Origin: Eucommia ulmoides
Lineage: Eukaryota; Streptophyta; Magnoliopsida; Garryales; Eucommiaceae
Length of the DNA stretch: 64,000 nt
Assembly: GCA_016647705.1 (NCBI GenBank)
Contig: CM028328.1
Span: 46,928,647 to 46,992,646 of the forward strand
Direction: 5' to 3'
A program made the translations under genes and the position numbers. The stretch's first letter is position 1; every line of letters begins with the position of its first letter. The notes under the pieces were generated by a model, which saw only the letters and a list, made by a program, of their open reading frames with translations, was not told where the DNA came from and made no database searches. Below are positions 1 to 64,000 of this stretch, piece after piece.

Positions 1-267
1 AGTCACCTCATTCAATATATCTAGGCCCACTAACTTTGACTTTTGTCAAATGTTATGTTTATAAATAGAAGGTTTATGGCCTCATGGGGGTAAGAAAGGC
101 CATTTCTTTTAAATGTCAATGCTCATGTTAGGATGCAAATGATCAATTTAATTACCCTTAAAGCCCACGCATATTTTTCAATTTGGTCAATCTACGAGTT
201 GCATAAAACAAATGAGGCCAAAGCCATTTATGTTGGAAAAAGTTACTTAAATTCACCTATTTATAGA
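1..267. other. AT-rich flank, nothing recognised
   Basis: AT-rich sequence with only short open frames and no similarity I recognise. It precedes the foldback element. Confidence 0.4.
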
Positions 268-775
268 AAATTATTTTTCCTTTTGGTCCATGAAGTGTGG
301 AATGTGCGTCTATGTGGACCATAAGATTTGTCAACTTTCACATTTTGTCCTTCAAGTTTTTCAATTGTTTTAATCTCGTAAAATAAAAAACGTTAACGGT
401 TTTGGATATAAGTTGGATTGTATTCAGCACGTGATCTTCTAAAGGGAATATTTTTGTCATTTTATCATTCAACTAAATTAAGACGTGTTTTTCTAAGCTT
501 TAATAACAAAAATTCGTATGAAGAATAAGATAGAAAAGTCTAAATCATTATCAGAGAAAAATGTCTAATATTTAGTTAAATGGCGAAAATATCCCCATTA
601 GAAGGTCACATGCTTAGGACAACCATTTTACATCATTAACAACATTTTTCAATTTTGTGGGATCGAAACAAATGTGAAAGTTATGGGATCAATGTGCAAT
701 TTGACAAACTTCAGGATCCACATAGACACTCACCCCATATTATAGGGTCCAAAAATGTAATTTTTCCTTAATTTT
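268..775. mobile_element. Foldback (MITE-like) element with long terminal inverted repeats
   Basis: The left ~240 bp and the right ~240 bp are imperfect inverted copies of each other. GTCTATGTGGACC near 310-322 is answered on the opposite strand by GTGTCTATGTGGATCC near 716-731, and GTGATCTTCTAAAGGGAATA near 431-450 by GTGACCTTCTAATGGGGATA near 594-613. The centre lies near 510-520 and no protein is encoded. This is the structure of a non-autonomous foldback or MITE-like DNA transposon. I could not fix a target-site duplication, so both ends are approximate and the superfamily is open. Confidence 0.6.
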
Positions 776-1600
776 ATTTTATGTCTTCTGGTTTTAACTA
801 AAGGGCTTTCGTCTGATTTTCATGTCAACTTGACCTTGTGCCCTTTCTATTAGGGGCAGCGCTTCAACTTGTGACACTAGTTTCCTATGCAAATCGGTCC
901 ATATATATGCCTTCTCTTTTGTTCTCTTATGAACAAACCTTTTTTATGGAGCAAAATTCTACAATTTTTTCTTATTTTTTGTCAAAAGGGAAAAAAAAAA
1001 AAAAGGGGGGGGGAAGGTGAACAAGATCAAGCTATATAGCTATGAGTACGTTTCTTTAATTATATTTCCATTTTTAATGCTATTCTCTAATAGTTTTAGA
1101 ATATATATTTTTGGTGCAGTTTGTTAAATAAAATATCAAATTTGCCAATTGCAACTACTAGCCAACTAATGGAGGGGCGGAAATTATTGCAGCTCGTAAA
1201 CTAACATTATCCAATTTTTCAATTTTATAGAGTGACAAGAGATGCAACCGTTACTATCAGGTTTTTGTCAGAACTCTCAATTTTAGTGTTATTTAACTAA
1301 TTTGCATGTAAAATACAAATTTTATTTTATTTTCGCCCCTATTCGTTTGTTTTGAAATTCAACTATTTTCTCAAATAAACACAAATATAGGGTAAAATAG
1401 GATTTTAAATAAATATTTTCTATAAATGTGTTTTTCCATTTTTTTTTGGATATATATTTATTGTCAAAGATACAAACTTGTAACATGATCAGACGATTAA
1501 TCGTAGATTCATAGTCTTATATTGATGATCGTCATAAATAATAAAATTAAATTAAGTAGAAGAAAATGAAACACCTTTTTACTCAGAATTTATTGTTTAG
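776..1600. other. AT-rich spacer with an A-tract/G-tract junction
   Basis: No coding sequence recognised. The one notable feature is a purine run near 991-1016, about fourteen A followed by about nine G, which is prone to slippage. Confidence 0.4.
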
Positions 1601-2040
1601 AATACATTAAAAATAGGAGAAGACAAAAGCTAATTACTTAAATTTATCCATTATGCTAATAAATTATTAATTAGTTACTTTATTTCCTTATTATATAATT
1701 TCTTAAAAATAATATTAAGCTACATGAAAAAAAAATAAAAAAATAGGAGAACAGAAAAGCTAACTACTTAAATTAATCCATTATGCTAATAAATTATCAA
1801 TTTGATAATGAGTTTATTTCTTTATTATATAATTTCTTAAATTAATAATATCAAGCTACATGAAAAAAACAATATTTATTTATTATTTAATATTGTTTAG
1901 AATTAGAATACATTAAAAATAGAACAAAAGCCAATTACTTAAATTAATACATTATGCTAATAAATTATTAATTAATTATATATAATTTCTAAAGTCTTTC
2001 ATATAATAATATTAAGCTACATGAAAATATAATATTTTTT
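1601..2040. repeat. Three tandem copies of a ~130-150 bp AT-rich unit
   Basis: Three head-to-tail units start near 1601, 1743 and 1907. Each contains CCATTATGCTAATAAATTAT or a close variant (third copy ACATTATGCTAATAAATTAT), a TATATAATTTCTTAAA-like stretch, and ends with AAGCTACATGAAAA. The units differ by substitutions and small indels, so the array is not recent. No coding content. Confidence 0.75.
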
Positions 2041-2420
2041 AGATCATATTGAGAAGTGTGTGTTAATAATAATGGTTATATTAGCTAGTCCCATTTGATT
2101 ATTTGATACCTCTAACACTATGATTTAGGCCACTCCTTATTAGGAAAGGACGCAACTATAGAGTAACCCAAGGGACGCTAAAACTAGAATTATGAAAAAA
2201 ATGATAATTAAAACTATTTTATAATAATTACTCATAGAATAATGATGATGGTGATCACAATAATAATAATTGAAAAATGAGGGACTTCTGGTAAATTCTT
2301 AAATAGTTGAATTATTGCATGAGACATGCTAGCTTGATTTGCTATCAAATCTTGCAACCTCGATTTCCCCAAACAAGGCCTTAACATTTGTGTGTTTTTT
2401 AAGCCTTGAAAAATGATTGA

Positions 2421-2435
2421 TATATATATATATAT
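2421..2435. repeat. (TA)n microsatellite
   Basis: Seven uninterrupted TA dinucleotides plus one T, just left of the copia element. Confidence 0.9.
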
Positions 2436-2468
2436 AGCATAGACACCCCTATGACTACAATAAATTGT

Positions 2469-2976
2469 TGTTGGGATTCAATTCTTATAAATCTGAATCT
2501 ATAACTCCTAACACATGTCAAATCTTCAATAGTTCTCATATACACATAAATCGCGTATATGGATCTATTATGAACAATCGATTACCGATGCAAAAATTTG
2601 TGATGATCGATCACGAGTAGGGCACAAATCGAACGGGTACATAATCTTCCTCAACCAAATCAACTTAGTTACTCGATGGGATTGTCGTTCCTCTTCCAAA
2701 TGGGGAGAAGGGAGCCGTCGTTTGATTTGGTATATTGGAGACCATAACCCTAATGTTTTCTTTATATATAGTGTGATTAGAATTCTCATAATCTCCTAAT
2801 CACTCCATAATAATCTAGTATCTATACATTTAACCCAAATTCTTTTTAAGTAGTCTACAAGTTTGCCCAAATTAATTAGATCACTTAATTTTAACCCATT
2901 AATTTAAATAGAAAATAAAATTGAGAAATAATAATATGTTGTCCAATATAGAATAGGAAATAAAAATTTTCTAACA
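2469..2976 (-). repeat. Copia 3' LTR
   Basis: Begins TGTTGG and ends CTAACA in plus orientation, an imperfect inverted terminal pair. It aligns along its length with 8654-9133 and holds a ~30-bp stretch near 2760-2790 that the other copy lacks. Confidence 0.85.
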
Positions 2977-2991
2977 ATTTTCCACTTGGGC
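2977..2991 (-). promoter_or_regulatory. Polypurine tract of the copia element
   Basis: On the minus strand the bases next to the LTR read GCCCAAGTGGAAAAT. This is the usual plant copia form (CAAGTGGGAGAT-like) that primes plus-strand DNA synthesis. Confidence 0.8.
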
Positions 2992-3383
2992 TATATATTA
3001 TTTCTGAAACAATTTTATCACAAAATTCTTTAAGTGCGCATCTGTTTGCTATTTATCCTTAGATTTCTCCTTAAACAATGTGGGTCATCTTATATACTAG
3101 CAATGAAATTACTGCAGCTTATATCACAATACAGTCGTGACTAAATCACAATGATCACTATACTAATACACTCAATGATATAGATCTAATGTAAATGAGT
3201 AGCATAGAAATTACATGCAATGTGATCTCAGACATGCCTATTTCCCATTGGTCTTTCTTTAGTCTTTGGTGAGATCAATTCTTAGTCTATCTATCCATAT
3301 GTTAAACCACAATTAGAAATAACATATTCAGAAATCAAATATACGTATCTAATAAAAGAATATTCAATAAACACACACTCCTA

Positions 3384-4300
3384 CTAAACCAGCACAACAT
3401 CAGATAAAACCATATCAACACGAACAATGTGCTCATGAAATACCTTAGGTGGCAAACCTTTAGTGAGCATATCTGCATTTATGGAGTTTGTTTCCTTATG
3501 TTCTATAGATAATATGCTACTCCGAATTCTCTCTTTAGCAACTAGAAACTTAGTCAGAATCAGAATACCCAATGATCTCCAAATGATTTGTCCTTCGATA
3601 AGTGAGCATGTAATCTTTTGTTTTCTGTAAATACCTTATAACATGTTTAGCTGGTTTACAATGATCCATCCTAGGGTTACTTAAGTATTTTCCCAACGTT
3701 CAAAATATGAACACTAAATCCAGACGCGTACATATTTGAGCATAAGCAAGACTCCTTACTGCCGAGGCATAAGAAATCTTTTACATCTCTTTCTTTTACG
3801 ACTCATTCTTGGGGTATTGAGTGAGACAAAACTTGTTTCCTTTAGCAAGAAAAGTCTCTCCCAGTGCAGAGTCTTTCATGCCAAATTTAGCAAGCACCTT
3901 ATTGATATAGTTCTTTTGTGATAACCCAAGGATACTCCGAGAGCGATCTCTGTGTATCTTTATTCCTAATACAAAAAAAAAAAAAAAAAAAAAAAAAAAA
4001 AGCATCCCTAAGATATTTCATTTCAAAATTCTCAATTAAAAATTTCTTGTTTTCATGCAATAAGCCTATATCATTGCTAGCTATTAATGTGTTATTGACA
4101 TATAGCACTAGAAATAATGAATTTACTCCTACCAAACTTGTGGTACACATAATCATCAACTGCATTTAGCTTAAGACTATATGAGAGTGATTTGATGAAG
4201 TTAGTGACACCATTGACCGGAAGCTTACTTTAAACCATCGTTGGATTTCTTTAGCTGCAAATCATATACTTTCAATTACTTGATACAAAGTTTTCTGGTT
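3384..4300 (-). pseudogene. Copia RNase H and C-terminal reverse transcriptase remnant
   Basis: Minus-strand translation near 3400-3510 contains INADMLTKGLPPKVFHEH, the hallmark C-terminal RNase H tail of plant copia polyproteins. Between about 3800 and 4160 the frames match the RT region following the catalytic box (LYVNNTLIASND, then GLSQKNYINKVLAKFGMKDS). In a working element these domains copy the RNA and degrade the RNA template. The piece is a fossil with several breaks and includes a long A/T homopolymer. Confidence 0.85.
3973..4001. repeat. 29-base A homopolymer inside the RT remnant
   Basis: An unbroken run of 29 A on the plus strand within otherwise recognisable RT sequence. It is probably a slippage expansion after the element lost function. 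Confidence 0.9.
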
Positions 4301-4871
4301 ACACCATATATATCGTTTCTTCAATGTTTCTATTGAGAAACGTCGTCATTACATCCATCTGATGTGACTCTAAATCAAAATGAGTTACAAGTGTCATGAT
4401 AATCCTGAAAGAGTCTTTCAATGAAATTGGGGAGAAAGTCTCTTTTGTAATCCAATTTTGAGAGTCTGAACTTTGTTTGACGTAATGGAAGTTGATTAGA
4501 TAATCTTCCATTGTCCCTATGTCAAACTCATGTTCTTGGAAAAAGACGATATAATCACTTGAAATTACACTTCTCCTTTTTCTAGTGAATCTCCTTAATG
4601 ACACTTCTTGAGGTTGTTGAGTTTGTTCTATAGGTTGTGTTTCAGGAAGAATCTCATTGTTGTCTTGGTCCGGAACTATGTCAGGAATAGGAGCCTGAGC
4701 CTGAACATTGTTATCTGGAGCCGGAATTGTGTCTTCAATAGCTATAGGTATACAGACCTGATCACCGTCAATAATAGGTTCCCCTTCAAAGAAAGTCGTG
4801 TCTTGAACAACAATAGGTACAAATACTAGATCACCGTCAATAGCAATTTTTTCTCCAAAGACAACATTCAT
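4299..4871 (-). pseudogene. Copia integrase-RT linker and N-terminal RT remnant
   Basis: A 190-codon minus-strand open stretch. Its first half is acidic and proline-rich with imperfect repeats (GDLVFVPIVVQDT, GDQVCIPIAIEDT), as in the linker after copia integrase. It then has RRFTRKRRSVISSDYIVF, the usual plant copia lead-in 'R.S.R.R..P..Y', and ends with QMDVMTTFLNRNIEETIYM, matching the RT motif 'QMDVKTAFLNG.L.E.IYM'. Known family role: DNA synthesis. Fossil piece. Confidence 0.85.
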
Positions 4872-4949
4872 TATGTTTCCTTCTCCCTTAAACTCAACAC
4901 TCTCAAGGAATCTCGCATTTCCTATCTCGAAAAATGTCTAATCCAAGGG

Positions 4950-5900
4950 ATTACAAAACTTAAATCCTCTCGACCATTCAGTGTACCCAACGAAGTAGTC
5001 ACTAACTGTTCTTGAGTCCAGTTTTCTTTTATTTGTCCTACAAGGCCTTACCTCAGCTAGACAACCCCAAACGTGTAAATGCCTTATGATAGGCTTTACG
5101 TCTAGCCATAGTTCATACGGGATTTAGCCACCGTTTTACTTGGTACCCTGTTCGGGATAATGCTGCAGTCTTAAGTGATTTTCCCTAGAGTAATTCTGGT
5201 AAAGAAGAATAAATTATCATACTTCTTACTATGTCTTTAAGTGTTTTGTTTCGTCTCTCAACAACACGGTTCATGCTAGGTTTGCCCGACATGGTGCATT
5301 GTAGGATGATTCCGCATTTCTCTAGGAATTTAGTAAAGGGTCTTGGACGTTATTTTTCTGATCCTTCAAATATCTCGTAGTATTCACCACCACGGTTTGA
5401 TTTGACAACCTTAATTTTCTTTCCAAGTAGAAGTTCAACTTTAGCATTGAAAGACTTAAGTACGTCTAAGGATTAAGATTTCTAATGAATTAAATATAGG
5501 TACCCATAACAAGAGTAGTCATCTATGAATGTAATAAAATATTGTTGTCCATTCAAAGATGCCGTAGGGAATGGTCGACAATATGTACTAGTTCTAAGAC
5601 ATCAGAACTACTATTGACACGGAATTTCCTTATGTTTGTCTATTTTTCCTTTACTCATTCAATACAAACTTTGAGATTTATATCAAGGGGATCAAGAATT
5701 CTGTCAGAAACAAGCCCTTCTATTATCTGTTTAGAGATATGTCCTAGACGCTTGTGCCGAAGTATTGTGGAATTCTCATTAGTTAATTTGCGTTTTGTAC
5801 CACAAGTAGTTGTCTGCAAGGTTTCATTATGTGAAGCAATAGTATCCAACAACTATAGATTATCAATTAAAGAACTAGTTGCAATAATATTTGAATCTTG
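4950..5900 (-). pseudogene. Copia integrase remnant with GAG-pre-integrase domain
   Basis: Minus-strand translation near 5690-5790 reads LRHKRLGHISKQIIEGLV, the GAG-pre-integrase zinc-binding motif that precedes copia integrase. Weak integrase-core similarity continues toward 4950. Integrase inserts the DNA copy into host chromosomes. Heavily broken fossil. Confidence 0.75.
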
Positions 5901-6124
5901 AAAAATACTGAGGTAATTATTTCCAAATTAACAATAAAAACCAAATTTGTCCAAAGCAGAAATAGAAACCAAATACCGTCTAAATGACGGTACACCATAT
6001 GTCTCTTTCAAATTCAAAAGTAACCAATCTTTAAAGATAATCTAAAAGTCCCTATTTCCTTCATAACAACTGTTTCTCCATTGCCTACACAGATGCATTT
6101 TTTAGCATCAATTGACTTTTGTCT

Positions 6125-6340
6125 TCACAGGAAACCCCACATAAACATACTTACATGAGTAGTAGTACCAAAATCTACCCACCAAGCGTGACTAGATATA
6201 GATGCTAAATTAATCTCAGAACAAACCAGACTAAAAAACATACTCTTCTTTACACGCCATGCGGCGTACTTGGAACACTCACTTTTCATATGTCCAACTT
6301 TCTTGTAAAACAAACAGGTAAATTCCGGATCCTAATTCTT
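6125..6340 (-). pseudogene. Copia gag zinc knuckle and protease start
   Basis: Minus-strand frames show a CCHC-type zinc-knuckle remnant (KKVGHMKSECSKY) followed within about 30 residues by WWVDFGTTTHVS. The latter aligns with the copia aspartic protease active-site region 'WW.DSGA..H.'. The order gag knuckle then protease is as expected. Fossil. Confidence 0.75.
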
Positions 6341-6699
6341 TTGTAATTTGGACTGTCGTGTTCCAACTGCAGCTTCCAAACCATTATGTATTTGTCGTTT
6401 CTTACCCTTAGAAGTAGTAGCTAAATGAGCAATTTCTATCCTTTTTTGCTTAATTATTTTATTCTTCTTGCACACAGTCAGGTATGAGCTCATTAAGAGT
6501 CCATTTATCCTTTCGAGTATTATAACTCACCGTAAACTGACTGTATTATACAGGAAGAGAAATGAATACGAAATGCATAAGTTAGTCCTCTGATAGCTAT
6601 AACTTTAGTACCTTTAGTTCCGAAGTGACATTGTGCATTTCCATAGTGTACTTCCTTATGTTCTCCTTTTATTTATACTTTATCAAGACAAGATCAGCT

Positions 6700-7080
6700 A
6701 AAAGCATACTTGTCTCCCTTTTCATTCTTTACAAAACATTTTTCCATTATCTTAGGGAACATCTCAATAGTTATAACATCAGATATACCGCCCTTGAATG
6801 TTTCTGGAACGCTGTATTTGATCATCATAAGACTTATGCGTTTAGAACGGTCCTACCTCTTATATTCCCTTTTAGCCTCAAGAGAACTCTTTTTAGTGAG
6901 AGATGAAGGTTGTTCTTTCCTTAGCGCAAAGTCAAAACCCATGCAGCCAAAAACAATTGAAATATTCTCTCTCCAATCCTTAAAGTTCATTATGTTAAGA
7001 TCTAGAATAGAATTCATATCGACAGTAATAGAAGCAGTAGAAGCATTAACTAAACAGAAAACAATGATGAACACAAGTTC
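6700..7080 (-). pseudogene. Copia gag N-terminal remnant
   Basis: The minus-strand frame ending near 6853 contains NIMNFKDWRENISIVFGCMG followed by DFALRKEQP, the usual start of plant copia gag ('L.G.N...W.E.I...L..MDLD.ALR...P'). Gag forms the particle. The start lies near 7074, about 1.57 kb downstream of the primer site, which is a long leader. Fossil. Confidence 0.75.
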
Positions 7081-7345
7081 ATAACATAAAAGTTCATGTC
7101 AAAATAGAACTATAACATAAACGACATAAATAAAATAATTTTATTGGTGGGGCCCATCACAAGATACCTAGCACAACATTGATGTTTAGCCTATGAGTAG
7201 AAACACCAACTTGTAAGTGATACTCTCAATGTGGTAATCAAATATTGACAATAAATCCTGTCAAGCAACAAGTCTTTCTTTGGATTGTCTTACGGTTCAC
7301 ATGAAAACTTGATAATTATCACACATTTATTCTCCCAGATACGTT

Positions 7346-7720
7346 TATTATTTGGCCAAACAACAACCTTTCTTTGGGCCGATTATTAATTGTATAAATA
7401 ATAACCATACTAATTTCAAATTCATGTATATTATTTAGTTAAACGAAAACCATCCTTTGGGCCGGTTATGGTTTGCATAAACAACAAACATCAAATTAAT
7501 GTTCATTATTTGGCCAAACAATAACCTTCATTTGGGCTAGTTATTGTTCGCATAAATAATAATCGTCCAATTAATGTTCATTATCTTGCCAAACAATAAT
7601 TTTCCTTTAGGTCGATTATTGCTCACATAAATAACAAACATCAACAACTATCAATGCCTATTATTTTACCAAACAATAACCTTCATTTGGGCTGGTTATT
7701 ATTTGCATAAATAACAAACA
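7346..7720 (-). repeat. Five-copy ~75-85 bp tandem repeat in the copia leader, each a potential hairpin
   Basis: Units start near 7346, 7431, 7507, 7581 and 7661. Each holds AACAATAACC, a spacer such as TTCATTTGGGCT, then GGTTATT. The flanks are therefore complementary and can form a 7-8 bp stem with a loop of about 12 nt. The array sits between primer site and gag. Tandem leader repeats are known in other plant copia elements (for example Tnt1-type promoters), but this unit is one I do not recognise. Confidence 0.75.
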
Positions 7721-7819
7721 TCAACATCTCAATATCCCAGAATAAAATAAAGCTATGCAACAGAGATGACTTTGTTAACATATTGTTTCATTTTAATTTT
7801 TTTCAAGATATAAGATTTT

Positions 7820-8385
7820 ATTAGTCGACCGTCCTAATGGTCCGTTGATCGAATGTCTTGTAATAGATTAAAATTTCTCACGTTAGGGCATCGAATCGGT
7901 CATCTGGTCTTGAAAATTCGGTTAACCGAACTGGACAGAAGTCAAGTGGCCTCTGCCCTATAGTAATCGATCGACCGACCATGAAGATTCGGTCGACCGA
8001 ATCATTCAATCCCGAAAAATGGTGGGGTCCTGAAGCAGTCGTTCGACTAACCATGAAGATTCAGTTGACTAATTCTATCATAACCCAAGGCCTTGTGACT
8101 CCCCTTGATCAAATCGGTTAACCGATTCATTCAAATCCGAAGAAATTAGAGATGTATCAACTTCAAACTCAATTTTAACCATAATTAAATCTGATTATGA
8201 AAAAATATAAAGCATAAAAGTTGTAACTTTCGTTCAGAGCTTTTCCATAAAATTTTAAATCACCTCAATCGGATTTTGGATGAGAAAATTATGGCCAAAA
8301 TACGAATAGGTGTTAAAACTGTTCGAACCCAACCTGACCAAATTGGTTGACTAATTTTTTCAAATTGGTTGACCAATTCGATCAA
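7820..8385 (-). repeat. Array of short perfect palindromes in the copia leader
   Basis: Perfect palindromes occur at 7917-7930 (TTCGGTTAACCGAA), 7987-8002 (ATTCGGTCGACCGAAT) and 8112-8127 (AATCGGTTAACCGATT), with an almost perfect one at 8363-8378. They lie in loose ~55-60 bp repeats containing CCATGAAGATTC and TCATTCAAT. The centres differ (TTAA versus TCGA) while symmetry is kept. Confidence 0.8.
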
Positions 8386-8638
8386 ATCTGAATCGGATCT
8401 AAAATTTCTCCAGCAAAAACACCGAAAAAATTCCAAAACTTGGGTTTTTTTTTTCCTTAGATCCATAACAATACCGTAGTTTTTAGCAAAAATTGAATCA
8501 AATCAAATAAACCACATAAAATCTTAATGTTTTCTCCCACTATTTCATAAAGAATTAAACTTTTAATGGAGAAAACGCAAACCTTAAAATTCTACGAAGT
8601 CGAAAAACTCAAGAACCCTAATGATTCAACATGAAGTA

Positions 8639-8651
8639 GGTTTTGATACCA
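8639..8651 (-). promoter_or_regulatory. Copia primer-binding site (initiator Met tRNA type)
   Basis: The minus strand reads TGGTATCAAAACC immediately internal to the right LTR. The plant initiator-Met primer site begins TGGTATCAGAGC. Confidence 0.8.
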
Positions 8652-8653
8652 TT

Positions 8654-9133
8654 TGTTGGAATTTAATCCTTATAGATCTGAATCTATAATACCTAATGCA
8701 ACATGTCAAATTATCAAGAGTTCTAATATACACGTAAATCGTGTACCTAGATCTATTTTGAACAATCAACTACCAATGCAAAAATCTGTAATGGTCGATC
8801 ACAAGTTGGGCACGGATTGAGCAGGTACGTGATCTTCCTCAACCAAATTGCCTTAGTTCCTCGATAAGGCTGTCGTTCCTCTTCCAGATGGGGAGAAGTA
8901 AGCCGTCGTTTGATTTGGTGTATTGGGGACCATAACCCTAATGTTATCATAATCTCCTAATCACCCCATAATAATTTGGTATCTACACATTTAATCCACA
9001 TTCTTTTTTAGTAGTCTATGGGCTTATCCAAATTCATTAAATCACTTAATTTTAGCCCATTAATTTAAATAGGAAATATAATTGAGAAATAATAATATGT
9101 TGCCCAATATAGATTAGGAAACAAAAATTTCTT
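8654..9133 (-). repeat. Copia 5' LTR
   Basis: Begins TGTTGG and aligns with 2469-2976 to about 9133 (AAAAATTTCT). The right edge is uncertain by a few bases. Confidence 0.8.
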
Positions 9134-9498
9134 TGTAGTAATATATATCCATTATATATAAATTTGAGTTTAAAATTGGATTACCACGTTTTATTCTCAT
9201 AATACCTAAGAAACTTTTTATCTTTTTAGTTTAGTATTGCAAGATACCATCTATCACATTTTGTTGCCAAAAATACTCTTACAAATTTTATTTTATTTTT
9301 TTGTTATTGCTTATTCCATATTTTCTATTTTCTACTTTCTATAAAATATTTTTTTTTTTTAAATTTGTTACTATGCATATTTTATTTTTTAAATTTTTGG
9401 TAAATAAAAAAATCAAAAATAAAAATATAGAAACTAAAACAAACAAAAAAAAAACCAAATAAAAATAAAAATAGGGTTTGATAAGTAATAAATGTTAA
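9134..9498. other. AT-rich spacer
   Basis: Homopolymer-rich A/T sequence. Nothing recognised. Confidence 0.5.
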
Positions 9499-9976
9499 GG
9501 CCCATTTGGTTACTGTTTTCATTCCCTATTTTCTTTTCCTACCTCAAAATTTTGGAATTAATGTACAGAAATGAGTGTAATAAACAAGTTTACATTATCA
9601 AAATTTTGGAAATAATTTGAGAATAATTCTTAAATTCCTTAAGAATCTGAAAAAAAGAAAAAAAGAAAAAGAAAATATTGATTCTTATTCATTCCCCCAC
9701 AAAACTATTCTCACTGCCACCCTGTCGACCACCACCATCCTGCCGGCCACCACAACCTGCCAATCTTCATACATTTAAATAAAAAAAAAGAACATATGTT
9801 GCAACCAAATATGTTTCATGTTTCCTGTTCTCATAAATTAAAAGAAACAATTTCAAGACCATTATCATTACCAAACATGTGTCTATTCTCGAAAATACTC
9901 CATGACAGAAGTAGAATTTTCATCCCAATTTATTGGAAGCAGAAACTGAAAAGCAGAAACACTAACCAAATGCCAC
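9499..9976. mobile_element. MITE-like element, ~480 bp
   Basis: The left end reads GGCCCATTTGGTTACTGTTT. The complement of the right end reads GGTGGCATTTGGTTAGTGTT, giving imperfect terminal inverted repeats. 'G-G-..-C-ATTTGGTTA' ends are typical of small hAT- or Harbinger-related plant elements. No coding content; a duplication could not be fixed. Confidence 0.5.
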
Positions 9977-11874
9977 CTACAGTTTTCCTTTTCTTTTCAT
10001 TTTATCTTTTATGTTTTTTCCCTAATTTTTTTTAATTTAATTTTTTTTTCCATAAACACTATATACCAAAAATAAAGAACTAAAAATAAAATAAAAATTA
10101 TGAAACAACAAAAATTAAAATGTATAAATAGAAAAGAAGAGACAAAGATATAGAGTAAAAAATAGAAAATAAAAACAAAAACAAAAAATTTAAAAATAAA
10201 AAAATAAAAAAATTACGAGGATATTTTTATCAATAAAATGTAATGAAGATGTTAGTTTAGTATTTATTGAATGACATGAGATATTGATTTTGGCCTTCTT
10301 AATCTTTCACCCTTAGACATATAACTTATGGGTCAATTACACTTTAGCCCCACGATTTGGTCGAATTATACCTTATATTTTACAATATTTCCATCATTAT
10401 TTATCTATTAATTTATATTTAAGTGCAACAGTTAAATAATTAATAAAATTAAGAAAACAATAAATTTATCCATATAATCGATCTAACCAATCCGAAAAAT
10501 AATAATAATAAAAAAATTGATGCTAAGCAAGTCGATTTGATCCAAGATATAAATATTAATTAATATTATTATGAATAAAATCTTTAAATGAACAAACGCA
10601 TCCCAAAGTCCTATTCACCACTTAACTTTTAATATGCGCCGCGTACGTGCATTATTTATGCAAATAATAATAATTATTATTAGTACTGAAAATTCCTAAA
10701 TGCTTTGAATAGACAAAACACCAATTTGGTGTTATATATCACGAGTACAAGTGTAAACCCATATCTTCATCGTATAAAATAATTTCCATTTGAAAGGGGA
10801 AGAATATAATATCAAAACCAACTAAACTTCTTTGAGAATCTTAACATGGAGATGGAAGCTAAACATGGTCCATTAATTGAATAAAATAATAATTAATTAT
10901 AGTCAGTGGGGTAAACAGAACCATTATATTTATTATCTAATTAAATCTATTTTTCTATATCATTAAAATTATTAAATCAAGATTTTTATCAAATAATAAA
11001 ACTTAAGTATTGTTAGAATAATTGAGAGGTAAAATATGGAGAAAATATCAAAGAATTGTATTGATATGCGCAAGATCAAATTCAAGGTAAGATTTATATC
11101 CTCTCAAATTCAAGGTGGCAAAATCGACATCAATTTGAGTTTAGAAAATAAAGTGTGAAAGGTGTTCGGAAGGATGGGCTTCGTGAAGACAAATACAATT
11201 TGATCGACAGAGTTGATTTAGTGGAGGCGAATAATATTTTAAAAAATATGTGGATGAATGAAGTAATAATCAATCTCGATGTCTTTGGTGGACTTTAATA
11301 TCATGTTATAATAATTGAGGGACGAAATATTGAGAAAATATGAGATAACTGTATTAATATATGTAAAATCTACCGAATATGGAGATGTATAAAAGTATTA
11401 AAAAAAAAAAGCTACAAGTTAGAATCACGTGTAGATACTGAATCTTGGAATCCCGAAAGGCCACATTGGTATTATATTTATGGATTTGGATTCTTGGGAA
11501 GTTCAAAGGGCTGAATTTGTGGAGAACATGTTGTAATTTGGAGGTCACCTTTTGGGATTGGTGTAGAGATAAATTGGCCTGAATGATAGGGTAGAAAATT
11601 GACAACCAAGACAAATATTTTGTAGACAACATATTTTGGTTGTCACAAAAAAGATTATTTTAATTTGTAAAAAAAAAATAAAAAAAATTGAGATTTAGAA
11701 AAGTTTAAAGTGCATCGTACAAATTTGTCGAAATTTTGTTAAAGTTTGAGAGATTTAATTAATACATTAAATTTTGTTAAATTTTGGTTAAACTTTGAGG
11801 GAATAATTCTTGTTTAAGTAATTAAAGAAAACTGCTTGGATAGTGTTTAACAGTGATTACCTATTTAAATTGAG
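9977..11874. other. AT-rich spacer with a 65-bp direct repeat
   Basis: No genes recognised. The segment at 11011-11075 (TGTTAGAATAATTGAGAGGT start) recurs in diverged form at 11304-11368 (TGTTATAATAATTGAGGGAC start). Both start with TGTTA, and TTTAATATCA stands just before the second, so they may be pieces of copia LTR ends, but this is weak. Confidence 0.4.
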
Positions 11875-12239
11875 GTACCGTCTTCGGACGGGTGTCTTGA
11901 GGTGTCTAACATTTTCTCCGAGTATAACTTCCTCCCGAACTTAAAGAATATATTTGGTATATAGTCCTATGATAGTCAAAACATAGGCCATTTCAAAAGG
12001 AAAAATAAATTTCTAAAATCCCGATAACCTAACACACTATTTAACCCTATGCTAAGTGGCGACTCTGTCTTTAACAAAAACCTCGTCCCAATTTCATAAC
12101 CGACACCTAGAAAAACCTTTGAAAAATCATTTTCAAAATGAGCAAATTTGGACGACTTAGAGAAGAAGGGATAAAACTTGTTTTCATCCTCTTGTCGATT
12201 CTCTATTTCTTCCGCTATAAAAATTCGAGGTGTGTTAGC

Positions 12240-12259
12240 TGGCGACTCCATTGGGGACT
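12240..12259 (+). promoter_or_regulatory. Ogre/Tat-type primer-binding site
   Basis: TGGCGACTCCATTGGGGACT is close to the primer site typical of Ogre/Tat elements (family knowledge: complementary to a tRNA 3' end, reported as tRNA-Arg). Confidence 0.6.
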
Positions 12260-14144
12260 TCATAAGAGAGTTACGCCTAGTTGGAGTCTAAATTCATATT
12301 CATTGTTTAATGACATAGAAGTATTATGTCATTGATTTCAAGTATAAACAATTTCCTACCAAAAACATAACAGTATCAACCATAACAATAATAGTAACAA
12401 TAATAATAATAATAACAAAACACTATTAAGCATATCATTTTATGTGTATATATTAGCATGCATACATATTTACTGACTTTATTTTCTACGTTTACATTTA
12501 CTGTCTTTACATTATTACATTTAAATATTGTCTTTACATTTCTGCATTTACATTACTGTATACTCTCTCCAACGCACAAGCACTAAATTTGCATTGCATA
12601 TCATGATGAAAACCCAAGCCGTAACCCTCATAAGGATAGAGAGGCCGGCAGTAGGGGCTTTTGTCGGTGGTTTCATCACACTGATCTAAGCCCTGAAAAA
12701 CCCTTAAATTAGAAAGATAAGTTAGTAGAATCAAGGCTGGGAGTTGCATCTCCCGGGATCCAGCTATGAACCTCTTCTCGCTTGGACCACCAACCAAAGA
12801 TGCGTGTTCGCTCGGGGAGGACGCTTGAGGTTTGAAGGTCTTGGATTTGAGTTGTTTTTAGGATACGCTATAGGAAAAGTCAAAACCACATATAGTGAGC
12901 CTAGAATAGAGGATAACCAAAACGTTTTTCTACTCAGGTTAGGACACTTATTTTGGAGAGATATGTTATTTTTTTTTAATTCTGTACAATTATTTATGTT
13001 ACTGTTGTACTATGGGGTGAGAACAAAACTTTTAGGACAAGTAGGGGCATAATAATTTGTTTGAGAATTCTTGTTCTATCCCACACATTGCTAGCTTGCT
13101 TGGTACGAAAAACGTTCGTAAAAAATTTGAATACGGAGCAAGCTGTAGGAAAGAACAAGAATCCTTACTTCACTTAACCCAATACACCATAAAAAATAAA
13201 ACATCAAAACTAATAATTCCCATTTCATCCATAATAATTAACTTAAAACATACGTTAACCAAATCACCAATATCTTTGCTTAAAAAAATAATAATAATAA
13301 AAAAAATCCACCTCATAATGGACATCTAAAAGTACCCTTTGCCGAACAGCTATCCTAAAGCTTATACACTAGAGACGTTAAGATGGGATCAATGTCACGT
13401 CATCACAACAAGATGCAATAGATAGTAGTTGCCTTGAATAAATCCACAAGCAAAAAAAACCCAGCATCGCTACTTAGGAAAATCAAGAAAGAACCCATAT
13501 CCCTACCTAGGACCTATCACGACGAGTCTCTCAGTTTTATAGTAGAAATGACACCCATGAATAACTTTGGTAACCTAGGAGTCTGGAAAAATGGCCATAA
13601 ACCCCCCACATGAAAAATGGATCACCTCGGGAAATTGTAAGAAAGCCTATTGGGTATCATATTCAGAGCCGATGATACAAGTTAACAACACTGCGATCAA
13701 GTGGGAGTACAAGTAGAACGGATACACCAACGATGAAAAAGACTTAGGAAATAACTAGGCCTCTTATATAGGGCTAATAACTAAAAACCTGTGCTACAAC
13801 ACTAGAGGAAGAAATCCCTAAACAATACCTACTCTAGGGAAAGATCCAAGGTGTCGGACCAGATCAGTAATATGGGTCAAACCATTAAGGAGCTAGGATA
13901 GTCAATGCCTAGGAGTCGATCAAGGAGAGAAAACCTGTATCCAACCACCATTAAAAAATAGCTATAACCTAAACAACCAGTTTTTACCCTCGTACCTTAT
14001 CTTACCAACCCTCAAGCTTCTGAGGAGTATAGAAGCTTCACTCAACTTCCCACTCCGATCTCCCAAATATACCACCAGTGCCTTGTGGATAACCTACTTG
14101 TACCTCTTTCGCTCTACTGACCTAATCGCCATTCCTCACAATTC

Positions 14145-14270
14145 GACCCAAATGCCTTCTGTGAGTATTATTCTGGAGGATTAGGTCATCATACCGATTA
14201 GTGTCACACTCTGCTGAACCGCATCGAGGACGTCATTCATTATGGAGCAATCAACTTCGAAGGAATCATG
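14145..14270 (+). pseudogene. Ogre/Tat gag C-terminal fragment
   Basis: Plus-strand translation shows the Cys/His motif CEYYSGGLGHHTD followed by LNRIEDVIHYGAINFEG, as in the zinc-finger-like end of Tat-lineage gag. Fossil fragment in decayed surroundings. Confidence 0.65.
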
Positions 14271-14330
14271 AACTAAGCCAAGGTAGGGGTGTAGTAAGCC
14301 CTAACATATTTTGCTAGCTTGCCTCAAGTA

Positions 14331-15693
14331 GGGAATTTTGGTGTTTAGATGATGTCCATAAGTGACTAAGGCATAACCCAACTATTATAAATCATAGTTA
14401 CCTACTTAAAGTTTGACTCCAATCTCCATTTCCAGTGTTCAACAATTTAATTGTCTATCATAACTTAAGCACGACAAAAAAAAACTAAGGCTACAATAAA
14501 AGTAGTTTTAACATCTAATTGGAACATAACCCAAAGTATAAGTTAAATATAAGAGTCTTAACCAAACGGTGGTGAGATGTTGATAATAAAATCTGAAAAG
14601 TTAGGAGGAAAACCTAGGAACCATGATTATGGAATCACTACACATGCTCCGACCTGGGAATGTCCAAGTAACCTTAAAGGAATATAGAAGACTTCTTCAA
14701 ACTGGAATGAAATGAGAAGCCTCCCGAAGACTAACGACACAAAGAATGATAGATAAAGTCTTAGAGCCCAAACTCGTCCATGAAAATTCTTGGAAGATTG
14801 GGTAGCTGAATATAATGAAGACTAACTAACATAAACCAATATTTTATCTAAGAAATAATCAATTTGGAGACACCACAAAAAACCTTCTTAAAAACAAAAA
14901 CAAGAAGAACCTTCTATAACTGAAGACATTCAAGACTAGAAGAGAACGATAAGCGATATCGGACAAATAGATAAAGTAGTCAGGATAAGGGCGGAACCAA
15001 TAAAGACCTCGATACCAACTCAAATTACCGTAATCCTCGAGTAGCATTTAGGACCTAGGTAATCCAAATAGCAATCTCAGATAAATATCAAAACCTGATG
15101 GTATTAAATTAGATAATGCTGGATAACAAACTACTAGGGTCACCGTTCCAAATTCATTTTAAAACTATTTTTACCATATCCCAAATCTTTTCCGGTGTAA
15201 GAATTATGATGACAAACCAACTTTTGAATACCAGAATATGAAAATTAAAAAGCATACTTTCACTAAATAATCTTGTAAGAGATAAATAGGGATATATACA
15301 AAGGCGTAAGAAGGACTGTAAGGTAAAACACCAAAATTTTGAACTTCAGGGCAATCTACGAAAGTGAAAGGGATATAAACCCTATGATTAGAAAACTAGA
15401 CAAAGAGGAACAAAGAGCACTTGAAGAAAGAAGCATAATGACAAAGCCAAGTTTATGTCATCCAAAAGAGGATAGGCCTTCTTGCTAGCAAGATCCTAGA
15501 GAGTGGAGAAAATTCCAAGTAAACGTTAGTGACCTTTCTCTCCTTTGTGTTACAGTAGAGGTTACTTTACGATAGCTAACGACAAAAGGGTACTCAATAT
15601 TTCTCAAAAGCAGAATCACAAAAGATAATGATAAAAAACACAATAATACCCAGACAAAGATTACTAATATGAAATTTTACATAAAACAAACAA
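14331..15693. other. Decayed repeat-like sequence, unclassified
   Basis: It may continue the Ogre/Tat internal region, but I see no domain I can name on either strand. Confidence 0.35.
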
Positions 15694-15767
<74 letters not shown>

Positions 15768-15788
15768 TAAATAAATAAATAAATAAAA
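15694..15788. repeat. (AAT)n and (AAAT)n microsatellite
   Basis: About 23 uninterrupted AAT trinucleotides are followed by several AAAT units, ending just before the LTR at 15799. Confidence 0.95.
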
Positions 15789-15798
15789 CGTCACACAC

Positions 15799-17197
15799 TA
15801 GTAGCGCATAAATATGTCGCTACTTTCACTCGCAAGTGTACGAGGTCAAGTTTTAGTATAGATCGGGAGAGTAAGAGTATCGTGTCCATAGGGATTGGTT
15901 GTGACTATTTGAGTACCGTGTTTGTCATGATCTAATTTTATCTAGGCTAAAACAAATGTAATTAATTAATATAAACTAATACTAAAATACTAATTAAACT
16001 ATAATAATACTATTATGAGATGTTTTAGGGAAAATCTTACCTAGGGATTAACTTTTGTTTACAAAAACGTGTTCGGTCTCGCTTTAGTTTACGTTAATGG
16101 CGTTCGGGTATCCAACAATCTCGGTTCGTAAACTCACTCGCCACCTCTCTCAAGTGTGAGACGAGTTAATACATGACTTCGCGTCAATGGAGAAGTCTCC
16201 CTCAACATCTTAATGATGCTAGGTCATGTGAGTCTCGTTCCAACGTCATTGATTGCACACTTTCTAACGCCCTCCCGGGTCATTAGATTGTCGTGTTGTG
16301 CTTACCCTAGTGCAAATCTAGGGTTACCTCTCTTGAGTGTCTAACCCCGTATTCTCTAATTATCTAAACAAGCATAATAACAGGACAACACGACAAACAC
16401 AATCAAAATTATTATAAAACATACATTAACGAAACACAAACTAAAACAGAACTACATTTTCATAAATATATTAATCCCTAGACAAAAACCCGTTTAACTC
16501 ATGGTCATAGCCGGTTATACAATGAAAACAAACCTAAACATGCTCAACTAACTACTGAAGTTAAGAAATAAAAGAAGAAACAAAAGAAACTTAGCCTAGT
16601 CCAAAGATTTGTCGCTAAAAATGCTTCAGGATCGTTTCTCCTTTATCGCAATGTGATAATCTTCTTTGGAATTGGTTGAGCACTCCCAAAACCTCTCTCT
16701 AAAATATACTGACCCTAATAGTGCTCTAATGGCCGGAAGAGAGGAGAGAAAGGGGTATAAATAGGGAAAATATCCTAAAAATATCCTAAATCTGTGCCGA
16801 GGTGACCGCTGCAGCGGTGGGTAGGTCGGTTTGATGATCGCCTAGGCTGTGGAATCAGTGGTGGATTCAAGGACTTCTTTGCATTTTCATCGCCGCGGTG
16901 GTGGATGTCCAACAAGATTAGCCTTCTCTACATTTTCATCGTCGCGACGGTGGTCTGGACGCTGTGGCGATGGGCTTCTTTTCAAAATATTACCTCCGTG
17001 CTTATTTTTCGGCCATTTTTCCACCATTCTTGATATGATATCCTTGTTTAGCATCCATTTTTATACCGTTTCACCCCCACACACCTTATTAAATACAAAA
17101 AGAATAAAAACACATTAAAATATATTAAAACGTACTAAACATACTCGAAAACTAACAATGTTCGGATTGGAAATAAATAGGTAATTTACACCTATCA
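15799..17197 (-). repeat. Athila-type LTR 1 (1.40 kb)
   Basis: Starts TAGTAGCGC and ends ACACCTATCA in plus orientation. Contains the palindrome CCGCTGCAGCGG (16806-16817), GCCTAGGC (16840-16847) and CGTCGCGACG (16940-16949), next to a TATA-like TATAAATA near 16756-16763. Confidence 0.85.
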
Positions 17198-17820
17198 AAT
17201 ACCCCAAAACTCAGAATTTTGCCAGTTCTTGAGCAAAACACCCACGCAATAAAAGTGAATATAACAACTAAAAACTGAAAATGAAAAACACAAAAAACAA
17301 ATATGTGCAAGTTTTGAGTATCATCTACCGGCCAAATGAAATTTCCCTCATCAGCCCCCAATCCTATCGAGTTCAAGCATAGAAATACACCATGTAGTGT
17401 TCTAGAATTTCAGCATTTATAATAGTAAGTGCCATTATAGATAATGTCAAAGTGTGTATGCTTAAAACTCAAATATATAACTATCCGTTAATTGGATTGG
17501 ATTATCCACCATATAACCGCATGATAGAAAAAAAACCCCCGAGGGTATAGGGAATCCATAGGCTTGACCTGGGTTTTAGTCTCCACTAATGTAGGCTCGA
17601 AAGTTCAAAAAGATCATAGATCTTGGTTTGGTTTAGGACAAATGGCCAATGGTATATTGGAAATGAAAAACAGGTTAACTTTGTTAACCTTTTACGATAC
17701 CCAAGGCATATCGCTTGGCACACTCACTCTCGAAACCCCACAGATAAATTGAAACAATCATGAACAATCTATTAAGACCGATGTACTCACTTGTCAAAAA
17801 GAAACTATATTTACATAGTT

Positions 17821-17861
<41 letters not shown>

Positions 17862-18441
17862 CAACAAACGCACTTCCAAACTTATTTGATTTGTACAATT
17901 TAAGGAGTGTGTGAAATATGAAAAAAAAAATAAGTGAGTACTCGAATACCGAACCAATTAATAGCTCGCCTAGAACCCAACCGCTCACATCAAGTAGCAT
18001 AATGAATGCTAACTTGATTCACACTCTTTGTGCCTTTGGTTTGGTTTGGTTTAGCGATATAGGTTTGGAAAAATTTCAATTGGCTAGGGTATTTGTTTAA
18101 GTGTTCAGAATTGAAACGACTATTAGGCTTCGACAGGGTAACGAGGGATAATGATATATTAGGGTAAGCTTAAAAGGCTCAAGCAACAAAATGACTACCT
18201 AAATCATACCTCCTGAACAACCTTGTCTAGGACTATAAAAATGGCTTGGAATCCCATTAAAAGAATTGCATCAATACTCGTTGATCTAACATTATCGAGT
18301 ACCCTGCAAGAGAAATTAAAAAAAAAAAAACTACAAACAAAAATTATACACAAAAGAAATGCCTAAAGTAAAATTTGGTTATTTACTCACAATATCAATA
18401 ATAACCAAATTCACCAATCCTCGGCAATGGCGCCAAAAACT
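17198..18441 (-). other. Non-coding internal domain 1
   Basis: Begins with a PPT-like complement (ATACCCCAAAACT) beside LTR 1 and ends with a primer-site-like block (CCTCGGCAATGGCGCCAAAA, minus sense TTTTGGCGCCATTGCCGAGG) before LTR 2. It holds a 34-base T run at 17822-17855. No coding frame is recognisable, so it depends on other elements for movement (inference). Confidence 0.75.
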
Positions 18442-20041
18442 TAGTAGTGTGTGAATACGCTGCTACTTTCACCCGCAAGTATATGACATCAAGTTTTAGT
18501 ATAGATCAGGAGAGTTAGGGTTATTGTGTCCACAAGAATTGGTTTTGACTATTATTGAGTACCGCGTTTATCATGACCTAATTTTATCTAGGTGAAAATA
18601 AATGTGTTTAACATTAATAATACTAATATTAAGTTAATTAATCTAATTAAATTAACTATACTAATACTATTATGAGATGTTTAGCGAAAGTATTGCCTAG
18701 GGATTAACTTTTGTTTACAAAAACGTATTTGGTCTCGTTTTAGTTTGCGTTAACGGCGTTCGACTTATCTGATAATCTGAGTTCGTAAACTCTCCTGCCA
18801 CCTCTCCCGAGTGTAAGACAGGAGAATACATGACTTCACGTTAACAAATAAGTCCCCCTCAATGTCTTAACGACACTAGGTCATGTGAGTCTCGCCCCAA
18901 TGTCATTGATTGCACACAATCCAACTCCCGACCAGGTCATTGGATCGTCGCGTTGTGTTTACCCTATTGATAATCTCAGTTCTAAAACTCTGCCACCACC
19001 TCTCCCGAGTGTAAGACGGTAGAATACATGACTTCGAGTCAACAAAGAAATCCCTCTCAACGTCTTAAAGACCCTAGGTCATGTGAGTCTTACCCCAACG
19101 TTATAGATTGTCCACAATCCTAACCCCGACCGAGTTATTGGATCGTGGCATTTGTTTACCCTAGTCCAAATTCAAGATTTGTCAAACCCTGTATTCTCAT
19201 AACATCATTCTAAGCATATAAATAAACAATACGTCATACACAATCAAAATAATGAAGAACATCTGCAAACAAAACATAAACTCAACAAAATAATATTTTC
19301 ATAAATTACATTAATCCCTAAACAAAAACCCGTTTAGCTCATGGCCATAGCCAGTTATACAATGAAAACTAAGCTAAACATGCTCAAACAACAATCCTAT
19401 GTTAAGAAATAAAAGAAGGAACAAGAGAAACTTAGCCTAGTCCGAAGATTTATCGCTAAAAATGTTTTGAGATCGCTCCTCCTTCGTGGCAACGTGATCT
19501 TCTCCTTAGGATTTGAATGAGCACTCCCCAAAACCTCTCTCTAAAATATACTAAGTCCTATAGAGCTCTCATGGCTGGAGGAAAGGAGATGAGAGGAGGA
19601 GGTATAAATAGGGAAAATATCTAAAATAAATATCTAAATCTATGCAAAGGCCACCGCCGCGGCGGTGAGTTGGTCGGTTAGTTGATCGCCTAGGCGGTGG
19701 AGTCGGCAGTGGATTTGCTGACATCCTGCATTTTAACCTCCGCGGACATGAATCTTAGTGCCACGGCGATGGACGTTTAGCAAGAAATCAACTCTCTGTA
19801 TCTTCATCGCCGCGACAGAGGTTTGGATGCAACCGCAGTGGGCTTCTTTCAAAATAATGCCGCCTTGCACATTTTTCCATCGTTCTTCGACCGTTCTTGG
19901 TTTGATCTCATTGTTTACGCTCTGTTTTCCTACCTTTTCACCCCATATACCTGATTTAGTACAAAAAGAATAAAAACACATCAAAATATATTAAAACGTA
20001 CTAAACATACTAAAAAACTAACAACGTTCGGATTGGAAATA
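18442..20041 (-). repeat. Athila-type LTR 2 (1.60 kb, right end missing)
   Basis: It carries an internal tandem duplication of ~195 bp (18770-18964 and 18965-19160) that LTR 1 and LTR 3 lack, so it belongs to a different subfamily. It contains the perfect 16-bp palindrome CACCGCCGCGGCGGTG (19652-19667) and CGCCTAGGCG (19687-19696). It ends abruptly at GGAAATA. Confidence 0.8.
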
Positions 20042-21762
20042 GGGTAACGAGGGATAATGATATATCAGGGTAAGCTTAAAAGGCTCAAGCGACAAAATGA
20101 CTGCTTAAATCATATCTCCTGAACAACCTTGCCTAGGATTTCACCTCGAATTTCCCCCAAATTAAGTTCTAGAAACCCTAATGTCATGAATTTAGGTGAC
20201 AGATAATCGTTTTCAAATCAATTAGGCAGTTATATAATGAGTTTACATGCTCGTGCAAGTAGAATCTATAATAACTATTACTAAAACATAACGTTGAGCA
20301 CATAGAACATACATGCATGAGTTTTACGCTTGACCTCAATAAACAACTAAGGGACAGACTCATAATTGGGTAATGGCCCAGATGACGTCAAAACTTAGCA
20401 CATAACAACAACTAAATTAAACAAACTAATCCTAAACAAACATGCGCACGTAAAAATAGTAAAACATAAACTATAACTAAAACATTCTAACACATCATCA
20501 CCAACTTAAACATGAAATGCTCATAATAACCTAGTCAGTGATCCCAATGACATGATAAAGTATTATAATAAAGACTAGGGTTTAGAACACATACTTGGGA
20601 GGCGATAGAATCTCGCCTCCGACTCAAATCGGCTGTCACGGATCTAATTTATTTTTCCTTGGGTTGCCTCCCAAGAAGCACTTGTTTTAAGGTCGTCAAC
20701 CTGACACGCCGAAGTTCTCATCAAAGAAAAGCTTCCGCATATAGTAAGTGTCGTACAACACTACATATGGGTCTTGGTTCAGTACGCCCTCAAGCTTGGC
20801 GAGATTTGGCTCTGATCGGCCCAAGCTTTCAGTAGGATGCTCTACTAGCTCATGTACTTAGTGGGCATGGAAGAACGTTGCTAATGGCGGGGAAGGATCC
20901 ATGAGCCACATCGGATCCTCATAAATATGATCGTCTGGGATCGATGGTGGCATCACCAGCTGGAATTTGAATGGTGAAAATTCACAACGATGAATGTGTG
21001 AATCTCTATCAATCTCACCCAAGTACCTCCCACTTGTCTTCGATTCCTCACGATGGCTTTCACTGAATGTGTCTTGTGAATCTCTGAGTGCCACCGTGTT
21101 TGACTCGGCCTCAATAAAGCAGATAAAATGAAAGATTTTCCCCTGAAGAGACGTTACGGTCACATTAATTTCAGTGCAAATCGTCTCAATGTTGTCGAGA
21201 TGATCCTCATGCTCATTTAGCCGGTCATTCATCTCCATCAAGACTCTCTAAGTTTCCCCTATAATTGTAGCAATTATTTCTTCCAGATTGGGGGAAGAAT
21301 CTTCATCGTGGTCTGAAGTGTCAATCCATCGCACCGTAGTGTTGAAACTATGAAAATCAAAGGTCTCCATGTCTTCCAGCAACCAATAGGCTTCGTCCGC
21401 GGTTAGTTGGTAGAAAGAGGTGCTAGTATTTCATCATTCCACCCATATTCTGGTTACGACATGTAACGAAGAAGTTCAGTAGTTGACACTTCCTCGGGAA
21501 ACGATGTTTCAGAAATTAGAGTAGCAAATCCTTGTAACGATCCCAAGCACAGTAAAATGGATTGAAATCTTGTTGAAAGAATTGAAAAAGCACTTGTTGA
21601 TCTAACATTGTCAAGCACCCTATGGGAAAAAAAAAAAAAAAAAAGAACAAAAACTACAAATAAAAATTTATACACAAGAAATGCCTAAAGTAAAATTTGG
21701 TCATTTACTCACGATATCAATAATAATAAAATACACAATCTTCGGCAATGATGCCAAAAACT
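20042..21762 (-). pseudogene. Internal domain 2 with a gag-derived remnant
   Basis: Mostly non-coding. A minus-strand frame at 20858-21241 starts MNDRLNEHEDHLDNIETICT. This parallels the gag of the complete Athila element in this window (HNRLNKHETRLDSIDTTCIN), so the family descends from a coding Athila. At 20657-20690 lies the block complementary to 'AGCACTTCTTGGGAGGCAACC', which I know from several Athila-like elements and which can fold (CTTGGG/CCCAAG). The primer-site-like block stands at 21740-21762. Confidence 0.65.
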
Positions 21763-23152
21763 TGGTAGCACGTAAATACGTCACTACTTTCACTCGCAAG
21801 TGTATGAGATCAAGTTTTAGTATAGAACAGGTGAGTAAGAGTATCGTGTCCACAGGGATTGGATGTGACTATTATTGAGTACCGTGTTTGTCATGACCTA
21901 ATTTTATCTAAGTTAAAAGAAAAGTAATTAATTAATATAAACTAATACTAAAATACTAATTAAACTATACTAATACAATTATGAGATGTTTTAGGGAAAA
22001 TCTTGCCTAGGGATTAACTTTTGTTTACAAAAACGTGTTTGGTCTTGTTTTAGTTTACGTTAATGGCATTTGGGTATCCGACAATCTCGGTTCGTAAACC
22101 CACTCGCCACCTCTCCCGAGTGTAAGACGAGTGAATACATGACTTCGTGTTAACGGAGAAATATCCCTCAACATCTTAACAACACTAGGTCACGTGAGTC
22201 TCGCCCCAACGTCATTGATTGCACACTTTCTAACGCCCTCCCAGGTCGTTAGATTGTCGTGTTGTGTTTACCTTAGTCCGAATCCGGGGTTACCTCTCCC
22301 GAGTGTCAAATCTCGTATTCTCTAATTATCTAAACAAGCATAATAACATGACAACATGGCAAACAAAATTGAAATTATTATAAAACACACGTTAACAAAA
22401 CACAAACTAAAACAAAACTACGTTTTCATAAATATATTAATCCCTAGACAAAAACCCGTTTAGCTCATGGACATAGCTAGTTATACAATAAAAACAAAGC
22501 TAAACATGCTCAACTAACTACCAAAGTTAAGAAAAAAAAGAAGAAACAAAAGAAACTTCGCCTAGTCTAAAGATTTGTCGCTAAGAATACTTCGGGATCA
22601 CTTCTCCTTTATCGCAATGTGATATTCTCCTTCGGAATTGGTTGAGCACTCCAAAAACCTCTCTCTAAAATATACTAACCCTAATGGTGCTCTAATGGCC
22701 GGAAGAGAAGAGAGGAAGGGGTATAAATAGGGAAAATATTCTAAATCTATGCAGAGGTAGCAGTGGGTAGGTCGGTTTAGTGATTGCCTAGGTGGTGCAG
22801 TTAGCGGTGAAGTCAGGGACTTCTCTGTATTTTCACCATCGCGGTGATGGATCTCACTGCTGCGGCAGTAGATGTCCAGCAAGATTAGCCCTCTTTACAT
22901 TTTCACCGTCGTGACGGTGGTCTGGATGCCGTGGCGGTGGGCTTCCTTTCAGAATATTGCCTCCGTGCTTGTTTTTCCACGGTACTTGATCCGATATCCT
23001 CGTTTAGGATCTATTTTCATACCGTTTCACCCCACACACCTGGTTTAATACAAAAAGAATAAAAACACATTAAAATGTATTAAAACGTACTAAACATACT
23101 GGAAAACTAACAATGTTCGGATTGGAAATAGATAGGTAATTTACACCTATCA
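21763..23152 (-). repeat. Athila-type LTR 3 (1.39 kb)
   Basis: Starts TGGTAGCACG and ends CACCTATCA. Closest to LTR 1 across its length, roughly nine-tenths identical by eye. Contains degenerate forms of the palindromes near 22780-22950. Confidence 0.85.
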
Positions 23153-23305
23153 CGCACCGAGTACAAATCAAAACTACAAGTGTAATACAAAGCTAGTCGA
23201 TGCCACACAATCAAAGACTAAGGGATGAGCATAAGAATCACATGTAATTTGGAGACTCTATGCAAGAGTAGATCCAAGCGACCTCCTCATCTGTTAAAGT
23301 GGAGG
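23153..23305. other. Short unclassified spacer
   Basis: Does not align with the Tekay LTR copy farther right, and no feature is recognised. Confidence 0.4.
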
Positions 23306-24483
23306 AAAATTTTTGTAATTGTTATTGTAATATTTTTTGTACAGTTAATATCGGCTTAAGAAATTGAGCGTTTAATAATTTTGTATAATAAAAAAAAATT
23401 AGGAATGGGAAAGATTGCATTTTAATATCACGCATTGCATATTAGATTAATTTAAATAAATTCCAAATTTAGGCTACGTCGTAATTAGGTTCATAGGCAT
23501 CGCCAACTGTATCCGTATTTCAGCGATAACATAATAGTAGTATAATGTTTTAGGTTAGTGAATTATCTTCTGTGTAAATTTTCAAATTACATTTTCATAC
23601 TAAATTGTGAAAAATAAAATATTTATTAAAAGAGACTATTTTGTAACTTTAGATGAGTCAAGTAAAATTTTAAAAGTGGAAAGTGACTTTTATTATTATA
23701 TGACTATGCTTAGTGTGATCATGACAGAATGTCATGTCCTGCGAGATGTTGTTGGTTCTAACAAAAGGGTATATCCTTTAGAACGTTATGTTGTGACGTG
23801 ACAGGAGAGCCAGTCTTGTAGGTGATGGTTGTTGTTGTTGTTAACGATGATGATTATCGTTATGATATGGTGGTGTATGCACATGTTGGCTCCTACCATT
23901 GGAGACATTAAATAGCCCTGACACTATTGACAACCTTAGATCACACAGTTATACATGTTATGGCACCGTCATAATTCCCATTTGCGAGGTGAAAAAATTC
24001 TATGGCTAGTAGAAAAATATATGTGCAGTATTATTTTATATATGTCAAAGTCATATTACCAGTTAATTTAATTACATTTGTTTTATTGTGATGATAGCAA
24101 TGGAATTTTATTTTTGCTCAGTATGCGCTTATGTTTATATTATGTTTTGAAAAGTGGTGTTAGATAATTATACTTAATTCATAAATTATTTTTATATTAT
24201 GAAGATAGTACACCGATAAAATATTTTATCTCAAATGCCTCAGCTACAACATTAGGTAGAGTTAAAGGGAGGTGTCAATTTTTGGAGGATCGGCAAGACA
24301 GGTGTAAACCATGAAAGTTTTTTTTTTTTTTTTTGTGGTTTTGTTATGGATATTTGGGACACGTGTATTTTTAAAAAAAGTATATATCGGTACATGTTTA
24401 TATATATTTGTTATTGGTCGAAAAATATCAAGTCGAGGTTATGCCGACCCTCGAGTGTTGGGGGCTTGGCGTGGTGTATGATA
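23306..24483 (+). repeat. Tekay left LTR, left end missing
   Basis: Aligns with 31517-32245 and then 49691-50166. About 0.7 kb corresponding to 30803-31516 is absent. Contains GTCATGTCCTGCGAGATG-like lines typical of Del/Tekay LTRs and a (GTT)n run near 23827-23841. Confidence 0.8.
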
Positions 24484-24488
24484 GTTTT

Positions 24489-24501
24489 TGGTATCAAAGC
24501 C
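24489..24501 (+). promoter_or_regulatory. Tekay primer-binding site, first copy
   Basis: TGGTATCAAAGCC, close to the initiator-Met tRNA primer site (TGGTATCAGAGCC), five bases internal to the LTR end. Confidence 0.85.
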
Positions 24502-24689
24502 TACGTATAGGTTCAGTAGATGTGTCAGATTGTGTCGTCAGTAGTGGACCGTAAGATAGGGTGTTGATAGGTTGGTTTGGCACTTGAGTGGTACTTATTT
24601 TATTGGATTAAATAGTACATTTGAATCATGCATTGTTCTTTGTAATGTTGGCCTTTTTATTTATTAAATTTCATTTCAGATCTTAAATA

Positions 24690-25750
24690 TGGATCGTGTA
24701 AATGAAAATAGTGGGAAGTCTTGACCCCAAAGGAAAAGGTATAGGGTGCGAAAAAGCTTGGATGTTGTCGAGCGAATTTTACAGGTTTCTGCACAACTGG
24801 CAGAGAAGAAGGCAAGGATGATGGAATGTCAGAGGGCCCAAACCGAAACAACCAATCCTCAGGCCGTACTCCTGAAAGGATTCAAGGAATTAGACCCTCT
24901 AACTTTTACTGGAATTGCGGGTCCTATTGATGCTGAAAATTGGTTGAGGATTATGGGGCACGTATACGAGGCAATGGGCATTATGGATGATAGTCGAGTT
25001 CTTCATACCACCTTCCAGCTGAAAGAGGAAGCCGAATGCTGGTAGGAAGAAATGAAGATGCTAATTTCAATTCCAAACCAAGAGATCACCTGGGATAAAT
25101 TCGTTGTAGTATTTAATGAAAACTATTTCCTTGAATCTTATCAGTTCGATATGGAGGATGAATTCATATTACTGAAATAGGGGAAAATGTTAGTTCTTCA
25201 ATATGAAATCAAATTTGATGCCCTGGCCTGATTTGCTCCTAATCAGGTGAAGACTGAGGAAGCAAGATGTAGTAGATTTTGTAAAGGATTAGATTTGCAA
25301 ATATGTTTAAGGTTGACTGGTAGGAGGATCCAAAATTATGTAGAACTGGTAAATACAGCAAAATTAATAAAGAAAGATGTTCAGGAAGTTGCTCAAAATC
25401 ATGAACAGTACAAGAAGAGCAAGTCCGAGCCATCTATTAGATATTCAGGTGGAACCTCTAAGGGATTTAGCCCTCGACCATAACTTTCTCCGGCCCCAAT
25501 AGCTAATCAGTCGGCTAGAAGCCTAGACCCACAACAATCATTTTCCAAGCGACAACAGAATGTATCTGGACAGAGTTCTAGCTAGCAAAGGTAGGGTAGG
25601 AGCAAACGTTTAGCCGAGTTGGGACAATCGTAAGCTATCAATGTGGATCACCAGATCATTTCATTAGAGACTGTCCTATGGAGGGTCTAATATGTTTCTA
25701 TTGTCATGAGCCAGACCACATATCTCTATATTTTCAGAAATCTACTGCTA
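24690..25750 (+). pseudogene. Tekay gag with zinc knuckle
   Basis: The frame near 24746-25045 has the retrotransposon gag signature FKELDPLTFTGIAGPIDAEN followed by WLRIM. Near 25635-25740 two Cys/His knuckles are visible, CGSPDHFIRDC and CFYCHEPDHISLYF, which bind the RNA genome in family members. Fossil with several breaks. Confidence 0.85.
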
Positions 25751-25884
25751 CACTTACACCTTTTGCAAATAGTGTAGGCAGTGTTGGTCCTAGTGGTGTT
25801 CAGGGGCGAGGTAGAGGATCGGGTGGTAGACCTCCAACTTGAGGTTATGTATTTGCTACTACTCAGTAGGATGCCCAGGCTACC

Positions 25885-26262
25885 ATGGATTTGGTTACAG
25901 GTATTATGTCTTTATACAATAGAGATGCACGAATACTTATAGATTCCGGTTCTACTCATTCAATTATTTTGGTGACCTTTATGATGCACGTAGGATTTTT
26001 TTTGATTTCTTTGTCATATGGTGTTATTTTCTCTACTCTTGTGGGTGAGTCAGTGTTGATATATAGAGCGTATAAAAATAGTTTGCTTCATATTGGTGAT
26101 AGAGAATTGTCAGTTGATCTATTATCCCTAAGTATTCACGATTTTGATGTGATACTGGGAATAGATTTACTATCCGGCTATCATACCACAGTAGATTATT
26201 TTAAAAAGAAAGTTACTTTTCAAATCCAAGGCGAGTTAGAGTTCTTGTTTTGCGATGGATAG
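25885..26262 (+). pseudogene. Tekay aspartic protease
   Basis: A 125-codon stretch with the active-site motif ARILIDSGSTHSII and the later FDVILGIDLLSGYHTTVDY (family: 'DVILGMDWL..Y.A.IDC'). It cuts the polyprotein in working elements. Fossil, though this domain is open over its length. Confidence 0.85.
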
Positions 26263-26374
26263 AATCATTACCCCTGTCAATTTGATTTCAGTTCTAGAGG
26301 CCAAGAAATTGTTAAAGAAGAGATGCCAGGGATACCTTGTGCATGTGATTGACACCAGTGAGAATAAGGTATAG

Positions 26375-27160
26375 GTGGCATATATCCTAGTGGTCGGAGA
26401 TTATCCAAATATATTTCTAGAAGAATTGCTAAGGCTGCCAGTGGATAGGGAAATTGAATTCACTACCGAATTACTTCCGAGAACTTGTCCTATATTAATT
26501 CCACCCTATCATATGGTACCTACTGAGTTAAAAGAATTGAAGATTCAGTTGCAAGATCTGTTAGACCATGGATTTATTAGACCCAGTATTTCTCTGTGGG
26601 GAGCTCCAATGTTGTATATAAGAAAGACATATGTCAATTTGAGGATGTTCATCGATTACAGGCAACTGAATAGGGTGAAAATTTGTAATAAATAACCGTT
26701 CCCTAGAATTGATAATTTGTTCGATCTGTTGCAAAAGGCAAGGATATTTTCTAAAATAAATATTCGATTAGGTTATTATCAATTGAAATTCAAAGACAGT
26801 GATGTGTCGAAGACGACATTTCGTATGAGGTATGGACATTATCAATTTCTAGTTATGTCATTTGGGTTAACAAATTCCCCTAATGCATTTGTGGATTTGA
26901 TGAATCGAATATTCAAATCTTTTTTAGATTAGTTCATCATCGTGTTCATTGATGATATATTGATTTACTCCAAAAATGAAGAAGAGTATGTAGAACATAT
27001 CAAAATTATGCTACATATTTTGAAAGAGAAGCAATTGTACACAAAGTTTAGTAAGTATGAGTTTTGGCTAGATAGAGTTATATTTTTTGGGCATGTTATC
27101 TCAGGTGATGGTATTCAAGTCGACCCAAGGAAAGTTGAAGTTGTTGTTCTATAGGAAAGG
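26375..27160 (+). pseudogene. Tekay reverse transcriptase
   Basis: Shows the conserved blocks in order: [97 protein letters not shown] (the catalytic box), and FFGHVISGDGIQVDP. Fossil with a few breaks. Confidence 0.9.
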
Positions 27161-27164
27161 TCGA

Positions 27165-27730
27165 AAAGTGTTAAAAAAGTTCAAAACTTTTTGGGATTGG
27201 CGGGTTATTATCATTAGTTTGTATAGGGATTTTCTATTACAGCTGCCCCGTTGACCCATTTGACTCACAAGGAAACTAAATTTGAGTGGACTGATAAATA
27301 TAAACAAAGCTTCCAGGAGCTGAAAAATAGATTGATATTAGTACCAATACTTTCTTTCCTGACAAAAGGTGGTGGCATTATGATATATAGTGACGCTTCA
27401 CACCAGGGGCTAGGTTACGTACTGATACAACATGACCACGTGATTGCAAATGTCTCTCGGCAAGTAAAGAATCATTAGCGCAGATACCCGATGCATGATT
27501 TGGAGTTGGCAGCGATTGTGCTTGCCTGAAAACTCTAGAGACATTATCTGTATGGCGAGACATGCAAGATATACACTAATCACTAGAGCTTAAAATATTC
27601 GTTTACTCAAAAGGAACTAAATCTGAGACAAAGGTGTTGGATGAAATTGATTAAGGATTATAATTGTATTATCCATTATTACCCTGGAAAGGTCAATGTT
27701 GTAGCAGATGCATTAAGTCAAGAATCAGCA
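27165..27730 (+). pseudogene. Tekay RNase H
   Basis: Plus-strand translation shows FLGLAGYYH, LTHLTHKETKFEWTDKYKQS, then YSDASHQGLGYVLIQHD (RNase H start), and [13 protein letters not shown] at the end. Matches gypsy RNase H. Fossil. Confidence 0.85.
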
Positions 27731-27889
27731 GGTTTGATTGCACACATTCGAGTTGTTCATACTAACTTATATGTCGAGCTGAGATCTCTGCGAGTCGTGT
27801 TGGAAGTTGGTTAGATGGTATCATTGCTAGCGAATTTGACCTTGAGACCAATGCTAATCGATCGTATTATAGAAGCGTAGAAGTCGGAT

Positions 27890-28565
27890 GCCCAATTGGG
27901 AAAGATTAGAGATCAAGTGAAAAATTGTCACAGAATTGACTATCACATCAAAGATAATGATGAAGCCTTGATATTTGACAAAAGATTATGTGTGCCTAAT
28001 AATGTTGATTTGAAGAAAGATACCTTGGAGGAAGCGCATAGCTCAACATATACAAGACATCCAGGCAGTACCAAAATGTATCGGCATTTGCGAGAACACT
28101 ATTGTTGGAATGGAATGAAACGAGAAATTGAACAATTTGTTGCCAGGTGTCTTGTCTGTCAGCAAGTCAAGATCGAGCACGGTGTCTTGGAGGATTATTG
28201 CAGCCTTTGCCTATCCCAGAATGGAAGTGGGAATATATCACGATGAATTTTGTTTTGGGATTACCTTGTACTTAAAAGGGATATAATTCTATTTGGGTGA
28301 TTGTTGATAGACTTATAAAGTCTGCTCATTTTTTTGCTATGAAAACCACGAAATCCATGGATAAGTATGCAAAATTGTATATTGACAAGATTGTTAGATT
28401 GCACGGTATGCCAATTTCCATGGTATAGGATAGAGGTCTGAAATTTACGTTGAAATTCTGGACGAGTCTTCAAGCTGCTTTGGGTACCAAGTTAAAATCT
28501 AGTACAGTTTTTCATCCTCAGACTGATGGCCAATCAGAGTGTACAATTCAGACATTGGAGGATCT
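27890..28565 (+). pseudogene. Tekay integrase, N-terminal and core part
   Basis: Holds the HHCC zinc domain (AHSSTYTRHPGSTKMYRHL, then CLVCQQVK) and pieces of the DDE core (DRLIKSAHFFAMK, SSTVFHPQTDGQSECTIQ). It is cut at TLED by a solo LTR and resumes beyond it. Fossil. Confidence 0.85.
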
Positions 28566-30149
28566 TGGTGGCCGCTAAATAAGCGCTGTCACTTTCACCG
28601 CAAGCGTACGGATCAAGTTTTAGTATAATGGACCTTTCGGTTGGGTATTGTATCCACAGGGATTGGTGTTGTTACTATCGAGTATCGCGATTATCATAAC
28701 CAGACTTTGTCTAGGCGACAAAAATGGAATGTAATTTAACACTAATACTAAACTAAAATACTAATTAAGTTAACTATACTATAAATACTAATTTGAGATT
28801 GTTTAGGGGAGTAGATTTCTTAGGGATTAACTTTATTTACTTCAATGCGTTTGATTTAATTTTAGTTAACATTAACGGCGTTCGGCGTATTCGACAATCT
28901 CGGTTCGTAAACTCCCTCGCCACCTCTTCTGAGTGTAAGACGGGAGAATACGTGACTTCATGTCAACGCCAAAGTCCTCCTCAACATCTTAATGACTCTA
29001 GATCACATGAGTTTCGCCCCAACGTCATTGATTGCACACTTTCTAATGCCCTCTCGGGTTGTTAGATTGTCGTGTTGTGTTAACTCTAGTCCGAATCCGG
29101 AGTTACCTCTCTTGAGTATCAAACCCCGTATTCTCAATATATCTAAACTAGCATATAATCATAGAAAACACGACAATACAGTCAACATACGAAGAACAAC
29201 CAAGAACGAAACACAAATTCAACCAAAACTACATTTTCATAAATAATATGTTAATCCCTATTACAATCCATGTTTAACTCATGTCCCTAATCGTTTATAC
29301 AATGTAAAACAAGCTAAACATGCTCAACAATTACCAAAATGAAGAAAACAAAGAGAGAAAACAAGCGACTTAGCCAATATCCAAAGATTTGCCAATAGAA
29401 ATGTCGATCGATCACTTCCTCGTTGATCCTTCACCTCGGGTTGAGAGCTCTCCCTCAAAAATCCCTTATCCTAACCCTAAAATATGGCCTAAGGCCTTTG
29501 GAGCTCAAGAAGAGGAAAGAGAGGAGGATATAAGGGCTTAAATAGGCCAAAAAATATCTCCAAAATATCTATTCTGCATAGAGGATTTTGCCTAGGTGAA
29601 GTTAAGTCGGTTAACTTTCTGCCAGATTTTCGCTTAGGCGAAGTTACTGCAGGTTTATAATTTTGTTTTGACTAAAACTTTTTCCTCTGAACTCCGATTT
29701 AGGTTATTCAAAAACTTATAGAAATATAATAAAAATATGTACAACTTCCATGTTTTGAGTGTTTCCAAAATTGGATCGAATAGTAGTCCAAAATAGACTT
29801 GAATTTACAACACCTGTACCGGCTTTGCAGGTTTGGTGACTGCCTAAGCAAAGAAGTAGGCAGTGGACTTGGAAATGTTCTTAGAATCTTCATAGCCTAG
29901 GTAGAGGTCTGGATGCCTAGGCGGTGGGCTTCTTTCACAATGTTGCCTCCTTACTCATTTATCCACCGTAACTTCATCCGTTTTGATTCAATCATATCGT
30001 TTTCACTCCGATTTCATACCTTTTCACCCCACGCACCTATTTTAATATAAAAAAAATAAGAACATATTAAAACATATAAAAATAACTATAAACGTACTCG
30101 AAAACTAACAAATTCGGATTGAAAATACATAGGTAATTTAAACCTATCA
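28566..30149 (-). mobile_element. Solo Athila-type LTR inserted in the Tekay integrase
   Basis: Starts TGGTGGCCGC and ends AACCTATCA. Flanks are GATCT (28561-28565) and GATAT (30150-30154), an almost perfect 5-bp target duplication. No second LTR or internal region adjoins, so it is a solo LTR left by recombination. It is closest to 59128-60766, sharing the CGGTGGCCGCTAAATAA-type start. Degenerate palindromes such as TTCGCTTAGGCGAA lie at 29625-29640. Confidence 0.85.
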
Positions 30150-30770
30150 GATATGCTGAGTGGTTGCATTCTAGAATTTCCTGGTAGCTGGGATAATTAT
30201 TTGAGAAAAAAAAGGTTGATGCCTGACATAGCTCAAATGACAAAAGAAAATGTGAAAATAATTCAAGAAAAATTGAAGACTGCTCAGAGTCGGCAAAAAA
30301 GTTATGTTGATAAGTATAGACGGGAGTTCGAATTGGAAGTAAATGATTATGTATTTTTACGTATATCTCCATGGAAAGGAATCATGAGATTTGTGAAGAA
30401 AAGAAAGTTAAGTCCGAGGTACATTGGGCCATATAAGATTTTAAAATGGGTTGGTACCCCAGCCTATCGACTAGCGTTATAGCCAGAGTTGTCTAGATTG
30501 CGCAATGTTTTTCAAGTTTTGATGATAAAGAAATATGTTCCAGACCATTCGCATGTGTCGACTTATCAACCAATCAAATTAAAGGAAGACATGTCATACG
30601 TTGATGAACCAGTACAGTCCTAAATCGTAAAAATCAAGTATTGCAGACGAAAATGATTCCATTGGTAAAAGTACTATAGCACAGTCACTCCGTGAAAGAG
30701 GAAACGTGGCAAAGAGAAGAGTAGATAAGGAATAAATATTCGCATTTATTCGTTTAAGGTAACTAAAATT
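30150..30770 (+). pseudogene. Tekay integrase C-terminus and chromodomain-like tail
   Basis: After the solo LTR the frame gives SRQKSYVDKYRREFELEVND, KLSPRYIGPYKILKWVG and TPAYRLAL, the conserved C-terminal integrase module, then RNVFQVLMIKKYVPD and a chromodomain-like stretch ending near 30,760. In living chromoviruses this tail targets heterochromatin. Fossil. Confidence 0.8.
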
Positions 30771-30802
30771 TCGAGACGAAATTTCTTTTAGGTAGAAAGG
30801 AT
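30771..30802 (+). promoter_or_regulatory. Tekay polypurine region
   Basis: TCGAGACGAAATTTC followed by AGGTAGAAAGGAT directly before the LTR start TGTATAACC. This is the Tekay/Del layout. Confidence 0.8.
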
Positions 30803-32256
30803 TGTATAACCTAATTTTTGCACATACATATTTTTAGTTGCATTTGAAAACATTTAGGAAAATAATCGGGTTCATTGTATTATTTAAATTTTACTCAAAT
30901 ATTTTTAGGGGTTATTAGGGTATTTAAAAGTTTGACTTTAATATATATATATATGGGTTAATACGTTAATTTTAGTTTTGACTTTTAAAAAGTTTAAATA
31001 TTATTAACTCATTTAAAATATAATTTTAAACGTTTAGGAATATAATTAATTTTTCTAATTCAAGAGGGATAATTAATGTAAATAAAAATAATAATAAATG
31101 CTTGAAATGCTTGCCTTCTTAAAGAAGACAACTGTTCCCAACCATTTAAATATGTGTGTGAGGCATGAAGCCATACGTGTTAAAAAATAATAATAATAAT
31201 GATACTAATGGCAGTGAAAAGGATTTTCACTGCCTAAGCTTTCTTTATATATATAAATATATATTTATCCTGTTTAATTTCTGGGATTATCTATACAGGT
31301 ATGTATACATGAATATTTATACGCCAAAAATAAAATGTACGTAGGTTTGAGAAATATAGTGGGTATATTTTTACATAGGTATATTTAATTTGTGAATAAT
31401 ACAATTTAAAATAAAAATTCTAAATTTTATAAAAATGATAACTTTTAGTATTTTTTTAACTAATAATATTATTAACAGTTGATCAATATTTTTTGGTAGA
31501 TTAAATTAGCAACAAGATTTTTTTTGTAATTATTACTGTAATATTTTTTGTACAGTTAATATGGGCTTGAGAAATTGAGCGTTTAACAATTTCGTACAGT
31601 AAAAAAAATTGGAATCGGAAAGATTACATTTTAGTGTCACGCATTACATATTAAATTTATTTAAATAAATTCTAAGTTTAGACTCTATCGTAGTTAGGTT
31701 CATAGGTATCGCCAACGGCATTCATATTTCGGCGATAACATAATAGTAGTATATTTGTTTAGGTGAGTGTACTATCTTCTGTGTAAATTGTCAAATTATA
31801 TTTTCGTACTAAATTGTGAAAAAGAAAATATTTATTAAAATTAACGGTTTTATAACTTTAGATGGGTCAAGTAAAATTTTAAAAGTGGAAAGTGACTTTT
31901 GTTATTATCTGACTATGCTATAGTGTGATCATGACAAGAGGGCATGTCCTACAGGATGATATTGGTCTTAACAGGAGGGCATGTCCTTTAGGACGTTATG
32001 TTGTGATGTGACATGAGAGAAAGTCCTGCAGGTTGTTGTTGTTGTTGACGATGATGATTATCGTCATGATATGGTGGTTTATACCACGTGTTGGCTCCTA
32101 CCATTAGAGATATTAAACAGCCCTAACACTATCGACAACCTTAGATTACACAGTTATACAAGTTATGGTACCGTTATAACTCCCGTTCGTGAGGTGAAAT
32201 AATTTTATGGCTTGTAGAAAAGTATGTATGAGGTATTTTATTATACTAGCGTATAC

Positions 32257-32276
32257 CCTGTGCCTAAAGGCACAGG
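32257..32276 (-). terminator. Helitron 3' terminal hairpin
   Basis: CCTGTGCC, TAAA, GGCACAGG: perfect stem just inside the CTAG end. Known to mark the end of rolling-circle transfer in Helitrons. Confidence 0.9.
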
Positions 32277-32464
32277 CTTTAATTTTTTTTTTATTAAGTT
32301 AATAATAATACAATTGACTAAGTAAAATGGTCAATACAATGGGAAAAAAATCAACAAAATAATCAATACAAAAAATACTATACTAAGTAAAAAATATGGG
32401 GATAAAAAAATTGATAGTACGTCCATAGACACCACCCGTTTGCTTCCATCAACCTACAAAACAA

Positions 32465-32536
32465 TTACATAAAATTGAACAAATTCTCCCCAACTTTCAT
32501 CGCCAACCACTCAATCTTCTTGAACCATCTATCCAT
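32465..32536 (-). pseudogene. Possible captured exon end inside the Helitron
   Basis: The minus strand encodes MDRWFKKIEWLAMKVGENLF and a few more residues before a stop. This charged, protein-like stretch could be the 3' end of a captured host gene. I do not recognise the gene; it is short and could be chance. Confidence 0.25.
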
Positions 32537-33489
32537 TATATCCAAAATATTCTTATTTGGGAATACAACGATCTAATTCAATAATCTGCAAGTCTTGTTC
32601 ATGCAATTAAGAACAAAAATAGACAATAATAATAATACATTCAACTTAATAGTCAAGATTCACCAAGAAAAGACAAAAATGAAGATAGAAGATAAAATTC
32701 CACTGCTCAAACATAAATCAGCTTCAAGTATTCTATTTTAGTAGAGAACATACATTAGAAATATAAGGAAATGAAAATATTACCTCTTCATGGAAGTAAA
32801 AGAAGAAATCAAGAAATGGATGGTCGAATAAATGTAAAAAACTTTCTAACGAACAAAAGAACAAAGATATTAGAGTTTGGAGAGTGTAATAATGAATTTC
32901 ATAAATATATAATAGACAAAGAATTCGGAGAGAAAAACCAGAGCTAAGAATCTACACTATATTTTGTTGATTGAGTAAAGACACTTCTAATACTGTTTCA
33001 ATTTGTTAAGGCCTTAAGTTTCTATTTAATGATCACGATCACCATAGAAAACTTCTTCACAAATGGAACCCAAAACAATAAACTACTTCAAATTAGCCAA
33101 ACATTTAGAATTAAAAAAGAGAAAAGAAAAAATTGCCATAATATCCCACATACCTGCCAGAGACACGATCGCTCAACCTAGATTGGAAGATGAATCCAAG
33201 AATTATGGATTAAACCTATCGCTTTGTCTATAATTCCCACCCAGTTCATCCACGTTGTGAACGGGCCCCCCTATCCCAAGAAATACTCATCCACCCCCTT
33301 TGAAACCCTGATTTTCCCAAATCTAAAACCCATTTCCTCATAGCAATCTCCACTGTCCACCGAAACATTCACTCCGAATACCTCATGGCCAATTCAAGAT
33401 TCGACTCTCTATCTCTCTATTTCTAACTGTTCGTGATACATAAAGTATCTAAATCTGAGACAAAAAAACACTAAACGAACGTGACCATA

Positions 33490-35845
33490 AAAATAGAATC
33501 ATATAAATGCAAAACCAAACTATTTTCAGGAAAACTAGCCAAATGTTCTAGTACAAACTAACTGAACTGTTTTACTGAACATGTAAAATGTGTTATCTTA
33601 AAATGGCATATTTTTGTAAGTTCTATCTTGGATCATGAGCATTAAAGATCTAAAAAATAAAAAGAAAATTGAAATTTAAAATTGTAAAGAAACTCAATTT
33701 TGTGTTTGTGAAAAATTAGCTTTAACTTCTTTGATATTATAGATTAACAAAATGGAGATGAAGCAAGACTATGTGAACTTGTAAAAACAAAAATTAAAAA
33801 ATAATACTGCACAGAAAATAAGCAATCCCAAACCGTAAGAATTATAAAATAAAAAAGTAACTAAATCGATAGCAAGGAATCCAAAAAAAATTTAAAATCA
33901 TACAACAAATTGAGACGGACCAAAATAAAGAAAGAAATATTCAAAAAGAAATATAGAGATGGATAATGAGAACCCATTGATTTAAACATTCACAATAGAT
34001 ACAGAGAGAGATCAACAAACCTTGAGGTCGTTGCGAGAGTGAAAGAGCAAGAGCGAAACATTAATAGGAAATCCAGATTTGGATCCCCCATACACAAACT
34101 AATTGCCTTAACTCCTACATTAAGGTTCTTGGAATGAACCTGCATTTATTTAACTAAATATGTCAAAAATACATGATAAATAACTATTTGCAATAAATAT
34201 GTCAACAATACATGATAAATAACTATTCGCAATAAAATGCACTGAAAATATGTCAATAATACATGATAGTATCATAAAAGATTAAAACAGAGAAAGAAAT
34301 CAAATATAAAAATAGTATCATATGAATGCAATACCAAACTATTTTCAGCAAAGCTAACCAAATGTTCTAGTACAAACTAACCGAGCTGCTTTACTGAACA
34401 TATAAAATGCGTGATCTTAAAATGGTGTATTTTTGCAAGTTCTATCTTGCATCATGAGGATTACAGATCTAAAGAAGAAAAAGAAAATTGCAATTTAAAA
34501 TTGTAAAGAAACTCAATTTTGTGTTTGTGAAAAGTTAGCTTTAACTTCTTTGATATTATAGATTGACACAATGGAGATGAAGCAAGACTATGTGAATCTG
34601 TAAAAACAACTATTAAAAAATAATACTGCACAGAAAATAAGCAATCCCAAACCGTAAGAATTATAAAGTAAAAAAGTAACTAAATCGATAGCAAGGAATC
34701 CAAAAAAAATAAAATAAAAAAATCATACAACAAATTGAGACGGACCAAAATAAAGAAAGAAATCTTCGAAAAGAAATATAGAGATGGACAATGATAACCC
34801 ATTGATTCAAACATTCGCAATAGAGACAGAGAGAGATCAATAAACATTGAGGTCATTGCGAGAGTGAAAGACCAAGAGCGAAACATTAATAGGAAATCCA
34901 TATTTGGATCCCCCATACACAAACTAATTGCCTCAACTCCTACATTAAGGTTCTTGGAATGAAGCTGCATTTATTTAACTAAATATGTAAAAAATACATG
35001 ATAAATAACTATTTGCAATAAAATGCACTGAAAATATGTTAACAATACATGATAGTATCATAAAAGATTAAAACAGAGAAATAAGTCAAATATAAAAATA
35101 GTATCATATGAATGCAATACCAAACTATTTTCAGCAAAACTAATCAAATGTTCTAGTACAAACTAACTGAACTGTTTTACTGAACATGTAAAATGTGCGA
35201 TCTTAAAATGGCGTATTTTTGCAAGTTCTATCTTGGATCATGAGCATTAGAGATCTAAAAAAGAAAAAGAAAATTGCAATTTAAAATTGTAAAGAAACTC
35301 AATTTTGTGTTTGTGAAAAGTTAGCTTTAACTTCTTTAACATTATAGATTGACACAATGGAGATGAAGCAAGACTACGTGAACCTATAAAAACAAAAATT
35401 AAAAAATAATACTGCACAGAAAATAAGCAATCCCAAACCGTAAGAATTATAAGATAAAAAAGTAACTAAATCGATAGCAAGGAATCCAAAAATAAAATAA
35501 AAAATCATACAACAAATTGAGACGGACCAAAATAAATAAAGAAATCTTCAAAAAGAAATATAGAGACTAACAATGAGAATCCATTAATTTAAACATTCAC
35601 AATAGATATAGAGAGAGATCAAAAAACCTTGAGGTCATTGCGAGAGTGAAAGAGCAAGCGCGAAACATTAATAGGAAATCCAGATTTGGATGCCCCATAC
35701 ACAAACTAATTGCCTAAACTCCTACATTAAGGTTCTTGGAATGAACCTGTATTTATTTAACTAAATATGTCAAAAATACATGATAACTAACTATTTGCAA
35801 TAAATATGTCAACAATACATGATAAATAACTATTTTCAATAAAAA
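33490..35845. repeat. Three ~0.8 kb tandem units inside the Helitron
   Basis: Units begin near 33490, 34309 and 35095 (each AATAG.ATCATAT.AATGCA) and share CAAACTATTTTCAG, TGTTCTAGTACAAACTAAC, ATACTGCACAGAAAATAAGC and GCGAGAGTGAAAGA. They differ by scattered substitutions and small indels, roughly 93-96% identical by eye. The minus strand of each holds AACGACCTCAAG/GTTTGTTGATC or a variant, which looks like a splice donor, so a captured gene piece may have been triplicated. Confidence 0.85.
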
Positions 35846-35875
35846 TGAACTCACTCAGAATTTTTAGCTTTACTA

Positions 35876-36557
35876 GCTGAAACATTGGACTCTGGAGCTC
35901 AACAACATCATCAGCTTCATCTCCTGGAACATAAGGGGAAGCCCAATTTACTCTCTATAATTCCTCAGTTCACTTTCTATTTCAAAAGCAGTGAGTGGAC
36001 TTGCCTGGAAAGAAGTCAATGCATTAATAAGTGGTACGCTGAAAAAACTATAAAAAAGCTTTTGAAATAGAAAGTGAACTGAGGAATTACTACATGAGAT
36101 AATAAGTGTTAAGTGTTTGCTGTAAAGAAATCAATACTCCCCATAGTTCAACACACACTTGTTATCTCCTGTATTTAATACCACTCTACAGTAGAATTAC
36201 TTGGAAAAAAGTTAATACTCCCTATTAGTTCTGAAAGCATATTAGTGCTAGTGGGCATCAAAGTTCCATGGAAATGGTAATAAAGCCTATATATGGGGAA
36301 CACCAGCAATTTCCAATAAGAATAAATTGTGCTTCTTGTAACAATAAATCAACCGTAACCCCAAATTGAAAGAGATGGAGAAATGGTAGCCATGAACATA
36401 AAGATCCTAAAATTAATCCTATCAAAACCCTAAATTAGATTAGCAAGAGCGAGAGAGAGGAGAGTACCTATGATTAGGGGTGAACAGATGAATTGAGATG
36501 ATGAAGCTTTGGGCGGCTGATGACCATCTAAATGAGACCATCGGTGACCTTCACCAT
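35876..36557 (-). other. Helitron segment with a perfect 31-bp inverted repeat and a possible exon
   Basis: 35959-35989 and 36058-36088 are exact reverse complements (31/31) separated by 68 bases, able to form a long hairpin. The minus strand near 35881-35928 could encode PGDEADDVVELQSPMFQL after a splice-like TTCCAG, but I do not recognise it. Confidence 0.6.
36553..36557. repeat. Target duplication ACCAT, left copy
   Basis: ACCAT precedes the LTR at 36558 and recurs at 49221-49225 right after the other LTR. Confidence 0.95.
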
Positions 36558-37528
36558 TGTACACGCTTAGATTCACACCATGTTTCCTCCTCGCGGTAAT
36601 TGGACTACTCGCAAGTGTACGAGGTCTAGTTTTAATATAATGGATCTTTTAGGATCGGATATCATTCCACTGGGAACGACAGGTAATTCAGTTGAGTATT
36701 GCGATTTCAATAGTTTCATATTGTCTCGACTAAACAAATTTTGTTTGTTTTCTAATTACTATACTAAGATAAATGACAACTATAAAGTTAGTTTTAATTA
36801 CACTAATTACTTAGGTATAAATATCTTTCATATAATGCATAATCAATTTCATTTAGTTAGCTATAATGGTTTTTATCTAATCCGACAACCTCTGTATCAA
36901 TAACTCCTCCGCTATCTCTTCCGAGTGTAAAACGAGGGATTACACGACTTTGTGTCAACGAAGAAGTCCCCTTCAATGCCTTAAAGACCCTAGGTCATGT
37001 GAGTTTTGAGCCAACTTCATGGGTTGCATACGTTTTAACGCCCTCCCGGGTCGTTAGAACGTCACGTTGTATTTACCCTAGTCTGAATCCGGGGTTACCT
37101 CTCCCGAGTATCAAACCCCATATTTTCGGTTTATCAATACAAGCATAATATCAAGAATAATGATAAACACAATCGGATTTAGACAAACAACATGTTAAAG
37201 TAACATAAATTTACTCAACTAAACGGTTACATGATTTCGACTACTCCTAAGTAACATTTAACTACTACTACAAGATCTTAGCCATATACCATACAAAATA
37301 AGACGGATTCAACATTGTTAGATATGAAAAAGTGATTACAAAGAATAAAACAAGAGAGAAATGATCAAATCTGGAAGTGAAACGGTTCACTGTCACTAAT
37401 GATCGATCTGCAAGTTATCCTTCTTTATCCGAATGATGAACCTCCTTCTTGATCTTCAAAATATAGCTTAAGAGCTTTCTTCTAGGGTTAGGGTTCTTCA
37501 GCAACAAGTTTTAGACGTGGCCAAGGGG

Positions 37529-37536
37529 TATTTATA
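37529..37536 (-). promoter_or_regulatory. Likely TATA box of the Athila LTR
   Basis: The minus strand reads CCTATAAATACCCC, a canonical plant TATA context, just downstream (in sense) of the palindrome array and upstream of the long transcribed leader. Position-matched in the other LTR near 48599-48606. Confidence 0.7.
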
Positions 37537-37587
37537 GGCCTAGGGGTTCAAAACTATCTAAACAGATATTTTGACCTGTTCTGCGAT

Positions 37588-37976
37588 TTCCGCCTAAGCG
37601 GTAGAAACTTCGCTTAGGCGTAGCTGAAGTCGGTTAGAATTTCTCCTAAGCGATAGAATCTTTGCTTAGGCGGAGGACTAACTTCTTGGCTCCTTATCTT
37701 TCTGACGGAATTCTGCCTAGGTGGTAGCTACTTCGCCTAGGCGGATTTACAGCAGTGCAGCACTATCTAGCAGTTCAGTTCATCCAGCATTCTGATGGAT
37801 TTTCGCCTAGGCGGTGGAAACTTCGCCTAGGTGGATTCAATACTTCAGCCCTTGCAACCTTCTAATAGATTTCCGCCTAGGTGGTGGAAACTTCGCCTAG
37901 GCGGATTTCAAATCTTCAGTTTTTGCATCTTTCTGCCGAATTTCCGCTTAAGCGGTGGAAACTTCGCCTAGGCGGA
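37588..37976 (-). repeat. Palindrome array in U3 of the Athila 3' LTR
   Basis: Six units of about 36 bp spaced ~60-75 bp apart, each made of two 10-13 bp arms around GTAGAAACTT or GTGGAAACTT. Examples: CGCCTAAGCG (37591-37600) with CGCTTAGGCG (37611-37620); CGCCTAGGCG at 37734-37743, 37804-37813, 37894-37903 and 37965-37974; CCGCTTAAGCGG at 37944-37955. The array sits just upstream of the TATA box in element sense. Confidence 0.9.
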
Positions 37977-38175
37977 ATTTCTCTGTTATTTGAAACCTTA
38001 TTTTTTTTTTTTTATCTTTTTGGCTACCCTTTTGCACCATTTCGCTCGGTTTGCCGATTGTTTACTTCCCTGCTCCTGACTAATAAAAACAGCTAAAACG
38101 ATATTCAAACTTCAATAAAGTACTCGAAAACTGGCAAATTCGGTTTAGAATTGGATAGGTATTTTACACCTATCA

Positions 38176-38190
38176 AATACCCCCAAACTT
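38176..38190 (-). promoter_or_regulatory. Athila polypurine tract
   Basis: The minus strand reads AAGTTTGGGGGTATT next to the LTR end TGATAGG. This is the standard plus-strand primer of Athila elements. Confidence 0.9.
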
Positions 38191-38819
38191 GGAATTTTGC
38201 TAGTCCTCGAGCAAAACACCCAAATGCTAAATAATACTAACTACACTAATTAGCTACATTCTAAACTACAGATACGTAATCATTAACAATTAAGAAGTAC
38301 ACACCTGTGAGATACAAGTTTAGTCAAAGAAACCATGCTCTTCTTTCCTCAACAAACCGTAATCAGATCCGGTTAAGGAATAACACACACCACGTGGTGC
38401 TCCAGAATTTCAACACTCAATATCAGTTCAAATCATTTTAGATCCTATTGAAATGTGTGTGTGTGAGAACTCGGATATATAACAAATCAAACGTCAGATT
38501 GGATTATTCAATTAATAAGGTCATGACTTAAACTTGTTAAAACATTTAGGGAAGCCATATGCTTGACTGGGCTCAACTATCCACTAATGTAGGTTCGGAC
38601 ATTTACCGAGATCAATAGGGCTTGGTCAGGCTTTGGATAACGACCAAAGGTATCGTAGAAATAGAAACTCGTTATAATTTTAACGATACCCGAGGTACAA
38701 ATGCTTGTCGCTAAATCTCTCTCATGACTCCCTTATCTTTGAAGATATTACCCTAAACAGGATTTAGTAAACTTGTATTCACTTGTCAAAACAATCGGAT
38801 TTAAACACTATATTCACAT

Positions 38820-38821
<2 letters not shown>

Positions 38822-38871
<50 letters not shown>
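38822..38871 (-). repeat. 50-base T run (sense-strand poly-A) with a second PPT-like motif
   Basis: Fifty T on the plus strand, followed at 38876-38890 by ACACCCCCAAACTTA, whose complement TAAGTTTGGGGGTGT repeats the true polypurine tract. The same arrangement occurs at the matching distance in two related elements (17822 and 57606). A third PPT-like block is at 39733-39747. Confidence 0.9.
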
Positions 38872-38874
<3 letters not shown>

Positions 38875-39875
38875 TACACCCCCAAACTTATTCAATTTTA
38901 TAAAATTTTAGAGGTGTTTAGATACAACTACAGGATTGACAAGTGAATACTCTTATACTTAACCAAAAATACTGAAATCCCGATTGCCCGCTTCAAGTTA
39001 GCATAATCTCATGCTACTTGTTTTCACTCAATTTTCACTTTTATTCCTAGCAACAATGGTTTTGAAAGATTTACTTGGTTAAAGTATAGAAACAAGTTTA
39101 GAAGTGACAAAATTTTATGGCTTCGACAGGAGAACGAGGGAATAAATTTTCAGGTTAGTTTCAAACGGTTTAAGCGAAAAAAATGAGGGCCTATATCATG
39201 CCTCCGGAATTACCTTACCTATAATTTCGCCTCAAGCCTCCTCCAGTCAAGTTCTAGATTCCACATTTCTGTTATGAATTTATTACTGAATAATCGATGT
39301 CCAATCGTTCAATTAATTATACGAGTTTATGCAATCGTGCGATTTTAGGATCAAAATAATTTTTACCTAATCGACATGCTAAGCACACAAAACACACGTG
39401 AATGGCATTACCCCCGACCTTAAAACACAAATTAGGGGGTGATTTTCATCATCGGGACATGGTTCGGACGAACTCAAAAACTCAGCATGCATGTACAACT
39501 CAATTCATTAATAATTCTATTCTAATTCTACAAACTAATATTACCTATGCTAATTATCATTACACATGCATAGCTAAACATTACACATGTATAACAAAAA
39601 GAATTTCAAATTTTAACATTAATACATAAATTTGTACACAAAAAGAATTTTTGTCCCCTTTACATCAAAAATTTTTCATCCTTCTTATCCCCCCAAGACA
39701 AAAAACAAAAACTACATACATCGCAGGTCATACTCTCCCCAAACTTAAACGAGACAATGTCCCCACTTCCTAAGCAGCGAACCCAATAGCAGAATAGAAA
39801 AATATGTATTGAAACTGGGGCGGACCGTACCTAGGAGAGAAGACATAGAAGTCTAACCTCCTACCGTTCATTGTG

Positions 39876-40092
39876 GAGGAGATGGCGGTGGCGGCTCATC
39901 CAGCTCGGAAAGCGGCACGGGCGTATAACGCGCCATGTCGATTCCAAGATGCTCGAATATGACTCGTTGGTTTTGATCTTGTTGCCAGATATAGGACTCC
40001 ATGTAGTTCTCCATCCGAGCCAAATTAGCTTGAAGTTGACTCACATCGGACTGGAGACTACGGACATCTCGTGAGATTTGGGTGATTTGGCC
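39876..40092 (-). pseudogene. Coiled-coil-like tail segment of the Athila env-like region
   Basis: Minus-strand translation shows ISRDVRSLQSDVSQLQANLA and then MARYTPVPLSELDEPPPP: heptad-like leucine spacing followed by a proline-rich end. It lies just downstream of the env-like open stretch and is likely the tail of the same region. Fossil. Confidence 0.6.
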
Positions 40093-40971
40093 TCAGCTGG
40101 TTGTAGGCGTTGGCGGCTCCGAAGGACCGGCTTCTTCCTCTTCTTGACCTTCCTCTCCTTCAGCTGGTCTGCCTTTCCATAACCTGTTAATAATTCCTAG
40201 ATCAAATGGCTTCACAGGAGGAAAGGGACTTATGGACGTGATTCGAACTCCGGCTTGTTGAAAGAGCGTGGTGAGGAAGGAATGAAAAGGAAGGCCACCC
40301 TTTTTCGTCTTGGCAGTATGAAGTATGGAAGAATAAATGTGCCAGCCGATGTTTACGGGCGTCCCTCTATCGATACCGTAGAGCATGAAAGCTATCTCAT
40401 TGGACACGTCAGACACATGGGTCGTCGGGAGCAGATTGGCGCAGATAAATGAAAACCAAATCTTTGGGATCGGTTTTAGAAACTGCGACTTGAAGATTGC
40501 TTGGCCCTGCCATGTGTTGGTCCACTGTGCGTTTCCTGTCCTCAAGGCTTGAATCTCCGCACTCATTGTCGGTGAGGTGGCATCGGATAAATCTCTTGAA
40601 GCTTCAGGCCCCGTCAACCCTAGCAATTCATTAAAATGATCGGCACTAAACAGGATGGGAATGTTTCGGACCCGTGTTTGAAACCCTGTAGCCTCTGCGA
40701 TGTGTGCATAAAATTCTCGAACAAGGGCCAACTCTCCCGTTGGAGGTTGAGCACAGAACTGTTCCCATCGTCTTTGTACGATCACAGTTCTGATTTCTTC
40801 AGGAAGATCATTCAAAGGCACAAATCCTCTTTGACGGATACCTGGCCGCTTACTCTCATGCTCTTTATACCGATCCTCTGCCTGCTTAGAAACAAATTTA
40901 AGGGAATTGAAGTTCGAAGCGGACGGAGGTTCGTCTGTTCTTGGGTGCTTGGCAGCCCTGCGCTTTGCCAT
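40093..40971 (-). pseudogene. Athila env-like gene ('putative plant transposon protein' domain)
   Basis: A 292-codon open stretch starting MAKRRAAKHPRTDEPPSASN. Recognisable blocks are FVSKQAEDRYKEHESKRPG, VREFYAHIAEATGFQTRVRN, FNELLGLTGPEASRDL and IYSSILHTAKTKKGGLPFHS. These match the domain found downstream of pol in Athila-type elements and many plant repeats. It ends in an acidic, proline-rich tail. Lysine/arginine richness at the start and the lack of a clear signal peptide or membrane segment argue against a classical envelope protein. Its role is unknown. The span looks whole, but the element around it is broken. Confidence 0.85.
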
Positions 40972-41589
40972 TTTCCTTGAAAATTAAAATCACAACACCA
41001 ACCACAATAATAACAATAGAACAAGTAATTCAAACCCTAGTCAGCGAACCAAAGCCAATCAATACAAAACTCACAAGATATCCCACCAACCATAACCAAA
41101 TCACATTTTTGTCGCAATGTAGCACAAACTACATGATTCACATTGTATATCAACACAAAAATATGATAGGGTTTATCATTGAGCATTCCTCAATCCCAAA
41201 TAGCATGAAAACCGCAACTTAGGGTTTAAAGGGGTTTAGGGTTCCAATCAAATCCAATGTTTTGTTGAAATAAATGAGCAAATGAAGCAAATAATTCAAC
41301 AACTAAATGAAAAATAGGATCATTGACACTTGTTGAAAAATTTGATCAAATCAGTTGAGAATGGCGATTTCGCACTATTTCACCCTTCGAACCCTAATTT
41401 TTTGAGAATGGGCAGAGAAATTCCTCGTTTGGATGAAGAGTTTTGGTGAAAATCCAAGTTTTTAGCACTATAGAATGAATCTTTAATGGGAGGAAGGAAT
41501 TTGGGATGGTAAAATTGAGAGGTTTCTTGAAATATTTAGGAGGAAAATGTCGTTTGCGAAGTGGATTGTGCGTTTTAAAAACAGAGTTC

Positions 41590-41945
41590 GTGTATATTCG
41601 CCTAGGCGGTGGTTTTACTGCTTAGGCGGATTAGCGTCTTTTTCTTTTTTTTAAAAAAAAACCTCTCTGGTGTAAATCCGCTTAGGCGGTGGTTTTTCCG
41701 CCAGGGCGAGTTTACACCAGTGTGAAAGTTCAATTTTTCTTCAATTTTCCACCTAGGCAGTGGTTTTACCGCCTGGGCGAAATTTTGGTACTGTAAAAAT
41801 GCTGATTTTTTTTATCCAATTTTCGCCTAGGCGGTGGTTTTACCGCCTAGACGAAATTACGCCAGAATGTTTTCTCAGCCTTTCTGTCCAATGTTCGCCT
41901 AGGCGGTGGGTTTACCGCTTACGCGAATTTTTGCCAGTGTGGACC
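41590..41945 (-). repeat. Second palindrome array, between pol and the env-like gene
   Basis: Five units like those of U3 but with the loop GTGGTTTTAC, for example CGCCTAGGCGGT (41824-41835) facing ACCGCCTAGACGAA (41840-41853), a 14-bp stem with one mismatch. Unit spacing is about 60-80 bp. In element sense it lies ~0.6-1 kb upstream of the env-like start and ~0.3 kb after pol. Confidence 0.9.
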
Positions 41946-42206
41946 TAAGCTAGATTCCTTCAGGTTTTCACATTGTTTCTCTGCACCTCTTATTTCCTCT
42001 TAAATCCTCAAGTTAGTTTTAGCATGCAAATCAATCCTAAGTATCTAACCTCATCAATTCACCACAAAAAATTAGTATTACGAGATCAATACGATCTCAA
42101 AAAAGGTATTTATACAAAAATTGGGAATATTTGTTACCCTCGATGTCATATCAAAAGATGTTGCTTGGTTTTACGTCCCTAACATGGACGTTTAAGAATT
42201 CTGGCT

Positions 42207-43440
42207 CTATCCTTCAACGAGGGAGATGTTCTCCACAACTCGCTCTTCATCCTTGAAGTAATGCTTGATCCGCTCCCCGTTGACTCGGAAAGTTCGTCCG
42301 TCTTTGGCTTCTAGCTCCATAGATCCAAATGGATAGATATGCTTGATCCGGAACGGTCCAAACCACCGGGACTTCAACTTTCCGGGAAAGAGCCTCAGCC
42401 TTGAGTTAAACAATAGGACTTGTTGGCCCGGACTGAACTCCCTCCGGACTATCATTTTGTCATGCCACCTCTTCATTTTATCATTGTAGAGCTTGGCATT
42501 TTCATAATCCTTGTGCCGAAATTCCTCCATTTCATTCAATTGGAGGAGACGTTGCGCACCAGAAGCTTTTATGTCAAAATTGAGTTTCTTAATCGCCCAG
42601 AATGCACCGTGCTCCAATTCAATGGGCAAATGGCAAGCTTTCCCAAACACCCATAGATACGACGACAGGTCAATCGGTGTCTTAAAAGCCGTGCGATACG
42701 CCCATAAAGCATCATCAAGCTTCATCGCCCAATCCTTGCGATTTGTATGAACCGTCTTTTTTCCAGAATTAGCTTGATTTCTCGGTTTGAAACTTCCGCT
42801 TGGTCATTTGTCTGTGGGTGGTATGGAAGCGCTACCTTGTGTCTCACTCTATACTTTTCCAACAAGGCATTGAGCATTTTGTTACAGAAGTGGGTCCCCT
42901 CGTCACTGATTAAGGCTCGAGGTGTCCTGAACCGTGTCATGACATTATGTTGAAGGAACTTTAACACCACTTTGGCATCATTGGTACGTGTTGCCACGGC
43001 CTCAACCCATTTGGACACATAATCCACCGCTAGCAGAATATACTCCTTCCTAAATGAGGGCAGAAATGGCCCCATGAAATCCAAGCCCCACACATCAAAC
43101 AACTCAAGCTCAAGAATTGACGTCAATGGCAATTCATGCCTTCTTGATATGTTACCCACCCTTTGATATCTATCACAGGTTTTTACAAACGTATATGAAT
43201 CTTTAAACAAAGAGGGCCAGTAAAAACCTGATTGAAGTACTTTTGATGCTGTCCGAGTCGTACCGAAATGGCCGCCACAAGGTGATAAATGGCAATGGTA
43301 GAGAATACTAGCCATTTCCTCTTCCGGAACACATCTCCGGATCACCTGATCAGCACATTTCTTGAATAGCAATGGCTCGTCCCACAGATAATACTGAGCA
43401 TCAAAAAGAAATTTCTTCATTTGGGCTCCCATCAAGTCAG
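42207..43440 (-). pseudogene. Athila integrase
   Basis: Minus-strand translation contains the HHCC region ([37 protein letters not shown]) and the catalytic core ([48 protein letters not shown]). The C-terminal module follows with [37 protein letters not shown] and [12 protein letters not shown]. Family role: DNA insertion. Fossil. Confidence 0.9.
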
Positions 43441-43539
43441 GTGGTAACACGCCACATAAAAGATAATTAACAATGTCAGTATACCACGGAAGTGCATTTT
43501 CTACTAAAAAGAGTTGTTCGTCAGGGAACACTTACGTGA

Positions 43540-44120
43540 TATTAGACTCGTCACCAACGTGTTCTTGGATCAATCTCGACAAATGGTCGGCAACAACGTT
43601 CTCACTCCCCTTTTTGTCCCTTATATCCGCATCAAACTCTTGTAATAAGAGAATCCACCTTATCAACCTTGGCTTGGCATCTTTCTTTGCAAATAAGTAT
43701 CGGATAGCTGCGTGATTTGTGTAGAAGATCACTTTTGACCCAATGATATATGAACAAAACTTATCACAAGCAAAGACCACCGCTAGCATTTCTTTCTCGG
43801 TTGTGGTGTAATTCTCCTGGGCGTTATTCAATATTTTGCTTGCATAATAGATCAAGCAGAAGATCTTCTCCTTCCATTGGCCTAAAACCATGCCAATGGC
43901 ATAGTCACTCGCATCACACATTATCTCAAATGGCATTTCCCAATCCGGAGCGACCATTATTGGAGCTGTGATCAACTTCTCCTTTTTCACCTTAAACGCC
44001 TCCATATAAGCTTCATTGAATTTAAAAAAAGTATCCTTCTCAAGAAGGTGACATAACGGCTTCACCGTCTTCGAGAAGTCCTTAATAAAACACCGGTAAA
44101 AGCTGGCATGCCCCAAGAAA
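43540..44120 (-). pseudogene. Athila RNase H
   Basis: Blocks seen: [80 protein letters not shown] and [11 protein letters not shown]. These are the typical gypsy RNase H connection and domain. Fossil. Confidence 0.9.
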
Positions 44121-44129
44121 CTTCGAACT

Positions 44130-44960
44130 CCTTTCATATTTATTGGTGGTGGAAGCTTCTCAATCATTTCTATCTTTGCTCGGTCCACCTCAAGCCCTTT
44201 GGAAGAGACTCGATGACCAAAGACGATCCTCTCTTTAACCATAAAGTGGCACTTCTCCCAATTTAGAACCAAATTCTTCTTTTCACATCGGTCAAGAGCA
44301 AGCACCAGATTGTAGAGACAGTGATCAAAGGACGATCCAAAGATTGAGAAGTCATCTATAAAGATTTCCATTTTCTCCTCCACCATATCAGAAAATATCG
44401 CCATCATACACCGTTAGAAAGTTGCCGGTGCATTGCAAAGGCCAAACGGCATACGTCGATACGCAAACGATCCATACGGGCAGGTGAAAGTCGTCGTCTC
44501 TTGGTCCTCCGATGCAATGGCTATTTGATTGTAACCAGAATAGCCATCAAGGAAGCAGTAGTACTCATAACTGGCTAAACGATCTAGCATTTTGTTAATG
44601 AAAGGAAGAGGAAAATGATCTTTCCTTGTTGCCTTATTTAATCTCCTATAATCAATACATACACGCCATCCTGTGATGGTCCGTGTCGGAATAAGGTCAT
44701 CATTCTCATTCTTTACTACCGTCATGCCTCCTTTATTTGGCACACTTGCACCGGGCTCAACCACTCACTATCGGATATAGCGTATATAATTCCTGCATTT
44801 AAGAGCTTCAACACCTCCGCTCTCACCACTTCCTTCATAGCCGAATTTAGCCGCCATTGATGTTCAATGGAGGGTTTGAACGTATCCTCCATCAAAATCT
44901 TATGCATGCACACCGACGGACTAATTCCCTTGATATCCGAAATAGACCAAGCGAAAGCGG
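44130..44960 (-). pseudogene. Athila reverse transcriptase
   Basis: Ordered RT blocks: MKEVVRAEVLKLLNAGIIY, WRVCIDYRRLNKATRKDHFP, YYCFLDGYSGYNQIAI, FTCPYGSFAYRRMPFGLCNA and [11 protein letters not shown] (the catalytic box in the Athila FIDDFS form). Fossil with a few breaks. Confidence 0.9.
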
Positions 44961-45354
44961 ATCGGTGCCTCTTCAAGATTCTCAGCAACTTACTCTCCTC
45001 TTCTTCCGTCAGAGTTGATGAAATTATAACTGGATCGGTCAAATTCTCTCCCAAAAAGATATACCGAAGGTGTTCCGGTAATTGCTTGAGTAATAACCCA
45101 CCGTGAGGCGGATTTGATTTCTCGGGAGAGTCTTCAACTTCTTCAATCTTCGCCACATGAATAGGATAATCTACGTCTTTCGGTTGAGCGTCAAGAGCTA
45201 GCACGTATTCCACAACATCAAGGTCCGTGGTAGAGCCTTCCTCACCAAGATCCCCCATAGATAAGGAACTTGTGAGAATGCTCTCTAAGGAATCCATATC
45301 CATGTTTGCAAGAAAGAACTCCCGCACGCAAGAGTCCACAACATCAACTCGATT

Positions 45355-45700
45355 TCAATTGGGAGATTCATCCGAAAAGTTCATAGTGTTCAAAATGTTG
45401 AACCTTATTTCTTCATCATTCACTCTTAAGGTCAAATTGCCATTATGCACATCAATTAAGGCTTTTCCCATTGTAAGGAAAGGTCTTCCAAGGATGATCG
45501 GGATCTCTCTGTCTTCTTCCATTTCAAGAACCACGAAATCTACCGGGAATATAAATTTGTCAAATTTCACAAGCACATCCTCAATGATCCCTTTGGATAA
45601 GATTGTGAAACTACCCGGATTCTTCAATTTGGTAGGTAACTTCTTTTGTAGTATTGCACTATACTCTTCAGTTAGCTTTACCGTTTCATAATCCTCCAAC
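45355..45700 (-). pseudogene. Athila protease region
   Basis: Contains DFVVLEMEEDREIPIILGRP and MGKALIDVHNGNLTLRV, the conserved Athila protease-end block ('VLDME.D..VPLILGRPFL.TG.ALIDV..G.L.LRV'). Confidence 0.85.
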
Positions 45701-47560
45701 TTTCGCTTCTTTGTCATGATATCCTTCCAGAACTTTCCATAGTTGGGCATTTGTTCCAATGCATCCGCAAAAGGTATGTTGACATGGAGTTTCTTGAAGA
45801 TTTCAAGAAATTTTTCGAATTGAGCATTCAACTTCCTATTTTGGAACCTTTGAGGATATGGCAATGGTGTTACTAGAATCGATGGATTATCTGAAAATGT
45901 TACTCTTCCCGGTATCACCCTTTCATCTTCTCTTCTCTCCTCGACTTTCTCCTTGTTATTACTCCCATTCACGTCTTCACTCAGCTTCTCATTTCCTTCA
46001 TCGACCTTTGCTTCAACTTCCTCATCCGCACTAGTTCTTGGTTCATCATCCGAAAACTCACGACTCACACCTGGATCGGTTTCCATAGGCCTTCTCACTT
46101 CCACGTCTCTGCCACTCCTCAACTTAATCACTTTACATTCCCGAGGGTTGGTTTCCGTGTTTCTTGGAAACTTTCCCTTTTGTTGTTCTTGAATTTCCAT
46201 AGCAAGCTGCGCGATTTGAGTCTCAAGAGCCTTCACCGTGGCATTAGTGTTTATACATGTGGTATCAATAGAGTCCAGCCGTGTTTCATGTTTATTCAGG
46301 CGATTATGCGTCTCACGCATCATAGTCTGCGTCTCTTTCATAAATGAACCCAGAACTTCATCCAAATTTGACTTCGGATTGTGCATTGACGATTGTTGCA
46401 TTTGTCGATTGGCTTGCATTGGATATCCCGAAGATTGATTTCCATACCCCGGAGGTGGCCGCAAAGTATTCTGATTATTCGTATATGAGAAGTTCTCATG
46501 GTTACGAAGTCTAGGATTGTAGTGAGTTGGAATGTTGGTAGCCGGCTTGAAAGTGTAGGCACGGTTGTTTAGAAAATGACATTCCTCGAACTCGTTATCC
46601 AATCTGGATTGAGAACTACTTGCCGCTATCTCCTCCCATTAACTAGACAAAGCACCTTTGAAATATGGTCTGATTCTTGGATAGAAGCGACCCGTCTTCC
46701 CATGTTCCTCTCATTCGGCCATTGATAGTTATTAGCCGCCATCTCCTCCAATAACGCATTTGCTTCGGTTGGGGTTTTGGACAACAATGATCCCCCGGAG
46801 GCTGCATCAACTATCGTTCTTGTCTGGCCGTCTAACCCATTATAAAATAATTGGGTTTGAAACCAATCTTGATAACCGTGTTGGGGGCACCTTCTCAATA
46901 AGTCTTTAAACCTCTCCTATGCCTCAAATAATGGCTCAAAATCTCTCTGACGATACTGCGCAATCTCGCCTCGAAGTTGAGAAGTCTTCGAGGGTAGGAA
47001 GAACTTAGTGAGGAACCTTTGTGCAAGGTCCTCCCAAGTGTTAATGCTCCCCGGTTGAATCGATTAAAACCATCCCCTTGCTCTGTCTCGTAAGGAGAAC
47101 AGAAATAACCTCAACCTTATCACATCTTCGGCGACTCCGTTGATCTTGACGGTGTCACAGATTTCAAGAAAAGTAACGAACTGTACGTTGGGATCTTTGT
47201 GAAGGTTCCCGCCATAGTGGTTTTGCTGAACCATGTTGATTAGGGCGGGCTTCAACTTGAAGTTATTAGCTTGGATCGGCTGCCTCCGGATCCCTGAATA
47301 ATTGTCCAACATAAGGGGCCGATAATAGTCCCGAAGGATTCATTGTGGCCTCTCATGCTCCGGAGGCTGGAGTGCTTGCGGCTCCGGTGGTTGCGGAATA
47401 TTCTCATGTCCGCCAGCCATTACTGTAGCTTTTTCGTCTTTCTGTTTAGAAATACTTTGACTACGCCATATGCACTGCTCAAATTCAATAGATAATAAAA
47501 TAAATAAATGAATTGAATAAAATTTAAAAGCAAAAGAATTATTGTGATTAACATTCAACT
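45700..47560 (-). pseudogene. Athila gag
   Basis: Blocks in order: NHYGGNLHKDPNVQFVTFLE, IRLRLFLFSLRDRARGWF, FYNGLDGQTRTIVDAASGGS, EANALLEEMAANNYQWPNER, ETHNRLNKHETRLDSIDTTC and IPFADALEQMPNYGKFWKDI. These are the usual markers of Athila-type gag and its linker to protease. Fossil with several breaks. Confidence 0.9.
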
Positions 47561-47604
47561 ACTTAATCACAATATCAACTTAATTGAAAAACACATTGCC
47601 ACAT

Positions 47605-47622
47605 CCCCGGCAACGGCGCCAA
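47605..47622 (-). promoter_or_regulatory. Athila primer-binding site
   Basis: The minus strand reads TTGGCGCCGTTGCCGGGG, the classic Athila primer site, five bases internal to the LTR end. Confidence 0.95.
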
Positions 47623-47627
47623 AAACT

Positions 47628-49220
47628 TGTACGCGCTTAGATTCACACCATATTTCCTCCTCGCAGTAATTGGACTACTCGCAAGTGTACGAGGTCTAGT
47701 TTTAATATAATGGATCTTTTAGGATCGGATATCGTTCCACTGGGAACGGTAGGTAATTCGGTTGAGTATTGCGATTTCAATAGTTTCATATTATCTCGAC
47801 TAATCAAATTTTGTTTGTTTTCTAATTACTATACTAAGATAAATGACAACTATAAAGTTAGTTTTAATTACACTAATTACTTAGGTATAAATCTCGTTCA
47901 TATAATGAATAATCGATTTCATTTAGTTAGCTATAACGGTTTTTATCTAATCCGACAACCTCTGTGTCAATAACTCCTCTGCTACCTCTTCCGAGTGTAA
48001 AATGAGGGATTACACGACTTCGTGTCAACGAAGAAGTCCCCTTCAATGCCTTAACGACCCTAGGTCACGTGAGTTTTAAGCCAACGTCATGGGTTGCATA
48101 CGTTCTAACACCCTCCCGGGTCGTTAGAACGTCACGTTGTATTTACCCTAATCTGAATCCGGGGTTACTTCTCCCGAGTGTCAAACCCCGTATTCTCGGT
48201 TTATCAATACAAGCATAATATCAAGAATAACAATAAACACAATCGGATTTAGACAAACAACACATTAAAGTAACATAAATTTACTCAACTAAACGGTTAC
48301 ATGATTTCGACTACTCCTAAGTAACATTTAACTACTACTATACGATCTTAGCCATATACCATACAAAATAAGAGGGATTCAACATTCTTAGATATGAAAA
48401 AGTGATTACAAAGAATAAAACAAGAGAGAAATGATCAAATCTGGAAGTGAAACGGTTCACTATCACTAATGATCGATCTGCAAGTTATCCTTCTTTATCT
48501 GAATGATGAACCTCCTTCTTGATCTTCAAAATATAGCTTAAGAGCTTTCTTCTAGGGTTAGGGTTCTTCAACAACAAGTTTCAGACGTGGCCAAGGGGTA
48601 TTTATAGGCCTAGGGGTTCCAAAATATCTAAACAGATATTTTGACCTATTTTGCGATTTCCGCCTAAGCGGTAGAAACTTCGCTTAGGCGGAGCTTAAGT
48701 CGGTTAGAATTCCGCCTAAGCGGTAGAATCTTTGCTTAGGCGGAGGACTAACTTCTTGGCTCCTTATCTTTCTGACGGAATTCCACCTAGGCAGTAGCTA
48801 CTTCGCCTAAGCGGATTTACAGCAGTGCAGCTTTATCCAGTAGTTCAGTTCATCCAGCATTCTGATGGATTTCTGCCTAGGCGGTGGAAACTTCGCCTAG
48901 GTGGATTCAATACTTCAGCCCTTGCAACCTTCTGACAGATTTTCACCTAGGCGGATTTCAAATCTTCAGTTTTTGCATCTTTCTACCGAATTTCCGCCTA
49001 GGCGGTGGAATCTTCGCCTAGGCGGAATTTCTCTGTTATTTGAAACCTCATTTTTTCATCTTTTTTGCTACCCTTTTTGCACCATTTCGCTCGGTTTGCT
49101 GATTGTTTACTTCCCTGCTCCTGACTAATAAAAACAGTTAAAATGATATTCAGACTTCAATAAAGTACTCGAAAACTGGAAAATTCGGTTTAGAATTAGA
49201 TAGGTATTTTACACCTATCA
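47628..49220 (-). repeat. Athila 5' LTR
   Basis: Starts TGTACGCGC and ends CACCTATCA. It pairs with 36558-38175 but has lost roughly one palindrome unit near 48940-48960. It holds CCGCCTAGGCGG at 48994-49005, where the other LTR has CCGCTTAAGCGG. The right duplication copy ACCAT follows at 49221-49225. Confidence 0.95.
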
Positions 49221-49225
49221 ACCAT

Positions 49226-49640
49226 CCTCGCCGAACACCGATGACCACCTGTGTTTTGTCGTCGTAAAGGAGGAAGAATGGTTTCGAAATAGAAATTGAT
49301 GAAATGTTTCAATTTTAAGGGTTTCGAAATAGAGAAACAGAGACAATCAAACCCAAAATCCAAAGAGAGAGGGAGAAACATACCTGGAGATAGAGTGGGG
49401 AACTCGATGCTAACAGAAGATGGCTATGGGGCAATTGGTCTCCTGGTCGCGAATGATCATCGCCGTCGTCTTCGCAAGGGAGGGAGGGAGGCCGCCGCCG
49501 TCGTCTTTGCAAGGGAGGGTGAGATTGGTTTTTTATGGAGAGGGTGAGAGAGATGTCTCAGAGGGATTGGGGAGGGGGGCAGAAACCTTAATTTTAATAT
49601 TTATATCTAGGTTTATTTTGATCTAACGGCTACCAATATC
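49226..49640 (-). pseudogene. Possible captured host-gene fragment in the Helitron
   Basis: GC-richer sequence than its surroundings. On the minus strand a frame with RRRRRPPSLPCEDDGDD leads to a splice-donor-like CTCCAG/GTATGT at 49384/49383. Helitrons commonly capture first exons with promoters, so this is plausible, but I recognise no gene family. Confidence 0.35.
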
Positions 49641-50171
49641 CAGAGACATCCAACGACTCTGGATGTAAATGAGCTGATTTATTATATAGATATGTCAAAG
49701 TAATTTTACGAGTTAATTAATTGCATTTGTTTTATTGTGATGATAGCTGTGGAATTTTATTTTGGCTCAGTATGTGCTTATATTTATATTATGTTTTGAA
49801 AAGTTGTGTTAGATAATTATACTTGATCCGTAAATTATTTTTATGTTATGAATACAGTACACCCATAAAATATTATCTCATGTACCTCAGCTACAGTGTG
49901 GTCCATTACTGGTACTAGGTAGAGTCAATGAGTGGTGTCGTTTTTTTAATGATTGGCAGGACGGTGTAAACCGTGAAACAATTTATTTATTTTGTGGTTT
50001 TGTTATGGATATTTGGGACACGTGTATTTTCCAAAATTTGAAATTGTTAAATATTTTTTTTTAAATATATCGGTACATGTTTATATATATTTGTTGTTGG
50101 TCGGGTAAGATCAAGTCGAGGTTACGCCTAGCCTCGAGTGTTGGGGGCTTGGGAAAATGTGTGACAATTTT

Positions 50172-50184
50172 TGGTATCAGAGCC
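50172..50184 (+). promoter_or_regulatory. Tekay primer-binding site, second copy
   Basis: TGGTATCAGAGCC, exact initiator-Met type, five bases after the LTR end GTGTGACA. Confidence 0.9.
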
Positions 50185-50249
50185 TATGTATACGTTCATT
50201 AGATATATCAGATTATCTCGTTAGTAGGGGACAGTAAGATAGGTTGTTG

Positions 50250-53200
50250 ATAGGTTGGTTCGACACTTGACCCCAAAGAAAGAAGCGTAGGGCGTAGAAA
50301 AGCTTGGATGCTGTCGAGCAAATTTTATGAGTTGCTGCACAACTGGCAGAGCAACAGGCAAAGATGATGGAATGTCAAAGGGCCCAAACTGAAATAGCCA
50401 ATCCTCAGGCCGTACCCCTGAAAGGATTCAAGGAATTGGACCCCCTAACTTTTACAGGAACTGCGGGTCCCATTAATGCTGAAAATTAGTTACGGAGCAT
50501 AGGGAATGTTGATGTGTGATTCACCTATGTATTTTCAAACCGAATTAAGTTAGTTTTCGAGCGCTTATATAGTATTTTATCAAGTTTTAATTAAGTTTTC
50601 ATACTTTTTGTATAAATCAGGTGTGTGGGGCATAAAGATAGGAAACTGGAGTGAAAACGATGAGATCAAACCAAAGCGAGTCGAAGTTACAGTGGATAAA
50701 CAAGTTCGGAGACTAAAATATGAAACAAGCCCATCGCCTCGGCGTCCAGACCACCACCTAGGAAGTGAAGAAGCTAAGAAAATAGCAAAATGTTATTGAT
50801 GGACCACCACGTAGGCGAAGATTCCTTCATCTAGGCAGAAATCCAGCAGAAAACGAAGATGGGCTACTGACAGTACCTAGGTGGAGAAATCCACCGCCTA
50901 GGCGAAAATCAAACAGAATGTTCTTCCACGTCCACCGCCTACTTCACCTCCTAGGCGATCATCTAAACTGACCTAACTTCACCTAGGCAATGTTTTCTTC
51001 ACCTAGGCGGAAATCCCCTGCACAGTCTTGAGATATTTTTAGGATATTTTGGCTATAAACACCCCCTCTTCTCCCCCTTCTCCGGTCTCTCTCTTGGTCT
51101 CTTGCATTTTTGAGGCCCTTAGGCTATATCTAAGGGTATATTTAGGAGTTTTAGAGGTGGATCTCACATTCCAAAGTGGAGAAGACGGCGAATCGATCGT
51201 TGAGCATTCTTAGCGATTTATCTTTAGACGAGGCTAAGTTCTTCGATTGTTTTTCCTTATTTCTTTATCTTAGGATCATGTGAGCATGTTTAGCTCGATT
51301 TATATGTTTATATGGTTATGACCACGAGTTAAATATGGATTATAGTAGGGATTAACGGTATATTTATAAATATATTTGTTTGGATGATTTCGGTGTTTCG
51401 TTTGTGATTCTTCTTCGTAGTTTGATTGTATTTATCGTATTGTTTGTTTATCATGCTTAGTTAGATAAATGGAGAATATGAGGTTTTGACAAACCCCGAA
51501 TTCGAATTAAGGTAAACAAACGCCACGATTCTATAACCCGGTCGGGGTTTGAATTGTGGACAATCGATGACGTGGGGCAAGACACACACTACATAGGGTC
51601 GTTAAGATATTGAGCGGGACTTTTTTGTTGACACAAAATTGCATTATATCTCTCATCTTACACTCGAGAGAGGTGGTGAGGGAGTTTTATAACGGAGATT
51701 ATCGATAGGGTAAATACAACGCGACGATCCAATAACTCGGAAGGGAGTTGGATTGTGTGCAATCAATGACACTGGGTGAGACTCACATGACCTAGGGTCG
51801 TTAAGACATTCAGGGGGACTTCTTCATTGGATCGAAGTCATGTATTCCCCCGTCTTACACTCGGGAGAGATGGTGGTGGAGTTTACGTATCGAGGTTGTC
51901 AAATAGGTTGAACACTGTAAACGTGAGTAAATCAAAATCGAACACGTATTTGTAAACACGTTAATCCCTAGACAATTCTTTACCCTAACACATATTAGCA
52001 TATTAGTATAGTTAATTTAGGTTATATTAGTATTAGTTTAATGAATTAATTACATTTGTTTTTTGCCTAGATAAAATTAGGTCACGATAAACGCGGTATT
52101 CGATAGTAACGACACCAATCCCTGTGGATACGATAACTCGATCTTTCACGATCACACTATACTAAAACTTAGACCTCGTATACTTGTGAGTGTAAGTAGC
52201 GGCGTATTTTACGCCCTACCACATGTATACGAGGCAATGGGCATTACAAATGACAACCAAGTTTCTCTCACTACCTTCCATTAGATATGGAAAACCGAAT
52301 GCTAGTAGAAAGAAATGAAGATGCTAATGTCAATTGCAAACCAAGAGATTACCTGGGATCAATTCGTTGTAGTATTTAATGAAAACTATTTCCCTGAATC
52401 TTATTTGTTCGAGATGGATGAGGAATTAATATTATTGAAATAGGGGAAAAATTTAGTTCTCTAATATGAAATCAAATTTGATGCCCTATCTGGATTTGCT
52501 CCTAATTAGGTAAAGACTGAGGAAGCAAGATCTAGAAGATTTTAGAAACTACTAGATTTGTAAGTACGTTTAAGGTTGAATGGCAGAAGGATCAAAAGTT
52601 ATGTGGAACTAGTAAACACGGTGAAATTAATAAAGAAAGTTGTTCAAGAAGTCGTTCAAAATCATGAACAGTACAAGAAGAGTAGGTTCGAGCCATCTAG
52701 TAGATATTCAGGTGGCACTTCTCAGGGATCTGGCCCTTGACCACAACTTCATCAGGCCTCGATAGCCGATCAATTGTCTAAAAGCCTAGGCCCATGGGAA
52801 TCGTTTTCCAAGCAATAACAGAATGTATCTGGATAGAGTTCCAGCCAGCAATAGCCAAGTAAGAGCAAACGTTTAGCCGAGCTGGGACAACTGTAAGCTA
52901 TTAATGTGGATCACCGGGTCATTTCGTTAGGGACTGTCCTATGGCGGGTCCAATATATTTCCATTGCCATGAGCCAGGCCACATATCTCAATATTATCTA
53001 AAATATGCTGCTCACCTACACCTTCTACAAGCAGTGTGGGTAGTGTTGGTCTTAGCAGTGTTCAGGGGAGAGGTAGAGGATCGGGTGGTAGACCTCCAAC
53101 CTGAGGTCATGTATTTGCTACTATTCAGTAGGATGCCCTGGCTACCCCAGATGTGGTTACAAGTATTATATCTTTATATGATAGAGATACACGGATACTT

Positions 53201-53283
53201 ATAGATCACGATTCTACTCATTCATTTGTTTTGCTAACCTTTATGATGCATGTAGGAAAATTACTAATTTCAGTGTCATATGG
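50250..53283 (+). pseudogene. Second Tekay gag-protease copy, broken off
   Basis: Homologous to 24700-26010: gag pieces (FKELDPLTFTGTAGPINAEN), then after a solo LTR more gag, a knuckle (YFHCHEPGHISQYY) near 52960-53000 and a protease start (DSTHSFVLLTFMMHVGKL) near 53208-53262. Similarity to the first copy stops at about 53283, where the next unit begins. Fossil. Confidence 0.85.
50510..52221 (+). mobile_element. Solo Athila-type LTR in the second Tekay gag
   Basis: Reads TGATGTGTGATTCACC at the start and CGCCCTACCA at the end, opposite in orientation to most copies here. Flanks are AATGT (50505-50509) and CATGT (52222-52226), a 4/5 target match. A palindrome-rich stretch (50735-51010) stands directly before a TATA box (TATAAA, 51054-51059). 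It carries the ~200-bp internal duplication (about 51495-51900). Confidence 0.8.
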
Positions 53284-53960
53284 GAAATGATTTCCCATCC
53301 TGGCGGTGGCTTGCCTACTCTTCCTAGAGGGTACTGAGGCCTTTGGGATGGCTGACATGGATGGAGATGTTCGTTTGCCCAGCGTAATCTTTACACTTAA
53401 TCCTTGGTATGAATCGATCTTAATGGAGAGTTGTGGATACATGAAGTATTCAATCGGTTGTGTTAGAGTGACTAGTTGTACACTCAACAGTTGTCCCTCA
53501 GGCCCAAGTATTGAGAATTGATTCAAAGTACTAGGGTCTTTATTGTGAGACTCTTCTAAAGTTAGGCCACTTCTCTTGGAATTCTTTACGGCGTTGGTGA
53601 CCTTGTTTGGTCTATGAGGGGTATCGTGTATGGGTCGGACCTTCTTTCCGAGAAGGGGATCGGATGGCTTCGGGATGGGAGCAGTTAGTTCGAGAATTGA
53701 AAGAAATGCCTGAAAATACAAATGGGTGGTTTGAGAATAGTAATGAATAACTCTGCTTAGGTTCGTGAAAAATTCTGTAGAAGTGACATGCATATCACAT
53801 CGTGCCTGCACCTCTTCAGTCGTGCCACTTCAATACGCGCTGACACGTCGCCTGCTCAATCGACGGGAAGGGAACACGTGGTCGTACGGTTTCTGAGCAG
53901 TGCATCGTTCCCAACTGTATTTAAATCGTCATCAGCCATGATGGTTGGGATAGACAGTCC
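53284..53960. other. Upstream region of the gene-like unit
   Basis: Starts near the palindrome GGGAAATGATTTCCC (53282-53296). A minus-strand open stretch crosses it, but I cannot assign it to any family. A G-box CACGTG lies at 53875-53880, about 90 bp upstream of the TATA box. Confidence 0.4.
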
Positions 53961-53965
53961 ATTCC

Positions 53966-53974
53966 TATATAAAA
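53966..53974 (+). promoter_or_regulatory. TATA box of the gene-like unit
   Basis: TATATAAAA in the context CCTATATAAAAGAGG, 84 bases before the ATG at 54058, with a G-box upstream. Confidence 0.6.
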
Positions 53975-54751
53975 GAGGTACCCTAGGTTCATTTTCATGT
54001 TTTTGCACATTCTAAAGCACATTTCTTTCTCGGCAAGTAACTCATCTTCCTTAAATCATGACTTTTATTCCTTCTTCTTTTTCTTTCAAGTCTGCATCAA
54101 GGTCTACCATCCCTGAACAGGCCCCAGTTGCTTCTCCGCTTCGACGGGTTGACCCCCGTTAGCATTGCCTCCTGCCTAGAGAAATAGGCAAGTTCATTGC
54201 GGTCGTATTGGGCCAACTAGCGGCCCCACCATAGAGGTGAACTTTGGTCAGGAAGATGAGGTCGGGATAGGTGAGGGCACTATTCTAGGATAGAGCCCTA
54301 TTTGGAGGATCGCATCTATAATAACAGATGATAAAATCAACAAGTCCCGGAGAAAATACACCTTCCCTGAGAGGGTGGAGACTCGTCTCCCTATTACTAA
54401 GGAGAGGTCTTTTGCTCCCCCTGAGGGTTTTTATCATGGTTTATATGGAGCACTTGCGTGGCGGTTTACGATTTCTGATCCATTCCTGGATAAAAGGATC
54501 TCTGTGCGGAATATCAGTTGTGTCCCTCACAATTGACAACCATTGACATTTTCAAGTCTCTATTCTTACCCAAATCCATGCAATTTGGGAAAGGGTAGTG
54601 CTATGTCGCTCTAGGAGGCAGTTTTTTTCAGACCTTGAGCCTTCGGTGAAGAACTGGAAGCCTCAATTCATTTTCCTGGGAGAAACTGGCCTGGAAATTG
54701 GCCACAATGAGGAGGGAGTTAACCCCATTCCAAGGGAGTGGGGTGTCATAG

Positions 54752-54849
54752 GTGAGAATGATTTTATTTGTGAGATGTTCGTTGGTTGTGTAGTCTTTTT
54801 TGGTATTTTGACTGCTTTTCCTTTTCTTTCCTTTTGTTTCCTTGTGCAG
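54752..54849 (+). other. Spliceosomal intron in the gene-like unit
   Basis: Begins GTGAGAATG, is T-rich toward its end and finishes TTGTGCAG. Length 98 nt is ordinary for a plant intron. Coding-like sequence stands on both sides. Confidence 0.65.
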
Positions 54850-55323
54850 TCCTGGAGAAAGTAAGCGAAAAAAGAGTTCGACCTAGTGCATCAATTCAAC
54901 AATAGAGTAGGATCATGTGGGATACTGAGTCTAACCAAGTTGACTAGTGGTTTGAATCAACATTCTACTATTGCCATTTTTATCGTACCCCTGGCTTGCC
55001 AATATCGGAGATTGATCAGAAAATCGAGAACGATAAGGTTTTCCCTTCTTGGAAGTTGTTGATTACTTGAATTTTCATTTTCTCAATTTTTACTCATCCA
55101 GTTATTCTTGTTCCCTTAGCAGAAATGGACAAGGTTGCGTTAACGAGATTGCTAAAGGAGAGGACAACCAAAATCGCTGCGGAGAAAAAATAGGCCCCAC
55201 GACCTCAGGAAAAGGTTCCCTAGGGGCGAATTACATATAAAGGAAAGGAGACTACTGTAATGAGTTTCGCAAGTGAGGCCCCCGTCGAGGTGGACGATGA
55301 ACCGAAAAGGATAACGAGGAGAA

Positions 55324-55328
55324 AGTAG
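55324..55328. repeat. Target duplication AGTAG, left copy
   Basis: AGTAG precedes the LTR and recurs at 62039-62043. Confidence 0.95.
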
Positions 55329-56977
55329 TGTACGGCGATGCGTTTGGTACGCGCTCGCATATTGACTACTCGCAAGTATACGAGGTCAAAATTTTAGTAG
55401 AATGTGATCTTGAAAGATTGAGTATCGTATCCACAGGGATTTGTGTCGTTATTATCGGGTACCGTAATTGTCATGACCTAACTTTATCTAGGCGATAAAA
55501 AATGTAAATAATTAATTAAAGTAAACTAATATAACCTAAATTATCTATAAAAATATACTAATATGTTTTAGGGAAAATAATTTTCTAGGGATTAATGTGG
55601 TTTACAAATATGCGTTCGATCTCGATTGACTTACGTTTACGGTTTTCGACCTATTTGACAATCTCGGTATCTAAAACTTTTTCGCCACCTCTCCCGAGTA
55701 AAAGACGAGGGATATAACGCAACTTCGTGTCAACGAAGAAGTCCCCTTCAACGTATTAATGATCCTAGGTCACATGAGTCTCGCCCCAACGTCATTGATT
55801 ACACATAATCCAACTCCCGACCAGATTGTTAGATCGTGCGTTGTGTTTACCCTATCGACAATCTTAGTTCTAAAACTCCACCGCCACCTCAACCGAGTTT
55901 TAGACGGGGGAATACATGACTTCGAGCTAACGAAAAAGTCCCCCTCAACGTCTTAACGACCCTAGTTCATGTGAGTCTTGCCCCAACGTCATCGATTGTC
56001 CACAATCCAACTCCCGACTGGGTTATTGGATCGTGGAGTTTGTTTACCTTAATACGAATCCGGGGTTTGTCAAACCCCGTATGCTCCATGTATCTATCGA
56101 AGCATAATAAACAAATAATATAATAAACACGATCAAACTACAAAGAACAAACATAAACGCAATACTGAAATCATACGAAACACATATTTATAAATATAGT
56201 GTTAATCCCTATACAATCCATGTTTAACTATGGACATAACCGCATTTACAAATAAAGCACAAGCTAAACATGCTCACAAAATCCTAAGTTAAAGAAATAA
56301 TGGAAGAAATCGAAGAACTTAGCCTCGTCTGAAGATTTGTTGCTAAGAACGGTTCAACGATCGCTTTGCGTTCTTCCTCCACTTCGGGATGTGAGCTCCA
56401 CCTCTAAAACTTCTAAATCCGACCCTAAGTATAACCCAAGGGGCTCTAATGGCTGAAACCTCTTTGAGGAGATGAGAGGAGTAGATAGTTATAGGCAAAA
56501 TATCTCAAAAATATCTAATAAATATCCTAAGCTGTGCAGAGGTCACCGCCGTGGTGGTGAGTTGGTCGGTTGGCTGATCGCCGCTGCGGTGAAGAAGGCG
56601 GTGGATTAGAATGACATCCTGTAGTTTTACTGCCTAGGCGGTGGATTAGGATGACATCCTGTAGTTTTATCGCCTAGGTGGTGAGTGTCCAGCAAGAATA
56701 GGTCAGTCTCTACATTTTCACCGCAGTGGCGGAGGTCTAGACGCCGCGGCGGTAGGCTTCTTTTAGAATATTGCCACCTTGCTCATTTTTCCACCGTTCT
56801 TCAACCGTTTTTGGTTCGATCTCATCGTTTTCGCTCCAGTTTCCTATCTTTTTGCCCCCACACACCTGATTTTTACCAAAAGTATAAAAAAAATTAAAAC
56901 ATAATAAAATAAATATAAAAACTACTCTAAAACTAACAAAACCGGTTCAGAAATATGTAGGTAGATCACATCTATCA
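55329..56977 (-). repeat. LTR of the non-autonomous element, left
   Basis: Starts TGTACGGCG and ends CATCTATCA. Has the ~199-bp duplication (55658-55856 and 55857-56050). The palindrome region 56540-56760 includes a 43-bp tandem pair with GATGACATCCTGTAGTTTTA and GCCGCGGC. Confidence 0.9.
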
Positions 56978-58849
56978 AGTACCCTACAACTTGGAATTTT
57001 GCTAGTCCTCGAGCAAAACACACACGAAAATGAAAAACACAACTAAAAGAAATAACAAACAACCTAAAACAATTTAAACATAATGACATGCGAGTTTTAC
57101 ATTCTTCTAACGACCAAGTTATGTTTTCCCTTGACAACCGCCAGTCATATCGAGTTCCGGTAGTAAAACACATCATGTGTAGTTCTAGAATTTCGACATG
57201 CAGTGATGATGAACGCCATTCAAGATACTGTAAACATGTCAGTGCGAGACTCAATAATATAACTATACAACGACCAGAATGGATTATCCCCTAACGAAAC
57301 TCATGACTTAGACCGTAAAGGATTAGGATTTCCATATGTTTGATTGGGGTCTACTCTCCACTAATGTAGGCTTGGAAGCTCATAGAGATCAGAATGACTT
57401 GGTTCGGTTATGGAATATTAAGCCAAGAGTATTTTGGAAAAAAAAATCGGGTTAACGTTGTGAACTTAACATTACCCTAGTCTCAACGCTTGGCACATTC
57501 ACTCTCGAACCGCCATATAAAGATCAGAAATAATCCCGAACAAACATTTAAGATCGACGTACTCACTTGTAAAAAATAAATGAAATTTAATAATATCTAC
57601 GTATGTTTTTTTTTTCCAAAACTAAACACACCCCCAAGATATTTGATTAGTATGATTTCATGGGTGTGGTTAAAACGAAATAAAAACAACAAGTGAGTAT
57701 TGAATACCGAACCAATCCAAAGTTCTCCCTAAACCCAATCACTCACATCAAGAAGTATTTGCAACTGCTAACTTGATTCACTCAAATTGTGCCTTCGGTT
57801 AAGCGATAAAGGTTTGGAAAAAGTTCAATTGGCCAAGGTATTTGTTTATGTGTTTAGAATTGAATTGGCTTTTAGGCTTCGATAGGTTAACGACGGATAA
57901 ACATATAACATGGTAGGCTTCAAAGGCTCAACCGACAAAACGAATGCCTAAATCAAGTCTCCTAGACTACCTTGCCTAGGATTTCGCCTCAAGCTTTCCC
58001 TCAATCAGGTTCTAGAATCCTTAATTTGTCATGAGTTTGGTTAATCGATAATTTGCCTTAAATCAATTGAATAGAAATACATTGAGTCTATGTGCTTGTG
58101 CAAATTAGGATCTATAATAATTCTAACCAAAACGCATTGTCAAGCACACATAACACATATGCAGAGGTATTACCCTTAACCTCGAAAACAACCAGAGGCA
58201 ATTTCATCATCGGGTAATGGCTCAGATGAACACAAAACTCAGCATACACACAACAACAACAACAACAAATAAACACAAACTAACCTAAACAAACATGCAA
58301 TACGAAAAAATAATCAAATATACTAATATCCTACACATCACCGCCAAACTCAAAATAGACAATGTCCTCAGCGAACCCAATCATCAATCTCAATATATAT
58401 GAAATTAAAGCATGTTAACGAAGGGGGTTTAGAACACGTACCTGGGAGGCGAGAGAATCTTGCCTCCATTTCAAGTCGATGGAGATAAATTTAATTTATT
58501 TGACCTTTGGTTACCTCCCAAAAAGCGCATGGTTTAATGTGATCGGCCGGACATTTTCAGAATGCCCTGAAGCTTGGCGAGATTTTTCTTTGTTTGGCTC
58601 AATATTCCAATGACACGCCTCACCGGCTTATGTGCGTGGCCCCACACTATAAACAACTCGGAATCCCGTTGAAAGGGATGTATCAATACCCGTCAATCTA
58701 ACATCGCCAAGTACCCTACATAAGAAATAAAAACATAACTACAAAACAAAAATTATATACAAAAGAAATGTCTAAAGTAAGATCAGGTCATTTACTCACA
58801 ATATCGACAATAACCAACAAAACAATCCCCAGCAAGGGTGCCAAAAACT
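56978..58849 (-). other. Non-coding internal domain of the LARD-like element
   Basis: Homologous to the internal domains at 17198-18441 and 20042-21762. Includes a short T run at 57606-57614 where relatives have long ones, the block CTTTGGTTACCTCCCAAAAA (58505-58524) matching the Athila-like conserved block, and the primer-like site at its right end. No coding sequence recognised. Confidence 0.8.
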
Positions 58850-61800
58850 TGTATGGCGAAGCGTTTGTTATGCACTTGGTATTGACTACTCCCAAGTGTA
58901 CGAGGTCAAAGTTTTAGTATAATGTGATCTAGAAAGATCGGGTATCATATCCACAGGGATTGGTATCGTTATTATCGAGTACCGTAATTGTCATGACCTA
59001 ACTTTATCTAGGCGATCAAAAATGTAAATAATATAACCTAAATTATTTATACTAATATGTTGTAGGGGAAAGAATTGTCTAGGGATTAATGTGGTTTACA
59101 AATACACATTTGATCTCAATTGACTTATGATAGGTGTAAATTACCTACGTATTTCTAATCCAAATTGTTAGTTTTCGAGTACGTTTGTAGTTATTTTTAT
59201 ATGTTTTAATATGTTTTTATACTTTTTGTATAAATCAGGTGTGTGGTGCAAAAAGATAGGAAACTAGAGCAAAAACGATGAGATCGAATCGAAGGCGAGT
59301 CGAAGTTACGGTGGATAAATAAGCAAGGAGGCAAAAATATGAAGGAAGCCCACCGCCTAGGCGTCCAGACCTCCGCCTAGGCAGTGAAGATGCTGAGAAT
59401 GACAAAAGGCTACTGACAGCCCACCGCCTAGGTAGGAAATTCCTCCGCCTAGGTGGAAACCCCAGTAGAAACATTTTCAAATCCACCGCCTACTTCTTCG
59501 CCTAGGCGGTCACCAAACTTGCAAATCCAGTACAGGTGCTGTAACTTCAAGGCTATTTTTTACTATTATGCAATCCGATTTTGGAAATACTCAAAACATG
59601 GAAGTTGTATAAGGTTTTCTTATATTTCCATAGGTTTTTGAATCACCTCAATCAGAGTTCGGATGAAGAAGTTACAACTAAAACAAAATTGTAAACCTGC
59701 AGTAACTTCGCCTAGGCGAAATTCTGGCAGAAAGTTAACCGACCTAACTTCGCCTAGGCGAAAATCCTGCAGCACAATCTTGATATTTATTAGATATTTT
59801 GAGATCATTTGGCCATTTTTTAATCCCTTATCTCCTCTTCTCTTCCCTCTATTCAGCCCTTAATACCTTAGGCCATATTTTAGGAGTAGGATTAGGGATT
59901 TTGAGGGAGAGCTATAAACCCAAGGTGGAGGATGAAGAGGGAAGCGATCGTTTGAGGCTAAGTCACTTGTTTCTTCTCTTTGTTTTCTTCATTTAGGTAG
60001 TTGTTAAGCATGTTTAGCTCGTTTTACATTGTATAAATGGTTAGGGCCATGAGTTAAACATGGATTGTAATAGGGATTAACGTATTATTTATGAAAATGT
60101 AGTTTTGGTTGAATTTGTTTTTTGTTCTTGGTTGTTCTTCGTATGTTGATTGTGTTGTCGTGTTTTCTATGATTATATGCTAGTTTAGATATATTGAGAA
60201 TATGGGATTTGACACTCGGGAGAGGTAACCCCAGATTCGGACTAGGGTTAACACAACACGACAATCTAATGACTAGGGAGGGCATTAGAAAGTGTGCAAT
60301 CGATGACGTTGGGGCGAGACTCACGTGACCTAAAGTCGTTAAGACGTTGAGGGGGACATCAGGGTTGACATGAAGTCACGTATTCTCCCGTCTTATACTC
60401 GGAAGAGGTGTCGAGGGAGTTTACGAACCGAGATTGTCAAATACGCTGAACGCCGTTAATGTTAACTAAAACGAAATCAAACGTATTTAAGTAAATAAAG
60501 TTAATCCCTAGGCAATCTACTCCCCTAAACAATCTCAAATTAGTATTTATAGTATAGTTAACTTAATTAGTATTTTAGTTTAGTATTAGTATTAAATTAA
60601 AATCCATTTTTGTCGCCTAGATAAAGTCAGGTTATGATAATCGGGATACTCGATAGTAACAACACCAATCCCTGTAGATACGATACCCGACTGAAAGGTC
60701 CACTATACTAAAATTTGATCTGTAGGCTTGCGGTAAAAGTGGAAACGCTTTATTTAGCGGCCACCGACTTACATATACGGTGTTCGACCTATTTGAAAAT
60801 CTCGGTATCTAAAACTCCTCCGCCACCTCTCCCAAGTGTAAAACGGGAGATATAACACAACTTTGTGTCAACAAAAAATTCTCCCTCAATGTCTTAGCGA
60901 CCGTTGGTCGCATGAGTGTCACCTCAACGTCATTGATTGCACACAATCCAACTCCCGACCGGATTGTTGGATCGTGCGTTGTGTTTACCCTATCGATAAT
61001 CTCAGTTCTAAAACTTCACCACCACCTCTCCTGAGTGTAAGACGGGGGAATACATGACTTCAAGTCAACGAAGAAATCCCCCTCAATGTCTTAATGACCC
61101 TAGGTCACGTAAGTCTTGCACCAACGTCATCGATTATCCAAAATCTAACTCCCGACCAAGTTATTGGATAGTGGCATTTGTTTACCCTAACCCGAATCTA
61201 GGGTTTGTTAAACCCTGTATTCTTCATGTATCTATCTAAGCATAATTAATAAACAATACAATAAACACAATAAAACTATGAAGAACAAACATAAACGCAA
61301 TACTGAAATCATACGAAACACATATTTATAAATATAGTGTTAATCCCTATACAATCCATGTTTAACTATGGCCATAACCGCATTTACAAATAAAGCACAA
61401 GCTAAACATGCTCACAAAATCCTAAGTTAAAGAAATAAGGGAAGAAATCGAAGAACTTAGCCTCATTCGAAAATTTGTCGCTAAGAACCATTCAGTGATC
61501 GCTTCGCCGTCTTCCTCCATTTCAGGATGTGAGCTCCACTTCTAAAATTTCTAAATCCAACCCTAAGTATAACCCAAGGGACTCTAATGGCCAAAACTTC
61601 TTTGAGGAGAGGAGTAAATATTTATAGGCAAAATATCTCAAAAATATCTAATAAATATCCTAAGTTGTGTAGAGGCCACCGCCACGGCGGTAAGTAGGTC
61701 GGTTGGCTGATCGTTGTAGCGGTGAAGAAAGTGGTGGATTAGGATGACATCCTGCAGTTTCATCGCCTAGGCGGTAAGTGTCCAGCAAGAATAGGTCATT

Positions 61801-62038
61801 CTCTGCATTTTCACCGCCGCGGCGGTGGGTAACTTTCAAAATATTTCCGCCTTGCTCGTTTTCCACCGTTCTTAGTTCAATCTTATCGTTTTCGCTCAAG
61901 TTTCTTATCTTTTTGCCCCATACACCTGATTTATAAAAAAAGTATAAAAACAAATTAAAACATAATAAAATAAATATAAAAACTACTCTAAAACTAACAA
62001 AAACGGTTTGGAAATATGTAGGTAGATCACACCTATCA
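58850..62038 (-). repeat. LTR of the non-autonomous element, right, interrupted
   Basis: 58850-59127 and 60772-62038 form one LTR, split by the solo LTR at 59128-60766. Contains CACCGCCGCGGCGGTG (61812-61827) and CGCCTAGGCG near 61764-61773. Confidence 0.9.
59128..60766 (+). mobile_element. Solo Athila-type LTR nested in another LTR
   Basis: Reads TGATAGGTGTAAATTACC at the start and AGCGGCCACCG at the end. Perfect target duplication ACTTA at 59123-59127 and 60767-60771. Contains the perfect palindromes TTCGCCTAGGCGAA at 59707-59720 and 59749-59762. Same subfamily as 28566-30149 but opposite orientation. Confidence 0.95.
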
Positions 62039-62887
62039 AGTAGCACTAGAGAGAAGCCAAGGCTGTGGCTAGGAAGGAGACGTCGTCACGATCAGAGCAA
62101 GCCCCCATGCCTTCTTCCTAGAAGTAAAGCATCATGGTGAACCAAGAGATGGAGGAAGAGGAAGGTGGAGAGGACATGGGCTGAGGGATTGAAAAATGCT
62201 AGAGCTGAGGGGACTCTTGGAGCTCCCCAGCCAAATAAAGCTTTTACCCCTGCATCATTCCTGACCTCGGACACAAGTCTTCTTTTGGCCAACGGACCCT
62301 AGACCACCCAGAAAAGTTATTTGTATATGTTAGACATATCATCCCCCCTCCCCCCAAAAGACCAAGAGCAAGTAAATGCTGAGCTAGATGAATAGAGTGC
62401 TACCATGCTACAAAGGGATGCGATGTTAGTAAGGCTGATGCTGAAATTCGTTTTGACTCTTCATTGCACTTTGTTCTTGGGCAATTACATGACACACATT
62501 TTTTTTACAACTACTGTCTAGGGCCTCTTCACTATCTGTATGCTTCCACTCTTCCATGGAGAAAGAGCAAAAACTTAATGAGGAGCGCCGACAGCACTTG
62601 GCCCAAGCGAGGAGATGACACGAGATGACCAAGAAGCTAATGATTAGTGAGAGTAGCGCTAGGGAGGACGTGATAAAGATGATCAGGGAGAGGATAAGGC
62701 TAATTGAGGAGAATGAGGTCCTCGAATCATGATCCAACAAGCTTCAGGCCGACCTCACTACTGTTCTGGAGAGGATTAAGGAAATTGAGAAAGAACAAGT
62801 TACTGCACTAGCCAAGGCCAAGGAAGAGGCTGTAAGTGAATGGATGGAGTCCCTAGCCTTCATCGAAATGAAAACACTCCTGGCAGC

Positions 62888-63292
62888 TGAGATGGTAGGG
62901 GACGGCCACAGATATACGATCCGCAGTCTGCGTCGCCAGTACCCAAACTTTCGAGTTGATAAAATTGGCATGGATTACTTAGATGTTAAAGGAGATATTG
63001 GTATTGCGATGGGGGATGTGGAAGCTGAGCAAGGAGATGTTGATGCCGAGATGGGAGAAGTCGAAGCCGGCCATGGCAAAATGAGATGGGAGCTGAGATG
63101 GTAGGGGACGGCCACAGATATACGATCCGCAGTCTGCGTCGCCAGCACCCAAACTTTTGAGTTGATAAAATTGGCATGGATTACTTAGATGTTAAAGGAG
63201 ATATTGGTCTCGCGCTGGGGGATGTGGAAGCTGAGCAAGGAGATGTTGATGTCGAGATGGGAGAAGTCGAAGCCGGCTATGGCGAAATGAGT
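62888..63292 (+). repeat. ~200-bp tandem duplication in the C-terminal part of the gene-like unit
   Basis: The segments near 62888-63086 and 63095-63292 are nearly identical (both contain GAGATGGTAGGGGACGGCCA and GATGTTAAAGGAGATATTGG), differing at about eight sites. The repeat encodes the acidic series GDVEAEQGDVDAEMGEVEAG. A recent duplication inside an old unit. Confidence 0.85.
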
Positions 63293-63405
63293 AGCGTTTA
63301 GGGTACCATTGAGGCTAAGCAGAACGAACCCCCCATTGGGGAAGGCAAAGCTAGATCGTCCTCCATCGGCAATGGTGAAGCTGGACCATCTTCTTCCTAC
63401 CAGTG

Positions 63406-64000
63406 AAAAATTTCAACCCCAACCCAACTCAGTCCTGGATTTAACTAAAAAACTTGCACTTGTCTTCCTTTTTTTTTTTTTTTGGTATGTTCCTTTTCGC
63501 TACCCCAACCCCTTCACCTTGAAAATGGCCTCCTTTTTTTTTGTGATGGGCTTTTTGGGGCCCTTGGAATTGTAACGGATACTTGAATGGATGGATGTTT
63601 CCTTTTGATATCTTTTTAGCAAATTCTGAACACTTGCATAATTTTTTGCATGGTCTTCTTTATTGCTTCTAAGGTTATATTTGTGTGTCTTTGAGTTTTT
63701 GTCTATCCTTAGATAATTATCTCATTTGGAGCGGAAAGGCACTTATTCCCGGTGGCAGAGCCTCACTCCTATACTTATCTCAAAAATACCGAGATGGGGA
63801 GAGGCCAGAGCATGTCATGTTGTCTGAACATAGAATCGGATTCTTGCTTGGTTAATTGGTTGAACCAATCTTGAAGATGGACCAAAGCCCCTGCTCGATC
63901 ATTCTTAAAGACTTGGACACTTTCAGTTGTGATGTCCTATTTTCGGTTATTTTTTAAGACTTGGATATTTTTAGCTATGATAATCCCTTTATGCCTTAGC
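63406..64000 (+). other. Downstream region of the gene-like unit
   Basis: T-rich sequence with no coding region recognised. GAATTGTAACGGATACTTGA near 63567 resembles a 3' untranslated end, but no poly(A) signal is certain. Confidence 0.35.

Follow-up and report, generated by a model that had tools for sequence, protein, structure and literature searches.

Arrays of paired palindromic boxes upstream of the LTR TATA box and between pol and ORF3 in a Ty3/gypsy retrotransposon family of Eucommia ulmoides

Background

Palindromic motifs standing at two places of one retrotransposon have been described for Sireviruses, which belong to the Ty1/copia elements (Bousios et al. 2010, PMC2829016). According to the description given there, their RMs are mostly GC-rich dyad boxes, numbering at least eight per RM-bearing element, which form one cluster ahead of the TATA box, in the upper half of the LTR, and a second one preceding the ENV-like gene (77 of 79 linker copies). 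The box sequence is particular to each element, and the RMs were called Sirevirus-specific against classic Ty1/copia elements. The authors suggested an internal promoter, which they could not conclusively identify (PMC2829016). Neither the mode of expression of plant env-like ORFs nor the reader of the palindromic LTR arrays was settled by the Sirevirus work. For maize Sireviruses, an LTR cis-region with palindrome clusters and strong predicted structure was tied to small RNAs (Bousios et al. 2016, via PMC10760457), and maize Ty3 elements are described in the same source as generally lacking an obvious structure peak (PMC10760457).

Three further systems are relevant here. Arabidopsis Athila6A is described as having a defined internal promoter for its ENV ORF, together with an intron (PMC4977677). 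The 3' ORF of a sunflower Athila shows, as reported, partial similarity to PF20167, with nuclear localisation signals predicted in its protein (PMC11728184). Finally, the account of VANC/VANDAL anti-silencing (Hosaka et al. 2017, PMC5735166) describes tandem arrays of short motifs in non-coding TE regions, these motifs varying between related TEs and evolving with their reader protein.

Results

The window (the whole 64-kb stretch of DNA analysed here) contains ten related LTRs (L1 to L10) and, on its minus strand, one full-length element consisting of a 5' LTR, a gag-side ORF, pol, a PF20167 ORF (ORF3) and a 3' LTR (Table 1). The two LTRs of this element, L5 (3') and L6 (5'), are separated by a K2P distance of 0.055 over 1,595 aligned bases. 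Its gene order (RNaseH ORF at 43532-44407, then integrase ORF at 42722-43531, minus strand) places RT-RNaseH before integrase, so the element is Ty3/gypsy, and the extra sense ORF between pol and the 3' LTR (PF20167, 40093-40971) agrees with the Athila lineage; the label Athila itself is taken from an earlier note on this DNA. The gag-side ORF gave no Pfam match, no relative of the ORF3 protein was found at E <= 0.001 among 853 candidates, and a search of viral contigs yielded no relatives. Other repeats of the window are a stretch of ~198 bp duplicated in tandem towards the U5 end in L2 and L10 (18770-19163 and 60798-61189), at the place of which L7 and L8 also show two adjacent matches, tandem copies of a ~800-bp unit, three of them in register and ~90% alike in most comparisons (33375-35847), and a 206-bp tandem duplication, 95% alike (62881-63291).

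Table 1. Coordinates of the palindrome arrays and of the element features in the window
Feature	Position	Strand	Remark
U3 array of L5 (3' LTR of full element)	37590..37976	-	six paired-box units; site of the earlier note's finding
U3 array of L6 (5' LTR of same element)	48655..49031	-	five complete paired units and one single box
U3 array of L1	16780..16965	-	CGCG- and TGCA-type cores
U3 array of L2	19640..19830	-
U3 array of L3	22760..22960	-	decayed
U3 array of L4	29580..29930	-	decayed
U3 array of L7	50730..51020	+
U3 array of L8	56520..56760	-
U3 array of L9	59345..59770	+
U3 array of L10	61660..61830	-	with fused palindrome 61812-61827
Internal array, pol-ORF3	41598..41926	-	same boxes, 20-bp pairing; spacer mostly TAAAACCA, not AGTTTCCA (element sense)
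ORF3, 292 aa	40093..40971	-	PF20167 'putative plant transposon protein', E 1.3e-32
ORF3 leader	40972..41597	-	pyrimidine-rich at its start
pol	42207..45339	-	split over several ORFs; RT-RNaseH (PF17917, PF17919) ahead of integrase (PF17921, PF00665)
gag-side ORF, 415 aa	45355..46602	-	named from position alone
TATAAA of 3' LTR	37531..37536	-	~50 bp downstream of last box
TATAAA of 5' LTR	48601..48606	-

GC-rich palindromes (at least 10 nt, at least 60% GC) occur 24 times in the window, whereas 30 first-order Markov sequences averaged 7.1 and reached 13 at most; 20 of the 24 fall inside 11 array intervals, drawn round the arrays by the analyst and amounting to 3,181 bp in total. The palindromes listed in the earlier note are present and are no chance feature, those given with coordinates being ACCGCTGCAGCGGT at 16805-16818, CACCGCCGCGGCGGTG at 19652-19667 and 61812-61827, CGTCGCGACG at 16940-16949, and TTCGCCTAGGCGAA at 59707-59720 and also at 59749-59762. 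CCGCTTAAGCGG is located at 37944-37955. A perfect 12-base CCGCCTAGGCGG occurs a single time, at 48994-49005, and elsewhere this palindrome either takes the form CGCCTAGGCG or has an end mismatch. In the whole genome (947 Mb), CCGCNNNNGCGG occurs 41,499 times and the reversed control pattern 6,112 times. The proposed placement just upstream of the TATA box was likewise recovered: in each of the ten LTRs, the last site is succeeded by a TATA-like word, at a distance of 33-65 bp counted from the site's start, although in L2, L8, L9 and L10 the first such word may not be the true box. We noticed no report of palindromic arrays in Athila LTRs in the open-licence PMC literature, where the exact string CGCCTAGGCG gave five matches, all unrelated.

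The true repeat unit proved to be a pair of boxes, 20 bp from start to start. Among 27 sequences, one of them the window, 115 box pairs had a spacing of 20-23 bp, and in 84 of these it was 20 bp; distances of 50-52 and 70-72 bp separate the paired units. The half-sites of the window boxes are CCGC and GCGG (CCGC-N4-GCGG type); in element sense, the commonest unit is box-AGTTTCCA-box in the LTRs and box-TAAAACCA-box in the internal array of the window. As a single stem can also form between two palindromes that lie 8 nt apart, symmetry in these units may refer to a palindrome or to a hairpin. Another array type, with 23-bp spacing and non-palindromic CGAA/TTCG centres, was seen at G000:C1:554407, 638961 and 740448.

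The internal array lies 627 bp upstream of ORF3 and ~3.6 kb from the U3 array. An array occupies the pol-ORF3 position in all 16 copies cut out with the leader (L032, the window's own, to L047; taken from 40 scored of 797 candidates), L026 has an equivalent internal array 664 bp upstream of its ORF3, and the array of L029 adjoins the ORF3 of L014. When 18 ORF3 loci were chosen for diverse match lengths from 150 scored, 15 had at least three box-like 12-mers upstream of ORF3 (the others being L058 with 1, L062 with 0 and L065 with 2), by a loose criterion that counts overlaps, gives about 0.5 for a random 700-bp stretch on a rough estimate, and lets L049 pass with three, two of them overlapping. 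Elements whose ORF3 proteins are 44% identical also carry box arrays at both places. In the ORF3 leader, the splice donor CAAGTAAGT of a putative 5' UTR intron is present in 7 of the 16 copies and an acceptor-like YAG beside the ORF3 ATG in 9, the window copy having neither, and CAAGTAAGT recurs in the leaders of L029 (window subfamily) and of L018 and L030 (other subfamilies). Within L032-L047, the donor is made or removed by the presence or absence of four bases, CAAG[TAAG]TGTC, which 7 of 16 copies contain. In the window, we found no TATAAA following the internal array.

We compared the U3 and internal arrays of nine elements, using array intervals cut by eye and including seven 3' regions fetched for elements with known internal arrays, six of which had a U3 array. 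The two arrays of one element tend to match: the sharing of GC-rich 8-mers averaged 0.20 within and 0.08 between elements, and the within-element sum was 1.81 versus 0.87 permuted (fraction 0.00066 of 362,880). AT-rich 8-mers were shared at 0.052 within versus 0.037 between elements, indicating that the array flanks match little. With regard to the leading core, (i) CTAG leads in the window element and e052, (ii) TGCA in e051, e063, e049 and L030/L031, which may form one lineage, (iii) CGCG in e060 and, with few boxes, L018, and (iv) e050 is mixed in both arrays, its internal array best matching the U3 of a TGCA element (0.18, own 0.12). The internal array of L018 likewise matched the U3 of e060 (0.25) better than its own (0.18), and the own U3 was the single best match in only 3 of 9 cases, which is mostly due to cross-matching between subfamilies of one class. 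The motif common to both arrays is GGCGCTGCAGCGCC-like in L030/L031, where a piece of ORF3 matches PF20167 (4.9e-14), CCGCCGAGGCGGTG in L018 and CGCCTAGGCG in the window.

As the box sequence agrees while spacer and flank differ, a single protein reading both arrays is the simplest account. Possibly, the likeness could instead come from neutral repeat turnover, in which slippage, unequal exchange and unit copying, together with template switching that homogenises both arrays, leave symmetry and matching as by-products. We consider this doubtful: boxes match between arrays more than the AT-rich flanks do, the window spacers differ, template switching would be expected to carry the flanks along too, and the same two array places are found in elements as distant as those with 44% identical ORF3 proteins. 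In favour of neutral turnover, units do duplicate and delete, as illustrated by the box lost from unit 2 of L6 and by the 61812 palindrome of L10. Rather than a paired change, the latter looks in the alignment like a deletion that fused the left half of one site to the right half of the next. Also in keeping with turnover are the toggling of the same cores at homologous sites, the lack of an excess of double changes in one box, and the large share of CpG decay in the asymmetry, all described below.

Three palindromic core classes, CTAG, CGCG and TGCA, replace one another between LTRs and subfamilies. Paired change in the LTRs was tested at 6 homologous sites in 8 of the 10 LTRs (41 rows out of a possible 48), on a neutral tree built from 970 columns outside these sites. 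True palindrome partners had 16.1 co-changes versus 7.1 for permuted ones (fraction 0.003), and co-changes ending in a Watson-Crick pair amounted to 8.4 versus 2.7 (fraction 0.0014); without the centre pair, the fractions were 0.017 (all) and 0.008 (Watson-Crick). The signal comes mostly, not solely, from the centre TA/GC. At several homologous sites, the centres TA and GC toggle in different subclades. Paired substitution and the exchange of palindromic units fit this pattern equally, and such exchange can explain much of the signal.

The covariation that the earlier note had proposed to look for is present in the alignment of eight LTRs. In the 16 units of the window's full element (L5, L6 and the internal array), palindrome pairing was not significant (144/192 versus 142-147 in shuffles) and was rejected; hairpin pairing of the same units reached 151/192 versus 147 shuffled (p=0.10). 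Selection on shape, as argued there, agrees with 60 flank clusters of paired boxes, drawn from the 27 sequences with families and core classes mixed, in which core pairing exceeded shuffles both as palindrome (139/240 versus 100) and as hairpin (147/240 versus 101), and disagrees with units at 23-bp spacing, in which core pairing was below shuffles.

Genome-wide, with the arms fixed, CTAG/CTAG units numbered 3,811 and single changes 924 and 655. From these single-change rates, with a CTAG/CTAG start assumed and changes taken as independent, 79 cases were expected both for the palindrome-keeping double change (CTAG to TTAA in one box), found 35 times (0.44), and for a symmetry-breaking control in which the two boxes change identically, so that neither kind of pairing survives, found 70 times (0.88); these counts are of copies, not events. 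Both the 35 and the 70 forms are spread over many spacers, and single-step intermediates are abundant (924 + 655 single versus 35 double). In internal-array units 4 and 5 (14 and 15 copies counted), the first box has a non-palindromic centre (CC, TC or CT). Core turnover with symmetry is thus real between lineages, but within one box there is no excess of recent paired substitutions, and the mechanism put forward in the earlier note is supported in part.

Alternatively, selection may act on nucleic-acid structure, the two boxes of a unit pairing, as RNA or as extruded DNA, into a stem of 12 bp with a loop of 8 nt, so that the hairpin and not the single palindrome is kept. The fixed 20-bp pairing of boxes fits such a possible structure, as do the complementary pairs CTAA/TTAG (1,103 versus 56 expected, 19.7x) and TTAG/CTAA (504 versus 28, 17.9x), although these counts are again copies, not events, and the forms are concentrated in few spacer families, the two orders in different ones (first 50 places each). 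When each of 30 flank clusters at 20 bp was given one vote, the raw counts of 28 hairpin-keeping, 6 palindrome-keeping and 20 neither became 11, 6 and 13 cluster-positions, respectively, with no preference. Internal unit 2 varies as a paired stem would (G-C 9, G-U 3, A-U 4, A-C 0 in 16 orthologous internal arrays), but in their usual forms units 1 and 6 contain one A-C mismatch each, and units 4 and 5 two or three mismatches. RNA folding was strong in L5 (z -6.1), L6 (-9.7), the internal array (-11.0) and L9 (-6.0), and weaker in the other seven arrays (-0.2 in L1 to -5.0 in L10), while the antisense strand folds equally well or better relative to shuffles. Hairpin covariation, strong in raw counts and weak once copies are clustered, was accordingly rejected as the main explanation, and we hold selection on the hairpin to be unlikely. 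At 41667-41721, an extra 10-bp inverted repeat (CTGGTGTAAA/TTTACACCAG) flanks one internal unit and lengthens the stem, with related flanks in other copies.

The 41 site centres of the LTR alignment are TA (20), GC (11), AC (6), GT (3) and TC (1). AC and GT being CpG-transition products of GC, some 9 of 20 GC-type centres would have lost symmetry, versus about 1 of 21 TA-type centres, which points to asymmetric decay of dead copies; the remaining symmetry presumably dates from active lineages. In the U3 arrays of L1-L4 and L7-L10, CpG decay is lopsided in element sense (CA 20 versus TG 8, 11 columns), and outside these arrays it is even (44 versus 41, 28 columns). In the homologous box 37713-37724/48783-48794, both CpGs were lost on opposite strands (CTGCCTAGGTGG versus CCACCTAGGCAG, window + strand), as if by strand-coordinated deamination.

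Discussion

On balance, we lean towards the palindromes being putative dyad boxes for one sequence-specific, probably dimeric, factor that acts on two promoters. Each Athila-type subfamily would use its cis-regulatory box code twice, once shortly before the TATA box in the LTR and once between pol and ORF3, where the internal array would stand ahead of a leader resembling a promoter with a 5' UTR intron. The U3 and internal arrays would be read by one such protein, and a shift in the preferred core of this reader would shift both arrays of a lineage in step. Both arrays changing together would keep symmetry between subfamilies while the core differs, and a dimeric reader would explain why the interchanging core classes are themselves palindromic; dead copies would afterwards decay asymmetrically, largely at CpG. 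What we observe are the arrays with their positions, the pairing at 20 bp, the core classes and the tendency of both arrays to agree within an element; we infer that the internal array of the window element acts as a promoter, that a protein binds the boxes, that it is dimeric and that a single factor is involved. The internal ENV ORF promoter described for Athila6A (PMC4977677) makes promoter function at the pol-ORF3 array credible. Against a factor serving two promoters stand the mixed arrays of e050, the closer match of the L018 internal array to the U3 of e060, the own best match in only 3 of 9 cases, the possible single origin of the TGCA elements, the depletion of palindrome-keeping doubles, some non-palindromic centres (CC, TC and CT; CGAA at 23 bp), the scarcity of box-like 12-mers in L058 and L062, and the missing TATAAA after the window's internal array.

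If such a factor exists, one binding a given core class would be expected to affect the two promoters of its own subfamily more than the promoters of other subfamilies. The PF20167 ORF3 protein, or another encoded by the element, is a candidate for this factor, improbable as we judge it, and the nuclear localisation signals predicted for the sunflower 3' ORF (PMC11728184) keep an element-encoded reader conceivable. Were this true, each Athila subfamily would possess a private self-recognition code, with a VANC-like activator or anti-silencing protein in an LTR retrotransposon, and the CTAG/CGCG/TGCA switches would record changes in its DNA specificity.

As described in PMC5735166, VANC/VANDAL is the closest precedent for co-change of motif and reader, sharing with the present family motif arrays that vary between related TEs; in VANDALs, which are DNA transposons, the element encodes a known reader, whereas the reader here is postulated. 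Athila6A shares the internal promoter for the ENV ORF and the intron, both putative in the window family; the palindromic array described here is not mentioned for Athila6A in the part of PMC4977677 concerned. The maize Sirevirus cis-regions, as summarised in PMC10760457, are alike in having palindrome clusters with predicted structure in the LTR. With the Sirevirus RMs, the window family has in common that dyad boxes cluster in U3 ahead of the TATA box and recur upstream of a post-pol gene. In contrast to Sireviruses, the window element is Ty3/gypsy and not Ty1/copia (the integrase-before-RT order is absent), its half-sites are CCGC...GCGG and not the CGG-CCG signature, and it has the fixed 20-bp pairing and the PF20167 ORF. 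The window element thus works like the Sirevirus RM system without belonging to it and would be its Ty3/gypsy counterpart, and the same two-place layout in Ty3/gypsy suggests independent arrival at one design.
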